From: Candidatus Saccharimonadota bacterium
Lineage (GTDB): Bacteria; Patescibacteriota; Saccharimonadia; Saccharimonadales; Saccharimonadaceae
Length of the DNA: 60,340 nucleotides
Assembly (NCBI GenBank): GCA_017545485.1
Contig: JAFWMY010000002.1
Coordinates: forward strand, 71,688 to 132,027
Reading direction: 5' to 3'
The number at the start of each line of letters is the position of its first letter. Within the stretch, counting starts at the first letter, position 1. A model generated the notes under the pieces. That model did no database searches, was not told the DNA's origin, and was given only the letters and a program-made list of their open reading frames with translations. The translations under genes and the position numbers were made by a program. This document shows positions 1 to 60,340 of this stretch, piece after piece.

Positions 1-123
1 AGTTATCTCGTGCCGATGTTTGTAGCGGCTTTATTCTATCTTGCAACAATTTATCTGATTACATTTATTGTGAAGCGTATTGAAAAGGGGCTGCGGCGGA
101 GCGATTTAAGGGCGGAGGAATAA
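1..123 (+). CDS. amino-acid ABC transporter permease, C-terminal end (partial)
   Basis: The window opens inside a gene. The last 40 codons are readable and end in TAA at 121-123. They encode a hydrophobic segment (PMFVAALFYLATIYLITFIV) followed by a basic/acidic tail, as at the end of HisM/GlnP-type permeases. The next gene starts at the very next base and encodes the matching ATPase, so the two are surely one operon. The permease would form the membrane channel for polar amino acids. The assignment rests on context and the last membrane helix only. Confidence 0.7.
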   Translation, partial: SYLVPMFVAALFYLATIYLITFIVKRIEKGLRRSDLRAEE

Positions 124-858
124 ATGGAAAACAAAGAAACTGATTTGGTTATAAAAAATTTGCACAAATCGTTTGGCAAAAATAAAGTGTTAAATGGAAT
201 AAATTTTGAGCTCCGTGAAGGCGAGCGAGTGGTGGTGCTCGGGCCATCTGGGTCTGGCAAGTCAACCTTCTTACGCTGTATTAACTGGATGGAAGAGCCA
301 ACTTCTGGTGAAATTATCTTTGATGGTGAAGTAGTGACGGAGAAAAATGTACGGCGAGTAAGACGAAATCTTGGAATGGTATTTCAACATTTTAACTTAA
401 TCTCTAATATGACGGTGATGGACAACTTGTTGTTGGCGCCACTGAAATTAAAGCTAATGAAACGCGGTGAAGCAGAAAAACGTGCGATGGAATTATTAAA
501 GCACATTGGGCTACTTGGGAAAGCAAACGCTTACCCTGCTTCCCTGTCTGGGGGGCAAAAACAACGCATTGCCATCATTCGGGCGATGATGCTAAATCCT
601 GAAGTATTGCTATTTGACGAGCCAACATCGGCGCTAGATCCAGAATCAATTGGGGATGTGTTGTCTTTGATTCGTGAACTGGCAGACAGGGGGATGACAA
701 TTATGATTGTGACGCATGAGATGAGTTTTGCAAAAGAAATTGCGACAAGAATTGTGTTTATTGATAAAGGGCGAATCATTGAAGAAGGCACCCCTAAGGA
801 ATTCTTTGAAAATCCAAAGACTCCTAGAGTACGGGAATTTTTGAAAAAGGTTTTGTAA
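124..858 (+). CDS. glnQ: polar amino-acid ABC transporter ATP-binding protein (GlnQ-like)
   Basis: A 244-residue ABC ATPase that powers amino-acid import together with the permease just upstream (no gap between stop and start). Visible motifs are Walker A GPSGSGKST at residues 40-48, the Q-loop FQHFN, the signature LSGGQKQR, Walker B VLLFDEPTSALDP and the switch histidine in IVTHEM. The tail FIDKGRIIEEGTPKEFF is typical of the GlnQ/HisP group. Length is normal. The substrate is not readable from sequence; glutamine, glutamate or a basic amino acid are possible. No substrate-binding protein is visible in the window; it may lie upstream. Confidence 0.9.
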   Translation: MENKETDLVIKNLHKSFGKNKVLNGINFELREGERVVVLGPSGSGKSTFLRCINWMEEPTSGEIIFDGEVVTEKNVRRVRRNLGMVFQHFNLISNMTVMDNLLLAPLKLKLMKRGEAEKRAMELLKHIGLLGKANAYPASLSGGQKQRIAIIRAMMLNPEVLLFDEPTSALDPESIGDVLSLIRELADRGMTIMIVTHEMSFAKEIATRIVFIDKGRIIEEGTPKEFFENPKTPRVREFLKKVL

Positions 859-923
859 ATTTATTTGGCGATTGTAACTGTTTTTGTGGGCGCAAAGATT
901 TGCTTAAAAGGGTGGCTCCGTGA

Positions 924-929
924 TATAAT
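924..929 (+). promoter_or_regulatory. -10 box of acetate kinase promoter
   Basis: TATAAT lies 24 nt before the ackA start, followed by a short leader with the Shine-Dalgarno sequence AAAGGAG. ackA therefore has a normal leader, unlike many genes in this window. Confidence 0.6.
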
Positions 930-953
930 AACGTCAATCGTAAAGGAGAAAAA

Positions 954-2147
954 ATGAAAATATTATGTGTCAATGCAGGCTCATCTTCTTTGAAGTTCCA
1001 ACTTTATGATATGCCTGCCGAAATAGCTATTATTGGTGGTTATGTAGAAAAAATTGGAGCGGACGATAGCTTTTATACTATTAAACACGAGGGTAAAAAG
1101 ACTGAGACCGCAAAACCTATCAAGAATCATACTGACGCTGTAAAAATAATGCTAGAAGAACTAGTAAATTATGGGGCTGTGAAAGATTTAAGTGAAATTC
1201 GGGGAGTTGGACATCGTGTAGTGCATGGTGGTGAGAAGTATGCAAAATCAGTAGTGATTGATGAAGAAGTCATGAAAGATATCAAGGAGTTTTCTAAATT
1301 TGCGCCTCTACATCATCCTGGGAATATGGCTGGGATTCGGGCGATGCAAAAGGCTTTGCCAGAGGCTGTGCAGGTGGCAGTATTTGACACGGCATTTCAC
1401 CAGACAATTCCAAAGGTTCAATATATGTATCCTGTACCGATTGAATGGTATGAGAAATATGGAGTAAGAAAATATGGTTTTCATGGTACGAGTCATAAAT
1501 ATATTACAGAAGTAATGCAAAAGAAGCTCGGCAAAGAAAAGGTAAATCTGATTGTGTGCCATGTGGGGTCTGGGGCTTCAATTACCGCTGTAAAAGACGG
1601 CAAAAGCTATGATACTACTATGGGATTAACTCCGCTTGATGGTCTGATGATGGGCACACGTTCTGGTTCAATTGACCCGTCAATTATCAAATATATGATT
1701 GATGAGGCTGGGATGAAGTACGATGAAGTTGATGATGCCCTGAACAAAAAATCTGGGCTTAAAGGTGTTTGTGGGTTTAATGACAACCGTGACGTAGAGA
1801 AAGCGATTGAAGAGGGCGACGAAAACGCTCGCTTGGCACTTGATATGTATGTTGACCGGATTGACCGCTACATCGCGGAGTACTACTTGGAGCTCGGTGG
1901 CGAAGTAGATGCTATTGTATTTACAGCGGGCGTGCTAGAAAATGGTGCCGAGACACGCGAGACTATTATTGAGGGATTAGCGCCACTGGGAATTAAGATT
2001 AATCGTGAGGTAAACGATGCAATTGCAAGTTTTAAGGAAATCACTAGTGGTATTATTACAACAGAAGATTCCACGGTGCCGGTATATGTAGAGCCGACAA
2101 ATGAAGAAGTGATGATTATACGTGATGCGTATAAACTTTGTAAATAG
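954..2147 (+). CDS. ackA: acetate kinase
   Basis: A 397-residue acetate kinase, converting acetyl phosphate and ADP to acetate and ATP, a substrate-level ATP source expected in a fermenting reduced genome. Both family signatures are visible: VNAGSSSLKF at residues 6-15 and the MGTRSGSIDP block near 233-242. The acetyl-phosphate arginine (HR at 88-89), the catalytic Asp145 in VFDTAFH, His178 and Arg236 are in place. Length is normal. The start is supported by AAAGGAG 6 nt upstream. No phosphotransacetylase gene is adjacent. A strong terminator follows. Confidence 0.97.
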   Translation: MKILCVNAGSSSLKFQLYDMPAEIAIIGGYVEKIGADDSFYTIKHEGKKTETAKPIKNHTDAVKIMLEELVNYGAVKDLSEIRGVGHRVVHGGEKYAKSVVIDEEVMKDIKEFSKFAPLHHPGNMAGIRAMQKALPEAVQVAVFDTAFHQTIPKVQYMYPVPIEWYEKYGVRKYGFHGTSHKYITEVMQKKLGKEKVNLIVCHVGSGASITAVKDGKSYDTTMGLTPLDGLMMGTRSGSIDPSIIKYMIDEAGMKYDEVDDALNKKSGLKGVCGFNDNRDVEKAIEEGDENARLALDMYVDRIDRYIAEYYLELGGEVDAIVFTAGVLENGAETRETIIEGLAPLGIKINREVNDAIASFKEITSGIITTEDSTVPVYVEPTNEEVMIIRDAYKLCK

Positions 2148-2162
2148 GTAGTTAGGTGGTTT

Positions 2163-2190
2163 AAAAAGACGGCCGCGAGGTCGTCTTTTT
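2163..2190 (+). terminator. rho-independent terminator after ackA
   Basis: A 12-bp stem (AAAAAGACGGCC / GGTCGTCTTTTT, one G-U pair) with a GCGA tetraloop and a T tract. Its A-rich left arm could also stop transcription from the minus-strand side. Confidence 0.85.
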
Positions 2191-2247
2191 GTGGAGGTGG
2201 GTTGGTTTTTGGTTGGTGTTTGAGCGAATTACGGGGGAGTTAAAATC

Positions 2248-5200
2248 TTAATTTGCGAGTGTAAAAGATCTGCCTGATGGTGGAGTAGCAGTAACTGAAG
2301 TAGTATTACCGTAAAGATTAGAAGTAGTATTGGCGATTGGCCCCGTAGTTGTTCCATTATTAGTCTTTGGAATAGTGACAGACCAGGTGGTGGCGCTGTA
2401 GCCGGCAGAATTAAACATGTTAGACATGTTCGTCACACTAGAAGTGTTCCAGGAGGAGAGGTCTAGAGTGAAGGAAGTGGCACTGTAGCCGGCAGTGTTG
2501 AACATATTAGACATATTTTCCACACTAGAAGTATCCCAAGAAGAGAGATTGCCAATAGACCAGGTGGTAGCATTGTAACCGGTGTTGGCGAATAGTTCAC
2601 TCATATCTGTCACGCTAGAAGTGTTCCAGGAAGAGAGATTGCCAATAGACCAGGTGGTAGCAAGGAAGCCAGCACCATCAAACATTTCATACATGTTTGT
2701 TACGCTAGAAGTGTTCCAGGAGGAGAGGTCTAGAGTGAAGGAAGTGGCACTGTAGCCGGCAGAGCGAAACATACCAGCCATATCCGCCACATTAGAGGTA
2801 TCCCAGGAGCAAAGGTTGCCAACGGACCAAGTAGTAGCGTTGAAGCCGGTGGTGGCAAACATGCCATACATATTTGTCACACTAGAGGTATTCCATGAAG
2901 AAAGGTCGCCAACGGACCAAGTAGTAGCGTTGAAGCCGGCAGCATGAAACATATAACGCATGTTTGTTACGCTAGAAGTATCCCAGGAGGAAAGATCCAA
3001 GATGAAGTTGGCGGCGTTGTAGCCGGTATGGCCAAAAATACTGGACATACTTGTAACCATAATTGTACCCCATGTAGAGATTGTGGTTAAGTCAGACAAG
3101 GCTCTCATTTCATTAAAGAAATAATTAGAGCTTTTATTCATGAAAATCGTTGTGGCTTCGGAGTAATAGTAGATAGTAGAGTTAGACGAATCATACCAGG
3201 CATAAATAGGGTATGGTGAAGAGCTGTCTGAAATGGTGTTTTCAGTAGAAGAAGAAAAATTGTTTGGTAGAGTGTTAGAACGGACGATAGCAGTAATAGC
3301 AGTATCTTGAGTAGAGTAGGTAGCTGAACTGTTCCCTGCTAAACGTTTAAGTTTTTGGTTAACAGTTTGTCCAGTGTCAAGATAAGCGCCTTCTACCCAG
3401 ACAGCATAAAGGGTGATGGTGTTGCCAGTAGTAGTGAGGTTAGTGACTTTTTGCTCGTCACTATAAAATGTACCAGTACCGTCAGCGGCTGTATTCCAGC
3501 CACGGAATATATAACCAGTAAGAGCAAAGGTGCTAGCCTTGATAGCAGTGGCAGTATCTCTTGCTATGGTCTGGTTAGTCATAGTCCCAGTAGCAGAACC
3601 AGAAGTACCACCTACGCTAGTTTCGTTAGCATTAAAGGCAATGTAATAAACTTCATCCCATTGAGCATAAAGAGTAATGTTATCACCATCGGAAACAACG
3701 GACGATGCTAAAGTGCCTGCAGTAATTGTAGTACCGGTACCATCAGCTTTGGTGTTCCAGTCTTTAAACTGGCTGTTTGCTGGAGCGGTGAAAGAATTTG
3801 ATTTAACTGTTGTAGAATTAATATCTCCCGTCTGTCCTGTCATAGTGCCAGTACCACCATTAGCGTTGTAGTTAATAGTAGCAGTACCGTTAGAAGCAAC
3901 ACATCTTACGGATTCGCCATAGCGTTTGTAATTACTGCTATATGAAGCAGCATTATAAGCGGCAGTGTAATAGGCATAACGGTCGCTATAGTTAGTAGAA
4001 GTCCAGAGCCTTATAGAGTTTGTCTGACCAGAAAAACTGGTACCATTACGATAACCGGCATAAATGAAACTATATGGCGCAGCACTCATTTTAACATAAG
4101 AATTATTGCCGGAAGTAGTGCGGAGATTATTATATATTGCACTGGTAGGCAAATCCCAACCTTTAGGACAAATGGAAGTAGTGATGTTTTGGCCGGACGT
4201 GCTATAAGCATCAACTGATGCAATAGCTGCAGCAAAACTATAGTAGCCACCGTAAGTGCTATCAGTGAGAATTTTGGGGCTGATTCTAGTATCTGCGTTA
4301 TCAGTAGTTTCAAATGCCGTAGTAGAAGCTGGAGCCATAAAGGTAGCACCAGGCGGGAGATCTGTGTCATATGATGTTAATAAAATATCACTATTGTTAC
4401 CATAGTTTAGATTTTTAGTAATCCATAGTTGTCCATCTACTAGTTTAGCTATAGTATAAGATTGTCCATCTCTTGCGTCTATTAAACTATATGTGCCAGA
4501 TGAGGTATCTGCAGTAGGAAGATTGGCCTTCATACTAGGTTTTACATCTTGGAGACAAACTGCATCTGTAGAAGAATTACCAGTGCCGATTGTCGTGGCA
4601 GATGGATTACAACTGTTATTTGCCCAAACAGCATAAAGCACGGCATTGGTGTCTCTGGTTTTGAATGCACCAGACGCTTGAACTTCGTTACCATTTTTAT
4701 CCATCCAGCCTAAAAAAGTATAACCAATGCGAGTGGGAGTAGAGCTACTCACAACGTGGGTAGCAATGCTATTGGCAACAATTGTCTGAGAAGCGGGCGC
4801 TCCAGAACCCCCATTGGCGTTATAGGATAATACATAATTTATAGGATTAGAAGCAATGCATCTAACAGAACCGCCGTAAGACTTGCTAATATACTTACCA
4901 TAGTAACTGCCTGTCCCTGGGTAAACGGTAGAAGAATTCAAATACATTAGGTAAGCGCTATCGCCAGAATAAGTCGTTGACGACCAATAATAGCCGCCAG
5001 AGCCACGATCACGAATCGCATCAGTACTGTAGCCAGAATAAATAAAATTATTAGGATACCTACGGAAAGCCTTAGTAGCAGTATCACCGGCCATGTTTAT
5101 CGTGGCGCTCGTGTAACGAGAATTACCACTATTAGTTGTGTCTTCATAAGCAGTTTTTAGTTCGTGCATGATTTTATAACCTAAATTATAAAATTCGCGA

Positions 5201-6738
5201 TAAGTAGATGGAGTTCCAGTTACATTCACTCCACCAGTATTGTTTGAAGCATATGCACTACCGCCAGTAGGCAAATGCCAGCCGACTGGACAAAGAGAAG
5301 TATTGACAACGGAACTATTATTTGTAGAAATAGCAGCGAGGTTTGCTATCGCAGCGTGCCAAGTATAATGATTGCCATAAGAATAAATTGTTGCACCATT
5401 CCCTGTCGGATTGAGAGTGCGAGCAAAAGTGTTAGTATTATTATAGCGGGGAAATCTATATTTAGAATTGTTAATATTACCAATATTTATAGTATTATTA
5501 CTACCATCCGTACTATATAAACTATTGGCAACAGTGCTATTATATTCCCATGAAGATTCTGGGTTGGCTAGTCCAGAGAAGTTACCATAAGTGGCGCTAG
5601 TTCCATAGCCCTGTGCAAGAGCGCCATCACTATTATACGCTGCGATATTTTCTAGTCTTAGATTTTCTATCATCCAACATTGTCCATCAGCTAGTCTGGC
5701 TATGGCGTAGGTATCATTATCGCGCTGGTCTGTTAAGGCAGTGACGCTGTTTTTGGTTAGATCTAATGCTCCGGTAGTACTGTCATATGTAGCAGTATCT
5801 AGGCTGTTACAGCCCATCCAGCCTTGTAAATTGCCTTGGCTTGGTATCCAAACAGCATATAGTTTTACAATGCCATCATTATCAGTATCATTATCTATAA
5901 AACCATTAGGGAGAGTGACGGTTTCTTGTGGACCATAAACGATTGGATTATTAGTGTTATCATTATCTATGAGCTTTGCTCCAGCATTCTGGTCAGTGCT
6001 CCAGCCTGCAAAGCCATAGCCGGTCCTACTGAAGTTACTAGCGATTAGATTTACTGCATCACCATCTTTAACTCCAGTATGGATTATTCCGGTACCAGCT
6101 GCACCCATAGTACCAGCATCTGCATTATTACCATCATAAGCAATGTTCACTCTAGTACAAGTTTCGTCTACGGTGAGGTAATATACTATAGCACCATTAT
6201 TAGCCATTTGATAGGCTCCTGGGATAATAGTGTCGTCTACCTTAACGCCATAGTAAATAGAAAAGGTATCATTAATGTCACTACTAGGGCTAGCAGTTTG
6301 AGCTGAAGTCTTAATAACTGATGTGTTTGTAGATAATGGCGAGAAGACTGTGTTACTTGTTGGATTAGAAGTTAGAGTATATCCCCATTTGTTTGTATTA
6401 TTAGAACTGCTAAGTGCAGATGTGCCATTTACTGCAGTGAAGGATGCGGTAGTGGTACCATCCCCATTTAGATATAAGTCACTGCCATTAGGAGTAGCAA
6501 TGTTTAGGTTATAGCCTGCACGACAGTTTGATTGTACGTTAATAGACTCTTCTTTTATAGAAGTGTTGGTTCCAGAAGGTGAAACGTCTAGTGAAACAGA
6601 ATTACTTGTAGTTATAGAAATAGAGTAGGCAAAAACAGAATTAGAGTTAAAACAAACGTTAAGATAAATAGAAAATAATGAGATACCAAAAAACAAACAC
6701 AGTGCCCCAAAAATACTCTTTGTTTTTGTTCTTTTCAC
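2248..6738 (-). CDS. giant secreted surface protein: InlB-type repeats, two FISUMP domains, DUF285 repeats
   Basis: A 1496-residue exported protein, probably an adhesin. It starts with GTG and has a signal peptide (basic MKRTKTK, then a hydrophobic core to about residue 38). Approximate order: N-terminal domain 39-185; InlB/Listeria-Bacteroides repeat 190-297, closing in LYAVW; FISUMP-type domain 303-623 (DGQCWMIENLRL, CPVGWHLPTGG, SVRCIAS); InlB repeat 625-706; second FISUMP-type domain 720-946; two more InlB repeats 950-1116; then about seven BspA-like DUF285 units around 1246-1455 with the core SSWNTSSVTNM. No LPXTG motif, C-terminal helix or lipobox is visible, so its attachment to the cell is unclear. 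It is a domain paralogue of the protein at 10359-12371. Confidence 0.85.
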   Translation of the reverse strand: MKRTKTKSIFGALCLFFGISLFSIYLNVCFNSNSVFAYSISITTSNSVSLDVSPSGTNTSIKEESINVQSNCRAGYNLNIATPNGSDLYLNGDGTTTASFTAVNGTSALSSSNNTNKWGYTLTSNPTSNTVFSPLSTNTSVIKTSAQTASPSSDINDTFSIYYGVKVDDTIIPGAYQMANNGAIVYYLTVDETCTRVNIAYDGNNADAGTMGAAGTGIIHTGVKDGDAVNLIASNFSRTGYGFAGWSTDQNAGAKLIDNDNTNNPIVYGPQETVTLPNGFIDNDTDNDGIVKLYAVWIPSQGNLQGWMGCNSLDTATYDSTTGALDLTKNSVTALTDQRDNDTYAIARLADGQCWMIENLRLENIAAYNSDGALAQGYGTSATYGNFSGLANPESSWEYNSTVANSLYSTDGSNNTINIGNINNSKYRFPRYNNTNTFARTLNPTGNGATIYSYGNHYTWHAAIANLAAISTNNSSVVNTSLCPVGWHLPTGGSAYASNNTGGVNVTGTPSTYREFYNLGYKIMHELKTAYEDTTNSGNSRYTSATINMAGDTATKAFRRYPNNFIYSGYSTDAIRDRGSGGYYWSSTTYSGDSAYLMYLNSSTVYPGTGSYYGKYISKSYGGSVRCIASNPINYVLSYNANGGSGAPASQTIVANSIATHVVSSSTPTRIGYTFLGWMDKNGNEVQASGAFKTRDTNAVLYAVWANNSCNPSATTIGTGNSSTDAVCLQDVKPSMKANLPTADTSSGTYSLIDARDGQSYTIAKLVDGQLWITKNLNYGNNSDILLTSYDTDLPPGATFMAPASTTAFETTDNADTRISPKILTDSTYGGYYSFAAAIASVDAYSTSGQNITTSICPKGWDLPTSAIYNNLRTTSGNNSYVKMSAAPYSFIYAGYRNGTSFSGQTNSIRLWTSTNYSDRYAYYTAAYNAASYSSNYKRYGESVRCVASNGTATINYNANGGTGTMTGQTGDINSTTVKSNSFTAPANSQFKDWNTKADGTGTTITAGTLASSVVSDGDNITLYAQWDEVYYIAFNANETSVGGTSGSATGTMTNQTIARDTATAIKASTFALTGYIFRGWNTAADGTGTFYSDEQKVTNLTTTGNTITLYAVWVEGAYLDTGQTVNQKLKRLAGNSSATYSTQDTAITAIVRSNTLPNNFSSSTENTISDSSSPYPIYAWYDSSNSTIYYYSEATTIFMNKSSNYFFNEMRALSDLTTISTWGTIMVTSMSSIFGHTGYNAANFILDLSSWDTSSVTNMRYMFHAAGFNATTWSVGDLSSWNTSSVTNMYGMFATTGFNATTWSVGNLCSWDTSNVADMAGMFRSAGYSATSFTLDLSSWNTSSVTNMYEMFDGAGFLATTWSIGNLSSWNTSSVTDMSELFANTGYNATTWSIGNLSSWDTSSVENMSNMFNTAGYSATSFTLDLSSWNTSSVTNMSNMFNSAGYSATTWSVTIPKTNNGTTTGPIANTTSNLYGNTTSVTATPPSGRSFTLAN
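2375..3040 (-). repeat. tandem ~90-bp coding repeats (DUF285/BspA-like)
   Basis: About seven units of 29-30 codons, each with SSW(D/N)TSSVTNM, then MF, then G(Y/F)xAT. Two alternating endings occur (TTWSVG or TSFTL), so the array looks built by duplication of unit pairs. Several stretches are almost identical at DNA level, so copy number may vary between strains. Confidence 0.85.
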
Positions 6739-6783
6739 CTTTAAACACCTGTTTGTTAAATGTATGACCTTTTGGTCTCTTTA

Positions 6784-6812
6784 ATTATATAATGCTAAAG
6801 GTTAAAAGGCAA
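6784..6812 (-). promoter_or_regulatory. sigma70-type promoter of the giant surface protein
   Basis: On the minus strand TTGCCT and TATAAT are separated by 17 bp. The transcript would carry a leader of about 40 nt that contains the small hairpin GACC-AAAA-GGTC before the GTG start. Confidence 0.55.
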
Positions 6813-6848
6813 GGGTAATTCTTGTAAAAAACTACTATTAAATTTTGG

Positions 6849-6854
6849 TATAAT
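6849..6854 (+). promoter_or_regulatory. -10 box giving a leaderless xerC mRNA
   Basis: TGGTATAAT (extended -10) ends 6 nt before the ATG at 6861. With normal promoter geometry transcription would start at or next to the start codon. There is no Shine-Dalgarno sequence. Confidence 0.65.
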
Positions 6855-6860
6855 TTAGGT

Positions 6861-7799
6861 ATGGATATTTATGATTTGATTAATGATTTTCTGGAACACC
6901 TAGAGGTGGAGGCTGGGCGAAGTAAAAAAACTGTTGATAACTACCGGCTGTATTTGGAGAGGTTTGTGGAGATTGCGTTGGAAATATTAAATAAAGACGA
7001 AATGAGGCCACAAGATATTACAAAGGAACTACTGCGAAAATATAGAATTAAACTAAACCGTTATGGTTCCGAGAATGGCGAAGAGGATTTAAAAGTGATT
7101 ACGCAGGCATACCATTTGATTGCGCTGAGAGGTTTTTTGAAATATTTGGCGAGGAGAGACATTAAATCATTAGATCCTTCCCTGGTGGAGCTGCCTCATG
7201 TGATTCGTAAGCAAGTGACATTTCTACATTATGACGAGGTAGAAGATATGTTGGAACAAATTGATTTGTCGTCGGAGTCTGGGCTGAGAGATAGGGCAAT
7301 AATTGAATTGTTGTATTCTGGGGGGCTCCGGGTGTCTGAACTAGTGGGGCTAAACCGTGATTCTATCAATCTGGAAAGACGAGAGTTTATGGTGCGAGGA
7401 AAGGGGTCCAAAGACCGTCCAATATTTATTTCGCAATCTGCAGCGGATAGAGTACAGGATTATTTAGATGCAAGGACCGATTCCCTACCGGCGCTGTTCT
7501 TGAATAACTCGCGTAATTTGCAAACAGCAGACACGTCTGGCGATTATCGGCGAATGACGGTGAGGAGCGTGGAAAGAATTGTAGAAAAATATGCACGATT
7601 GGCTGGGATTACGAAGCACGTTTCGCCACATACTTTGCGCCATTCGTTTGCAACGGATTTACTGATGAATGGGGCGGATTTAAGGGCGGTACAATCCATG
7701 CTGGGACATGCGGATATTTCTACGACGCAGATTTATACGCATGTGACGGATGCGCATTTAAGAGAAATCCATGAAAAGTTTCATAGTGAAACGAAGTAA
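6861..7799 (+). CDS. xerC: tyrosine recombinase, XerC/XerD type
   Basis: A 312-residue site-specific recombinase, probably the one resolving chromosome dimers with FtsK (encoded at 23103-25286). The SAM-like DNA-binding domain covers about residues 1-110. The catalytic set is complete: Arg157 in GGLRVSE, Lys181 in GKGSKDR, His257 and Arg260 in HTLRH, His283 in LGHADIS and Tyr292 in TQIYTHV. It stands alone, with no att-like repeats or phage genes nearby, which favours a housekeeping Xer protein over a mobile-element integrase. XerC cannot be told from XerD here. Confidence 0.92.
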   Translation: MDIYDLINDFLEHLEVEAGRSKKTVDNYRLYLERFVEIALEILNKDEMRPQDITKELLRKYRIKLNRYGSENGEEDLKVITQAYHLIALRGFLKYLARRDIKSLDPSLVELPHVIRKQVTFLHYDEVEDMLEQIDLSSESGLRDRAIIELLYSGGLRVSELVGLNRDSINLERREFMVRGKGSKDRPIFISQSAADRVQDYLDARTDSLPALFLNNSRNLQTADTSGDYRRMTVRSVERIVEKYARLAGITKHVSPHTLRHSFATDLLMNGADLRAVQSMLGHADISTTQIYTHVTDAHLREIHEKFHSETK

Positions 7800-7821
7800 G
7801 TTTTATTAATTATTATCCTAT

Positions 7822-8949
7822 TTATGAACTGCTCAACAATAATAGCAATGCATCTGCATCACCCATTGTAAAGTAAGTATTCATTATATCAGTAGAACCA
7901 AGTTGCCCATTCCCATTAATATTTATCCAGTCATCAAATTTATAACCAGAGACCAATGCTGGATAAAGATAATAATTTGTTCCGGGCGTGAGATTTGGAC
8001 AAGTGTAATAACCATGAGAAGAATCAGTCAATGGACAATTAATCAGACTGCCACTAGCAGACCCAACCCTCACATTCACTGACGACACGCCAGAGTATCC
8101 ATAGTCTCTATTATCGTCCATTATTACGAGATTATACTTGGGCCCTGGTTCTGGCTCGGGTTCTGGCTCTGGTTCGGGCTCGGGTTCTGGAGTATATATT
8201 ACAATTGCATTGGGGTCATATAGACGGATAACTGTAGAAATAGTGGACGGGGTGTTGTCGCCTACGCCATACCAACATGTACGAATATAAAAATCATAAA
8301 AGGCTGAAACATTTGAAGCGTTTTTACCACTACCGTCAACGACACTGGTGCTATTGTCGTCTTTTACTGCTACTATATATATCCCCTCAACTCCATTTTC
8401 TGCTAAACGTGCATTTGAAATATCTGCAGTAATGTTGCTATGTTCGTTGGAATAAATTAAATGTGGGTAAGTCATAGCAGGAACTAAAAACCCACTGTCG
8501 AAGGTTTTTATTGCTTGGCTAACAACGTCATCAGATAATTCATTTTTGGAAAGGTTCGCATATTCGCCTAAATAATTGATATTGATGGCGAAAGGTTGCT
8601 TGTTTTCGGTACTTGGCCATTGAATTTGGTACATATCATCGCAAGAACCGATTGAGAACTGTGTTACATCAGAATTTGAACTGTTGAGCTCTATGGCGTT
8701 GTCCGTGATGCGTTCCCATAGTTTGGAGTAGCGACCGTCTAGGCCTTCCATGTCAGAAATGTAGGCAGAATGGATAAAGCGAAGTGCTTCGGCTTGAGCG
8801 TCAATTTGTTCGCGTGTGAGGGTGGTTTCTAGAGAGGTTTGAGCCCCGGCAGTGCCATTACTCATGACGGCGACAACAGCTACTGCAACCATGGAAAAAA
8901 TGCCTACGGCAAGCGTTACTTCAATGAGAGTGTCACCCTTTTTAATCAT
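7822..8949 (-). CDS. type IV prepilin-like / pseudopilin protein with EP repeat
   Basis: Starting at the ATG at 8949 gives 375 residues, beginning MIKKGDTLIEV. This fits a class III prepilin leader: a short basic leader, cleavage after Gly, then T-L-I-E with Glu5 and a hydrophobic helix to about residue 30. The start is chosen because the N-terminus fits and because TATAAT ends 6 nt upstream. The body is large and unlike major pilins; it contains an (EP)n stretch near 8140-8200 and a C-terminal domain with YNLVIMDDN. It is probably a minor pilin or pilus-tip protein processed by the peptidase gene directly upstream. Confidence 0.75.
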   Translation of the reverse strand: MIKKGDTLIEVTLAVGIFSMVAVAVVAVMSNGTAGAQTSLETTLTREQIDAQAEALRFIHSAYISDMEGLDGRYSKLWERITDNAIELNSSNSDVTQFSIGSCDDMYQIQWPSTENKQPFAININYLGEYANLSKNELSDDVVSQAIKTFDSGFLVPAMTYPHLIYSNEHSNITADISNARLAENGVEGIYIVAVKDDNSTSVVDGSGKNASNVSAFYDFYIRTCWYGVGDNTPSTISTVIRLYDPNAIVIYTPEPEPEPEPEPEPEPGPKYNLVIMDDNRDYGYSGVSSVNVRVGSASGSLINCPLTDSSHGYYTCPNLTPGTNYYLYPALVSGYKFDDWININGNGQLGSTDIMNTYFTMGDADALLLLLSSS

Positions 8950-8956
8950 AAGCTTA

Positions 8957-9760
8957 TTATAGCATATGTTGTAAAAAATCAGCAAGGCAACAGACGATGA
9001 CAAAAGCCGCAACCATAAATGGGCCAAAATAAATCTGGTGGTTTTTGCGTTTAATGACGGCAGGTGCCATAACGAGACAGGCGAGAATATTGGCGAGGCA
9101 AAGCGTAAGAAGAGCTAGCCATGGCTCATATAGTACGATTGCAAGAGCAGTACCAAGTAGCCAGTCGCCATCGCCTACCCATTTACCTTTAGAGATTATG
9201 TAAAGCGCCAAATAAAGACCGCCGAGGATAAGAATAGAAAGAAGCGGTTTAATAACTAGTTCGTAAGAAAATGGAGAGGTTTGAAGAATAGTAATTTCTT
9301 TAATAATAAGGCTAATGATAGCGACAATAATTGCGATGGTGAGAAATCTAGTGGGGAGCTCGCCATAGAGACCGTCGTAGATAGCGAGAAAACTAATTAT
9401 AATTACAAAGATAAGAAGGATGGCAAATTGAAACCAAGTGATAAGAGAGGCAGTTGTAATATCTATCGTAAAGCCAAGGAATAAAAACCCTAGAGCAAGT
9501 GTGAGTTCAGAGATGATTTCGGCTAGACCAATTTTGTGATGGCATTTACGGCATTTGCCACGGAGGATGAGCCACGAAACGATTGGAATATTGTCATACC
9601 ATTTGAGTTGGTACTTGCAATGCATGCAGAGTGAGCGGGGGCTTAATTTTTTGGCGGATTTATTGACCTCACGATAATGAAGACGACGAGCCTCACAACA
9701 AAGAAAGGAACCGAAACAAGCCCCGAGGATGAATAATAGAATATAGAATAAAACTTGCAT
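8957..9760 (-). CDS. pilD: prepilin peptidase / N-methyltransferase
   Basis: A 267-residue inner-membrane aspartic protease that cuts and usually N-methylates prepilins. The cytoplasmic zinc-type loop is present with four cysteines (CMHC...CRKC) near residues 45-75. The catalytic aspartates are in IYDGLYGELPTRF and the GDGDWLLG motif. About seven membrane helices are visible. The start at 9760 (MQVLF) is preferred because TACAAT ends 6 nt before it. It is followed after 7 nt by its likely substrate gene at 7822-8949. Confidence 0.92.
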   Translation of the reverse strand: MQVLFYILLFILGACFGSFLCCEARRLHYREVNKSAKKLSPRSLCMHCKYQLKWYDNIPIVSWLILRGKCRKCHHKIGLAEIISELTLALGFLFLGFTIDITTASLITWFQFAILLIFVIIISFLAIYDGLYGELPTRFLTIAIIVAIISLIIKEITILQTSPFSYELVIKPLLSILILGGLYLALYIISKGKWVGDGDWLLGTALAIVLYEPWLALLTLCLANILACLVMAPAVIKRKNHQIYFGPFMVAAFVIVCCLADFLQHML

Positions 9761-9827
9761 AGTTTTATTGTAGCACAAGCCTCTTGAATTTTATGCGGAA
9801 TTGATTATAATAAGCATAAGGAGAAAT

Positions 9828-10349
9828 ATGAAAAAGGGTGATTTTAGGTTTAAAAGAGGTTTTACCATTATTGAGGTCTCATTGGTGCTGGCAATTGCTG
9901 GGCTAATTTTTTTGATGGTGTTTGTCGCTCTTCCCTCTCTGCAACGCAACCAGCGGGATGCGAGAAGAAGAGAGGATGTGATGACATATTTGGAAGAGCT
10001 AAAAGCATACCAGAGGAATAATCGCGGGTATCTGCCTAATAACACTACGGCGTGGAATAGTTTTTTTAGTGAATACTTTAAGAACTTCGTTGATCCTTCT
10101 GGTGGCGAATATCAACAGGTTGTAGTCCAATGTGGAGATGTAAACGCCGATGCAGCTTGTAATAACAATGTTATCAATAATGTATATAGTTCTCCATTCC
10201 CTTTCCAATACGGTGACAAATCATTCGTCCTGTTGGTGGTTGAAAGGGCAGCTTGCGATGGTGATAAACCTATAAAAACATCTAATCCGAGGAATGTGGC
10301 AGTGTTGTATCGGCTTGAAGGTGCTGGAGTTTACTGCGACAATATATAG
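9828..10349 (+). CDS. type IV prepilin (PilA-like), plus-strand paralogue
   Basis: A 173-residue prepilin with the leader MKKGDFRFKRG/FTIIEVSLVLAIAG. Cleavage would fall after the Gly before FTIIE, leaving Phe1 and Glu5. The segment FTIIEV(V/S)LVLAIAGLIF is nearly identical to that of the prepilin at 12475-13038, while the C-terminal parts differ, with two or more cysteines (ADAACNNN, ERAACDGD, GVYCDNI). The start at 9828 has AAGGAG upstream and a TATAAT box. It runs against the other pilus genes, so it is independently controlled. Confidence 0.88.
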   Translation: MKKGDFRFKRGFTIIEVSLVLAIAGLIFLMVFVALPSLQRNQRDARRREDVMTYLEELKAYQRNNRGYLPNNTTAWNSFFSEYFKNFVDPSGGEYQQVVVQCGDVNADAACNNNVINNVYSSPFPFQYGDKSFVLLVVERAACDGDKPIKTSNPRNVAVLYRLEGAGVYCDNI

Positions 10350-10358
10350 ATAATTATA

Positions 10359-12371
10359 TTATTCACTTTTTAGGCATCTAATAGAATAGCCACGATGCTT
10401 GTTGGAAGTGCCTGTGCCCGGGTCTAGCCTTGAGGATTCGATGTTGAGTAAATATGCACTATTGCTTTGGCCAGTAGCAGAAGTCCAGTAGCTGCCAATA
10501 GTACTTCTATTTAATGCAGAATCGTTATAATAATAACCAGACCAAACGAAATTATTCGGGAAGTGTCTTAAGGCATTGGATATAGGGCTAACTTCGTTAG
10601 AACCACTATAATATGGTCTATTAGAACTGTTATAGTTTTCAGGAAGAATTCCATTATTAATGCTATTGACTATGAGCCCCCAGTAATCATTAGCGTCCTT
10701 ATTGCTTTTGTCACTTCCCTTTGGTAATCGCCAGCCTTTTGGGCAAATGGAAGTATCATTAACTACCGTATCAGAACTAGAATAGGATGTAGTGTCGGCA
10801 ATTGCAGCGGCCCAGGTGTAATAATTGCCATAACTATAAATATTAGTGCTCCCTAATGCTGGCTTAATTGCACGAGAGAATGTATTGCTATTGTTATAAC
10901 GTGGGAATCTGCTGCTAATATAGTCTCCGGAAATAATGTTTTCCGTTGTACCGTCTGTGCTATATAAGCTGTTTGCTATTGCTACATCTGCAAAATTGTT
11001 ATTTTCGGATTCGGCAAGCCCCGTGAAGCTTGGATTGTAACCCTGTGCTAACAATGCTTTATTATCCAAGGAATTTTCGGATTCTAATCTTAGATTTTCT
11101 GTAATCCAACAGTTTCCATCAGCAAGTTTTGCTACAGCATAGGCATTATCATCGCGAGCGTCTTGGAGCGCAATGACGCTACCAACTCCAAGTTCATTGC
11201 AACCATCCCATTCCTGTAAGGTTTCGTCTGCTTTTAGCCACACAGCGTATAGATGCATACCATACAATGACAAATCGTTAGTAAGAATTGTTTCATTTGG
11301 ACCATAAACAGTGACAACTTCGTTATTATTAAGTTTCGTGGCAGCATTCTTGTCTGTGCTCCAACCAAGGAAGCCATAATTTGGCAGTGAATAATTGCTA
11401 GCTAACAAAGTTACATTTGAATTACTAGATACTGGTTGTTGTCCCATCGTTCCTTCAGCGTCTGAATTATTTTGATAATAACAAATGTGTTCACTCGGGC
11501 AATCTGACCATTGTGCATAAAGCGTGACAAAGTTTTCAGCAGAAGCGAGATCAGTCACAGGCTGGCCACTTTGGTACTGTGTTCCAGAGCCATCTTGTGC
11601 GGTATTCCAACCTATGAAATAGTAAGTAGTCCCATCCTGTGTTGGGTTGCCATATACTTCTGTGGTAAGATTTGTGGTGGCCCCCTCCAGTATAGTCTGG
11701 TTGGACACTTCGCCTGTGCCAGTGACAGGAATGCCCAAATTGGTCCCCGTGGGATCATACATAACGGTATATTGGAAGCAGTCCTCTGGTAGAGTAGCAT
11801 AATAAACAATAGTGCCTGAGTTATGGTTTTCATCTTCGGCCATTTTATATTGGCCCGCCAAAGTATTGTTTGCAACTTTTACGCCATAATATATAAATAA
11901 ATTGTCATTGATTAAAGAAGAGCTTGCTGTTTGAGCAGGGGTACGAAGTGTAATAGAATTATCAAGTGTAGGGACAGGTCTAAAAATACTATTTTTTGTA
12001 GGGACTTCATTAGAATCTGAGAAATAAAAACCCCAAGTATTGTTTGAAGATATTAGGCTATTAATTCCATCTGAAGGGGAGAAGTATGAACCTGGAGAAT
12101 TGTTATTTGCACTACCATCCAAATATAGATTATTATCGTTTACGGTAGTAGATAAAGAAAGGTGATACCCGGCATGGCAGGTGGTGGTAACATTTAATTC
12201 TGCTTCTCTGATTGTTACGCCATCCCCTGAAGGAGAAACCTCAATTTCTTGGATACCGCTAGTTGAAAGGCTGAGCATGTGTTCAGCATAACTATCCCTA
12301 GAAGCAAAAAACAGCGAGATAAGGAGTGTAATTATAATATACGACGCAGTTTGTATTTTTTTGTTTTTCAT
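10359..12371 (-). CDS. secreted FISUMP / InlB-repeat surface protein
   Basis: A 670-residue exported protein with a signal peptide (MKNKKIQTASYIIITLLISLFFA, cut near residue 29). An N-terminal domain (about 30-190) resembles that of the 1496-residue protein. Two InlB-type repeats follow (197-287 and 290-375), then a FISUMP-type domain from about 385 to the end (YAVAKLADGNCWITENLRL, CPKGWRLPKG, SIRCLKSE). No cell-wall anchor is visible. It lies between two prepilin genes that point toward it, which suggests, but does not prove, a role in pilus-linked adhesion. Confidence 0.85.
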   Translation of the reverse strand: MKNKKIQTASYIIITLLISLFFASRDSYAEHMLSLSTSGIQEIEVSPSGDGVTIREAELNVTTTCHAGYHLSLSTTVNDNNLYLDGSANNNSPGSYFSPSDGINSLISSNNTWGFYFSDSNEVPTKNSIFRPVPTLDNSITLRTPAQTASSSLINDNLFIYYGVKVANNTLAGQYKMAEDENHNSGTIVYYATLPEDCFQYTVMYDPTGTNLGIPVTGTGEVSNQTILEGATTNLTTEVYGNPTQDGTTYYFIGWNTAQDGSGTQYQSGQPVTDLASAENFVTLYAQWSDCPSEHICYYQNNSDAEGTMGQQPVSSNSNVTLLASNYSLPNYGFLGWSTDKNAATKLNNNEVVTVYGPNETILTNDLSLYGMHLYAVWLKADETLQEWDGCNELGVGSVIALQDARDDNAYAVAKLADGNCWITENLRLESENSLDNKALLAQGYNPSFTGLAESENNNFADVAIANSLYSTDGTTENIISGDYISSRFPRYNNSNTFSRAIKPALGSTNIYSYGNYYTWAAAIADTTSYSSSDTVVNDTSICPKGWRLPKGSDKSNKDANDYWGLIVNSINNGILPENYNSSNRPYYSGSNEVSPISNALRHFPNNFVWSGYYYNDSALNRSTIGSYWTSATGQSNSAYLLNIESSRLDPGTGTSNKHRGYSIRCLKSE

Positions 12372-12397
12372 TTTTGTTTTGACCCTCTACGTGTACT

Positions 12398-12426
12398 AGT
12401 GTATCATGCTTATTCTTGTTTGTCAA
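12398..12426 (-). promoter_or_regulatory. sigma70 promoter of the 670-residue surface protein
   Basis: On the minus strand TTGACA at 12426-12421 and TACACT at 12403-12398 have a perfect 17-bp spacer, with TG upstream of the -10. The -35 box directly abuts the T tract of the preceding terminator. Confidence 0.7.
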
Positions 12427-12427
12427 G

Positions 12428-12459
12428 AAAAAATCGCCCCTGATGTGGGGCGATCTTTT
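12428..12459 (-). terminator. terminator after the major prepilin gene
   Basis: GATCGCCCC and GGGGCGAT pair around an ACATCA loop and are followed by six Ts on the minus strand. It separates the prepilin gene from the next surface-protein gene. Confidence 0.9.
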
Positions 12460-12474
12460 GTATATTAGCTAATT

Positions 12475-13038
12475 CTACTGATCGTCGATACAGTAAGTAC
12501 CGGCACCTTCTAGACGATAAATAACAGCAAAGTGACGAGCTGTGTCAACTACGGCTTTTTCACCATCGCACTTAGCACCTGTGCGGATGTAGACGATGTG
12601 GTCCATTTCTGTTTTGTCATATTCAAATGCGCCAGACCCAATATTCATGCCATAATATGTACCATCTGGGTCTTGGAAGTAGTTCACAGTAGTACTATCC
12701 GCAGTACCAGAGTTCATATAGTTACGCACAAATTTACAAGCTGAGGTTTGACAGTTTGGATCAGTCGTACTATCTGCATATTTTTCTACGCCTTCCCAGG
12801 TTGCTGAATCAACTGGCAAGTTGGAGCCATTATTCGTACCTTGGTTGTTGGTCTGATATTGCACTAGTGAAGTGTCAACACGTGCAAGGTCGTTACGACG
12901 GGCTGTATCACGCTGAGAACGCTGGAGCGCTGGGAGCGCGACGAAGACCATCAAGAAGATAAGACCTGCGATAGCAAGCACAAGCACGACCTCAATGATG
13001 GTGAAGCCTTTTTTAGAGTTGATATTTGCTTTAGCCAT
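12475..13038 (-). CDS. pilA: major type IV prepilin (PilA-like)
   Basis: A 187-residue prepilin with leader MAKANINSKKG, then FTIIEVVLVLAIAG: Phe1 and Glu5 after cleavage, and a single N-terminal helix. The C-terminal part has cysteine pairs (CQTSAC, then CDGE and TYCIDD) consistent with disulfide loops. It has a good Shine-Dalgarno site (AAAGGA), its own upstream promoter-like sequence and a strong terminator, as expected for the abundant subunit. It lies at the 3' end of the pilM-to-pilC operon and is a paralogue of the gene at 9828. Confidence 0.9.
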   Translation of the reverse strand: MAKANINSKKGFTIIEVVLVLAIAGLIFLMVFVALPALQRSQRDTARRNDLARVDTSLVQYQTNNQGTNNGSNLPVDSATWEGVEKYADSTTDPNCQTSACKFVRNYMNSGTADSTTVNYFQDPDGTYYGMNIGSGAFEYDKTEMDHIVYIRTGAKCDGEKAVVDTARHFAVIYRLEGAGTYCIDDQ

Positions 13039-13116
13039 AAATAAATCCTTTCTTAGATTTTTTATCCTTATGCTTATAATAACTTAATTCAAAATAAAAA
13101 TCAAGAGTTTTAAAAA

Positions 13117-14322
13117 TTATGTGGCGACTGAGTTGACGAGTGAGTAAATTGGGAGCAAGGTACCACCCACTACGACGCCAATAAGACCGGCCATGATAAC
13201 CATAAGAATTGGCTCAATCATAGTGGAAATAGCATTGATTTGCTCGTCAAGTTCATTTTCGTAAACTTGGGCGGCTTTACCTAACATTTCGTCAATTTTG
13301 CCGGATTCTTCGCCAATACTCGCCATCTGCGGGACGAGTGGTAACATATATTCGCGGTCTTTTAACGATTCGGAAAGTGGTTTGCCACCTTTAATAATTT
13401 CAATGGATTTAGTATACTCTTCTTCTACAACAGTGTTGCTGACTGCTTCTATAGCAATTTTGACAGAATCAAGCATCGGTACACCGGTCGCTAACATCAT
13501 TTCGGCAGTGCGTGCAAAACGTGAAACATAAAGTTTGCGGAACAAACCGCCAAAAATTGGAACGTGAATCTTAAATCCATCTGCGACTTTACGACCAGCT
13601 GGGGTCTTTTTAATTGCATACCAAATTGCGGCGCCAATAGCAGCAATAATAATTACGACTAACCACCAAAAATTGCCGAAGAAATCAGAAATATTAACTA
13701 AGAACTGGGTAAGGCCTGGTAGTTCCTCGCCCATATCTTCATAAAGATTCTTAACCTGCGGAACGACCATAATCATCATAAATGCAAGTACAGCAATAAT
13801 TACAACTAAAATAATGGCTGGATAAACAAGGGCACCTTTGATTTTGCTCATCATGGCGGCGTCTTTTTCTTCCTGATCGGCAAGACGTTTTAAAGCAAGA
13901 TCCAAAGTACCGGATGTTTCACCTGCACGAATGAGTGCCAAATAAACGCCGTTAAATATGTCTGGGTATTGGGCGAATGAGTCGTATAGGGTTTTACCAG
14001 ATTCTACATTGGTAAGAATTTCTTCTACAATCGTCTTCATAGTCTTGGCCTGGGTTTGGCTTGCAACGGTACGTAGGCTGGTAGCGAGTGGCAGGCCGGC
14101 TCCAATTAGAGTTGACAATTGGCGAGTGAACATGATGCGGTCTTTAGTAGTGACGCGGCCTTTGCCGCCAAAGAGACCTGTTCCCTCTTCAACAACAGTG
14201 TCTGGGATATAACCTTGTTCTATTAAAAGGCGTCCGGCAATTTGCTCGTTTTCGGCCTGAATGGTACCTTTGACGGCTTTGCCAGTTTCCTTTTCTCTAG
14301 CTTTATAGTTATATCGTTTCAT
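13117..14322 (-). CDS. pilC: type IV pilus inner-membrane platform protein PilC
   Basis: A 401-residue T2SSF/PilC platform protein that couples the PilB and PilT motors to pilin in the membrane. Two repeated T2SSF domains are visible (about residues 70-190 and 270-395), each with the GxPL...ESG/TGVP pattern, plus three strong membrane segments (about 170-195, 220-240 and 375-395). Length is standard. The preceding pilT ends 1 nt before its start. Confidence 0.93.
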   Translation of the reverse strand: MKRYNYKAREKETGKAVKGTIQAENEQIAGRLLIEQGYIPDTVVEEGTGLFGGKGRVTTKDRIMFTRQLSTLIGAGLPLATSLRTVASQTQAKTMKTIVEEILTNVESGKTLYDSFAQYPDIFNGVYLALIRAGETSGTLDLALKRLADQEEKDAAMMSKIKGALVYPAIILVVIIAVLAFMMIMVVPQVKNLYEDMGEELPGLTQFLVNISDFFGNFWWLVVIIIAAIGAAIWYAIKKTPAGRKVADGFKIHVPIFGGLFRKLYVSRFARTAEMMLATGVPMLDSVKIAIEAVSNTVVEEEYTKSIEIIKGGKPLSESLKDREYMLPLVPQMASIGEESGKIDEMLGKAAQVYENELDEQINAISTMIEPILMVIMAGLIGVVVGGTLLPIYSLVNSVAT

Positions 14323-14323
14323 T

Positions 14324-15409
14324 TTAGCCCTTGACTAGCCTGTTTAATTCATTGATATCTACGGCAAATTCGCGAGCAGAATCATAAGTAATGACGCCTG
14401 TTTGGACTAGCTTTGCTAGGGTACGATCCATAGTCTGCATACCTTGGTCTGCACCAGTTTGAATAGCATTATCAATTTGGTGAGTTTTACCGTCGCGAAT
14501 AAGCGAACGAATAGCAGAGTTTGCTACCATAATTTCAGCGGCGACAACACGACCACCACCGATAGCCGGAACAAGACGCTGAGCGCAAATGGCCATTAGC
14601 ATATTAGAAAGTTGTGTACGGACTTGGGGTTGCTGGTGGGATGGGAATACATCTACCATACGGTCAATAGATTGAGCGGCTGAGTTAGTATGTAAGGTAG
14701 CAAAGACAAGGTGACCGGTTTCGGCGATGGTAATAGCGGCCTGGATAGTTTCAAGGTCACGCATCTCACCAATTAGAACCACATCTGGGTCTTCACGCAG
14801 AACCGAACGAAGTGCAGCTGCAAAACTAAAAGTATCGTAGTGAACTTCACGTTGGGCAATGACAGAGCGTTGAGAACGATGGGTGAACTCAATTGGATCT
14901 TCAATAGTGATAATATGAGTAGATTTCTCGCGATTAATTTTATCTACTAAGGCGGCTAGGGTAGTAGATTTACCAGAACCAGTAGGGCCAGTGACGAGAA
15001 CTAAACCACGTGGGAAATCTGCAAAGGTCTCCACGATGGCTGGCATACCAAGATCATTAATGTTTTTAATCTGGTTCGGGATGAGACGAAAAGCTGCGGC
15101 GAGTTTGCCTCTTTCATGAAAAGCGTTAACGCGAAAACGGGCGATATCCCCAAAAGCAAAAGAATAATCAAATTCTTTGTCTTTCATAAGGATTTTTTGT
15201 TGCTCTTCGTCTAAGGTAGCAAAAACTAAATTGCGAACGGTTTCCTCATTTAATGGAGAACTCCCAGCTACTGGTGTAAGCACGCCATCAATACGTAGAA
15301 TTGGTGGGAGGCCATATTGGAGATGCAAATCTGAAGCATTGCGACGAACACATTCTTCAAGTAAGTTTTCTATTTTAACTGTAGTATTGATTTGACCAGT
15401 GTTTTCCAT
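14324..15409 (-). CDS. pilT: pilus retraction ATPase PilT
   Basis: A 361-residue hexameric ATPase that drives pilus retraction. Visible features: Walker A GPTGSGKST, Asp box ITIEDPIEF, Walker B DVVLIGEMRD, His box GHLVFATLHTNSA and the PilT-specific AIRSLIRD (AIRNLIRE in classic PilT). It sits between pilB and pilC. Its presence argues for retractable, motility-type pili, not static fimbriae. Confidence 0.95.
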   Translation of the reverse strand: MENTGQINTTVKIENLLEECVRRNASDLHLQYGLPPILRIDGVLTPVAGSSPLNEETVRNLVFATLDEEQQKILMKDKEFDYSFAFGDIARFRVNAFHERGKLAAAFRLIPNQIKNINDLGMPAIVETFADFPRGLVLVTGPTGSGKSTTLAALVDKINREKSTHIITIEDPIEFTHRSQRSVIAQREVHYDTFSFAAALRSVLREDPDVVLIGEMRDLETIQAAITIAETGHLVFATLHTNSAAQSIDRMVDVFPSHQQPQVRTQLSNMLMAICAQRLVPAIGGGRVVAAEIMVANSAIRSLIRDGKTHQIDNAIQTGADQGMQTMDRTLAKLVQTGVITYDSAREFAVDINELNRLVKG

Positions 15410-15429
15410 AGTTTTTTAAAGCTTTGACG

Positions 15430-17193
15430 TTACGAGAGATCGCTGGCAACGCGGTTGACTTCCTCCAATGATGTTATTCCTGACAGGACCTTGAGCATGC
15501 CGTCCTGGCGCATAGTGACAGTTCCCTTTGTTTTAGCAAGGCGCATGATTTCGTTAGCAGTAGCATGGGAAATAATTAACTTCTGGATATCTTCATCCAC
15601 GACGATGGTTTCATAAAGACCGGCACGACCTGAATAGCCGCCTGGGGTTTCTTTGGAATTAATACCCCTGGCTAGCATATAATAATCATCGTTCCTTACT
15701 GGAAGACCAGGATAGCCAAGGTCTTCGCTAATACTTGCGACTGATTCTTTATCGTCTGGTAATAAATCACCAATTAAATCATTGATGCCTTTGGTTTCAA
15801 TTTCAGAAGACTTATACATTTCGCGTTTTTCAGTTATACGGCGTACGAGGCGCTGGCCAATAACAACATTTAGAGTGGACGCAAGAAGGAATGGCTCAAT
15901 ACCCATATCAAGAAGACGAGGCAAAATACCGGCAGCTGAGTTAGTGTGTAGTGTGCTAAATACTAAGTGGCCGGTAAGGGCAGCCTGCACAGCAAGAGAG
16001 GCAGTTTCGGAGTCACGAATCTCGCCTACCATTACTACGTCTGGGTCTTGACGGAGAATGGAACGTAAACCACTAGCAAAGGTAAGACCAGCATCAACGT
16101 TAACTTGAATCTGGTTAATGCCTTCCATTTTATATTCCACTGGATCTTCCAATGTGACGATGTTGATTTCTTCAGATTTAATCTTTTGAATGAGAGCATA
16201 GAGTGTAGTAGACTTACCAGAACCAGTAGGACCGGAGGTGAGAATCATGCCGTTTGGTTTCTTAATACCTTCAAGCACATCACGAAGAGCACGGCCACTC
16301 ATACCCATTTTTTCTATTTCCATACTGACGCCGGTTTTGTCCAAAAGACGAATGACAACTTGTTCGCCCCAAGTGACCGGCGAAATAGCAATACGAAGGT
16401 CAATCTCCTGGTCATCTACTAAAACAGTAAACTGACCATCCTGCGGGATACGATGTTCGTCAATTTTCAGATTAGACAAAATTTTAATGCGAGATACTAA
16501 TGCTGGTGCAACGGTTTTTGGTAAATCCATAATTTTGCGAAGTACACCATCAATACGACAGCGAATAATGAGAGAGTTTTCTAGTGGTTCAATGTGGATA
16601 TCTGAGGCTTTAGTCTTGGCGGCGTAACTTAGAATCGTGGTGAGAGCTTTGGAAATTGGTGAGTCTTGAACGATGGTTTTGACGTTGGAATTCGCTGATT
16701 CAGCGGCTTCTTCGCCAGTTTCGCGAACTGCATCTTTGACACCGGAAAAGTCACCGTGATATTGTTCTTGCATTTCGCGGATGCCACGTTCAGAGGACAT
16801 CCAAACACGAATTGGCTGATTGACTAAGTTAGAAAGGTAGTCGGTAGCCTGGACGTTAGTGACGTCTACCATGGCTACATTTAACATGCCATCTTTTTCG
16901 CCTAACGGTACAGCTAGAACTCGTTCTGAGGCTTCGGCTGGGATTTTGGCTAAAATGTCCTGGTCAATCGTAATATTCTTGAGTTCAACGTATGGCACGC
17001 CAATAATAACCGCAGTAGCATGAGCGACCATATCGTCACTAATAATTTTGTGAGCGATTAAATCAGCAAGAATTGGGCGACCATTCATTTCGGCATCTTG
17101 TTTGATGGTACCAACTAAATTAGGGTCGGCAAGACCTTCTGCTAACAGAAGTTCAGTAATTTTTTCTTCGGCTTCTCTAGTCAGAAGAGCCAT
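15430..17193 (-). CDS. pilB: pilus extension ATPase PilB
   Basis: A 587-residue GspE/PilB ATPase for pilus assembly. An N-terminal GspE_N/MshEN domain covers about residues 1-150. The motor domain has Walker A GPTGSGKST near 320, Asp box VTLEDPVEY, Walker B DVVMVGEIRD and a His box. The start overlaps the preceding stop (TAATG) and has AGGAGAA. Odd point: the tetracysteine zinc site usual in PilB/GspE, just before the GYxGRxGIYE segment, is missing; the region around GGYSGRAGLYE has no cysteines. Confidence 0.93.
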   Translation of the reverse strand: MALLTREAEEKITELLLAEGLADPNLVGTIKQDAEMNGRPILADLIAHKIISDDMVAHATAVIIGVPYVELKNITIDQDILAKIPAEASERVLAVPLGEKDGMLNVAMVDVTNVQATDYLSNLVNQPIRVWMSSERGIREMQEQYHGDFSGVKDAVRETGEEAAESANSNVKTIVQDSPISKALTTILSYAAKTKASDIHIEPLENSLIIRCRIDGVLRKIMDLPKTVAPALVSRIKILSNLKIDEHRIPQDGQFTVLVDDQEIDLRIAISPVTWGEQVVIRLLDKTGVSMEIEKMGMSGRALRDVLEGIKKPNGMILTSGPTGSGKSTTLYALIQKIKSEEINIVTLEDPVEYKMEGINQIQVNVDAGLTFASGLRSILRQDPDVVMVGEIRDSETASLAVQAALTGHLVFSTLHTNSAAGILPRLLDMGIEPFLLASTLNVVIGQRLVRRITEKREMYKSSEIETKGINDLIGDLLPDDKESVASISEDLGYPGLPVRNDDYYMLARGINSKETPGGYSGRAGLYETIVVDEDIQKLIISHATANEIMRLAKTKGTVTMRQDGMLKVLSGITSLEEVNRVASDLS

Positions 17194-17459
17194 TATTGAT
17201 TCTCCTGAGATGCCTCATCTATGCATTCTCCGTATTGATTAACTTCATCGCAATCCCCGACATACACTTCTACGGTTGGGTTGAGCGCCTTGTAATTGAA
17301 AAGTTCTGGGTTTGGGTCGGTGAGATTTGTGGTTATATTTGAATTCACGGTTTTAAATTCAACTGGTTGGATTTCGCCTAAAAACAAGTTGCAAATGAAG
17401 AATGCAGCGATTGCGCCTATGAGAGCTGTTCCAATTGCGGTAGTAAGATCTTTTTTCAT
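17193..17459 (-). CDS. small single-pass membrane protein in the PilP position
   Basis: An 88-residue protein with one membrane helix (about residues 8-28) and an acidic extracytoplasmic tail with two cysteines (GDCDEVNQYGEC). It starts 2 nt after the pilO-like stop and its stop overlaps the pilB start, so it belongs to the operon. The order M-N-O-x-B puts it where pilP stands in other bacteria, but I see no PilP lipobox or fold signature. Function is by position only. Confidence 0.7.
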   Translation of the reverse strand: MKKDLTTAIGTALIGAIAAFFICNLFLGEIQPVEFKTVNSNITTNLTDPNPELFNYKALNPTVEVYVGDCDEVNQYGECIDEASQENQ

Positions 17460-17461
17460 GT

Positions 17462-18331
17462 TTATTTGGCCTCCGGTTTAATAGTTGTTGTGGATTCAGT
17501 GATTTTAGATGGATCTGTATAATAAGAATCGGCTTGCGCATGTAAAATCAGTGTATCGTCGCCGCCCCATTCAATAGTAGCTCTTCCAATGTTGAATTCA
17601 CGAATAGATCGTTCAATATTGTGGAGAATTGTCATAGTCGTAGCTGTGCTTGCTTCAATAGAGAGGTTAATAGATAATGCGTTAATACCTACATTTGCTT
17701 GTTTCCCAGAAGGAGTAGTGCCTGGGCTAATGGTTTGTGGCTCCCAACCAGAAGTAATAAATAACTTATTAAGACTAGCTAATAGAGCTTCTTCATTGCG
17801 AAAAGCCGGCAAGGCATCAGGAATGATACGAAGGGCGGAACAAGTTTTCATTAGTTGACTAGCGTCTAATAAGTCTTGTGCTGTTTTTGCACCATCTAGA
17901 ATCGTCTTAAGCTCTTTGTAGGTGTATTGTTTGCCTGTACTTTGATTAACACAAGAAGAGTCACCTTCCTTAGGAACTGAATTTAGAGCTTGATTGGCGG
18001 CAAGATTCTCTAGAATGTTTGAACGTAAAGTATTTGGAATTTGAGAAATCTCAATGCTATTTGGATCACATTTTTTTAATTCTTCGCTGTTATAAACGGA
18101 ACCAGCAGGTTTTTTACAAACACCAGTAGTTTCAATTATTTTGGAATAAGAGGCAATGGATTGTTCTTCTGCAGCGATAACTTTAGCATTAAAGAAAATT
18201 TGTTGAACAAAGTGGCTAGTAAGAGATACTGCAACTCCTAATACAACAGAGGCTGCAATAACCGATAAAATCATATACTGCTGGGCTTCGGAGATTTTGG
18301 CGCGTTTGCCGATTGCGACTTCTTTTGCCAT
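17462..18331 (-). CDS. pilO: PilO-like alignment-complex protein
   Basis: A 289-residue bitopic protein: a short basic cytoplasmic tail, a helix at about residues 17-41, then an extracytoplasmic region with a coiled-coil-prone part and a C-terminal ferredoxin-like part (INLSIEAST...RSIREFNIG). This architecture and its place between the PilN-like and PilB genes fit PilO. It has four cysteines outside the membrane, more than usual. The gap to the upstream gene is 2 nt. Called mainly from architecture and synteny. Confidence 0.7.
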   Translation of the reverse strand: MAKEVAIGKRAKISEAQQYMILSVIAASVVLGVAVSLTSHFVQQIFFNAKVIAAEEQSIASYSKIIETTGVCKKPAGSVYNSEELKKCDPNSIEISQIPNTLRSNILENLAANQALNSVPKEGDSSCVNQSTGKQYTYKELKTILDGAKTAQDLLDASQLMKTCSALRIIPDALPAFRNEEALLASLNKLFITSGWEPQTISPGTTPSGKQANVGINALSINLSIEASTATTMTILHNIERSIREFNIGRATIEWGGDDTLILHAQADSYYTDPSKITESTTTIKPEAK

Positions 18332-18333
18332 TT

Positions 18334-19551
18334 TTAGTTACCTCCATTCTTATTAGTATCGTTGTTTGCATCTGTGTTGGTATTAGTATTACACGCAGTA
18401 TCGTCTGCCGCACAATCTGCTGCGCGCTCACCAAACATAGTCTGAATCTGAACATAGGAATCTGTCACGTTGTGATGACCCGATGGAGCAAGAGCTAGTA
18501 AATGATGGTTATTAAATAAATACACTTGAGGGTTTAAGGTGATAATTGCCGAAAATCTTAATACTAATTGGTCATCAGCACCACGACCATTTGATGAATC
18601 GGTAATTTTAATACCATTTGAGCCATCCTCACTAGAACCTTGCACGAGATTGCACGGGTTATCGGCTTGATTCCATTTTGGATTTTGGCTGTCACTTGTG
18701 ATAACACCAACGTACTTAACACAGGAGCTCTCAAAGTGCTCAACATTGGAAATAGTACCGTCTAAGCTCATGTAGGGTTGGCTATCGGATGGGGTTGTTT
18801 TGTACCAATCACTAAACTGCGGGGTACGCCAGATGCGAACTACAGTTTGGCCTTCGTAGTTTTCGGTAGCATAGCCATTATTGTTATTATCACTGTCGGC
18901 GTTCTCAGAATTATTGGCTGAAGGGTTGCAACCGTCTTCGTTGATTGTCCAATAGGCATAGTTGCCTTTTGCAGGGTCATTAAAGACTGCACCATCCAGA
19001 CCACTTTCTATCATACAGTAAGCTGGGATGGTATTGCCTTGACGGTCTACGTAGCTACCGTAATCATATCGCATATAATCCATACTCTTCTTGAATGAAT
19101 CTAATACCCGGTAGTCAATAAGTGGTTCTTCACCGGCATTAGCTTGAGCATCAAAAGAAAATGTCGGAGCATCGCCTGACAAATCTACATTTAGTTCTGA
19201 AATTTTAATTGTATCCGCACCAGTAGGAATTAATGCTGACAAAATATCAAAGGTACGCGAAAGAACTTTCTTATTGCTCGTGAGCGTGCTGATGTTCCCT
19301 AATTGGTCTTTAAAGGTTAGAAAGTCATTTAAATCGGTGTAGGAATTTAATTTATTTGATAATTCGTTAATGGTAGCCTTCTTGCCATCTATTGCGGAGA
19401 ATTGGCCGCCCATGATTAGACCGGCAAGTGCTGTGACGCCTGCTGCAGCGGCAGCTACAACAATACAAAGGAAGAAAATGAAATTTCTGAGTTTGAGAGT
19501 TTTAATCATCTCTCCTTTAATATCAGGAACTAGATTAATTTCACGTGCCAT
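18334..19551 (-). CDS. pilN: PilN-like alignment-complex protein (enlarged)
   Basis: A 405-residue protein starting with the PilN-type cytoplasmic segment MAREINLVPDI, the part that docks onto PilM, followed by a membrane helix at about 24-49 and a long extracytoplasmic domain. Typical PilN is about 180-220 residues; here a Ser/Asn/Asp-rich insertion (about 170-320) and an Asn/Thr-rich tail are added. The start overlaps the pilM stop by 1 nt (TAATG), so translation is probably coupled. Confidence 0.78.
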   Translation of the reverse strand: MAREINLVPDIKGEMIKTLKLRNFIFFLCIVVAAAAAGVTALAGLIMGGQFSAIDGKKATINELSNKLNSYTDLNDFLTFKDQLGNISTLTSNKKVLSRTFDILSALIPTGADTIKISELNVDLSGDAPTFSFDAQANAGEEPLIDYRVLDSFKKSMDYMRYDYGSYVDRQGNTIPAYCMIESGLDGAVFNDPAKGNYAYWTINEDGCNPSANNSENADSDNNNNGYATENYEGQTVVRIWRTPQFSDWYKTTPSDSQPYMSLDGTISNVEHFESSCVKYVGVITSDSQNPKWNQADNPCNLVQGSSEDGSNGIKITDSSNGRGADDQLVLRFSAIITLNPQVYLFNNHHLLALAPSGHHNVTDSYVQIQTMFGERAADCAADDTACNTNTNTDANNDTNKNGGN

Positions 19552-20597
19552 TAGTCATTGCTCCTTTCCGATAAACCTATCGCTACTGCAAATTCGCTTG
19601 CGACACTCATCAGTGCTTTTTGTTGTCCGGCTGTAGTGCGAACCAGCTGCCATGGATTGCCGCGCATGGCTGGAACATTAGTTTTTGATTCAATGTATTC
19701 TGGGAATAGTGGGATCATACCGGCGTAACCAGACAAAACTATGCCGCCAACTTTGCCGCCTAAGTATTTGGTTTGGAAGAAGCGGACGGATTTGGCTAAC
19801 TCTGCAGCATAGTTATCAAGATGTGAATTAAGAATTGCAAATACTTTTCCTTCTACTTGGTTTTGGTCGATACCAAATTTTAGGATAAATTGGCGAGATT
19901 GGTCTTCGCGAACATTTAAGCCATTTGAAACCGCCTTGACTAATGTGTTAAATCCACCTGGGATTGAACGGACTAGTCTTGGTTGGTTCTTGAAATAAAT
20001 TACTAAATCAGTAGATTTTTCGCCAAAATCTACAATCATAGTTGCATCAATTGCACCTGGGATAGCTAACGCTCTTGCCATAGCAAGTGGCTCTGGCTCC
20101 ATGGCAACAATATTGAGACCAGTTTTTTCAATCATCTCCATGGATGATTCAGCATAATCTTTTGCAACAGAGCTAACTAAGACTTCAGTCTTAGCAGGAT
20201 CGTTTGGGCTAGGGCCTAGAATAACATAATCTGCTTTAGCGTCGCTCATGGCCATAGGAACATACTTATCAAGCTCGTATTTAAAGGATTTGCGGAGTTC
20301 TTTTTCGGGAAGGGTTTCGGTCTCTACGATAGAAGTGAAGGTTTTGCTAGCAGGAAGACCTAAAGCAATGTTTTTGGTTTTAATACCTGCTTGATTTACG
20401 GCGCCCAAAATAGCCTCACCTAGGCGTTTTTTACCAAGGTCAGACGAATCTTGTGTTAATTTTTGATCAATGGGTACATATGCGAACTTCTGAAGCGTCC
20501 AGCCGTGTTGAGACCCACCAGAAAGTTGTACGATTCGCATCGAGTTCGTCCCTATATCTAGCGAGAAGAAATCGCCCACGCCATGCAATAAGTTCAT
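19551..20597 (-). CDS. pilM: type IV pilus assembly ATPase-fold protein PilM
   Basis: A 348-residue actin/FtsA-fold protein that forms the cytoplasmic ring under the pilus and binds the PilN N-terminus. Visible: the phosphate-1 motif FSLDIGTNSMRIVQL near residue 12, the second motif IVDFGEKSTDLVIYF near 190 and the C-terminal GIVLSGYAG. It is first in the pilus operon. A TATAAT box ends 7 nt before the ATG, so the operon mRNA should begin leaderless at pilM. Confidence 0.92.
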   Translation of the reverse strand: MNLLHGVGDFFSLDIGTNSMRIVQLSGGSQHGWTLQKFAYVPIDQKLTQDSSDLGKKRLGEAILGAVNQAGIKTKNIALGLPASKTFTSIVETETLPEKELRKSFKYELDKYVPMAMSDAKADYVILGPSPNDPAKTEVLVSSVAKDYAESSMEMIEKTGLNIVAMEPEPLAMARALAIPGAIDATMIVDFGEKSTDLVIYFKNQPRLVRSIPGGFNTLVKAVSNGLNVREDQSRQFILKFGIDQNQVEGKVFAILNSHLDNYAAELAKSVRFFQTKYLGGKVGGIVLSGYAGMIPLFPEYIESKTNVPAMRGNPWQLVRTTAGQQKALMSVASEFAVAIGLSERSND

Positions 20598-20635
20598 ATG
20601 TTATATTATATGCTTATGTTTTGTAAAATGCAAGT

Positions 20636-21316
20636 TTATTTTGCTTTTTTTAATAAATAAAATCGCTCTTTGTTGCCAGTTTTGCCTTTTAATTCATTGT
20701 CATGTTTTTCTATGATGACAAAATTGTTTTGTTTTAGCCATAATTCAAAGTTTTTGATGATTTCACGACGTATCTTTTCGTTTTTGACTATACCGCGATT
20801 TAGCTGATCTGGTCTAGCCTCAAATTGAGGCTTTAGCATGACTAGAAATTCAGTGTGTGTATTAGAAAGAGATTTCTTGGCATATGCTAAAACTTTTTTG
20901 AGGCTAAGAAACGAGACGTCTGCTACAATAACATCAGGAACCTCAATACAGACAATTGAATTATATTCTTTGGAGCACTCTCCAGAAGACAATTCTACTG
21001 TCTTTACATTAAAAACATCTGTTTTTTCGTGGAGAACGATGCGCTTATCATAGCGCAAGGGTTTCACCATTTGATTGGTTCCCTTTTCTACTGCGATGAC
21101 TTTTTTGGCGCCATGGTCTAAGGCATATTTAGTGAAGCCACCGGTGGAAGAGCCAATATCTAGAACTGTTTTGCCATTGAAATCAAAATGGAAGGCCTTG
21201 GCGGCATCAGAAAGTTTTATATAACCACGAAAAGCAGAATTTCCATTCTCGGGAGCGCTCCGGGGTGCTTGCCCAAGTTTTACTCCCTCGGATTGGAAAT
21301 TCTGCTTATTCGTCAT
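20636..21316 (-). CDS. TlyA/FtsJ-family rRNA 2'-O-methyltransferase without S4 domain
   Basis: A 226-residue Rossmann methyltransferase. The SAM motif is VLDIGSSTGGFTKYAL near residue 50, followed by VIAVEKGTNQM, then DVIVADVSFLSL and LVMLKPQFEARPDQLNRGIVK, all characteristic of TlyA. TlyA usually starts with an RNA-binding S4 domain of about 60 residues; here only about 25 polar residues precede the methyltransferase core, so S4 is absent. It follows efp at the end of the rpsF operon. The likely target is ribosomal RNA; which nucleotide is not readable. Confidence 0.82.
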   Translation of the reverse strand: MTNKQNFQSEGVKLGQAPRSAPENGNSAFRGYIKLSDAAKAFHFDFNGKTVLDIGSSTGGFTKYALDHGAKKVIAVEKGTNQMVKPLRYDKRIVLHEKTDVFNVKTVELSSGECSKEYNSIVCIEVPDVIVADVSFLSLKKVLAYAKKSLSNTHTEFLVMLKPQFEARPDQLNRGIVKNEKIRREIIKNFELWLKQNNFVIIEKHDNELKGKTGNKERFYLLKKAK

Positions 21317-21351
21317 CTACTTTCGTCTTTCTTGATTATTCACTACAGATG

Positions 21352-21912
21352 TTATTTGCGCCTTTCGCGATAGGCATAGGTGTCGGTATCTACTGAGACG
21401 ATATCGCCTTTTTTGATGAACGCTGGAACTTTAATAACAACGCCAGTCTCTAGAGTAGCGTCTTTCATGACAGAACTAGTAGTATCACCTTTTACTGCGT
21501 TTTCGGTATAAGTAACGGCGAGCCAAATATTCTTTGGAAGTTGGAGATTAATAGGTGTACCGTTATAAAACTGAATTTCCATTTCATCGCCATCTTTCAT
21601 AAAATCTTTGGAATCACCAACCATTTCAGCGGCTAGCTCATACTGTTCAAATGACTCTGGGTCCATAAAATAAAACTTTTCGTCGTCTCTGTATAAATAC
21701 TGGACTTTCCTGGTTGTGACTTCAGCAGGTTCAATTTTCTCTTGACCTTTAAAAGTCTTAGGAAGTAAAGCACCTGTAATGAGGTTTTTGACCTTGACGT
21801 TAACAATGGAACCGCCTCGGCCCATAACTTTTTGTGAGTATTCCACCACCTTATACGGCTGCCCGTCTAAAGTGATGAGAGTGTTTTTCTTTAGATCTGT
21901 TGGTCCGTACAT
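21352..21912 (-). CDS. efp: elongation factor P
   Basis: A 186-residue EF-P that relieves ribosome stalling at polyproline. All three beta-barrel domains are present (KOW-like 1-65, OB 66-125, C-terminal 130-186 ending VSVDTDTYAYRERRK). The tip loop reads VMGRGGS, so the residue at the position modified in E. coli (Lys34) is Arg32. It is co-transcribed behind rpsR and ahead of the TlyA-like gene. Prepilin EP repeats and Pro-containing surface proteins in the window are plausible clients. Confidence 0.95.
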   Translation of the reverse strand: MYGPTDLKKNTLITLDGQPYKVVEYSQKVMGRGGSIVNVKVKNLITGALLPKTFKGQEKIEPAEVTTRKVQYLYRDDEKFYFMDPESFEQYELAAEMVGDSKDFMKDGDEMEIQFYNGTPINLQLPKNIWLAVTYTENAVKGDTTSSVMKDATLETGVVIKVPAFIKKGDIVSVDTDTYAYRERRK

Positions 21913-21921
21913 ATTTACTCC

Positions 21922-22116
21922 TTATTTACTTACAAATGGTAAAAGTGCCAAATGACGTGCACGCTTGATAGCAACTGCTAACTGGCGTTGTTGCTTAGCT
22001 GAAAGGCCAGTTTTGCTAATAGGTTCAATACGACCATAGCTATCGGTATAACGTTGTAAGGTCTTTACATCACGATAGTCAAAGTAAAGATTTGGGTCAT
22101 TCTTATATTTTTTCAT
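21922..22116 (-). CDS. rpsR: 30S ribosomal protein S18
   Basis: A 64-residue S18 with the usual signature ([20 protein letters not shown], then a basic end [10 protein letters not shown]). The start at 22116 is chosen over an upstream in-frame codon because GGAGGA lies 7-8 nt before it and homologues begin with a short basic stretch like MKKYKND. It lies between ssb and efp in a classic rpsF-ssb-rpsR order. Confidence 0.95.
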
Positions 22117-22135
22117 TTCTATCCTCCTTCCTCTT

Positions 22136-22597
22136 TTAGAATGGTACTTCACTTAAATCAATTTCGCCTTCTGGGATATCGTCTGGGATATCGTTGGCTG
22201 GAGACGCTTCTGGAGCTGATTCTTGTGAATAATCATTAGAATAAGAATTGCCACCATCACGATTGGCTGAGCCGGCAAAATTAAAATCTTCAACAACAAT
22301 TTCAACGCGAGAGCGTTTTTTGCCATCAGTTTTATCTTCCCAGCTGCGCTGGTCAAGACGACCCGAAACGAGCACGCCAGAGCCTTTTTTGGCATATTGG
22401 GCGATCATTTCACCGAGTTTACCCCAAGCAGAACAATCAATGAATGAAACATCTTCTTTTTGCTCGCCACTAGCATCACGATAAACACGGTTAACAGCTA
22501 CTGAAAAGCTACAAACGGTGGAACCATTTGGCGTTGTGCGAAGTTCTGGATCGCGAGTTAAATTACCAGTAATGATTGCTTTAGAAAAACCGCGCAT
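22136..22597 (-). CDS. ssb: single-stranded DNA-binding protein
   Basis: A 153-residue SSB: OB fold at about 1-108 ([41 protein letters not shown]), a Ser/Asn/Pro linker, and an acidic tail ending DLSEVPF. The tail is the docking peptide for repair and replication partners and matches the usual D-D-x-P-F type. The gene sits between rpsF and rpsR. The same seven C-terminal residues end the HNH nuclease at 40238-40900. Confidence 0.97.
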
Positions 22598-22599
22598 GA

Positions 22600-22953
22600 T
22601 TATTCTCCTTTTTCTTCTGCGTTATCAGTTTTAGATTCAGCTTCTTTTTTGGCAAGAAACTTGGCTTTGCGTTCGTCGGTGCGAACGAGCAAATAGCGCA
22701 AAATTTCATCGGTAATATTAAAGGTTGATGAGATTTTGCTTGGTGCCTCGGCAGGCAAAGAAACATCAAAATAGTAATAGATGGCAAAATCTTGGCCATT
22801 GATAGAATAGGCGAGGCGTTTCTTGCCTTCTGCTTCTTCTTTGGTAATTTTGCCGCCTGCTGATTTGATGATTTTTTTCACCTTTTCGGTGGCGGGGTCT
22901 ATATTCATCTCTAAATCAGGATGAAATAAGACTGTGAGTTCATAGTCTTTCAT
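22600..22953 (-). CDS. rpsF: 30S ribosomal protein S6
   Basis: A 117-residue S6, starting MKDYELTVLFHPDLE, with the core GGKITKEEAEGKKRLAYSI and RYLLVRTDER near the end, followed by a charged tail. S6 pairs with S18 in the 30S platform, and the two genes share the operon. The Shine-Dalgarno sequence AAAGGAG precedes the start. A leader with a likely S6:S18-binding structure lies upstream. Confidence 0.95.
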   Translation of the reverse strand: MKDYELTVLFHPDLEMNIDPATEKVKKIIKSAGGKITKEEAEGKKRLAYSINGQDFAIYYYFDVSLPAEAPSKISSTFNITDEILRYLLVRTDERKAKFLAKKEAESKTDNAEEKGE

Positions 22954-23045
22954 GAATACTCCTTTGGTTAAAGCAGGGGCTGTTCTCCGATTCCCTTCTT
23001 GGGGCGGGTTGACACACCTGCTGAGCTAATAATGGTTGTATTATA
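22954..23045 (-). promoter_or_regulatory. rpsF operon promoter and leader, candidate S6:S18-binding RNA
   Basis: On the minus strand TATAAT (23045-23040) starts a leader of about 80 nt. AGCAGG (RNA from 23022-23017) pairs with CCTGCT (22977-22972), enclosing CCG and CGG segments and purine-rich loops. A stem with CCG-containing internal loop in front of rpsF is the known layout of the S6:S18 autoregulatory element. The match is by eye. Confidence 0.5.
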
Positions 23046-23102
23046 TCACAGAGGTATAAAGATTTCAAGAGGACTTTTTCGTATTTTGAACTAACTAAAA
23101 GT

Positions 23103-25286
23103 TTAGACGTTTGCTAATGCATCAAATTCTTCCATGGAGGAGATGAGGACGTCGCGAGGTTTATTGCCGTTTTGCGGGCCAATGACACCGATTTCTTCAA
23201 ACCAGATGGCAAGGCCGGAGACAAAACCATGGCCTTTACCGAGGTAAGTTTGGAGCATTGCGGTTGAAAACTTGCCTTTGTTAAGAGATATTTCTACAGC
23301 TTTTCGGACGATTGGGTCTTGGGGGTCAAAACGGCGGCCAAGGTCACCCATGCCTCCACCTTCAGGCGTCATACCTTTAATGGCGACTTGTTGAGAAATG
23401 ACCTCATCATTGTATTCTGGTGGGCGTTGAGTGCGTAAGAAATCAGTAACTGCATTGATGTCTTTGTCAGAAGCCCAGGCGCCTTGGATACGGCGAGGTT
23501 TGCCCATCATTTCGGTGGTCAGAAGAAGCATGTCGCCTTTACCAAGAAGCTTTTCGGCGCCACCTTGGTCTAACATAATACGTGAATCCATTTGAGAACC
23601 GACGGCGAAAGCGATACGACCAGGAATATTAGCCTTAATGAGACCTGTGATAACTTTTACCTCTGGACGCTGGGTAGCGAGTACGAGGTGAATACCTGCT
23701 GCACGACCTTTTTGTGCGATGCGGACTATGAGCATTTCCAAATCTTTACCTGCCATCATCATAAGGTCGGCCATCTCGTCAATAACCACAACGATGTATG
23801 GCATTTTGCTAGCTTTTTCGTCTGGGTTACTTTCGGCTTCATTGGCAATTTTGGCATTATAGTCTGAGATGTTTTTGACTTTCTCTTCGGCCATTAGAGT
23901 ATAACGGCGTTCCATTTCGCCGACCGCCCATTTCATGGCAGAAAGAGCTTTTTCAGTGCTGGTGATAATCGGAGTGAGAAGATGAGGAATGTCTTGATAC
24001 TGCGCCATTTCAACTTGTTTCGGGTCAACGATAATGAGCTTCATGTCGGATGGAGCGTTACGATACAACAGAGAGGTAATGAGAGTATTGGTCATAACAG
24101 ACTTACCTGAACCAGTGGTACCTGCAATGAGAAGGTGAGGCATTTTAGCCAAATTGGCGATAACGGCGTGGCCTGAAATGTCTTTGCCTACTGCAAAATC
24201 AAGCGGATTGGTGGATTTTTTCCAATCGCTGGATTCTAGGACGCTTCGCAACCTCACGTCGGCAGAGCGGGCGTTTGGTATTTCTACACCAACTGAACGG
24301 GTGCCTGGGATAGGCGCCTCAATACGTATTTTGTCTACGGCGAGGTTAAGGGCTAATTCTTTGTCGCGGGCGAGAATTTTGGATAGGTTAACGCCAGCTG
24401 GTGGTTTCATGGTGTATTGGGTGACGCGTGGACCAACATTGGCGCCTTCCATTTCTACGTCAATGCCAAATTCGGCAAGTGTGGTCTTAATGATGTAGGC
24501 ATTCTGTTGGATATTGCCGGCATCAGCAGGCGACTGCTTTTTTTCCAGTAAATCAATTGCTGGCATTTTCCAGTCTGGGTCGGAAATGGCAACAAGAGCT
24601 TTTTCTTCCTTAACAGGAGCGGCTTGGACTTTGGCTGGAGATTTAGCAAGTTTGGCGTCTGTTGGCGTTGTCTCAGTGCTAACGCCAGAATTAACTTTAA
24701 TTTCAAGCTGACCGAGTTTTTTGGATTTTTTGGATTGGTTGTCGTCGGCGGTGGCAGATTTTTTGCCAGGTTTGACGAGATTTTTGGTGCCTTTAAACAT
24801 AGTTACAGGAGAAATCTGGAGGATAAAGGCAGTGGTGATGAAAATTAAAACGATGTAAATAAAGATCACTACTCCTTGGCTTAAAACATTTGTCATGAGA
24901 GAGTTAAGCCACTGACCAAGACCGCCACCAGAATGCCAAATTGCAGCAATGCCAGAAATCCAAATAATCATGAGGAGGCTTGCGATATATACCGGGACGG
25001 CTACACGATTGTTTTCGCTACGGAAGATTTTGACAGCCAAGTAAATAAGGAGGGCTGGAACAAAATATGCTGCGGTGCCTATCAATTTAAGAAAAAACTG
25101 ATGGACATTATTAAGAACATTGCCACCTTGGCCAAACCAAGTAATTACGAAAAAGAGAGCTAGAGCAATCATAAAGACTGCAATGGTTTGTCGCCAAAAA
25201 CCACCTGGGAGTTCGTGTTCTACTGGGGCTTCTTTGGCCCGCTTGGTGGAGCGTTTTCGTGAAGTTTTTCTTTTTTTAGCAGTCAT
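23103..25286 (-). CDS. ftsK: DNA translocase FtsK/SpoIIIE
   Basis: A 727-residue septal DNA pump. The N-terminus is basic (MTAKKRKTSRKRSTKRAKE), then four to five membrane helices (about 25-160), a Lys/Ala/Pro-rich linker, the alpha/beta RecA-like motor (GTTGSGKSVM Walker A, IIVDPKQVEM, VVVIDEMADLMMMAG Walker B) and a C-terminal winged-helix gamma domain. The start at 25286 is chosen because TATAAT ends 6 nt before it; longer in-frame versions would translate the promoter. It works with XerC-type recombinases in chromosome segregation. Confidence 0.95.
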   Translation of the reverse strand: MTAKKRKTSRKRSTKRAKEAPVEHELPGGFWRQTIAVFMIALALFFVITWFGQGGNVLNNVHQFFLKLIGTAAYFVPALLIYLAVKIFRSENNRVAVPVYIASLLMIIWISGIAAIWHSGGGLGQWLNSLMTNVLSQGVVIFIYIVLIFITTAFILQISPVTMFKGTKNLVKPGKKSATADDNQSKKSKKLGQLEIKVNSGVSTETTPTDAKLAKSPAKVQAAPVKEEKALVAISDPDWKMPAIDLLEKKQSPADAGNIQQNAYIIKTTLAEFGIDVEMEGANVGPRVTQYTMKPPAGVNLSKILARDKELALNLAVDKIRIEAPIPGTRSVGVEIPNARSADVRLRSVLESSDWKKSTNPLDFAVGKDISGHAVIANLAKMPHLLIAGTTGSGKSVMTNTLITSLLYRNAPSDMKLIIVDPKQVEMAQYQDIPHLLTPIITSTEKALSAMKWAVGEMERRYTLMAEEKVKNISDYNAKIANEAESNPDEKASKMPYIVVVIDEMADLMMMAGKDLEMLIVRIAQKGRAAGIHLVLATQRPEVKVITGLIKANIPGRIAFAVGSQMDSRIMLDQGGAEKLLGKGDMLLLTTEMMGKPRRIQGAWASDKDINAVTDFLRTQRPPEYNDEVISQQVAIKGMTPEGGGMGDLGRRFDPQDPIVRKAVEISLNKGKFSTAMLQTYLGKGHGFVSGLAIWFEEIGVIGPQNGNKPRDVLISSMEEFDALANV

Positions 25287-25355
25287 AGGTATATTATAGC
25301 ACACTTTAAAGAAAAACACAAGAGGTATAGAGTTCTCGTTTTTGGGGATTTGTGG

Positions 25356-25361
25356 TATAAT
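25356..25361 (+). promoter_or_regulatory. -10 box of the tRNA-Gln gene
   Basis: TGGTATAAT ends 9 nt before the mature 5' end of tRNA-Gln, so the precursor should have a 5' extension of only two or three nucleotides. Confidence 0.6.
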
Positions 25362-25370
25362 GTGGAATAT

Positions 25371-25445
25371 TGGACCGTCGCCAAGCGGTAAGGCACTGGG
25401 TTTTGGTCCCAGCATTCGCAGGTTCGAATCCTGCCGGTCCAGCCA
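25371..25445 (+). tRNA. tRNA-Gln (UUG)
   Basis: Cloverleaf with acceptor stem TGGACCG/CGGTCCA, anticodon stem CTGGG/CCCAG, loop TTTTGGT with anticodon TTG, T arm GCAGG-TTCGAAT-CCTGC, and encoded CCA. The rlmH gene follows with its own promoter. Confidence 0.96.
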
Positions 25446-25466
25446 TTTTTTTGTTATAATTTGTTT

Positions 25467-25898
25467 ATGATTAGGATTATTGCAGGGGGCAAGAAAAATA
25501 GCGATTGGGGGAAGACGGCCTGTGATGAATACGAAAAAAGGCTGCGGAAGCCATTTGATATTACGTGGGAGTTTATGGATGAGGAAAAATTAGAGAAAAA
25601 ACTGGAAAAATGGCCGTTTGATAATGGCGACTTTGTGATATGTTGTGATGAGCGTGGTAAAAATATATCATCAGGCGAATATGCATCGCTATTAAACAGG
25701 TCTTTCGTTGAATCGCGAAATGTGGTGATTTTGATAGGTGGAGCTTATGGTTTTTCTGAGGCCGTTAGAGAAAAGGCCAATTTTGTGTGGAGCTTCTCAC
25801 GTTTAGTATTTCCGCATGCTCTTGCTCGTGTGATTGTTTGTGAACAGATATATCGGGCTTCACAAATTATGGGCGGAGGAAAGTATCATCACGAGTAA
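25467..25898 (+). CDS. rlmH: 23S rRNA pseudouridine-1915 N3-methyltransferase RlmH
   Basis: A 143-residue SPOUT methyltransferase acting on helix 69 of 23S rRNA. The SAM-binding knot region is clear: LIGGAYGFSEAV, then FSRLVFPHALARVIVCEQIYRA, ending KYHHE. The usual length is about 155; this is slightly short. The start at 25467 is chosen because TATAAT ends 6 nt upstream; two extra in-frame codons before it overlap the spacer. Confidence 0.93.
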   Translation: MIRIIAGGKKNSDWGKTACDEYEKRLRKPFDITWEFMDEEKLEKKLEKWPFDNGDFVICCDERGKNISSGEYASLLNRSFVESRNVVILIGGAYGFSEAVREKANFVWSFSRLVFPHALARVIVCEQIYRASQIMGGGKYHHE

Positions 25899-25941
25899 TA
25901 TTCGTCTGGTGATATATTTAAGATGTGGTATAATGTAATGC

Positions 25942-26973
25942 ATGTTGATACTTGGGATAGAGACAAGTTGTGATGAGACGGCTGCCGCTGTAGTGCGGGA
26001 TGGCTGTGATATTTTGTCTAATGTTGTGGTAAGCCAAATTGATATTTTTGCGGAATACGGGGGTGTTATTCCAGAGGTAGCGGCAAGATCGCACTTGGAA
26101 GTGATATTGCCGGTGATTGATAAGGCATTAGCTGACGCTTCTTGCAATTGGGATGATATTGATGCGATTGCAGTAACACACGCACCGGGGCTACTTGGTT
26201 CCCTGTTGATTGGAACACTTACTGCTCGGACTTTGGCGATTTTACATGATAAGCCTCTTTATGCCGTGCACCATCTAAAATCGCATGTGTATGCAAATTG
26301 GCTGCCAGACGGCACAAAGAAGCATCCTGAGTTCCCTTTGCTAGCGTTAGTAGTATCAGGGGGCCATACGCAGATATTGTATATGAAGGGACATAATCAG
26401 TTTAAAATAATTGGCACGACAAGAGACGATGCGGTAGGAGAATGCTTTGATAAAATTGCAAAGATTTTAGGGCTGCCTTATCCAGGAGGACCAGCGATAG
26501 CCGAAGCAGCTTTAAAAGGAGATGCTAACAAATATAAATTCCCTCATCCTAAATTGCCAGGATTAGATTTTTCTTTTTCTGGGTTAAAAACGGCAGTGCT
26601 CCGCACTGTACAGAAAGAGGTAGGAGTATCAATTTCCTATCCATCGCATCAGCTTAAAGAACTACTCGCACCTAAACAAGTATGTGATTTTGCCGCATCA
26701 TTTCAAAAGACAGCTGCAGATATTTTGTGCGAAAAATTAGAGATGGCTTTAGAGATGTATCCTGATGCAAAATCTATCGTAGTGGCTGGTGGAGTTTCGG
26801 CGAATAAGACGTTGCGCGAGAAGCTAACAGAGGCATATTTCCCTACTCCTGAGTTGTCTGGGGATAATGGGGCGATGGTAGGGGCGGCATGTTTTTATGA
26901 GATAAAATCTGGAGTAAAGCCAGTGAATCCTTATAAGCTTAACATTTATCCAAGAATATCTGTAGAAAAGTAG
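25942..26973 (+). CDS. tsaD: tRNA threonylcarbamoyladenosine synthase component TsaD
   Basis: A 343-residue TsaD/Kae1 protein that transfers threonylcarbamoyl to A37 of ANN-decoding tRNAs. Visible: GIETSCDETAAAVV at the start, the metal-binding HHLKSHVYA (HxxxH), VVSGGHTQIL, DDAVGECFDKIAKILGLPYPGGP, and GGVSANKTLRE plus DNGAMVG near the end. TATAAT ends 7 nt before the ATG. TsaB, TsaE and TsaC are not in the window. Confidence 0.96.
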   Translation: MLILGIETSCDETAAAVVRDGCDILSNVVVSQIDIFAEYGGVIPEVAARSHLEVILPVIDKALADASCNWDDIDAIAVTHAPGLLGSLLIGTLTARTLAILHDKPLYAVHHLKSHVYANWLPDGTKKHPEFPLLALVVSGGHTQILYMKGHNQFKIIGTTRDDAVGECFDKIAKILGLPYPGGPAIAEAALKGDANKYKFPHPKLPGLDFSFSGLKTAVLRTVQKEVGVSISYPSHQLKELLAPKQVCDFAASFQKTAADILCEKLEMALEMYPDAKSIVVAGGVSANKTLREKLTEAYFPTPELSGDNGAMVGAACFYEIKSGVKPVNPYKLNIYPRISVEK

Positions 26974-26976
26974 ATT

Positions 26977-29256
26977 TTAGATATCGTTCTGATCAAATAT
27001 ACGACTAGAAACAAGCTTCATAATACGACGAAGTATTTCGTAGAAAACTAATGAAGAAACGATGGCGATTAGAGCTGCAATAAGACCGGTAGGGCTTAAA
27101 AAGACAAAATCAAAGAAACGGTGCGTGAAAGGAATAAGGAATGCGCCGGCAATTATGCCAATGATTGCAAGAAGCAAGCTGGAGCGCAGTGGGTTTAAAG
27201 GTTTGGAAATCCAATAAATTAGGGCTAGGTCGGTGGCGAATGTGACAAATATAGCTATGGTGGAAAGATCGGTACTCGGGAAAACTCCGAAGTGGGCAAG
27301 AAGCGATATTACAAGCATGGAGACAGAAATTGTAAAACCAACGGGCACGGAATATTCAATGATATTGCGAATGAAGCGGTTTTTGATGCGCGCAGTATTA
27401 TGCTCCAAGGCGAGAATGAGGCCCGGAAAACCAATACAGGCAAAATTTAGTAACGACATTTCAACTGGCGAGGAAAAGGGATACTGGATAGGGATAAAAA
27501 TGAAAATAACTGCTAGAATACTGGCGTATACGGTTTTCGCCAGAAATAGGGCGGTGGAACGTTCAAGGTTGTTTATGGACTGACGGCCCTCATCCATAAT
27601 AGAGGGGACAGATTCGTAGCCAGAATTTAGGAGCACAATTTTGGCGGAGCGGCGAGCGGCATCAGAACCATCACCAATGGCGATAGAAACATCGGCTTCC
27701 TTCATAGCTAAAATATCGTTAACGCCGTCGCCGGTCATGGCAACAGTATTTCCCTGTTTTTTAAGTGCCCTGATAAGATTTTTCTTTTCGTTGGGTTTTA
27801 CCCTAGTAAAAATTGTGTAGTCCTTTACTAACTGATCATAATCTGGATTTTTGAGAGTTGATAAGTCGGTAGCCCGCTCATAATCTTTGACCCCTGTTTG
27901 TTTGGCTATTTTTTGGACGGTGCGAAGATTGTCACCAGAAATAATTTTGACGGCTATGTCGTTTTTATAAAAATAATTGATAATGTTTTTTGCATTAGGA
28001 CGAAGCTCATCTTCTAGGAGTGCATATCCTAATAATTTGTTGTTTTTGGTGACAGCTAAAATGCGATATTCATCTGAAAAATTGGGTTTTTCTTTAGTAA
28101 TAAACTCCGGGGCACCCATTAAATAGGTGTTTTTGTTTGTAACAATTCCTGAATATTTACGGTCAGATGAGAATGGGATGATTTCATTAATTTGCTCTGT
28201 GGGCTCATATTCAGTGTCTTTTAGAAGTTTTTCCTTTAAGGCGGTGCTAGTGGCGTTTCCGGCTGTATCAGTGCTTAAAATAAGCTTAAGCGCGTTAATA
28301 AGGGCATCTTTAGTATATGATTTCGCTGGAACAAGGTCTTTTAATTTCATACGACCTGTGGTGAGTGTCCCGGTTTTATCTAAAGCAATACAATCTGTAC
28401 GAGCTAAGGTTTCTATGGAATAGAGATCTTGGACCAAAACTTGTTTTTTGCTGAGACGGATTGTGGCAAGGGCTAGCACTGTGCTGGTCAGGAGGACGAG
28501 ACCCTCTGGGATCATGTTAATTAGTGAGGCCACAGTGCTGGTGATGGCGATAGTTGTGTTGCCATCGTTAATTCTAAAACGGCTCCACAACACAAGTGCG
28601 CCAATTGGAATTAATGCAAACGAAATGTATTTGACGATGTTATTCATAAGAGTAAATAGCTTAGAGTTGGTGGTTTTAATAGAGTGAGCGGTGGTTTCAA
28701 TTTTGTTTAGCTGACTTTTTGTGCCAACAGCAATCGCTTCGGCTTTACAGGTGCCGGAAACTATAAATGAGCCGGAAATGAGTTTATCACCTTTTTGTTT
28801 TTTGATATTATCCTGTTCGCCGGTGATAAATGACTCATTTACCTCTACTTCGCCTTCTTTTACTTCGCTGTCTACGAGAATTTGATCGCCTAAAGATAAA
28901 ATTAGCAAATCACCCTCTACGAGCTCATCGGCGGGAATTTGAATGGTTTTGCCTTCTCTGATAACGGTTGGCTGTTGCTCAGAAACTAAACGTAATTTGT
29001 CTACGATTCGTTTTGCTCTTACCTCGTTAATAATGCTTATCAGAGTATTTGCAATAGCGATAAAAACAAATAAGAGGTTTTTGTAGGAGCCAACTGAGAT
29101 AATAAGGACAGCAAGAATCAGGTTAACAAGATTGAAAATTGTAAAAGTATTTTTAAAAATAATTTTAGAGATCGTGTTACGATTTTTATGGGTGCTCTGA
29201 TTTACTTTCCCCTGTTTAATTTTGGCTTCAATTTGTTTATTGGTAAGACCTTCCAT
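26977..29256 (-). CDS. P-type cation-transporting ATPase (CtpE-like)
   Basis: A 759-residue E1-E2 ATPase. Motifs in order: actuator TGEQDNIKKQ, the M4 sequence MIPEGLVLL, phosphorylation site DKTGTLTTGRM near residue 292, and hinge TGDGVNDILAMKEADVSIAIGDGSDAARR. About ten membrane helices are visible, with the last four to six after residue 570. There is no heavy-metal domain or CPC motif, which excludes copper/zinc pumps; PEGL in M4 is seen in CtpE-type pumps linked to Ca2+. The ion is inferred only. TACAAT ends 6 nt before the ATG. Confidence 0.9.
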   Translation of the reverse strand: MEGLTNKQIEAKIKQGKVNQSTHKNRNTISKIIFKNTFTIFNLVNLILAVLIISVGSYKNLLFVFIAIANTLISIINEVRAKRIVDKLRLVSEQQPTVIREGKTIQIPADELVEGDLLILSLGDQILVDSEVKEGEVEVNESFITGEQDNIKKQKGDKLISGSFIVSGTCKAEAIAVGTKSQLNKIETTAHSIKTTNSKLFTLMNNIVKYISFALIPIGALVLWSRFRINDGNTTIAITSTVASLINMIPEGLVLLTSTVLALATIRLSKKQVLVQDLYSIETLARTDCIALDKTGTLTTGRMKLKDLVPAKSYTKDALINALKLILSTDTAGNATSTALKEKLLKDTEYEPTEQINEIIPFSSDRKYSGIVTNKNTYLMGAPEFITKEKPNFSDEYRILAVTKNNKLLGYALLEDELRPNAKNIINYFYKNDIAVKIISGDNLRTVQKIAKQTGVKDYERATDLSTLKNPDYDQLVKDYTIFTRVKPNEKKNLIRALKKQGNTVAMTGDGVNDILAMKEADVSIAIGDGSDAARRSAKIVLLNSGYESVPSIMDEGRQSINNLERSTALFLAKTVYASILAVIFIFIPIQYPFSSPVEMSLLNFACIGFPGLILALEHNTARIKNRFIRNIIEYSVPVGFTISVSMLVISLLAHFGVFPSTDLSTIAIFVTFATDLALIYWISKPLNPLRSSLLLAIIGIIAGAFLIPFTHRFFDFVFLSPTGLIAALIAIVSSLVFYEILRRIMKLVSSRIFDQNDI

Positions 29257-29352
29257 GTGATAATTGTAGCATATCTGAATACTTTTGACTTTAATAGGGA
29301 TAAATGTTAAAATTTAATCAGTATTTGTACATTAAAAAGGAGGGAACTGATT

Positions 29353-29910
29353 ATGCGTCAATTTGTAGTTGAATTTGATTTTATTGGGGTTACTAAAGAA
29401 AAAGTTGATGTTTTGCTTTTAACTTACGGTTTAGAGCAAAAAATCTCTGCTAAGGGGCTTTGGTCTGTAATTGATTGTGGGACGCTACTAGGTCCAGGTA
29501 ACAAGGAGTATCCTACCTGTAAGTTGGTAACGCCACTACTAACTCTGCCAGAAATCCATGACCTGAAATGGGTGATGGAGAGGATATACGATATCGGAGC
29601 AATGGTTGCCCCGTTTGAACCGGTAAAAATCCATTTTCTGGGAGATTATTCTTATAGATATGCAAAAAAAATTATTAAACATTTAGTTGCCTGCAATAAA
29701 ATGCTATTTACTTTTATTTTGTATTCCAATTATTCATCTTTACTGCCTTCCGATTCGCAATTTCATAGATTGAGTGATAATGAAAAACTTTATCATTACA
29801 AAATCTTAATTGACAAAATTGAAGACAAAGCAGAGAGACGCGAAGTTGAGGACTTAGTTTATAAAATTATAGAGAGTGAAGCAAAACCTTTATATTATAA
29901 AAAGCCTTAA
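29353..29910 (+). CDS. orphan protein, possibly a degenerate amidoligase-like fold
   Basis: A 185-residue cytosolic protein with a very strong Shine-Dalgarno site (AAAAGGAGGG) and its own terminator. The layout VEFDFIGVTKEKVDVLL, WSVIDCGTLL, CKLVTPLLTLPEIHDLKWVM, IYDIGAMVAPFEPVKIHF recalls the PF12224 amidoligase pattern (vEiEf, D-x-S, EivSP, GxHvHv). However, the catalytic-type residues differ: VEFD instead of EIE, CKLV instead of EIVS, and KIHF instead of HVHV. If related, it is probably inactive or altered. Otherwise it is simply an unknown protein. Confidence 0.55.
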   Translation: MRQFVVEFDFIGVTKEKVDVLLLTYGLEQKISAKGLWSVIDCGTLLGPGNKEYPTCKLVTPLLTLPEIHDLKWVMERIYDIGAMVAPFEPVKIHFLGDYSYRYAKKIIKHLVACNKMLFTFILYSNYSSLLPSDSQFHRLSDNEKLYHYKILIDKIEDKAERREVEDLVYKIIESEAKPLYYKKP

Positions 29911-29915
29911 CAAAT

Positions 29916-29944
29916 GTGCCGGCTATTATAGTCGGCACTTTTTC
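29916..29944 (+). terminator. terminator after the 185-residue orphan
   Basis: GTGCCG and CGGCAC pair, extended by CTA/TAG-type inner pairs around a short loop, followed by a T tract. The T tract abuts the end of the convergent FemAB gene. Confidence 0.85.
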
Positions 29945-31014
29945 TATTTGCGGTTTTTTAGTTTACTGAGTAATTTATGGAATTGATAGAAAAGTAAGTT
30001 AGTTGGGAGCTCATAATCTCCTATTAACTCGGTGACTTTACCGGTCTCTTCGGAGGTGAATCCTTTTTTAAAATCATAAATGCCATAATCTTTGGATGAT
30101 TTGTTGGGGAGGCCATTAATGCCGTAAAAGTTGTAAATTTTGAAGCTATTTTCGGCAGCGTATTTAATCATATGCCATTGGATAAGGTATTGAGCATTGT
30201 ATTCTTTCATGTATTTTTCGTCACTTCCAGAGAAAAGATAAATAATTTCGTCGCCATAAAGCATAAACATCGCAGCAGAAAGAGGTGTGTGGTCTGAAGT
30301 TTCGGCCAACATAAATTTTACTTCTCCTTTTTCATGGAACAGATCATACATTTGCTCGTAATATTGTAAGGATTTATCTGTAAAGTCACGGCGTTTAGAG
30401 GTGGCTTCGGTGATTTTTTTAAAGATGTTTAGTTCTTCCCTATTTAGCTCGCGAATCTGTACACCGGCTTTTTCGGCCTTTCGGATATGGTTCCTAGTGT
30501 TTCTCTTCATCTCTGTGAATAATTGGTCAGGAGTTTTTTTGTCTGTTATGAGGATAAACTGGTATTTAGGGGTGGATTCATCTTTAAGAGGTATAAAGCC
30601 GCAGTTTTTGAGGTTCTTGACAGCGTTTTTGTGGTTAAAACCATTTTCTTTTATTTCGCCGTCTCTTGTGCGTTCAATTAATTGGTAGTTTGGATCAATT
30701 ATCAGGTTGTATCCATTATGAGTTTTAATGTAATTCTTGAGGTTCTTAAAGAAGAAATTAACTAGTACTTGATTTTCATAATCTAGGATAGGACCACCTG
30801 GGGCGAAGTAGGTGGATTTGCCAAGAAAGGTTGGTTTAGCTACAAGCATGGATGCTGCGATAAGATCGTTGCCCTCTTTTACGCCAAAATAATAGACTGT
30901 CCAACCGTTTTGCTCCCGGAGTTTGGCAATTTCTGGGGTTTGGGTGAATGATTTATAGGGAGATTTATCGGCAAATTGGCGGAATTCTTCTGGATTTATA
31001 GTTATAAAATTCAT
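29944..31014 (-). CDS. FemAB-family aminoacyl transferase (peptidoglycan bridge)
   Basis: A 356-residue Fem/MurM-type protein, expected to add amino acids from aminoacyl-tRNA to the lipid-linked peptidoglycan stem peptide. Two GNAT-like halves are visible: QTPEIAKLREQNGWTVYYFGV near the start and AAMFMLYGDEIIYLFSGSDEKYM near 245-270, then the usual FYGINGLPNKSSKDYGIYDFKKGF. The coiled helical arm is around 175-215. The start at 31014 is preferred since TATAAT ends 6 nt before it. The second FemAB gene is 0.9 kb upstream. Confidence 0.88.
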   Translation of the reverse strand: MNFITINPEEFRQFADKSPYKSFTQTPEIAKLREQNGWTVYYFGVKEGNDLIAASMLVAKPTFLGKSTYFAPGGPILDYENQVLVNFFFKNLKNYIKTHNGYNLIIDPNYQLIERTRDGEIKENGFNHKNAVKNLKNCGFIPLKDESTPKYQFILITDKKTPDQLFTEMKRNTRNHIRKAEKAGVQIRELNREELNIFKKITEATSKRRDFTDKSLQYYEQMYDLFHEKGEVKFMLAETSDHTPLSAAMFMLYGDEIIYLFSGSDEKYMKEYNAQYLIQWHMIKYAAENSFKIYNFYGINGLPNKSSKDYGIYDFKKGFTSEETGKVTELIGDYELPTNLLFYQFHKLLSKLKNRK

Positions 31015-31034
31015 AATCACATTATAGCACTTTG

Positions 31035-31955
31035 CTAGTTGTTTTTGAAAAGCTTTCGGTCAAGTTTTAGAAAATCAACAAAGTCGGTGATGGTTTTGAT
31101 TTCTTGGTTTATTTTAGCTAATTCGGCTGTTTTATCAATTGGTTTACGGGGGTTTGCCGGCTCAAAAGCGTCCTTTTTGTCGTAAATTGCAATATGCAAT
31201 TTATTATCGGTAAAGCAAAGCATGATTTTACCTTGCTGCTTTGTGCTAATCTGCTCCAAGTGGTCAATAAAGGCCGGGTCTAACAGATAGTATGCTTCAA
31301 AATCATCCTCTGCATAAACCATAAATAAGTCATTAAAAGTGGGAGATTCTGTGGTGATTTTTTTAATTTTGCGTTTCAATTCTCTGTTTTCATTTAGTTT
31401 AATTGCTGCGTTGAATCCTTTTTGAATGACTTGAAGGCGAAAAGTAAATTTTTTGGGGAATTCATAAATCATCCATCTTCCTTTAAAAACAGTGGTGTAG
31501 TAGGTGTTTCCGTCTGAGTCTTCATGAGATTGTAAAATATCCACATCGGCTTGTTTTAGAGAAACATTGTGATATTTAGCGGTAAATAAATCGTTGGAAT
31601 AGTAGACATCGCCCATACGTATCATTCCGGTTTCTTTTAATTCGCTTGCGGGCATTCCTGCTTCGTGATGATAATCTACTTCTGTAAAAATTTTATTTAT
31701 ACTCTGTTCTACAAAAAATGCTTTGTACATTGAGTTGTAGATTTCTACTTTTTCTTTTTTTGTTTTTAATGCTTTAGCAAGAAAATAGGCATCGATGATA
31801 AATACTGGGAATGAAATTACGGCCGCTAGAGGGAAAGTGGCGATTGTTAGAATTATTACTATCCAGAGAGCTACACTAATAATAACTGGTGACGTTGACT
31901 TTCTGCTAGCTTCTATATACGCTTTGCGAGCGTTTTCTAAATCTTCAAAAGTCAT
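31035..31955 (-). CDS. DUF3137-type membrane protein
   Basis: A 306-residue protein with two adjacent membrane helices (about residues 24-65) flanked by cytoplasmic parts. The C-terminal domain, with KYHNVSLKQADVD, TVFKGRWMIYEF and SPTFNDLFMVYAEDDFEAYYLL, matches the pattern of the DUF3137 family. Function of the family is unknown. Its start overlaps the end of the upstream FemAB gene by 4 nt, so it is translationally coupled to a wall-bridge enzyme. Confidence 0.75.
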   Translation of the reverse strand: MTFEDLENARKAYIEASRKSTSPVIISVALWIVIILTIATFPLAAVISFPVFIIDAYFLAKALKTKKEKVEIYNSMYKAFFVEQSINKIFTEVDYHHEAGMPASELKETGMIRMGDVYYSNDLFTAKYHNVSLKQADVDILQSHEDSDGNTYYTTVFKGRWMIYEFPKKFTFRLQVIQKGFNAAIKLNENRELKRKIKKITTESPTFNDLFMVYAEDDFEAYYLLDPAFIDHLEQISTKQQGKIMLCFTDNKLHIAIYDKKDAFEPANPRKPIDKTAELAKINQEIKTITDFVDFLKLDRKLFKNN

Positions 31956-32887
31956 TTGATTCTTCTTCTTAATTGATTTAGTTTGCGGGTGGCTTGATAC
32001 AGCTTATATTTGGCTGGTTTCAAGATGATATCATAGGTCCCGGCGTAGTTTTTTTGGTAGCCGGCAAAGGTCTTTTTGAAGTTGGTAAAGCCGGACCAGG
32101 GGTGATTTTTGGGGGCGCCCTCCGGTGCAATACCCCAGAAATCAAATATTTTGAGATTTTTGGCTTTGGCGTCTTTTATAAGTTGAATAGTGAGAATCCC
32201 GGTAGCATGGAGTTCGCGACCTTTGTCAGATTGGGCACCTTGGAGGTTATAACGGGTGGTTTTGTCGTCAAAAACTAGGCCAGCTGCTATGATTTCTTGA
32301 TTTTTTGTTTCGGGATTCTGATATTTTACTAAATATAAAGTTGCAAATGGTTGGCTTAACTCTGTTTTCAGATAGTTTTCTGAAAAAGTGTTAATTCCCT
32401 TTTCTTTGGCAAGAGCTTGTTGTAATTTGATTAAATGTTGGATGTCTTCTGGGTTATGGGAAACTTCGGTAGTGATTCCTTTTTTGTCGGCTGACTTATA
32501 ATAGCGATAGAGTCGGCTAGGGAGTTTTTGCTTCAACTCTTCGTCGGTACCCGTAAGATCTAATACCCAAGTCTCCTTTGGATTTAAATCATGGGATTTT
32601 TTGGTATTTTTTGGTAAATATTCTGTGAAGTTTGGGTCTTGTGGTTCGGTGCGGATAAACGAAGCGTCATATTTATTTGCAATTTCTTGTAATTCTTTGA
32701 AGGCTTCCTGGAAGGATTTTTTATCACGATATACTGGGCCGTATGGCAAATATAGGTAGTTACAAACGGGGGTAGATTTAATAATTGCGAGAAATTGATA
32801 ATTCTCTGTTTGGTTAAAAACTGCTTTCTCATTTAGGTCCTGTTGCAGCTTATACCATGCCTTTGATTGTGTAATTGGCGTATCCAT
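31952..32887 (-). CDS. second FemAB-family aminoacyl transferase
   Basis: A 311-residue Fem-type protein (FLAIIKSTPVCNYLYLPYGP, LVKYQNPETKNQEIIAAGLVF, then IFDFWGIAPEGAPKNHPWSG). It differs clearly from the 29944-31014 paralogue, so the two may add different residues in sequence, as FemX/FemA/FemB do. The start at 32887 (MDTPITQ) is chosen because TATAAT ends 7 nt upstream; a longer in-frame version would run through the promoter. It heads the FemAB-DUF3137-FemAB set. Confidence 0.86.
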   Translation of the reverse strand: MDTPITQSKAWYKLQQDLNEKAVFNQTENYQFLAIIKSTPVCNYLYLPYGPVYRDKKSFQEAFKELQEIANKYDASFIRTEPQDPNFTEYLPKNTKKSHDLNPKETWVLDLTGTDEELKQKLPSRLYRYYKSADKKGITTEVSHNPEDIQHLIKLQQALAKEKGINTFSENYLKTELSQPFATLYLVKYQNPETKNQEIIAAGLVFDDKTTRYNLQGAQSDKGRELHATGILTIQLIKDAKAKNLKIFDFWGIAPEGAPKNHPWSGFTNFKKTFAGYQKNYAGTYDIILKPAKYKLYQATRKLNQLRRRIK

Positions 32888-33254
32888 AAAAACAATTATA
32901 CCATGTTTTGCTGTGAAGTTTTTTGACAACATAAGCATATTATTTTATGCTTATGCAAAATTTCCGTCAAATGAGGTTTTGCCGGTAAATTTATTTAATT
33001 ATTCCCTGTTTTAGCGCTGAGGTTGTGGAGACTTACTTAAACATTCTTGGTTGCTAAAACTACTCCCAATTGTCGCTGGTGCGGCAATTGTTAGTTTGAT
33101 TTTAGCGAAAGCATTTTGGTTTGTCAAGTGGGTTGCTAGTCAGTTTGGTTGCTAATATTACGGTATTAGCATTTATTTTGGTTATGCTTTTTGTGGATAA
33201 ATAATGGGGAATTGTGGTGGATAAACTTGCCTTTTAGTGTGCTAAAATAAGGTT
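32888..33254 (+). other. intergenic region between FemAB and the IS1634-like small gene
   Basis: About 370 nt without a confident gene. It holds divergent -10 boxes at both ends and one perfect DnaA-box-like 9-mer (TGTGGATAA, 33192-33200). A short open frame of about 35 codons from a TTG near 33050 (LLKLLPIVAGAAIVSLIL...) would encode one membrane helix, but it has no clear start signals. Confidence 0.4.
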
Positions 33255-33479
33255 ATGGCCTATATTAGAAAATTCAAAACTACTTCCGGTGCAACTGGCG
33301 TTCAGGTTTGCTACAAAGAGGGAAGTAAGGTCGTCAAAACCGTGCATGTTGGGTCCGCTTCTTCCGAAGTTGGGCTTGCTAAATTACTTCGCAAAGCACA
33401 GGGAATAATTGACGGTAACAATAAGCCTTTATTTAATCTTGATAAGTTTAATATAAAGCAAGAAAAAGAGAGCTCCTAG
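33255..33479 (+). CDS. stand-alone N-terminal domain of an IS1634-type transposase, or small derived protein
   Basis: A 74-residue protein. MAYIRKFKTTSGATGVQVCY followed by KTVHVGSASSEVGLAKLL resembles the first 60-70 residues of IS1634/IS4-group transposases, which continue for another 450 or so. Here the frame stops, no DDE domain follows, and the stop codon sits inside a strong terminator. It has a TAAAAT box 6 nt before the ATG. It may be an IS relic, or a kept small protein given its clean promoter and terminator. Confidence 0.6.
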   Translation: MAYIRKFKTTSGATGVQVCYKEGSKVVKTVHVGSASSEVGLAKLLRKAQGIIDGNNKPLFNLDKFNIKQEKESS

Positions 33480-33492
33480 GAGCTCTCTTTTG
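33463..33492 (+). terminator. perfect-palindrome terminator overlapping a stop codon
   Basis: AAAGAGAGCTCC and GGAGCTCTCTTT form a 12-bp perfect stem with a two-base centre. The TAG stop of the 74-residue gene is at its centre. A runs and T runs on both sides make it likely to act for both strands, also ending the gene at 33512-33937. Confidence 0.85.
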
Positions 33493-33511
33493 AAAGGAGT
33501 AAATGAGACTA

Positions 33512-33937
33512 TCATTTAAGTTTCCTCAAATGATTATCTTCAGCAACATCTTTTAATACTGCATAAAACATTTTTTTGACCTCCCGAATTGATTCGTCGT
33601 CTCTGTAGGCATAGGCCTTATAGGTGAGGGAATCAATAATCTTGTTTGCATCGGCATTTGTTGCGCCTTTTGCACACAATTCCGCTAGAGCGAACAGGTA
33701 ACTTTCTTCCTCTAAATAGCCATTTCTGCTAATTAAGTAATTAGCTAAAAGGGACGGGGAAGCACCGTACTGAAGGAGCGTTTTATAGTGCTCTACGAAG
33801 TACAGTGGATATGGTTCGCCGACGAGCTCAATTAACTCGTCAATTTCAACCCCACTCTCTAGTATCTCATCTAAGTTATACCAGATTTGTTTCGGACTCA
33901 TGCTACTAAGAAGTCTTTTGATGTCTTCTTTACCCAT
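33512..33937 (-). CDS. orphan small cytosolic protein
   Basis: A 141-residue all-helical-looking protein (MSPKQIWYNLDEILESG, LFALAELCAKGATNADANKI, a basic end HLRKLK). No signal peptide or membrane helix. I do not recognise a family. It has a strong Shine-Dalgarno site (AAAAGGAGG) about 10 nt before the ATG, a TGGTAAAAT -10 box with a leader of about 50 nt, and shares a terminator with the convergent gene. Expression signals look deliberate, so it is a real gene of unknown role. Confidence 0.7.
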   Translation of the reverse strand: MGKEDIKRLLSSMSPKQIWYNLDEILESGVEIDELIELVGEPYPLYFVEHYKTLLQYGASPSLLANYLISRNGYLEEESYLFALAELCAKGATNADANKIIDSLTYKAYAYRDDESIREVKKMFYAVLKDVAEDNHLRKLK

Positions 33938-34027
33938 CGCTGCAGTTTCCTCCTTTTCAAAAAATTAAGATGCAAAGCATTGCTTCATTGTGTTATTTTA
34001 CCATATTTTTTATTATTAGTCAATTAT

Positions 34028-36640
34028 TTAGATAACTTCAAGCTGTTGTTTGAGGTGAGAAATTAGAGCCTGTTTTTCGTTTATTTGATCCTGCGTTTCT
34101 TTCACTAGATGTGCGGGGGCTTTTTCTACATAGTTTGGGTTTTCCATACGTGCATTAAGAGCGTCTAGCTCGCGACCGACAGAGAGAATTTTCTCTGTCA
34201 GGGTATCTTTGTAAGCGTTTACAACTGACTCTGGAACATCTAGGTATAATTCATGATTAGCTAAAGCTAGTTTAAGGCCTTTTGGAGAACCATTTAATGC
34301 AATCACGGCTGGGACCTTGGTGAGATTCTTAATTAATAGTTGGTTGTCCGCTACAATGCTGTCATTGTTATACATGAGGTTATATTTTTTCGCGTTATTA
34401 GTGCCTGGCAGGGCCTGTAAGGTGGTTCTGGCTTCAGACACGATAATTCTTATGTTTTGGAAGTTTGCGGCTGAAATTGGGTCGTATTTGAGCTTGGCTG
34501 GCCACTTGGCTGTCACAATAAACCCTTCAGTCCATGAGAGATTTTGCCAAATTACCTCTGTAACAAATGGGGCAAATGGGTGAAGAGCTATTAGAATTGC
34601 TTCTAGGGTAGTTTTTAGTAGTTCGGCATTCTTATAGATTTTTTGCGATTCCAAAAACCAGTCTGCGTATTTATCCCAAATTGTTTGATACAAGACTTCA
34701 ACTGCCTCGCTAAAGCGATATTCCTGCATTGATTTTTCAACTTGATTTAGGCAGTCATTAATCTCTTGGCAAATCCAATCTTCGCCCATGTTATCTGTCT
34801 GATAGGTCGTCGTTGATGGTTCGTTCTCGTTGCACTCATCTACGATGCCCTGAACGAAGCGTGAAATATTCCAGAGTTTATTACAGAGATTACGTCCGGC
34901 GATAACGGAGTTTTCAGAGAATGCTTGATTCATACCGGCTGAACGACCTCTTAATATGCCAAGACGGAAAGCATCAGAACCATATTTAGTGACAAGATCC
35001 ATTGGGTTAATAACATTGCCTTTAGATTTGGACATTTTTTGGCCATGCTCATCTAGAACGAGACCGTGAAGATAGACTTCTTTAAACGGAACTTCCCCAG
35101 TAACATATAGCCCCATCATAATCATACGGGCAACCCATGCAAAGAGAATATCTGCCCCAGTTTCCATTACATTGAGTGGATAGTATGGGTTATAATTTTC
35201 CTTTGTCCAGTTAGTGCAAACAATCGGCCAGTGGGAGCTAGAAAACCAGGTATCAAAGGTGTCCTCATCGCGAACGTAGCGAACACCGGCTTTTTCTATC
35301 TCTTTGAGATTAGTGCGACGGTCGTAAATCCAATCTGGTTCATCTGTGGCGTCTTCATCGGCTTTTTTGAACATTGGAATAGCTATACCCCAAGGAATTT
35401 GGCGGGAAATATTCCAATCTTTGAGACCTTTGAGGTAGTTGATGAGCACTTTTTGCTTATTCTCTGGATAAAACTTAATTTCGCCTGCTTCTAGATGCTG
35501 AATGGCGACTTTGGCAAGTTTTTCTACGTCAATAAACCATTGGTCTTTAAGCATTGGCTCCAAAACAGTGCCACATTTGTAACAATGTGCAACAGAGTGA
35601 GTTATTTTATGCTCGCCCTTTAAGAGGCCTTGCTCTTTGAGGTCTTTAATAACTTGTTTACGACATTCCTCGGTAGTGAGATCATAATATTTCTCAGGTA
35701 CATTAATCATTTTGCCAGATTCGGAAATAACTTGAATACGGTCTAGATTATGGCGTTCGCCTACCTCATAATCATCATAATCGTGTGCGGGGGTAATCTT
35801 GACGGCGCCAGTGCCATATTCAGGGTCGGCATGCTCGTCGGCGATGATAGGGATTTCGCGGTCTGTAAGAGGTAAATGAACAGTTTTGCCAATTTTATCC
35901 TTGTATTTAGGGTCTTCGGGGTTAACTGCCACTGCTACATCACCAAATAATGTCTCTGGTCTAGTAGTAGAAACGATGATATCGTCATATGCGATATCCC
36001 AGAGAGTGCCTGGTTCGTCTTTGTGTTCTACTTCAATATCTGCGAATGCTGTGCGGTGTTTCGGACAATAGTTGACAAGTTTTTCACCACGATAGATAAG
36101 GCCATCGTTCCACATCTTTTCAAAAGTGGTGTATATGCGATCGGTAACATTTTCATCTAGAGTAAAAGTAAGGTCATCCCAGGAGCAAGAAGCACCGAGT
36201 GCACGGAGTTGGAGCTCCATATTGCCGCGCTGTTCAGCAACAAAATCCCACACCTTGGAATATAGCTCGTTACGATCGTATTCAAAACGGGTGTGGCCGG
36301 TTTTTTCTAGATTTTTTTCATAAACTACCCAGGTCTCAAAGCCGGCGTGATCGGCACCTGGGATATACCAGGAGGATTTTCCTTTGAGACGATAATAGCG
36401 AGTTAAAGAATCTTCGGTTGCAACCGTTAGGCCGTGGCCAATATGGAGGTTACCGTTGGCATTTGGGGGCGGCATGACGATAGAATAGGTGTTTTTGGCG
36501 TGCTTGCGATCATCTTCTCCATCGCCATCATCATCGGTAGGGACGGTGGGAACTGTAGGATTAAAAACACCGGCCATTTCCCAGGCGGCATATATTTCTG
36601 ATTCGTATTGGTTTGGTTCATAACTAGATGCAAATTTCAT
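34028..36640 (-). CDS. valS: valyl-tRNA synthetase
   Basis: An 870-residue class I synthetase. HIGH-type motif HIGHGL near residue 65, ADHAGFETW, an editing domain (about 190-330, with VSTTRPETLFGD), a CysxxCys pair in HCYKCGTVLEPML, KMSKSKGNVINP, an anticodon-binding domain, and a C-terminal coiled coil (DALNARMENPNYVEKAPAHL). The start at 36640 (MKFASSYEPNQYE) is chosen because TATAAT ends 6 nt upstream. Length fits the family. Confidence 0.96.
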   Translation of the reverse strand: MKFASSYEPNQYESEIYAAWEMAGVFNPTVPTVPTDDDGDGEDDRKHAKNTYSIVMPPPNANGNLHIGHGLTVATEDSLTRYYRLKGKSSWYIPGADHAGFETWVVYEKNLEKTGHTRFEYDRNELYSKVWDFVAEQRGNMELQLRALGASCSWDDLTFTLDENVTDRIYTTFEKMWNDGLIYRGEKLVNYCPKHRTAFADIEVEHKDEPGTLWDIAYDDIIVSTTRPETLFGDVAVAVNPEDPKYKDKIGKTVHLPLTDREIPIIADEHADPEYGTGAVKITPAHDYDDYEVGERHNLDRIQVISESGKMINVPEKYYDLTTEECRKQVIKDLKEQGLLKGEHKITHSVAHCYKCGTVLEPMLKDQWFIDVEKLAKVAIQHLEAGEIKFYPENKQKVLINYLKGLKDWNISRQIPWGIAIPMFKKADEDATDEPDWIYDRRTNLKEIEKAGVRYVRDEDTFDTWFSSSHWPIVCTNWTKENYNPYYPLNVMETGADILFAWVARMIMMGLYVTGEVPFKEVYLHGLVLDEHGQKMSKSKGNVINPMDLVTKYGSDAFRLGILRGRSAGMNQAFSENSVIAGRNLCNKLWNISRFVQGIVDECNENEPSTTTYQTDNMGEDWICQEINDCLNQVEKSMQEYRFSEAVEVLYQTIWDKYADWFLESQKIYKNAELLKTTLEAILIALHPFAPFVTEVIWQNLSWTEGFIVTAKWPAKLKYDPISAANFQNIRIIVSEARTTLQALPGTNNAKKYNLMYNNDSIVADNQLLIKNLTKVPAVIALNGSPKGLKLALANHELYLDVPESVVNAYKDTLTEKILSVGRELDALNARMENPNYVEKAPAHLVKETQDQINEKQALISHLKQQLEVI

Positions 36641-36726
36641 GGGTTTATTATAACATAATCTGATAATTGTGGTAAAATGTAGTGACAGGTTTTGCAAAAC
36701 TCGTACATTTGAAAGGAGGAAGGAAC

Positions 36727-36960
36727 GTGGCAATTAGTGTTTATTATTCTGCAGAAGAATTGGGGCTAGATGGTGCCCGAGCGAAAGCTAAAAAATTGCG
36801 AAATGAATATGGCTATCGGATAGTCAGTATAAAACACTGCCAAATACCTAAATGGGGGCAACTGACTGTACCTTATGCTGAAGATTATTCACAAACTGAA
36901 TTAGGCTATAAAATCATAATGGACACCGGTGATACGGAATACACTCTAATAATGGAATAA
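36727..36960 (+). CDS. orphan 77-residue cytosolic protein
   Basis: A small protein starting at GTG 36727, the codon positioned by the very strong AAAGGAGGAAGG. Sequence is mixed charged, starting (V)AISVYYSAEELGLDGARAKA and ending DTGDTEYTLIME. No family recognised. It has a TGGTAAAAT -10 box, a leader of about 45 nt and a perfect terminator, the same signal layout as the orphans at 29353 and 33512. It is divergent from valS. Confidence 0.7.
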   Translation: MAISVYYSAEELGLDGARAKAKKLRNEYGYRIVSIKHCQIPKWGQLTVPYAEDYSQTELGYKIIMDTGDTEYTLIME

Positions 36961-36969
36961 TTTTTGGCT

Positions 36970-37000
36970 AAAAGTCCTGCTATTAATGCAGGACTTTTTT
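36970..37000 (+). terminator. bidirectional terminator between the orphan gene and the HIT gene
   Basis: AAAAGTCCTGC, loop TATTAAT, GCAGGACTTTTTT: an 11-bp perfect stem with A and T tracts on the two sides, placed between convergent genes. Confidence 0.92.
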
Positions 37001-37379
37001 ATTGTTTAAATTCTAGCTTTGTGCGAATTTGTTCAAATTCTTCTGGGGTGAGATTTAGGGTGTGGCCATGCTGCCAATTGGGGTCTAAAGGCATTAAATG
37101 AACGTGAGCATGGGGCACGTCGGTTCCTATTACTTTCCAGAGAATACGAGCATTTAGTTGTTTTTCTAGGTGTTGTGAGAGTTTTTTGACTGTTTGCATC
37201 AGGGCTTGGTAGTCTTCATCAGGGAGTTCATAGATTTTATCGGTTTCATTTTTTGGAATGACCAAAGTGTGGCCTTTTGTCTCAGGATGAATATCTAAAA
37301 AAGCAATGGTTTTGTCGTCTTCATAGATTTTGTAACAGGGTATTTCACCCTTGATGATTTGGCTGAAGATGCTTGGCAT
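36999..37379 (-). CDS. HIT-family nucleotide hydrolase
   Basis: A 126-residue Hint/HIT protein, expected to hydrolyse adenosine phosphoramidates or dinucleoside polyphosphates. The start SIFSQIIKGEIPCYKIYEDD and FLDIHPETKGHTLVIPK are typical, and the histidine triad HAHVH lies near residues 99-103. Its 5' end overlaps the end of the upstream PAP2 gene by 35 nt in another frame. The overlap suggests coupled expression. Confidence 0.92.
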   Translation of the reverse strand: MPSIFSQIIKGEIPCYKIYEDDKTIAFLDIHPETKGHTLVIPKNETDKIYELPDEDYQALMQTVKKLSQHLEKQLNARILWKVIGTDVPHAHVHLMPLDPNWQHGHTLNLTPEEFEQIRTKLEFKQ

Positions 37380-37851
37380 GTTTGGTCCTCCTTATGATTA
37401 GATAGTAGATTACAGCGAAAATGAGGGCAAATCCGAGCGCACCTAAAACATCCGAAAGCCAGTGCTTGTTGGCGAGTATTCTTCCGACACATGTTAGAGA
37501 AATGAAGGCCAGCATAAAGACATAGAGTGCTGCACAGGCAACTTTGGATTTGATATATTTAGGTAAAATGATGGCGACGAGAAAAAATATTGTGGCAACT
37601 ACCATGACATGGGTGGAGGGAAAAGAAGCCTCGCCGGAACCGTCTGGGCGAGTATTACAGATGAGAAATTTATCAAAAATTATATAGGTGATAACCATAA
37701 GAACGAGCGGGAGCGGGAACCAGAGGAGTTCTTTGTCGGTTTTTTTAAGTGATTTGCGTTTAATCCACTGAGTAAGGGCAAGAATCACAAAAACAAGAAG
37801 CACGGCAAATGATGCGATTAAGATGATATTTGTGATTTTATCCCATTGCAT
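37345..37851 (-). CDS. PAP2-family membrane phosphatase
   Basis: A 168-residue membrane phosphatase with five to six helices. The three acid-phosphatase motifs are KFLICNTRP (K-x6-RP), SFPSTH, and GRILANKHWLSDV (R-x5-H-x3-D). A likely substrate is undecaprenyl pyrophosphate or another lipid phosphate; BacA/UppP is not in the window, so a wall-recycling role is possible. The start at 37851 is chosen as TATAAT ends 6 nt before it. Confidence 0.88.
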   Translation of the reverse strand: MQWDKITNIILIASFAVLLVFVILALTQWIKRKSLKKTDKELLWFPLPLVLMVITYIIFDKFLICNTRPDGSGEASFPSTHVMVVATIFFLVAIILPKYIKSKVACAALYVFMLAFISLTCVGRILANKHWLSDVLGALGFALIFAVIYYLIIRRTKHAKHLQPNHQG

Positions 37852-37993
37852 AGTTTTATTATACAACATAAAGGATTATTTTAATAATGGCCTTTGTCTT
37901 AGTTACTGTGTGTGACGAAGGTTTGATTGCGATAAGGGGGATTTATACCGGGTGTTGGAGTTTGATTGATTTTGAAACAGTGGTAGAATATGT

Positions 37994-37999
37994 TATAAT
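37994..37999 (+). promoter_or_regulatory. -10 box giving a leaderless GTG-start mRNA
   Basis: TGTTATAAT ends 6 nt before the GTG at 38006, the same spacing as at ATG starts in the window. No Shine-Dalgarno sequence is present. Confidence 0.6.
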
Positions 38000-38005
38000 T
38001 ATTGC

Positions 38006-39082
38006 GTGAGTATAGACGATTTTATTGAAAGGCTAGCTAATTATAAAAGCAATGATGTGGTTTTTAATATGTACCGTGGGAATTCTGTGGCCGCTAAAAA
38101 ATGTCGTAAAAATTTAAAAGAGTATTTAGAAAAACATAAGAATTCCCAAATATTGCTTGTTGGTGAGGCGCCAGGATACAAGGGTTGCGCCAGAACCGGC
38201 GTGCCATTTACGAGTGATTCAGGTGAAATTTCTGCAAAGGTTTTGCAGGGTGCCATTGATAAATATAGCCCAAATACCGATGTCTTGATGTGGAATGCAT
38301 TCCCATTTCATCCGCACAAGAAAGGCGAACGTAAGTCTAACCGCAAACCAAGTAAAGCCGAAGTTCAATCAGCCAGTTGGATGATTATGAATTATTTTTT
38401 GGAAGTCTTTCCAAATATAAAATGTGTCGCCTCGGTGGGAAATGTGGCAAAAGAGTTGCTACAACAATTTGAATTTGAGTACAAACCGAGCCATATTTGC
38501 CATCCTTCGTATGGACATAAAAAGCAATGCGAAGAGGATACGTATCGGGCGTTATCTAGATTTTCTAACATTCTGTTGGATGAAAGGATCATGAGGTCTG
38601 TAGCTGATTGCGTAGAAGAAGAATACAAAGAGGCGGCCTATCACTATCTTAAGGAACACAAAAAGGAATTCTTTGATTGGTATGGATTGTCCGACCATAT
38701 GGAATATGCGCATGCTTATTTATTAGGGGACAAAGATATTAATCTTTCCGAATATCAGAAATGGCCAAATGAGATTAGTACGGAGAAAAATGCGGAATAT
38801 TTAGATAAGGTTAAGCCGGAATATATTACTCGAGTGGTGTGCGAAAGAGATGATCCGTACTATGATACTTCGGCTAGTATCTGGACAATGAAAGTGTATT
38901 TGAAGGTTCACGGTTGGAATGCGATGGCGACAATAGAAGATTCTTCGCCTTGGTATAAGAAGATTTTAGGGATGGTAGAAAAATCTGATGATTTTGTCCA
39001 TAAAAGCATCGGAGATTATAGCGAAGAAGAGGGGTTTTGGTACGGGCGGTTTAGCTATACTAGAAAAAATGAGAAGGTTTAG
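38006..39082 (+). CDS. uracil-DNA-glycosylase-superfamily protein with extra C-terminal domain
   Basis: A 358-residue protein. The first half has the UDG-superfamily marks: GEAPG at residues 53-57 with TGVPFTS, MWNAFPFHPH at 95-104 and HPS at 166-168. This suggests excision of uracil or a related damaged base. Residues about 180-358 form a second region (DWYGLSDHMEYAHAYLL, ASIWTMKVYLKVHG, EEEGFWYGRFSYTR) that I cannot assign. GTG start supported by the -10 box just upstream. It converges with the hydrolase at 39087 with a 4-nt gap. Confidence 0.72.
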   Translation: MSIDDFIERLANYKSNDVVFNMYRGNSVAAKKCRKNLKEYLEKHKNSQILLVGEAPGYKGCARTGVPFTSDSGEISAKVLQGAIDKYSPNTDVLMWNAFPFHPHKKGERKSNRKPSKAEVQSASWMIMNYFLEVFPNIKCVASVGNVAKELLQQFEFEYKPSHICHPSYGHKKQCEEDTYRALSRFSNILLDERIMRSVADCVEEEYKEAAYHYLKEHKKEFFDWYGLSDHMEYAHAYLLGDKDINLSEYQKWPNEISTEKNAEYLDKVKPEYITRVVCERDDPYYDTSASIWTMKVYLKVHGWNAMATIEDSSPWYKKILGMVEKSDDFVHKSIGDYSEEEGFWYGRFSYTRKNEKV

Positions 39083-39086
39083 CTAT

Positions 39087-39695
39087 CTAATTAAAAAGAT
39101 ATCTGTCTGCTGCATTCAAAAAATCTACAAAATTATCTCCAGAGAAATGATGGTCTGCCCCTTTTATTATGTGGACTTTGGCGTATTTTGAATATTCATT
39201 GCAGTTATCGTAAGATGGGTCTTTATCACCAATTAAGATGATGTTTTTATTTTTATCACGTTCTGACATATTTGAGAATTCGTTTTGCTCTAGACCAGTA
39301 GCTGGATTAATTAATAATATCTTGTCAATATAATCAAATAGATGCGCAGTTGCGCCAAGCATGTACGCACCTAATGAATGTCCCATAGCATAGAGTTTTT
39401 TGCTTTGCATGTCGTAATGCTTTTCGATATAATCTAGAACTTCAAATAAATTGCGATAATGAAACTTCATTAGATTGTAGGGGTTGCTCATACGAATTAC
39501 GGTCGCTTGGTATTTATGATTAATACTCTCGGCAATTCTTTTATATTTGTTTTCGTATCCATCTATAGAGCCATCTATACCAGGAACGATTAAGAAAACA
39601 ATATCTGAGTCACCTGGGAGAATTGAAATTTCTATTTCGACTTCATCATCAAAAACTGGTCCTTCTTGAATGTATTTTATTGAAGTGTTTTGCAT
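39087..39695 (-). CDS. small alpha/beta hydrolase
   Basis: A 202-residue alpha/beta-hydrolase. The nucleophile elbow is GHSLG in KLYAMGHSLGAYMLG near residue 105; IVPGIDGS gives the oxyanion-side loop, LIGDKDPSYD the acid and ADHHFSG the likely histidine. No signal peptide. Substrate unknown. A TAAAAT box ends 6 nt before the ATG. Confidence 0.75.
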   Translation of the reverse strand: MQNTSIKYIQEGPVFDDEVEIEISILPGDSDIVFLIVPGIDGSIDGYENKYKRIAESINHKYQATVIRMSNPYNLMKFHYRNLFEVLDYIEKHYDMQSKKLYAMGHSLGAYMLGATAHLFDYIDKILLINPATGLEQNEFSNMSERDKNKNIILIGDKDPSYDNCNEYSKYAKVHIIKGADHHFSGDNFVDFLNAADRYLFN

Positions 39696-39812
39696 ATAAT
39701 AATTTTATCATTAAGAAGGGGAAAAACGGATTAGTTTTAAAAAAATATTGATATTAATGTAATAAATCATAATAATCATAAGCGTAAAAAGTGTAATAAG
39801 GAGGTCTGCATG

Positions 39813-39833
39813 AAAAAAGGCCTTAAAGAAGGC
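39813..39833 (-). terminator. terminator after tRNA-Arg
   Basis: On the minus strand GCCTT-CTTT-AAGGC is followed by CTTTTTT just downstream of the tRNA-Arg CCA end. Confidence 0.75.
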
Positions 39834-39845
39834 TTAATTTCACAA

Positions 39846-39922
39846 TGGTACGCCCGACAGGATTCGAACCTACGACCTTTTGCTCCGCAAGCAAACGCTC
39901 TATCCAGCTGAGCTACGGGCGC
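39846..39922 (-). tRNA. tRNA-Arg (GCG)
   Basis: Cloverleaf on the minus strand: acceptor GCGCCCG/CGGGCGT (first pair G-U), D arm GCTC...GAGC, anticodon stem TTTGC/GCAAA with loop TTGCGGA, so anticodon GCG; T arm GTAGG-TTCGAAT-CCTGT; CCA encoded. Most bacteria use ACG (inosine-modified) for this box, so GCG is unusual. Confidence 0.93.
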
Positions 39923-40045
39923 AGAAAATGGTTCACCCTTGGGCCTTTAGGGCCCTCAGGCAAATATGTGGATGCTTTGAAAAATCGCTACATCCACCTA
40001 GAAATTAAATGAGCATCACCTTTATGGGGTGACGAGTTTATTATA
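39923..40045 (-). ncRNA. structured leader RNA upstream of tRNA-Arg
   Basis: On the minus strand TGTTATAAT (box at 40045-40040) would start a transcript near 40033, about 110 nt before tRNA-Arg. Three hairpins are visible: TCACC/GGTGA (40015-40031), GTGGATG/CATCCAC (39968-39997) and GGGCC/GGCCC (39941-39955). No terminator lies between this RNA and the tRNA. It could be a separate small RNA cut off by tRNA processing, or just a long tRNA leader. No known RNA class recognised. Confidence 0.5.
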
Positions 40046-40128
40046 ACATATTTTTTAAAAAAATGTAGAGGGATTTTTAGAAGTTTTGTTTATTTTGTAA
40101 TCAGAGAGATTATGATATAATTAACAGC

Positions 40129-40218
40129 GGAAGCGTGGCCGAGTGGTTGAAGGCGCACGACTCGAAATCGTGTGGGCGGGTGACCGTCTCGGAGGTTCGA
40201 ATCCTCTCGCTTCCGCCA
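40129..40218 (+). tRNA. tRNA-Ser (CGA)
   Basis: Class II tRNA with acceptor GGAAGCG/CGCTTCC, anticodon stem CACGA/TCGTG and loop CTCGAAA (anticodon CGA), a long variable arm (GGGCGGGTGACCGTCTC) and encoded CCA. TATAAT at 40116-40121 ends 7 nt before the mature 5' end, so the primary transcript should begin at or next to the tRNA. Confidence 0.95.
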
Positions 40219-40237
40219 TTAATTTGTTTATATAGGA

Positions 40238-40900
40238 TTAGAACGGGACCTCACTGAGGTCTAATTCATTGTCATAAAGATATTCATAGGAGTCAGAGAG
40301 TTCTTCTTCTGCGTATTTATTTGGTTTAATCCAAGATGGTTTGGCATTGTAATATTCTTTGTTCATTGTGCTATTGTACCCGCGGCCCTTGGTGCCTTTA
40401 ATGCGGTTACATCTAGAACAGGTAAGAACTAAGTTAGACAAGCTATTGTCGCCATTGGTAATCAGAGGCTTAATATGATCGGTGTGAGTGCAGGGCAAAT
40501 GAATGTTGATATAACGTTTACACCATGCACATTTTTTATCTTGGCAGATATACTCTTCTTCTTTCCATTTTCTAAATAGGTCGGTTTTTTTGAGTTCTTC
40601 AAATTCATCTCTTAAGGCTTTCCACCCTTCAAAGTTATCATAACGTTTAACAAATTCGCCATTTACTGTAATATAACCTTTTCGGGCGGTGATGCGAGGC
40701 AAACCATAGATAGTAAAATAATCGTTTACATCAAAATTGCCTGGCCTGTAACCTTCTTCCATAAAGATTTCATCTTCATCAGAATAATATTTACATGCAA
40801 GATCATAGTTTTCTGGATATTCATTCTCCAAAAAATTCCACCAATTTTCACAATCATATTCGGTAAGAATATAATTATCGGTTGCGTAATCTGTCCTCAT
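40238..40900 (-). CDS. HNH nuclease with SSB-like C-terminal tail
   Basis: A 220-residue protein. Residues about 1-115 are an acidic, aromatic-rich domain I cannot assign. An HNH domain follows: Cys124/Cys127, the DHIKPL motif (Asp141, His142), Asn156, then Cys161/Cys164 in LTCSRCNRIKG. After a spacer the protein ends in DLSEVPF, identical to the last seven residues of SSB at 22136-22597. That peptide is the docking tail recognised by DNA repair and replication proteins. The ATG has only a weak Shine-Dalgarno site and overlaps a 29-codon frame. The target and role are unknown. Confidence 0.8.
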   Translation of the reverse strand: MRTDYATDNYILTEYDCENWWNFLENEYPENYDLACKYYSDEDEIFMEEGYRPGNFDVNDYFTIYGLPRITARKGYITVNGEFVKRYDNFEGWKALRDEFEELKKTDLFRKWKEEEYICQDKKCAWCKRYINIHLPCTHTDHIKPLITNGDNSLSNLVLTCSRCNRIKGTKGRGYNSTMNKEYYNAKPSWIKPNKYAEEELSDSYEYLYDNELDLSEVPF

Positions 40901-40964
40901 GGACCCTACCTTTTGCGACCATATCGCGCAAGTTTTGCTTAATTTGCTCTCTTGATAACATCAT
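40875..40964 (-). CDS. 29-residue upstream small ORF overlapping the HNH gene
   Basis: Starts ATGATG at 40964 with AGGAG 6-7 nt upstream and a TGGTATAAT box about 35 nt upstream. It encodes MMLSREQIKQNLRDMVAKGR and a short basic end, and stops 26 nt inside the HNH gene in another frame. It has better start signals than the HNH gene itself, so it may couple or regulate HNH translation, or be a small helical protein (an antitoxin-like N-terminus is one thought, without proof). Confidence 0.45.
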   Translation of the reverse strand: MMLSREQIKQNLRDMVAKGRVHEDRLRNR

Positions 40965-41080
40965 AAACTCCTAAAACTCATTTATGTCTTCTATTATACC
41001 ACATATATCTTATTTTGTCAATTATAATAGAGGTGCTTGGCTGGTTGTATAGTATAGTTTATCTGATATAATGAAGATAG

Positions 41081-42103
41081 ATGGAAGGTCAAGAGAAGAG
41101 AATTGAAATCTATAAGGGGCTGGAGGGTGAGGTAGTTTTTGATGTAGACATGGAGGGGGAAACAATTTGGGCGACACAGGCGCAAATTGCACAGCTTTTT
41201 GGTGTAGCTCCTCAGAACATTACTTACCATATCAGAAATATTTATAAAGAAGGGGAGTTAGCAGAGGAGCCTGCAGGAAACAAACGAACTTGTAAAGAAA
41301 TTTTACAAGTTCGGGATGAAGGTGGACGTAAAATACAACGTAAGGTGAAAGTATACAATCTTGACATGATTATTTCGGTGGGTTACCGTGTGAATTCTAA
41401 AAAGGCGACACAGTTTAGGGTGTGGTCAACAAACGTTTTGAAAAAATATTTGGTAAATGGGGCGGTAGTGAATGAACAACGAATAAAGGAGCTGGCGGCA
41501 CAACGTGAAATTAAGAAATTACATAACGTAGAAAATATGATGGCCCTAGTGCGGAGATTGACAATGAGAAATGAGCTGAGTGCGGGAGAAGCAAATGGGG
41601 TTTTAGAAGTTATTTCAAAATATGCAGGGAGTTTTCGCACTTTAGAGGAATACGATGATGGGTTTATAGATTTGTCATTTATGAGCGGGAAGAAGCGGAT
41701 TAAAGAGTTAACAATAGAGATGTGCAAGTCGGCCGTAGAACAATTGCGCAGTAGCGTAAAGGGGTCGGATTTGTTTGGAAAAGAGAGGAATGGTAGTTTT
41801 GAGGGAAGTTTAACGGCAATTTTTCAGAGTTTTGATGGAAAAGAATTATATCCTTCGGTGCCAGAGAAGGCGGCTCATTTATTGTATTTCATAATTAAAG
41901 ATCATCCATTTTATGACGGGAATAAGCGAATTGGGGCGCTACTTTTTATTTTGTTTTTGACTTTGAATGATTACCACCTGACAAAAAAAGGTGAAACTAA
42001 AATATCGGACAAGGCGCTAACTGCAATTGCTCTATTAATTGCGGAAAGTGAGCCAAAAGAAAAAGGGTTGATTGTGAGCCTGGTTTGTAAGTTATTAGAG
42101 TAA
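41081..42103 (+). CDS. RhuM-like / Fic-Doc fusion protein
   Basis: A 340-residue protein. Residues about 15-135 match the RhuM virulence-protein pattern (TIWATQAQIAQLFGVAPQNI, a winged-helix-like DNA-binding part, then YNLDMIISVGYRVNS and FRVWSTNVLKKYL). A helical linker follows. The C-terminal Fic/Doc domain has HPFYDGNKRIG at 275-285, of the Doc (GNKR) type, usually a kinase or AMP-transferase. No antitoxin gene adjoins it, and the RhuM part may be its own regulator. TATAAT ends 8 nt before the ATG. Confidence 0.85.
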   Translation: MEGQEKRIEIYKGLEGEVVFDVDMEGETIWATQAQIAQLFGVAPQNITYHIRNIYKEGELAEEPAGNKRTCKEILQVRDEGGRKIQRKVKVYNLDMIISVGYRVNSKKATQFRVWSTNVLKKYLVNGAVVNEQRIKELAAQREIKKLHNVENMMALVRRLTMRNELSAGEANGVLEVISKYAGSFRTLEEYDDGFIDLSFMSGKKRIKELTIEMCKSAVEQLRSSVKGSDLFGKERNGSFEGSLTAIFQSFDGKELYPSVPEKAAHLLYFIIKDHPFYDGNKRIGALLFILFLTLNDYHLTKKGETKISDKALTAIALLIAESEPKEKGLIVSLVCKLLE

Positions 42104-42124
42104 ATATGATATAATGAGGTTATT

Positions 42125-42871
42125 ATGGGAAAGAGTGAACAACCTAGAGGAAAAAACAAAAACGGTGGATTAAAAAACAGCTCGCAAAGGCTTAAGGCGA
42201 AGCTTTTGAAGTCTTATTATGGCAACCCGACTAAGGACATGCGTTTAATTGCAATTACTGGGACAACAGGGAAGGTAACTGTGGCGCATTATATCCATGA
42301 AATATTGAGGTCGGCTGGCGAGCAGGTGGCGGTTTTAGCCTCCGATCAGCCATTTAAGATGGGGATGCTGCATAAGTTTTTGTCTGATGCATGGAAGGCA
42401 GGGGCAAATTATGTAGTTGTGACGGTACCAGCAGAGGGCTTAAGAGATAATATCTTTTATGGTTTGCCGGTAACTGTAGCAGCAATGACAAATTTTGTAA
42501 CTGCTGGGCTGAAAGATATGGAGCCAGATGAATATATTGATTGCGAAAAAACATTATTTGATATGAAACCTGAGATAGTTGTCTTAAATAGTGACGATGC
42601 AAATTATGAAGCATTTAAGGATTTTAAAGGGAGTAATAAAACGATTAATTATGGGCAAATTAGTGCAGATGTTAAGATACTAAACTCTAAGATATATGCA
42701 AAAGGAACTGAGGCCACTTTATCAGTTAATTCGGATGTTATCAACGTGGCAACGTTCATTCCTGGAGAAACTACGGTTTCTTATATGGCTTGTGCGGTGG
42801 CAATTGCACACGGGTTAGAAATACCGCTTGATAACGTAATTGACGGTATAGCTAATTACGATCCTGAATAG
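42125..42871 (+). CDS. truncated Mur ligase paralogue, possibly inactive
   Basis: A 248-residue protein with the Mur ligase central domain only. The P-loop region is ITGTTGKVTVAHYI, where GTNGKTT is expected: Lys is kept but the next Thr is Val. It keeps VVLNSDDANYEAF and ends near VIDGIANYDPE, where the C-terminal ligand-binding domain of MurE should begin; that domain and the N-terminal UDP domain are missing. Its last 16 nt overlap the end of the convergent MurE-like gene. It may be a regulatory pseudo-enzyme or a decaying copy. Confidence 0.72.
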   Translation: MGKSEQPRGKNKNGGLKNSSQRLKAKLLKSYYGNPTKDMRLIAITGTTGKVTVAHYIHEILRSAGEQVAVLASDQPFKMGMLHKFLSDAWKAGANYVVVTVPAEGLRDNIFYGLPVTVAAMTNFVTAGLKDMEPDEYIDCEKTLFDMKPEIVVLNSDDANYEAFKDFKGSNKTINYGQISADVKILNSKIYAKGTEATLSVNSDVINVATFIPGETTVSYMACAVAIAHGLEIPLDNVIDGIANYDPE

Positions 42872-44109
42872 TGAGATTTAAGCAATTTCTTGACTACTTT
42901 AATATCTTCAAATGGGTGGGGACCGTCACTCCTAAGGATGGTTTTTTCGTGGCCTTTGCCTAATATAAGAACAAGGTCGCCTTTTTGAGCTTTTTGGAGA
43001 GCGAGAGCGATTGCTTTTTCGCGATTTAGTTCTTTGAATAAATCTTTGCCCTGAATTTTGCCATATTTTTCGGCGCCTTTAATAAACCCGGCGGCGATTT
43101 TTTCGGGGTCTTCATCGCGAGAATCATCTTCGGTGATAATAACGATATCAGAGTATTTTGCGAGTATTTCACCTCTGATTGGACGAGTGGAAGGATCGCG
43201 ACGACCGGCGCCACCGTGAACGGAAATTATTTTACCTTTGTGGTCTTTTACTGAGGCGAAGACTTTTTCAAGAGCATCGGGAGCATGAGCATAATCTACT
43301 ATAATCGTAAATGGCTGGCCTTCGTTAATAATATTCATACGGCCTTCAACTTCTGTGAGAGACTTGATTCCTTGTTCTATCTGTTCGTTAGTGAGACCTA
43401 GCTTTTTTCCTACCATGGCAGCGGCAAGGGAATTGTAAACATTGAACTCGCCTGGAATACTTGTGGCGATATTTATATCACCACATGAATATTTCACACC
43501 ATTAACAGCTAATTTGATGTTTTCTGCGCGATTTTCGCCATTTTTTATGCCGTACGTGATATATTCTTTTGCAATAGTTTTATAATACTTGGTGGATGGG
43601 TCGTCGGCATTTAAAATACTAAATTTAGCAGCTTTAAATAGCTTACCCTTGGCTTTTCGGTAGTTATTCATGGTTTTGTGATAATCTAGATGCTCGTGGG
43701 TAAGATTGGTAAAAACGGCTATTTCAAAGGGAATACCTAAAGTACGAAATTCGGAAAGGGCGTGGGAAGTAACTTCTAAAACAAGAAATTCTGCACCTTG
43801 ATTTGCGATGTCGCTGATGCGCTGATTGAGAGTAAAAGCATCAGTGGTGGTCATGTGATTTAGCTCTGGCTTTAATTTTTCGCAACCGTAGGAAACAGTC
43901 GTCATGAGACCAGTTTTATGACCGGCCTGATTTAACATGTGCCATATCATAAAAGAGGTGGTAGTTTTGCCGTTAGTACCAGTAACGCCAATAACACGTA
44001 ATTTTTTGGCAGGATGATGATATTTAGTGCTGGCAAAAAGTGCCTGAACATAATGATAAGGCAAAACTGCTTGGTTATAAAATGGGAGTTTTTGGAGTTG
44101 TGCTTTCAT
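42856..44109 (-). CDS. murE: MurE-like UDP-MurNAc-tripeptide ligase without N-terminal domain
   Basis: A 417-residue Mur ligase that adds the third residue to the peptidoglycan stem. ATP site VTGTNGKTTTS near residues 44-54, TNLTHEHLDYHKTMNNY, NADDPSTKYY, GRMNIINEG, DYAHAPDAL and GKGHEK are all present. MurE is normally about 480-500 residues; the first 70-odd residues of the UDP-binding domain are missing. The specificity loop reads TEDDSRDEDP, where DNPR marks diaminopimelate enzymes, so the third residue is uncertain. The gene starts 1 nt after the ABC permease stop. Confidence 0.87.
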   Translation of the reverse strand: MKAQLQKLPFYNQAVLPYHYVQALFASTKYHHPAKKLRVIGVTGTNGKTTTSFMIWHMLNQAGHKTGLMTTVSYGCEKLKPELNHMTTTDAFTLNQRISDIANQGAEFLVLEVTSHALSEFRTLGIPFEIAVFTNLTHEHLDYHKTMNNYRKAKGKLFKAAKFSILNADDPSTKYYKTIAKEYITYGIKNGENRAENIKLAVNGVKYSCGDINIATSIPGEFNVYNSLAAAMVGKKLGLTNEQIEQGIKSLTEVEGRMNIINEGQPFTIIVDYAHAPDALEKVFASVKDHKGKIISVHGGAGRRDPSTRPIRGEILAKYSDIVIITEDDSRDEDPEKIAAGFIKGAEKYGKIQGKDLFKELNREKAIALALQKAQKGDLVLILGKGHEKTILRSDGPHPFEDIKVVKKLLKSHYSGS

Positions 44110-44110
44110 A

Positions 44111-45343
44111 CTATCTATAGTGTTTTAGTGAATCAATAGAATCCTTGCTGGCAGCTTTAAGGGCCGGATAAATACCAAAAATGATACCAATGACGAGCGT
44201 CGTGAGGAAGGTTATGGCAATAATTTCCCAACTGATGTATGGAGTAAATGGCGTAATGGTGGAGAGAAGGAAAGCTAAAACATAACCAAGAATTAGACCA
44301 AAAATACCGCCAAGAATAGAGAGAATCATAGCTTCAAAGAGAAATTGAATAAGAATATTACGAGAAGAAGCACCAACGGCTTTGCGAATTCCAATTTCAT
44401 GGGTGCGCTCTGCAACAGAGACAAGCATAATATTCATTACTCCAATACCACCTACGACTAGGGAAATACCCGCAACTAAAGCAAGCATACCAGAAACTAT
44501 CGTAAAGAGATTGCCAGCCGGATGAGTGATTTCATCGCCGTATGCAACGGAGAAATTGGTATCACCGTGCTTTTGTTCTTTCAATGTGTTAGTAACTTGT
44601 TCTTTAATAGTTGGGAGACTATCTGTGTTGGCGGCCTTAATATTGATTTGTTGAATTTGGGTTGAATGAGTTAGTTTATCTAGGGATTTAATGTCCATAA
44701 TAAGAGCGTTGTCGTAATCAATGTTGTCAAAACTAATTGTTTTATCAATTTTATCTAGGACCCCTACTATCATGTATTTTTCGCCCATGATAGTAACGGT
44801 TTTGCCAATTGTACTGTTAATAGTGTTAAATAGTGCAAGTGACAAAGTATGGCCTAAAACAACAGAGTTTTCTTCATTTTCGTCATTCATAAAGGCGCCA
44901 TATTTAATAGGGAGAGATTCAATTTGGATGAAATCAGTGTTTGTACCTAAGATAGAAACTGATTCATAAGTGTTTTTTTCGGAAGCTACAGTGTTAGTGC
45001 TGATAGCTATTGGGGCAGCAGCAGTCACATTATCAATTTTTTTGATGGCTTCAACGTCAGAAATAGATAAACTAGAATTTTGGAAAGAATTTGTGGAAGT
45101 AAGCTCTTCTACGATACTGGTCACAGAATCTTTAGTGGAACTAGGGCGCACCACCATGAGATCAGCTCCAATTTCGTTAATTTCTGATTTAACAAGATTT
45201 GAAATGCTACCGGTGAGAGAGAGTATAAGGATAATGCTAGCGACACCAATCGCAATGCCTAAACAGGTAAGGAACGAACGGGTACGATTCTCTTTAATGG
45301 AGGTTTTTGCTAACTTAAAATGGGTTCTTAATAAAAGTGCCAT
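44111..45343 (-). CDS. MacB/LolC-type ABC transporter permease
   Basis: A 410-residue FtsX-domain permease: one N-terminal helix (about 22-45), a long extracytoplasmic MacB_PCD domain (about 50-270), and three C-terminal helices (about 285-400). It includes VSVAERTHEIGIRKAVGAS, the typical cytoplasmic coupling segment. Its ATG overlaps the stop of the ATPase by 1 nt. The pair forms a mechanotransmitting or lipoprotein/peptide exporter. No MacA-like adaptor is in the window. Confidence 0.92.
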   Translation of the reverse strand: MALLLRTHFKLAKTSIKENRTRSFLTCLGIAIGVASIILILSLTGSISNLVKSEINEIGADLMVVRPSSTKDSVTSIVEELTSTNSFQNSSLSISDVEAIKKIDNVTAAAPIAISTNTVASEKNTYESVSILGTNTDFIQIESLPIKYGAFMNDENEENSVVLGHTLSLALFNTINSTIGKTVTIMGEKYMIVGVLDKIDKTISFDNIDYDNALIMDIKSLDKLTHSTQIQQINIKAANTDSLPTIKEQVTNTLKEQKHGDTNFSVAYGDEITHPAGNLFTIVSGMLALVAGISLVVGGIGVMNIMLVSVAERTHEIGIRKAVGASSRNILIQFLFEAMILSILGGIFGLILGYVLAFLLSTITPFTPYISWEIIAITFLTTLVIGIIFGIYPALKAASKDSIDSLKHYR

Positions 45344-46161
45344 TATTTTTTCCTCCTATGAGATTTTTTGCGTTTTTTAGGTTTTTCATTATTGTTAGAT
45401 AAAGAAGAAAAATCGGATTTTTTCTTTTTAATCTTAACGCTAATAGGTTGAGGGAGATTAGCGTCAGCTACTGTCTTGACGTCAGTATCTATTTGACCAT
45501 CAAGCATGTTGATAACACGAGTAGCATAAACTGTAAGAGCGGGGTTATGCGTCACCATGATGATAGTGTTGCCTTCTTCGTGAATAGCTTTTAATTCTTC
45601 CATGACAATATGAGAACTGCGAGAGTCTAGATTGCCAGTTGGCTCGTCAGCTAGAATTATTTCAGGATCACTTACGATGGCACGTGCGATAGCAACGCGT
45701 TGTTGCTGACCGCCTGATAGCTGATAAGGAAGGTAGTATTCACGTTCTTCAAGGTGAAAACGTTTAAGTGCGGAAGAAGCTTTTTTGAGTCGGGAAGTTT
45801 TAGTATGACCAGTATAAACTAAAGGTAATGCAACATTTTCAATAATAGGTAAGTCTTCAATTAGATTAAAATTCTGGAAGATAAAGCCAATTTTTTTGGC
45901 GCGAAGCTTGGCTTGACGGCGAGCCGAAATACTAGCAACGCTTTCGCCGTTTAAATAATATTCGCCACGGGTTGCACGATCTAGGAGGCCAATAATATCT
46001 AGCAAAGTGGTCTTACCGCAGCCAGATGGCCCCATAATCATAATGAATTCACCACGTTTGATGGTTAAATCAAAATCCTTTAAAGCAAAGGATTCGGTAT
46101 CACCATAGCCATAACGCTTGGTTAGCCCTTTTAATTCAATAATTGTATTATTTTCGCTCAC
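45343..46161 (-). CDS. MacB/LolD-type ABC transporter ATPase
   Basis: A 272-residue ATPase with Walker [10 protein letters not shown] near residue 45, LSGGQQQR, Walker [13 protein letters not shown] and VTHNPAL. It starts at GTG 46161. After residue 225 an unusual extension rich in Lys/Arg follows ([13 protein letters not shown]... [13 protein letters not shown]), absent from typical LolD/MacB ATPases; it could bind membrane lipids or nucleic acid. It leads the operon with the permease and the MurE-like gene, linking export to wall synthesis by position. Confidence 0.92.
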
Positions 46162-46184
46162 CTCTTACTCCATGAATTTTAGCA

Positions 46185-46274
46185 TGGCGGAAAGGACAAG
46201 ATTCGAACTTGCGAAACCCTTGCGGGTTCACACGCTTTCCAAGCGTGCGCCTTCAACCACTCGGCCACCTTTCC
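46185..46274 (-). tRNA. tRNA-Ser (GGA)
   Basis: Class II tRNA: acceptor GGAAAGG/CCTTTCC, anticodon stem CACGC/GCGTG with loop TTGGAAA (anticodon GGA), a long variable arm (AACCCGCAAGGGTTT) and CCA encoded. It lies 23 nt upstream of the ABC ATPase gene on the same strand, so read-through into that operon is possible. A TGCTAGAAT box lies upstream. Confidence 0.95.
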
Positions 46275-46387
46275 GTCTTAAAAATATTCTAGCACGGTTT
46301 TAAATAAAATAGAAGTAGATTTTAGCTCTGATTGTTTGAACGGGCTTATTGCTATCCTCCAAGCAAAAATGGTTGGGTCCTCTATGA

Positions 46388-47581
46388 TTAATGACGAGAG
46401 AGAATGACAAGGTTTTCTATATGGGGAGTATGAGGAAAGAAATTAAAAGTTTTTATCTCTGTTATTTGGTATTTTTCTAAGAGTAGTTTAACGTCGCGAG
46501 CTTGAGTAGCGGGGTTGCAGGAAAGATAAATAATCTTAACTGGTTGAACTTCTAAGAGATGACTAATAAGTTTTTTATCGCAACCGGCTCGGGGAGGATC
46601 TAAAATAACGGTTTGATCATGGCTAATATAATTTAGCACGTCTTCTGATTTCGCAAGAACTGTAGTGGGTTGCTTTATTTGAAGCGTGTCGTTATCTTGG
46701 GACTGTTCGGAAAAGTTTTGTTTACAATTTTTAACCATTTCATTAAACGCATATTTATCGCATTCTACCAATGTGAGATTTCTGTCGCTAGCTACAGAAA
46801 AACCAATTGTGCCAACGCCAGCATACAAATCTAAAACTTCGTTTGTAGTGATATGCTTTTTGATTTCAGCGAGAGCCATCTCATAAACAGGGAGATTTAT
46901 TTGAAAAAACCCGTTTGGGGAATAAGAATACTTGTGGCCTAAAATACTATCATTAAGATTTGAAAAAATGGGGTGCGGCTGGTGATTTTCATAAAGGCCG
47001 CCGGCTACTTCGCCTTTTTGATTGCAGCGCAAGAGGAGAGTCTGATATTTGCGAGCTTCTTCGTGACGATCGTTTAAATCTTTGATTATTTGCGTGGCAG
47101 CCTGAAAAATTTCAGGGCGTTCAATACTTGAATTTGTGATTGGTATTTTACGATGAGAACCGCGAGCATGAAATGCTAGTTGAATTTGTGATTTTTGATT
47201 ATCCCAATAGAGAGCATATTCCATTTTATTACGGTAAAAATAGTCGTTGCCGTCTGTATAAATTTTTGGGGGGTTGATAATGATACCATGTTCACGAAAC
47301 AATTCGGTAACTAATTCCTGTTTTAATTGCAATTCATAATTATAGTCGGTAATTTGCCATGGGGAAGTTGAGAGGTAACAAGCGTCTTTAGGTGCGATAC
47401 GGTAGGGTGATTCGTCTTGAATTTCCGTAGCGATTGCTTCGGAATAATGAGATTTATTTTTAGTAATCTCGTAACTAATGATTATTTCGCCAGGGAGAGC
47501 GTTCCAAAAGAAGGCTTTTTTGCCATCCGGTAAAGTGGCGAGTGCTTGTCCGCCAGGAATAATTTTTTCGGTCTTAATCAT
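46388..47581 (-). CDS. rlmD: TrmA/RlmD-family RNA (uracil-C5) methyltransferase
   Basis: A 397-residue methyltransferase acting on uracil C5 in rRNA (RlmD/RlmCD type) or tRNA. Visible: SAM motif LDLYAGVGTIGFSVA, DPPRAGCDKKLI, and the nucleophile motif YLSCNPATQARDV. A TRAM-like N-terminal part (about 1-50) is partly present; the FeS cysteine cluster of E. coli RlmD is not obvious. Which base is modified cannot be read. TATAAT ends 7 nt before the ATG. Confidence 0.85.
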   Translation of the reverse strand: MIKTEKIIPGGQALATLPDGKKAFFWNALPGEIIISYEITKNKSHYSEAIATEIQDESPYRIAPKDACYLSTSPWQITDYNYELQLKQELVTELFREHGIIINPPKIYTDGNDYFYRNKMEYALYWDNQKSQIQLAFHARGSHRKIPITNSSIERPEIFQAATQIIKDLNDRHEEARKYQTLLLRCNQKGEVAGGLYENHQPHPIFSNLNDSILGHKYSYSPNGFFQINLPVYEMALAEIKKHITTNEVLDLYAGVGTIGFSVASDRNLTLVECDKYAFNEMVKNCKQNFSEQSQDNDTLQIKQPTTVLAKSEDVLNYISHDQTVILDPPRAGCDKKLISHLLEVQPVKIIYLSCNPATQARDVKLLLEKYQITEIKTFNFFPHTPHIENLVILSRH

Positions 47582-47588
47582 ATTTTAT

Positions 47589-47612
47589 ATTATAACAAAA
47601 TTATGTTATAAT
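47589..47612. promoter_or_regulatory. back-to-back divergent extended -10 promoters
   Basis: ATTATAACA and TGTTATAAT are inverted copies separated by 6 bp. The left one (minus strand) starts the methyltransferase mRNA, leaderless; the right one starts the 745-residue membrane protein mRNA, which has a short leader with AAAGG. The two RNA polymerase footprints must overlap. Confidence 0.6.
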
Positions 47613-47636
47613 ATAAACAGATTACAAAGGTCAAAA

Positions 47637-49874
47637 ATGAGCGCTGAAGAATTATTAGTTAAAAATGAAGAGAAGGCCATTTCTGGTGATGATTTTATAG
47701 CAAATGTTTATGGACGAAATACTAAAATTGAGGGGAAGAAGTTAAGTGGCTGGAAATCATTGGGAGTAATGGGATTTTTGACGGCAATTATCGTAGTTTT
47801 TGCTATATTATTCAGCTCAGGGAATATTATTCCTTCGGCAATTTCTGAAAGACTAGTAGAAGAGACTGACGTGCAATACGCTGATGCGGTGGCAAGTAAA
47901 GAGTTAGTATTTCAACAAGCCTTGTTTAATGGTGAAATACCTGAAGACACTGCGGAAATATTAAAGCGAAAAGGGGTGTTAGTTGGATATTTAAAAGATG
48001 ATAAGTTTGTAGAATCTAATAAAAATAATGGTGCTCTAAGTTTAAAAATAGATAATAAAATTATAGCTGCGAGTGATTTTATTAGTGAGGTGGAAAGTAA
48101 TTTAAAGTTATATGAAGCATTCAATGAGGCAACTTATTCGCGGGCGGCATATTATTATGATGAAGCAGCCCAGGATGTTTTTAAGAAAATTGGCACAACG
48201 CGAAATAATTATAATAATGACGATGATTTTGACTCAGTAATGGAAAATGTTTTAGGAGAAGGAAGTAATATAGATGTAAATACTGTAGTGTTGGTAGAAA
48301 AAACTCGGAAAAATGAACAAACCGGTAAGACTGAAACTTATTATGAATACGAAGAGCGGGGAAATAATGCCGTATCAGATAGCGAATCTTTAGCATTTAT
48401 AAATGCAGTAGGAGAAAAAAATACCGCTGGGACTAGTACGGAGGCAACTTTAAACTCTGCTGATGCCTTAAAAGTTGCTGATACGATGTCAAAAGAACAA
48501 AGATCATCCTTGTTTTATCTTACTTTCATGGAAAATATTAGCAAGATGAAGGCGGGAGAGGGCAATGATTCTAAATTGAACGATGCGATGAATTTTATTT
48601 ATCTTTACAATGAAAATGAAGTAGTTGATGTTAAAACTGGTGAAGTAATAAAGGTATCTGGTTCCCCAATGGATTCACCGAGTTTAGCGGCAATTCTCGC
48701 AGGGAATCAAGTTGATATTAATGATGTACAAAATTATTCTTCAGAAAGAATTTTAAAACTTACTGAAAATAAATTGGGCGTAGAAAAAAATAATGATACT
48801 TTAAACACGGTGGCTTCTTCTGCTTTAGGAATTAAAGGTAAGGTGGGGCGATTTATTAATAATGGTGATGAAGGGGTAAACTATGAAATTCTAGGTTTTT
48901 CTGAGCCAATTATTAATAATTCTTTAGTAAACAATTCTTATAAAACTGTAAACGGTATAAATGCTGGAGAAATGTTGGTGGAAGGAGCTATTAATGTAGG
49001 GAAAGAATTAGCTAAAAAAAGTGGTGGTGCAGCTGGTGATGCGGCTGCGGTAGTTGCATATAGTAAACTTAATAATACCGTTATAGCAAGAGACGCAGAA
49101 ATTGATAGAAAAAATAGAAGCCCATTTGACATTACTTCGCGTAATACTTTTCTTGGGTCGCTGGTTTATAATTTAGCATTTAGTTTAAATAAAAAAGGTG
49201 GACAGGGAATAATGTCACAGATGAGTGGATTATTAACCACTACTGGTAACTCTATAGCACAACTGATGCCAACTAGTTATGCAGATGCGACGGAATCATT
49301 TTTAACTAATTTTGGCGAATGTGAAACTTATGGGGCGATCGGGGCGGTAGGATCAGCAGGATGTTCAGAGATTGCCACTTTTGATACGACAACACTTAAT
49401 GACCCATTCAATGATGAAGGATTTATTTCTTTTATAAATAGTAATACTACACTTAGTGATTCCGGTAAGAGAACTATTAATGATAATTCTGTGTTGGCAA
49501 ATTATATTTTATATAATAATGAAAGAATTACTCCAGTTGGGGTGATGGATGGTGGAATTATTGATTCATTAAATAACGATTCATCTGTAATTAATATGTC
49601 GCCAAGTGTTTTAGATATGATTAAATCATTTCTCGGAACTTCAGATAATAGTAAAAGAATTGCGAGCGGTGCGGCTTTTGTAAATTCATCTAATAATCCG
49701 GATTGGCAAACCTATAAATATGCACAAAGATATGTATCTCTAGCTAGAGCAACAGAAAATTTAAATCGTTTCGCTGGAGAAAGTACAGCTTATAATAATA
49801 TTTTGTATTTTGAGGGAGACGAAAATCCGGTGATGGCATTCTTAAATAATTATTATAAAATGGCTAATCGGTAG
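47637..49874 (+). CDS. large single-pass membrane protein of unknown function
   Basis: A 745-residue protein starting at 47637, with AAAGG upstream; longer in-frame versions would translate the promoter. Residues 1-40 are cytoplasmic and polar, 42-60 form one membrane helix, and the rest is outside: acidic and Asn-rich (SNLKLYEAFNEATYSRAAYY, GEGSNIDVNTVVLVEKT), with a hydrophobic Gly/Ala patch (KKSGGAAGDAAAVVAYS), a helix-prone QMSGLLTTTGNSIAQLM and one probable disulfide region (GECETYGAIGAVGSAGCSE). I recognise no family. The gene overlaps the convergent recF by 11 nt. Confidence 0.8.
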   Translation: MSAEELLVKNEEKAISGDDFIANVYGRNTKIEGKKLSGWKSLGVMGFLTAIIVVFAILFSSGNIIPSAISERLVEETDVQYADAVASKELVFQQALFNGEIPEDTAEILKRKGVLVGYLKDDKFVESNKNNGALSLKIDNKIIAASDFISEVESNLKLYEAFNEATYSRAAYYYDEAAQDVFKKIGTTRNNYNNDDDFDSVMENVLGEGSNIDVNTVVLVEKTRKNEQTGKTETYYEYEERGNNAVSDSESLAFINAVGEKNTAGTSTEATLNSADALKVADTMSKEQRSSLFYLTFMENISKMKAGEGNDSKLNDAMNFIYLYNENEVVDVKTGEVIKVSGSPMDSPSLAAILAGNQVDINDVQNYSSERILKLTENKLGVEKNNDTLNTVASSALGIKGKVGRFINNGDEGVNYEILGFSEPIINNSLVNNSYKTVNGINAGEMLVEGAINVGKELAKKSGGAAGDAAAVVAYSKLNNTVIARDAEIDRKNRSPFDITSRNTFLGSLVYNLAFSLNKKGGQGIMSQMSGLLTTTGNSIAQLMPTSYADATESFLTNFGECETYGAIGAVGSAGCSEIATFDTTTLNDPFNDEGFISFINSNTTLSDSGKRTINDNSVLANYILYNNERITPVGVMDGGIIDSLNNDSSVINMSPSVLDMIKSFLGTSDNSKRIASGAAFVNSSNNPDWQTYKYAQRYVSLARATENLNRFAGESTAYNNILYFEGDENPVMAFLNNYYKMANR

Positions 49875-50862
49875 ATTCTACGCTTGTAATAATTACTTGA
49901 TTGTTTTTAAAATTTTTAATAAGGCTTTTTCTGCGTGCTTCATCTAGTTCGGAAAAAACATCATCTAATAAAATGACTGGGGTTTGATTGTTTTTTTGTT
50001 TTAATAAATTAGCTTCAGTAAATTTTAACGCTAAGATAACCGAGCGGGTTTCACCACGAGAAGCTGAACCATCTGCGGGTTTGTGATTAAAATAAAAAAT
50101 ATAATCATCACGATGTATACCAAAAGAAGTATGCCCTAAATAAGAATCTTTTGTAAAATTATCTTCAAGCTGTTTTAGATATGAATCACTTGAGGGATTT
50201 TTGAGGTCTGATTTGTAGATTATATTTATTTCGTCTTGATTATTAGCTATGGAACGATAAACGTCCGTAAGTTGTTGATTAATTTCGTTTATATATTGTT
50301 TACGTAGTTTATAAATGTCTGTGCCGTATTTGGATAACATAATATTCCACGAAAACAGTTTATCTTGAGAAAGATTATCTTCTTTTAATAATTCGTTGCG
50401 TTGCTTGAGGGCTTTTTCATATTTTGACAAACTAACTGCATACTGTTCATTAAATTGACTGAAAATTCGGTCATAGTAATCGCGGCGGCGACCAGGTGAA
50501 TGACTAATTAAATTAAGGTCTGATGGTAAAAATAAAATGATAGGATATTTATTTTTTTTGGGTAGGCGTTTATTCTTTTTGTCGGAAATGATGAAATTTT
50601 TTGATTTTCCATCATAAGTGGCAACCGTTTTTTCACCGTTTTGATATTGAAGTTCAATTCGGTAAAATTCGGTACCTCGTTTAATAATATCTGGGTCTGT
50701 GGCGCGAAAACTTTTTCCCCTAGTAAGAATATAAATCGCTTCTAGAACCGATGTTTTACCACTACCATTTTCACCTATAATTAAAGAGGTTTCGTTAGTA
50801 CATTCTAGGTTATATTTTGTGTGATTGCGAAAATTAACTAGTTTAATAGATTTAATAATCAT
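49864..50862 (-). CDS. recF: DNA replication and repair protein RecF
   Basis: A 332-residue SMC-like ATPase that loads RecA at gaps. IIGENGSGKTSVLEAIYIL is Walker A, FFL-type loops SHSPGRRRDYYDR follow, the signature SASRGETRSV and Walker B VILLDDVFSELDEARR are present. Slightly shorter than the usual 355-370. Its start overlaps the dnaN stop by 1 nt. The order dnaA-dnaN-recF is conserved near bacterial origins. Confidence 0.95.
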   Translation of the reverse strand: MIIKSIKLVNFRNHTKYNLECTNETSLIIGENGSGKTSVLEAIYILTRGKSFRATDPDIIKRGTEFYRIELQYQNGEKTVATYDGKSKNFIISDKKNKRLPKKNKYPIILFLPSDLNLISHSPGRRRDYYDRIFSQFNEQYAVSLSKYEKALKQRNELLKEDNLSQDKLFSWNIMLSKYGTDIYKLRKQYINEINQQLTDVYRSIANNQDEINIIYKSDLKNPSSDSYLKQLEDNFTKDSYLGHTSFGIHRDDYIFYFNHKPADGSASRGETRSVILALKFTEANLLKQKNNQTPVILLDDVFSELDEARRKSLIKNFKNNQVIITSVESTD

Positions 50863-51962
50863 TATGAGTTAAGTGGCATTATAATATGCGTATAATCATT
50901 ATTCTTTTTATTACGAAGGACGATAGGTGCGATGCGATCTGAAAATTTAAAAATTATTTTTGATTCTTCTAGGGCATTTAAAGCATCTAAAAGAAAGCGG
51001 GAATTTAAATTAATTTTTCCGGATTTTTCTACTGTAGTTTCAATCTTTGAATCGTTCTCACCAAATTCATTTATGATTGATTTAACAGAAAAAGTGTCCG
51101 GTGCGATAGCTTCGCAAATAATAGAACCTCCAACTGAGCGAGAAAATAGTGCAGCAAGCTTGGTGACGCGAATTAATTCTTCGCGATTCAATTCTGTAGA
51201 AATATTACTATCCTTCGGAATGAGTTTCTGATAATCTGGAAAACTAGCATCAATTAACTTAGAAATTATTTCTACTTCACCTAGACGAAAACGCACTAAA
51301 TCATCATTAAAGGAAATTTCTATTTCTTCACTCTCATCATTAATAGAACGGAGAACTTCTTGAAGAGAAGTGGCTGGAACAATGGCTTTTACTTCACTTT
51401 TAATTTTTTTAATGAGGTTTTTCTCTGCAAGGCGATAACCATCAGTTGCTGCAACTTTTAAGGTATCGTCACTAGTATTAAAATATACACCTGTGAGAGC
51501 TGGGCGAGTAAGATCATTAGAGCTTGCAATAATTACTTGGCTAATACTGGTTTTAAATTCATCAGTACTAATTTTATAAGTAACTGCTTCTTTGTCGTTG
51601 ATTTCTGGTAATTCTGGAAAGTCGTCTGCTGCAACGCCATTAATAGTGGATGTATATTTACCTGCTTTAATGGTCACTTTAGTATCTTTAGAAGATATTT
51701 CAATATTTTCACCTTTTGGAAGATTAGAAACAAATTCAGTGAGGAGTTTAGCTGGAATTGTAATTACTCCATCTTCTGATTTGGAAACTGGAAGGAAATC
51801 TTTGATCGCCATATCAAGATTAGTGGTAATTAAAGATACTTTTTTGTTTTCTACTCTTATTAAAACATTATTTAATATTGGTAGAGTTGCTTTATTAATA
51901 GTAATACGACTTACATTATTTAAGGCTTTACTTAATTTTTCTTGTGTAACTGTAATTTTCAT
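50862..51962 (-). CDS. dnaN: DNA polymerase III beta clamp
   Basis: A 366-residue sliding clamp with three repeated domains (about 1-120, 125-245, 248-366) and the ending HIIMPLN. ATDGYRLAEK and the R-P-A-L-T-G-V segment are typical. The Shine-Dalgarno sequence AAAGGAA precedes the ATG. It follows dnaA after a 262-nt spacer and is coupled to recF. Confidence 0.96.
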   Translation of the reverse strand: MKITVTQEKLSKALNNVSRITINKATLPILNNVLIRVENKKVSLITTNLDMAIKDFLPVSKSEDGVITIPAKLLTEFVSNLPKGENIEISSKDTKVTIKAGKYTSTINGVAADDFPELPEINDKEAVTYKISTDEFKTSISQVIIASSNDLTRPALTGVYFNTSDDTLKVAATDGYRLAEKNLIKKIKSEVKAIVPATSLQEVLRSINDESEEIEISFNDDLVRFRLGEVEIISKLIDASFPDYQKLIPKDSNISTELNREELIRVTKLAALFSRSVGGSIICEAIAPDTFSVKSIINEFGENDSKIETTVEKSGKINLNSRFLLDALNALEESKIIFKFSDRIAPIVLRNKKNNDYTHIIMPLNS

Positions 51963-52224
51963 TTTTTATTCCTTTCAGTTATTACTATTAATAATTAAAT
52001 AATTGTTGTTGTAGTAGTTATAGGGTCTGTGGAATAGTGGAAAGTATAGATAAGACCTATCTATTAGTAAATTGTGAAAAAGTGGGTGGGAAAGTGGGGA
52101 AAAACGATGCGAAAAAGTTGAATTTATACACATTTTTATAATGTTGATTAATTTTGCACAGAAATTTTCACATAAATTACACTGGGTTTTGAAGATGGTT
52201 TTACACGGGTTTTTCACAATTAAA
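51963..52224 (-). other. dnaA-dnaN intergenic region
   Basis: No gene seen. The stretch is AT-rich and holds several near-matches to DnaA boxes (TTATACACA near 52125-52135, TTTTCACA twice, TTTTACACG). The dnaN promoter probably lies here. It may form a second cluster of the origin. Confidence 0.45.
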
Positions 52225-53586
52225 CTAACCATAGATTTTTTCCTTAATTTCTTCAATTTGATCTCGGAGAGTAAAATTAAGTTTGAGGCTATTGTTGATT
52301 TTTTTAATTCCATGCATTACTGTAGTGTGATCTTTTACACCAACTTCGGTTGCAATTTTTGTAGTACTTAGCCCTAATTCTTTTGATAAGAGAAGCATAG
52401 CAACTTGGCGGGCGAGCATGATATGAGAAACACGAGACTTGCTTTTTAGTTCGGTTGGAGTAAGATCGTAATATTTGGCTACTTTTTCAACAATTTGTTT
52501 GGGTGAAGTTGGGCGGAGTTTAGTGGTTTTATTAACATTTACAGAGCCGTTTTGAATGAGCTCTAATGGAGTAAGGTTACGAACTTCTGACATAAGAAGA
52601 ATAGTAGATAATTCTCCCTCTAAATCACGAATATTTGTATTAACATTTTCGGCAATGTATTCAATCGCTTCTTGTTCAATTTCTGCGCCAATTTGCTCTG
52701 CTTTAGCGCGAAGAATTGCACATTTGTCTTCATATTTTGGTAATTGTATATCAAAGGCGCCGCCCATAGTAAGACGAGTAGCAAGACGCTCATCAACTGT
52801 TTTAATCTGGCTAGGGAGACGATCGGAGGTTACGATAATCTGTTTGTTAAGCTGATATAAATCATTAAAAATATTAAAAAACTCTTCTTGAGATTTTTCT
52901 TTATTAACAATGAATTGAAAATCATCTATAATAAGACAGTCTAATTTTTGGAATTTGCGATTAAATTCTTTACCTTTGCCGTTTTGGATGGCGTCAATAA
53001 AATCTGAATAAAAATGAGAGATTGGTGTGTAGTATATTTTAAGGTCAGGATTGTTTTTTAATAATTCATTACCAATAGCTTGGACAAGATGAGTTTTACC
53101 AAGACCTGGTCCACCATATAAGAAGAAAGGATTATAACGTGTGCCGGGGGCGTCAATAATACTACGGGCAGCAGACACAGCAAGGTCGTTATTAGAGCCT
53201 ACTATGAAGTTTTCTAGAGTATACTTAGAGTTTAAACCGTTATTATTGGTTGTGTTTTGCTTGGTAGTAGCTTTGTAGGTTTTAGTATGTTCCTTTATAG
53301 CGTTGGGGGTAGTGACTACTTCACGAGGACGAACTCTGTTTTTATTGGAAGTTTTTACTTCAAAAGTTATTTCGTCAACTTTAATATTATTGTGCTGTAA
53401 GGCATTTTTGATTATGTCATAATAACGATTTCTAAGTTGTTTGACATAAAAGGTATTTTTAACATTGATGACTATTTGGCCATTAGTGGTAGAAGCAAGA
53501 GAGGTGTCTTGAAACCAAGTTGAGTAGTTGGCAGAAGAAATTTGTTGTTCTATTTCAGCAAGTGCGTTTTTCCAAACGTCGTACAT
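52225..53586 (-). CDS. dnaA: chromosomal replication initiator DnaA
   Basis: A 453-residue DnaA: domain I (1-80, WKNALAEIEQQI, STWFQDT), a polar linker, AAA+ domain with YGGPGLGKTHL near residue 155 and CLIIDDFQF, and domain IV ending with the HTH signature VGVKDHTTVMHGIKKI. A perfect Shine-Dalgarno site (AAAGGAGGT) precedes the ATG. It is divergent from rpmH across the likely origin. Confidence 0.98.
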   Translation of the reverse strand: MYDVWKNALAEIEQQISSANYSTWFQDTSLASTTNGQIVINVKNTFYVKQLRNRYYDIIKNALQHNNIKVDEITFEVKTSNKNRVRPREVVTTPNAIKEHTKTYKATTKQNTTNNNGLNSKYTLENFIVGSNNDLAVSAARSIIDAPGTRYNPFFLYGGPGLGKTHLVQAIGNELLKNNPDLKIYYTPISHFYSDFIDAIQNGKGKEFNRKFQKLDCLIIDDFQFIVNKEKSQEEFFNIFNDLYQLNKQIIVTSDRLPSQIKTVDERLATRLTMGGAFDIQLPKYEDKCAILRAKAEQIGAEIEQEAIEYIAENVNTNIRDLEGELSTILLMSEVRNLTPLELIQNGSVNVNKTTKLRPTSPKQIVEKVAKYYDLTPTELKSKSRVSHIMLARQVAMLLLSKELGLSTTKIATEVGVKDHTTVMHGIKKINNSLKLNFTLRDQIEEIKEKIYG

Positions 53587-53599
53587 GTTTTACCTCCTT

Positions 53600-53815
53600 T
53601 GTGTTTTTAATTATAGCACGAAAAATGTAGTTTTCCACAGGAAAATGGTGATTTTAAAATATGTTATAATATGCGTTTTGTTTAACAGATAAGAAAGTTT
53701 CCACATGTTTTGGAATATCCCTAAAATGCGTGTGGAAAAGTGGTTGAAAATTGTGGAAAAATGCGCTATACTATATAAAGAATTTGAAAAATAATAAAGT
53801 TTAAGGAATAATATT
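53600..53815. other. candidate replication origin (oriC) with DnaA boxes
   Basis: Between the divergent dnaA and rpmH genes, four copies of T/G-TTTCCACA occur: 53631-53639 and 53697-53705 on the plus strand, 53731-53739 and 53752-53760 on the minus strand. AT-rich blocks flank them. Gene directions change here (dnaA-dnaN-recF leftward, rpmH-rnpA-yidC-jag rightward). A fifth copy is at 55914-55922. Confidence 0.75.
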
Positions 53816-53953
53816 ATGCCAAAGAGAACATACCAGCCTCATAAGAGGCAGCGCAAAGCTGAACATGGTTTTATGAAGCGTAATGCTACTAAGAATGGAC
53901 GAAAGGTTTTGGCACGTCGTCGTTTGAAGGGCCGTGCTCGTTTAGCAGCTTAA
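53816..53953 (+). CDS. rpmH: 50S ribosomal protein L34
   Basis: A 45-residue L34: [20 protein letters not shown], then a basic [18 protein letters not shown] end. It is the usual first gene right of the origin, next to rnpA. A TAAGGA sequence precedes the ATG. Confidence 0.97.
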
Positions 53954-53975
53954 TATTTAATGTATAATATATTAT

Positions 53976-54326
53976 ATGTTAAATAAAAAATATCGTTTTC
54001 ATTCACGGGGTGGGGTGAGATATGTTTATAAACGTGGGAAGACGGTGCGGTCTCAGCAGATGTCTTTGGTTTTTGTGCCTAATAAAAAAGGAGCAACAAG
54101 GATTGCGGTGGTGGTCTCTAAAAAAATTGAAAAGTCTGCTGTGGGACGAAATAGGATAAGAAGGCGTATTTATGAAGCGCTAAGAAATAATTTTGATTTG
54201 ATACCTAAAGAAACTGATTATATTTTTGTAGTTTTTTCTAAAGAATTATTAAAAATGCCATTTGATAAGATTGAAGCGATACTTGGTAAATTAGTAGAAG
54301 AAAGCAAAGTGTGTTATAATAAATAA
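53976..54326 (+). CDS. rnpA: ribonuclease P protein component
   Basis: A 116-residue RnpA with the RNR motif in VGRNRIRRRIYEALR and the basic start YRFHSRGGVRYVYKRGK. It helps the RNase P RNA cut tRNA precursors. A TATAAT box ends 7 nt before the ATG, so it may also be made from a leaderless mRNA. Its last codons (VCYNK) at the same time form the extended -10 box of yidC. Confidence 0.94.
   Translation: MLNKKYRFHSRGGVRYVYKRGKTVRSQQMSLVFVPNKKGATRIAVVVSKKIEKSAVGRNRIRRRIYEALRNNFDLIPKETDYIFVVFSKELLKMPFDKIEAILGKLVEESKVCYNK
54315..54320 (+). promoter_or_regulatory. yidC -10 box inside the end of rnpA
   Basis: TGTTATAAT encodes Cys-Tyr-Asn at the end of RnpA and ends 7 nt before the yidC ATG at 54328. 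Confidence 0.55.
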
Positions 54327-54327
54327 A

Positions 54328-55437
54328 ATGGATAAAAAGAGTGTGAAAAAATATATCTACTTGGGGATCTTTGTTGCTTTTGTGGCAGGTTCGGTTGCGA
54401 CTGGTGGTCCATTTAATTTTATTGATATGATTATTGTGCGACCAATTGTGAATATTTTGTTTGTAATATTTAATTTGGTGCATGATTTTGGTCTTGCAAT
54501 TATTATTTTCACAATACTTGTAAAGTTTTGTATGTGGCCTCTCACTAAAAGGCAATTGAATCAAACAAGACTAATGCGAAAGCTTCAGCCAGAATTAACA
54601 CAAATTAAAAAGAATTGCCAAGGTAATAAACAGCTAGAGTCCTTACAAACGATGGATCTTTATAAAAGGTACAATGTTAAACCGTTTGCATCCATCTTGA
54701 CTTTAATAATTCAGTTGCCTATCTTTATTGCAATTTTTTCTGCTATACGCGTAGTGGCGACGCCATTGCCGCAGGATAATTTAACAAATAGGGCGTATGA
54801 GATTGTGGCTTATGAAGGTTCCGAAATTAAGACCATTGAAGAAAAGCAAAAAATTTATTTGGAAGATTTAACTAATGAGGAAATTCCGGTGGAAGAAAAA
54901 AGAGCATATGATTTTCATCCACAATTGTTTGGCGTGATTAGATTAGATGTAAAGGCAAGCGATGTAATAATGGGGAAGTTTTCGTGGTCTGCTTTATTTA
55001 TATTAATGTGTGCAATTTTGGCGTCAGTGGTGCAATATATAGCGACTAAGCAGCAAATGCCTTCTGGTAAGTCTGAGAAAACAAAGAAATTCCGTGATCT
55101 TGTGCGAGAAGCTAAAGAAGGAAAAGAATTAGAAAACTCGGATGTAAGTAGTTTTGCAACCGGACAAATGTCTGTAATGATGCCAGTTATGATGTTTATT
55201 ATCATGTTTAATTTAAATGGAGCGTTGGCGTTTTACTATTTCTTAAGTAATATTATGACGGTAATTATTCAAAGAATTGTGCTCAAGAAAGTGACACGCG
55301 AAATTGACGATATGACTGATAAGGTGGTGCTAAAAGAACTTAAAAAAATAAAAGAAGCTGAGGTGGTAGAAAATAAAAAGACAGGAACAAAAATTACGCG
55401 AATCTCCGCGCGGGATACTAAAAAGAAAAGGAGATAA
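54328..55437 (+). CDS. yidC: membrane protein insertase YidC/Oxa1
   Basis: A 369-residue insertase. The first helix is near residues 8-28; the Oxa1 core follows (VHDFGLAIIIFTILVKFCMW, then KRQLNQTRLMRKLQPELTQI), with further helices near 115-140, 215-235 and 275-305. It has a basic C-terminal tail (RISARDTKKKRR) that may touch ribosomes. An insertion of about 60 residues (YEGSEIKTIEEKQKIYLEDL) lies between helices. It follows rnpA by 1 nt. Confidence 0.93.
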   Translation: MDKKSVKKYIYLGIFVAFVAGSVATGGPFNFIDMIIVRPIVNILFVIFNLVHDFGLAIIIFTILVKFCMWPLTKRQLNQTRLMRKLQPELTQIKKNCQGNKQLESLQTMDLYKRYNVKPFASILTLIIQLPIFIAIFSAIRVVATPLPQDNLTNRAYEIVAYEGSEIKTIEEKQKIYLEDLTNEEIPVEEKRAYDFHPQLFGVIRLDVKASDVIMGKFSWSALFILMCAILASVVQYIATKQQMPSGKSEKTKKFRDLVREAKEGKELENSDVSSFATGQMSVMMPVMMFIIMFNLNGALAFYYFLSNIMTVIIQRIVLKKVTREIDDMTDKVVLKELKKIKEAEVVENKKTGTKITRISARDTKKKRR

Positions 55438-55441
55438 TAAA

Positions 55442-55900
55442 ATGAATAAAGATGAGTCAATTCGGTTTGCAGCGAAGTATTTAGAAGATTTGCTGAGTTT
55501 TTTTGGCATTAATGTAGCCGTAAGTTCTACGATTGACGACGAAGTAATTCAGCTTTCTGTGCCCTCCACTTCATTGAACTCTTTATTAATTGGACGTAAT
55601 GCGGATAATTTGAGAGCGTTACAACATATTGTGTCAGTAGCTTTGGTTTCTAAGGAAGCTGAAGTGACGAGAGTAAATGTAGATGTTGCAAATTATAAGA
55701 GGCAAAGAGCGGATAGGATTGCTGAAAAGGCTGAGGGGTGGATTAGTAAGGTAAGAAAAACTGGTGAGCCGATGGAAATAAACCTAAATGCGGCTGACCG
55801 GAGAGTAGTTCATAAGATTGCGCAAGATTATTCTGATATTGAAACGCACTCGGAGGGGGAGGGAAGAGAGCGTAAATTGATTATTAGTAAAAAAGCTTAA
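55442..55900 (+). CDS. jag: Jag/KhpB RNA-binding protein
   Basis: A 152-residue protein with a KH domain (SLLIGRNADNLRALQHIVS around residue 50) and an R3H domain (LNAADRRVVHKIAQDYSDIE near 117-136). It lacks the N-terminal Jag-N domain of longer homologues. RNA-binding regulator of wall growth in Gram-positives. AAGGAGA precedes the ATG and yidC ends 4 nt earlier. Confidence 0.92.
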   Translation: MNKDESIRFAAKYLEDLLSFFGINVAVSSTIDDEVIQLSVPSTSLNSLLIGRNADNLRALQHIVSVALVSKEAEVTRVNVDVANYKRQRADRIAEKAEGWISKVRKTGEPMEINLNAADRRVVHKIAQDYSDIETHSEGEGRERKLIISKKA

Positions 55901-55973
55901 TTTAAGATAAATCTTTTCCACATTTTTGGTTTTATAGGTTGTTTTTTAGCCATAAACATTATAAAATGGTATT

Positions 55974-58900
55974 ATGCGAGGAATGTTGGGAAGGTTACAA
56001 TCCCTGTTTTCAAGCGATAAAAAATTATTTGCTTGGAAGATTGTTGTGGCGTTATTGGTAATACCGGCATTTGGTATTGTTTTTGGTTTTTCTCCTTTTG
56101 TCTCCGCCGCCGGCACCCCTTCTACACTATCTCTTAGTATTAACACCAATAATTTATTAGTAGATTTAATGCCAACTGAAGCTGGTACTTTTGGTACTTC
56201 TAATAATGCTACTATTTCAGTTACTACTAATAACTTTACAGGTTATACATTAAAGATAGCCTCAGTTAATGGTACAGATTTAGCTAACAATACTTCTGGT
56301 ATTAGTGATACTATCACATCACTTGGCTCTGCTGTTTCTGCTTCATCCTTCTCATCAAGTAGTACTTATAACAACAAGTGGGGTTATAAACCAAGCCAAT
56401 ATATAACTACAACTGGCGGTAATAATACAAAAGTGATTAATTCAGACACTTATCTTCCATCTCCTACTGCTGCAGGAGATTTACTAGACATTACAGATTC
56501 TGCTAATAGTACAGCTAAGACTTATACGATAAACATAGGAGCTAGGGTAGATACTTCACTTGCTTCTGGTGTTTATAGTAATAACTTCATTATTTATGCT
56601 GTAAGTAATACCATTACTTATAACATTCATTACAATAACAATACAACAGACACAGTAACTAATATGCCTTCACCTAACCCACAAGTAGTAGATATAGTAG
56701 GTGGCACAACAGCAAGCCAAAGCTATGCTACACTTAGTAACTCATCACCATCTAGAACTGGATTTACCTTTGCTGGTTGGTGTGATACTACTACCACAGA
56801 AGATACTACTACACATTCACAGACTTGTCCTGGTAATACTATCGCTGCTGGTGGACGTCTAGACTTAGACCAAACATCTGATCCAGATTTAAACCTATAT
56901 GCTATATGGACAGTTAAGAACTATACTGTAACGTTTACACTACCTACCGGAGCAGATAGTATCGTACTAAAAAGAAACAACCAAGCAGTTTGTACTATTA
57001 CTAGCAACTCAGCAAATACATGTTCTTTAACTTATAATGTGCCATATGATATTACCATTACACCAAGTGCTGGTTATAACTTTAATAATTGGTCTTCACC
57101 AGCTAACTCGCATATTGCTAATAATACTGCTGCTACTACAGTATATACACCAGGAGCCGGAGCAGAGACTATTGCTCCTACTATGACTGCTATAGATTAC
57201 ACAGTTACACTAAGAGCAGGGAATGGTATAAGTACATTAACGCTTTCTGGCTGGACTGGAAGTGGTACAGATACACTTACCAAGACTTATCATATAGGCG
57301 ATACAATAAATCTAGCTACTCCTACTAAAGCTTACAAAACAGGATATAGTGGTGCTAAATACATAAAGAATGATAATGTAGGTACACTAAGTAGTGCTAC
57401 ATATACAGTTGGCGCTGGTAATGGTGACATTACAATTAGTGCTACTTCGCTTGATACACCTGTTTGTACTATTAAGGGTGGTGCGACTAAGGTATATAAC
57501 CGTTCTGCTACTACACTTACTGCTACGGATAACTCTGCTAGCTATGATAGCGGTGTAAATATTACTTACTCATTTGGTTATGCGACTAATGGTACTAATA
57601 CACTTGGAAACTTTGGTGCCGCACAAGCTGGTAATACTACTTCCATTGGAGCAGCTGCTTATCGTGGTGGAAGATACTATGGTGTTAAGGTTACTGTAAC
57701 AGATCCTAATGATAACACTATTACTAATACTTGTACTTCTGGTACAGTAGATGCTGCTGTGACAGGTGATACTGTAGCAAACAGAACAACTATAACACTA
57801 GTAAACTCTCGTATTAACTTTGATGCTACTACTAACGGCGGAACACTTACTGGTACAACTCCATTATATGTACAATATGGTAGTAGCGAATCACAATTCT
57901 TTACAAGTAGAACTAATGATACGGCCGGGACATTACCTACTGCTAATGCTCCTACTGGTTATAGCTTTACTGGTTGGTATAATAGTGGAAATACTAAAGT
58001 AATAAATGCTAATGGTACATTAACTGGAACCGCAGTGTCTGGTTGGACTAATGCTGCGAAACAATGGGTGAAGACGGGTACTTCTACCTCTGCTACTTCT
58101 ACTGCTAATACACTTTATGCTCAATACACGGCCAATACTTATAATATTACACTAGACAGAAACTGCTCTACTACTGCTGCAGGCTCCACTTCTACAACCG
58201 CTACATATGATGCTACTACACTTGCTGCTATTACAGTACCTACTTGTAGCAATGCTACTGGAACTAGGACTGTTTCTGGTTTTACCAAGACAAACTCTGC
58301 AGCTAATTCTACAGTATCATCTACTGCTACAATTAATAGCACTAATACTACAACTTATACATTTAATGGTTGGCACATAACTAATGGTACCGGTACATTA
58401 ATTGCAGATACTAATGCTACACCGAATTTAACTGCAAGTGTGACAGACTATACTAATAGCAGTAAACAATGGAAGAGAACTAGTGCAGCTACATTTTATG
58501 CTGGATGGAATGCCAGCTCTAGTAGTTACTCTTCTGTGACACTGCCTACCATTACCAGAACTGGTAGCACCTGTGGCTGGAGCACTAGTAGTACTGCCAC
58601 TACCATATCTTATGCTTCTGGTGCATCCTTCACACCTACTGGTAATACTACACTTTATGGGGTATGTGTAAACAATATTACACTTAATAACTCTGGTGCT
58701 ACGACAGCAGGATCGCTTTCTGCTACAGTAAATTATAATGCTACAGCTTTATCTACCATTACATTACCACAAAGAAAGTACACAGTTTCTGGCTTTGCTA
58801 AGGATTCTAGTGCATCTTCTGCTACAGTATCATCTACATCTAGTCTTACTAATACTGCAGACTTTAATGGTTGGTATACAGCTTCTTCTGGTGGAACTAA

Positions 58901-60340
58901 GATTGCAGCAGGTGGTACTGATACTACACCAGATCTTCAAGCTAGTACTACTTATACAAATAGCAGTAAACAATGGACCTATACTACTGCTAACGCTGTA
59001 ACATTATATTCGCAATGGACAGACCATACTGTAACACTTCCTACCATTACATTAACCGGCTATGATTGTTATTGGTATACTAATACTTCTGGCACTGGTG
59101 GTACGAGATATGATTCTGGACAAACAATTACACCTACCAGTAATCTTACTTTAACTGGTTTCTGTGCTATTAAAAATAACTTGTCACTTAAGATCTCCTT
59201 TGACTCTACCTACGTATCCAGTATTGCAGTTAAAACTGGTTCTACTTCTGGTACTACAGTTGGCACAGTATCTACTAGTGGCAATAGTGTAACCGGCCTA
59301 ACATATGATACTGCATATTATCTAGTACCAACTTATACTACCGGCTCTGTCCTTAACTCATGGTCTAAGGATTCTGGTGCTGTTGGTACATTATCATCTA
59401 CTTCTGCTGCTAATCCTACATATACGATTGGTGATGGGACTAATGCGGTAACACATAGTGGTAAATATGATACTTACACTATTACGCTTAATAGAAACTG
59501 TTCTACTACTGCTACAGGTTCTACCTCTGCTACTGTGACTTATCTTGCTACTTCGCTCTCTTCCATTACTGTTCCTACTTGTAGTAATACTACAGGTACA
59601 AGAACAATTTCAGACTTTAATCTTAATAACAATAATGCCTCTGGTGCTACTGTAACTTTCCAGACTAGTGGTAATTGTACTTCGGCTTCTAACTGTAAGT
59701 CTACTAACACAACTTCACATGCCTTTAATGGTTGGCATTTAACTAATGGTACTGGTACATTAATTGCATCTTCTGCCTCTACTCCAGCATTACAACAATC
59801 TGTGTCTGGATATACTAATGCAAATAAACAATGGACTAAGACTAGCGGTGAAACATTTTACGCTGGATGGACAGATACTGCAGGAGCTTACTCTTCCGTT
59901 ACTCTTCCTACTATTGCTAAGACTGGGTATGATTGTAAGTGGCAAAATGTAAATAGTACTTCTACTTATTATAATTCTGGTGCTAGTATTACACCTGGAT
60001 CTAATTTAGCTATTCAGGGTTATTGTACAGCTAAACAATATACCATTGGTTATACCCTTAACGGTGGTACTGCTGGTACTAATGCTCCTACTTTCGGTAC
60101 TTATAACTCTAATGTTCAAATATCTAATCCATCTAAGACTGTAACTGTGACTGGTAATGCTAATAATACAGAATGTGTAGTAGGTAATGCTACAAGTAAA
60201 GCACAAACCTTCGCTGGTTGGACTTCAACTACTTTAAGTTCTGGTGCAACTACTGGCTCATCCTCTTCTGCTGTAACTACTTCATGGAATGGTAGTAGTG
60301 CTACTACTAACCAATACTTTAAGAACCTTAGAAGTGATAC
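55974..60340 (+). CDS. giant Thr/Ser/Asn-rich InlB-repeat surface protein (runs off the window)
   Basis: An open frame of at least 1455 codons with no stop before the window ends. It starts MRGMLGRLQSLFSSDKKLFA, with a signal peptide (helix about 20-45 ending FVSAAG). The N-terminal domain (TLSLSINTNNLLVDLMPTE, KWGYKPSQY, VYSNNFIIYAVSN) resembles that of the other two surface proteins. Many InlB-like units follow (FAGWCD...LYAIW, FNGWH...FYAGW, LYSQW) with a long internal duplication. A TAAAAT box ends 6 nt before the ATG. Probably an adhesin; its end is not visible. Confidence 0.87.
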   Translation, partial: MRGMLGRLQSLFSSDKKLFAWKIVVALLVIPAFGIVFGFSPFVSAAGTPSTLSLSINTNNLLVDLMPTEAGTFGTSNNATISVTTNNFTGYTLKIASVNGTDLANNTSGISDTITSLGSAVSASSFSSSSTYNNKWGYKPSQYITTTGGNNTKVINSDTYLPSPTAAGDLLDITDSANSTAKTYTINIGARVDTSLASGVYSNNFIIYAVSNTITYNIHYNNNTTDTVTNMPSPNPQVVDIVGGTTASQSYATLSNSSPSRTGFTFAGWCDTTTTEDTTTHSQTCPGNTIAAGGRLDLDQTSDPDLNLYAIWTVKNYTVTFTLPTGADSIVLKRNNQAVCTITSNSANTCSLTYNVPYDITITPSAGYNFNNWSSPANSHIANNTAATTVYTPGAGAETIAPTMTAIDYTVTLRAGNGISTLTLSGWTGSGTDTLTKTYHIGDTINLATPTKAYKTGYSGAKYIKNDNVGTLSSATYTVGAGNGDITISATSLDTPVCTIKGGATKVYNRSATTLTATDNSASYDSGVNITYSFGYATNGTNTLGNFGAAQAGNTTSIGAAAYRGGRYYGVKVTVTDPNDNTITNTCTSGTVDAAVTGDTVANRTTITLVNSRINFDATTNGGTLTGTTPLYVQYGSSESQFFTSRTNDTAGTLPTANAPTGYSFTGWYNSGNTKVINANGTLTGTAVSGWTNAAKQWVKTGTSTSATSTANTLYAQYTANTYNITLDRNCSTTAAGSTSTTATYDATTLAAITVPTCSNATGTRTVSGFTKTNSAANSTVSSTATINSTNTTTYTFNGWHITNGTGTLIADTNATPNLTASVTDYTNSSKQWKRTSAATFYAGWNASSSSYSSVTLPTITRTGSTCGWSTSSTATTISYASGASFTPTGNTTLYGVCVNNITLNNSGATTAGSLSATVNYNATALSTITLPQRKYTVSGFAKDSSASSATVSSTSSLTNTADFNGWYTASSGGTKIAAGGTDTTPDLQASTTYTNSSKQWTYTTANAVTLYSQWTDHTVTLPTITLTGYDCYWYTNTSGTGGTRYDSGQTITPTSNLTLTGFCAIKNNLSLKISFDSTYVSSIAVKTGSTSGTTVGTVSTSGNSVTGLTYDTAYYLVPTYTTGSVLNSWSKDSGAVGTLSSTSAANPTYTIGDGTNAVTHSGKYDTYTITLNRNCSTTATGSTSATVTYLATSLSSITVPTCSNTTGTRTISDFNLNNNNASGATVTFQTSGNCTSASNCKSTNTTSHAFNGWHLTNGTGTLIASSASTPALQQSVSGYTNANKQWTKTSGETFYAGWTDTAGAYSSVTLPTIAKTGYDCKWQNVNSTSTYYNSGASITPGSNLAIQGYCTAKQYTIGYTLNGGTAGTNAPTFGTYNSNVQISNPSKTVTVTGNANNTECVVGNATSKAQTFAGWTSTTLSSGATTGSSSSAVTTSWNGSSATTNQYFKNLRSD
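58139..59940 (+). repeat. duplicated ~400-bp modules in the giant surface protein
   Basis: Module A, about 58139-58580, and module B, about 59476-59940, encode the same pattern: RNCSTTA(A/T)GSTS, VPTCSN(A/T)TGTRT(V/I)S, FNGWH(I/L)TNGTGTLIA, KQW, FYAGW, SSVTLPTI. DNA identity is high in the core but synonymous changes are frequent, so the duplication is not recent. Confidence 0.8.

Follow-up and report, generated by a model that had tools for sequence, protein, structure and literature searches.

The window, that is, the whole stretch of 60,340 nucleotides analysed here, carries on its minus strand a gene for an HNH nuclease and a gene for the chromosomal single-stranded DNA-binding protein (SSB), and the two proteins share their C-terminus. 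The features considered are the following.

22136..22597, minus strand: chromosomal SSB gene, assigned by Pfam, whose product shares the C-terminus of the nuclease (tail 22139-22159)
40238..40900, minus strand: HNH nuclease gene, an ORF of 220 aa with Pfam HNH and HNH_4 over cut-off
40241..40261, minus strand: putative SSB-type C-terminal docking peptide DLSEVPF, from the ORF end and the tail pattern
40262..40318, minus strand: acidic, variable, disordered linker, residues 195-213 (AlphaFold2; unalignable among relatives)
40391..40531, minus strand: HNH/beta-beta-alpha-metal core, residues 124-170 (CxxC...D141-H142...N156...CxxC-N165)
40631..40873, minus strand: N-terminal domain, residues about 10-90, belonging to no Pfam family
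40875..40964, minus strand: small ORF of 29 aa (MMLSREQIKQNLRDMVAKGRVHEDRLRNR) in the +1 frame, overlapping the start of the HNH gene
40993..41021, minus strand: predicted sigma-70-type promoter (TTGACA 41016-41021, 17-bp spacer, TATAAT 40993-40998)

The 220-aa protein belongs to the HNH endonucleases (PF01844; E 5e-9, 36.6 bits against a cut-off of 21.4), with the D-H and N residues and the paired CxxC motifs in place. C124, C127, D141, H142, N156, C161, C164, and N165 are invariant in an alignment of five full-length relatives, and we infer that the protein cuts or nicks DNA. AlphaFold2 gives block means of about 86-97 for residues 101-140 and 93 for residues 151-160, with adjoining blocks at 80 and 72, and leaves linker residues 200-213 unfolded (pLDDT <50). 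Among PDB structures, the core best matches Gmet HNH (4h9d) and the HNH domains of Cas9 (E 0.003-0.05). This core fold is common to HNH nicking endonucleases, Cas9-type HNH domains, and T4 endonuclease VII; in contrast to those enzymes, the protein is without guide-RNA parts, has an N-terminal domain of no known family, and carries an SSB tail. The families of the retron-associated HNH (TIGR02646, 18.8 against 52), IscB, and Cas9 were rejected, all being far below cut-off. The protein matches no SSB family and is not itself an OB-fold SSB.

Searched alone, the N-terminal 90 residues match no Pfam family. The same domain also exists without the HNH part in genomes G085 and G161 (L011, L012). 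It was observed on its own (90-92 aa), together with a small upstream ORF, at L054 7207-7479(-) and L055 7036-7314(-), near large UvrD-type helicase-like and NERD-type-like genes named by sequence look.

The HNH gene is free-standing, convergent with a tRNA-Ser gene about 20 bp away and divergent from a RhuM-Fic gene. For comparison with homing endonucleases, whose genes lie inside an intron or intein or mark an intronless target site, the observations are this free-standing position and neighbours that vary from lineage to lineage. The RhuM-Fic gene (41081-42103, plus strand) encodes a RhuM-Fic domain protein and adjoins two Mur-ligase-like genes, named by sequence look. At 38006-39082 on the plus strand, some 1.2 kb away from the HNH gene, lies a gene for a protein of the Uracil-DNA-glycosylase superfamily that has a long C-terminal extension. 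The predicted promoter sits upstream of both the small ORF and the HNH gene, and near-consensus -35 and -10 elements are likewise found upstream in relatives. In G142, G162, G135, G085, and G161, small ORFs stand at the corresponding position and in the same relative frame, some of them ending ..HEDRL or ..HEYP. A search of ten other genomes gave no sequence match to the small ORF, so the case for its conservation comes from where it lies, its frame, and a weak motif; it is possibly a coupling peptide or a split N-terminus. At L078, a similar small-ORF stretch seems fused in frame to the HNH gene.

The shared C-terminus of the nuclease and the SSB

Translation of the ORF gives the C-terminus of the HNH protein as YEYLYDNELDLSEVPF* (also given as YDNELDLSEVPF). 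It ends ELDLSEVPF, and the SSB (PF00436, E 4e-36) ends EIDLSEVPF. The sequence-only reading had placed the HNH gene at 40238-40900 and reported its DLSEVPF end as identical to that of the SSB at 22136-22597, with an acidic and a hydrophobic residue ahead of both motifs; the coordinates, the seven residues, and the preceding pairs (EL and EI) are all correct. It had also held that the differing codons speak against a recent copy. The nuclease tail is written GAC CTC AGT GAG GTC CCG TTC TAA and that of the SSB GAT TTA AGT GAA GTA CCA TTC TAA, so that the two tails use different codons at five of the seven positions (D, L, E, V, and P), and such tails recur in relatives, in agreement with that view. 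As a separate observation, the tail codons at 40247-40261 read as a perfect inverted repeat of 7 bp around a single central base (GACCTCA-G-TGAGGTC); the corresponding codons in G162 and G135 show no such repeat.

Only two genes in the whole 885-kb genome match the pattern [DE]-[LIVMF]-x-[DE]-[LIVMF]-P-F-stop, the SSB and the HNH gene, and no match came from the reversed control. When non-overlapping ORFs of >=100 aa in the window are considered, 45 in all, only two end in phenylalanine, again the HNH protein and the SSB. Among 258 ORFs of fetched stretches, an SSB-like tail was found only on the SSB, the HNHs, and two proteins fetched for their tails. Coincidence has next to no probability and is ruled out: nothing was found in its favour, the HNH gene is the only non-SSB match in the genome, and the 258 ORFs yielded none outside the expected proteins. 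The HNH and SSB genes lie on one 132-kb contig, so their pairing is not a binning artefact.

In E. coli, binding of the SSB C-terminal peptide (SSB-Ct) requires the terminal phenylalanine with its carboxylate, the proline, and the acidic residues, which are recognised by a hydrophobic pocket together with a basic lip and ridge (PMC10164576). The HNH tip has a terminal phenylalanine with a free carboxylate, a penultimate proline, and acidic residues. Together with the disordered linker, these features place it, by sequence, among SSB-Ct docking peptides.

Conservation of the tip among relatives

The survey covered 174 genomes of the same Saccharibacteria genus. The full-length HNH type is present in five of them (the present genome, G142, G162, G135, and G012), and a weaker full-length relative occurs in another genus (G438). 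The closest full-length relatives, at 52-56% identity, keep the ..VPF end, with exact [DN]LSEVPF in two: G135 ends FEYDLSEVPF and G162 ends FEYNLSEVPF, both beside an SSB ending EVDLSEVPF. Two HNHs of other architecture also carry SSB-type tips. That of G166, which has an N-terminal hydrophobic segment, ends IYDLSDIPF (SSB, EIDLSDVPF), and that of G192 ends EINLEDIPF, which resembles the end of its SSB, QINLDEIPF. The recurrence of DLSDIPF and NLEDIPF on these remote HNHs, alongside the ends kept at 52-56% identity, supports the earlier claim that the peptide itself is under selection.

Conservation of the tail together with the tail of the SSB from the same genome, proposed earlier as a check, is frequent and recurrent, and the tail is also optional. 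G142 has a degenerate tip, TLGLIKVPF (SSB, EVDLSEIPF), as does G012, NDSVDLGF (SSB, DIDLSEVPF), and in G087, where the HNH part is 57% identical, the tail is absent and the SSB ends DLSDVPF. These three go part of the way towards what had been named as a refutation, namely relatives with unrelated C-termini and conserved SSB tails. HNHs without a tail were found in G087, G102, G085:C1, G032, G069, G073, G116, and G438. Since several relatives are without it, the tail is a facultative module. In an HNH-core tree with weak support overall, tailed and tail-less forms are intermixed, which forces at least two changes, and the tailed HNH of G192 is nested among tail-less relatives with branch support of 99/96. 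On these sequences the tail has apparently been gained or lost more than once, and the independent tailed HNH lineages are few, four at most.

The G162 and G135 nucleases differ by dN 0.051 and dS 1.04 (NG86), a dN/dS of about 0.05 for this one pair that indicates strong purifying selection. This low dN against a high dS means that the nuclease is maintained. Their last seven codons show two synonymous changes and one D/N exchange. Such conservation in relatives whose synonymous sites approach saturation argues against the tail being a functionless relic, in which recombination fused the 3' end of ssb to the nuclease gene. Exact identity with the local SSB would suit a relic; the five differing codons and the presence of tails on separate HNH subfamilies do not. 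We regard a relic as very improbable, and it is largely ruled out.

The linkers ahead of the tips are unalignable among relatives, and the SSB-type tip is kept in G135, G162, G166, and G192, in the first two of these behind a linker with a K/R-rich stretch. Since the tip is conserved but charge and linker are not, docking into a pocket is favoured over simple electrostatics. This also bears on two further explanations. The acidic tail might fold onto the basic surface by which the HNH domain binds DNA, keeping the domain off until ssDNA or a partner frees it, and the present protein, whose linker and tail are very acidic and left unfolded by AlphaFold2, is compatible with such self-control; however, the K/R-rich linkers of G135 and G162 with their tips kept, and the conservation of L..[ED][VI]PF, which simple charge would not produce, make it quite improbable. 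SSB tails contact the SSB core, weakly and largely through electrostatics. The nuclease tail might mimic this known contact with the OB fold and bind SSB itself, setting the nuclease on SSB-coated ssDNA, which would fit a tail and an SSB from the same genome. Such a weak, electrostatic contact accords poorly with a conserved tip that includes PF, and we consider this reading improbable, a little less so than self-control.

To compare each tail with the SSB of its own host, we used a permutation test. For 12 tail-bearing proteins, a small sample that includes relatives, the own SSB fits better than shuffled SSBs (p about 0.01). With the test limited to the 7 HNHs, p is 0.04-0.07, which is statistically weak. 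These comparisons are suggestive of a tail adjusted to the SSB of its host.

Neighbourhoods and other carriers of the tip

The tailed nucleases and their relatives lie in varying surroundings. The G012 gene adjoins a serine recombinase, with recG further along, and those of G135 and G162 adjoin murI (recG and murI named by sequence look). The G192 gene adjoins one for an AlbA_2/Schlafen-type protein. In G166 (L056), a PIF1/Dda-like helicase gene at 2363-4270(-) is followed 3 bp on, on the same strand, by the tailed HNH, and the helicase and its DLSDIPF-tailed neighbour form a candidate two-gene system. Varying neighbours and sporadic occurrence point to an accessory, mobile-like gene. A search of the genome contigs with the single HNH protein gave no match, and a search with the HNH alignment returned 8 loci, mostly ones previously found. 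Viral contigs held no relative of the HNH protein or of the DLGEIPF protein and XRE regulator described below, and plasmid and phage records gave weak HNH-domain matches only (29-37% identity among the matches listed).

The tip is also present on other proteins. Pattern matches were taken from two genus-wide sets, in the first those that most resembled SSB tails and in the second chiefly those from genomes with at least two matches, so the following carriers are a minimum; the remaining matches read were SSBs or spurious, mostly very short ORFs. An XRE-type regulator, at L132 24-569(-) and at L141 (G136, G438), ends ESPFDLDEVPF, with the same C-terminus in two genera, and is possibly mobile. 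Proteins of 180-200 aa tipped DLGEIPF occur in G113, G122, and G177, within an accessory group of that size (L129/L130/L148, L137, L139). The G190 protein of this size has the tip INLDDIPF, as does its SSB, and that of G024 has INMDEIPF beside an SSB ending INLDEIPF. One tailed 180-200-aa protein is weakly similar, below cut-off, to the ssDNA-binding protein of phage Enc34. A 98-aa protein of G401 also carries an SSB-type tip, and the tailed protein of G099 is SpoVG-like by sequence look, with no family match. We tentatively entertain, at somewhat under even chances, a broader view in which the Saccharibacteria SSB tail is a portable address tag that accessory or mobile genes (HNH, XRE, phage-type ssDNA-binding, SpoVG-like) would have acquired several times and adjusted to the host, plugging into its replication and repair hub.

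The same distribution bears on the main, live rival to delivery of the nuclease, in which the tail would compete with SSB for its pockets. As part of a mobile element or toxin, it would chiefly fill SSB-Ct pockets and inhibit host replication and repair proteins, and further damage done by the nuclease would then be repaired poorly. Such a decoy fits genes that occur sporadically and in varying surroundings, one of them beside a serine recombinase, and it also fits the same tail on other accessory proteins, including the XRE regulator and the phage-type ssDNA-binding proteins. SSB is abundant and tetrameric, however, so a single-tailed nuclease would be a poor competitor unless highly expressed, for which the consensus promoter leaves room. 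Purifying selection also spans the whole nuclease, and overall we consider a decoy unlikely.

Proposed role and relation to known systems

We lean, with somewhat better than even confidence, towards an accessory HNH nuclease that would dock on replication and repair proteins by inserting a borrowed SSB-Ct peptide into their pockets for the SSB tail. The globular part, made up of the N-terminal domain and the zinc-type HNH core, would cut or nick DNA, and the flexible linker would present D-L-S-E-V-P-F-COOH. The tail would enter the SSB-Ct pocket of at least one replication or repair protein, such as RecO, PriA, or another SSB partner; the genome encodes RecO_C (an intact 227-aa ORF) and PriA. 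Docking would place the nuclease at ssDNA, forks, or repair intermediates, or let it ride with a docked helicase, and its purpose may be repair, defence, or the spread of a mobile gene. The nuclease bears the same seven-residue tag as the SSB, and some related enzymes carry their own versions, so the tag probably steers the nuclease to repair and replication enzymes. The earlier suggestion, drawn from the sequence, that a tailed HNH could be delivered to, or block, SSB partners is plausible.

The proposed arrangement resembles the SSB-Ct docking system in its flexible linker, acidic residues, and terminal Pro-Phe with free carboxylate (PMC10164576). It differs in that the peptide sits on an HNH nuclease and not on an OB-fold ssDNA-binding protein, so that a client-like enzyme wears the tag of the hub. 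An HNH domain has been linked to the SSB system through the phage Orf/DUF968 family, which is found fused to HNH; proteins of the Orf family bind SSB, and for YbcN the binding is through the SSB tail (PMC4118853). In the present case the polarity is opposite, the tail being on the nuclease itself. DdrB of Deinococcus, a non-OB-fold protein that binds and anneals ssDNA, has a proposed SSB-like C-terminal motif, which is dispensable for radioresistance (PMC3834827); in contrast to the present protein, it is not described as a nuclease. In the literature searched, DdrB was the only relevant case found of a protein other than SSB with an SSB-like tail or a mimic of that tail, and no description of a nuclease carrying an SSB tail was found there.

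The SSB tail is usually taken as a feature of SSB itself, read by many enzymes. If the proposed role is true, other proteins that bear the tag in the spelling of their host would be able to enter the hub from the other side. For any bacterium, this predicts that C-terminal SSB tags outside SSB may point to new repair, defence, and mobile-element proteins. Saccharibacteria are tiny parasitic bacteria and poorly culturable, and here the tail would provide a clue to the function of a nuclease that could otherwise be identified as HNH and no more.
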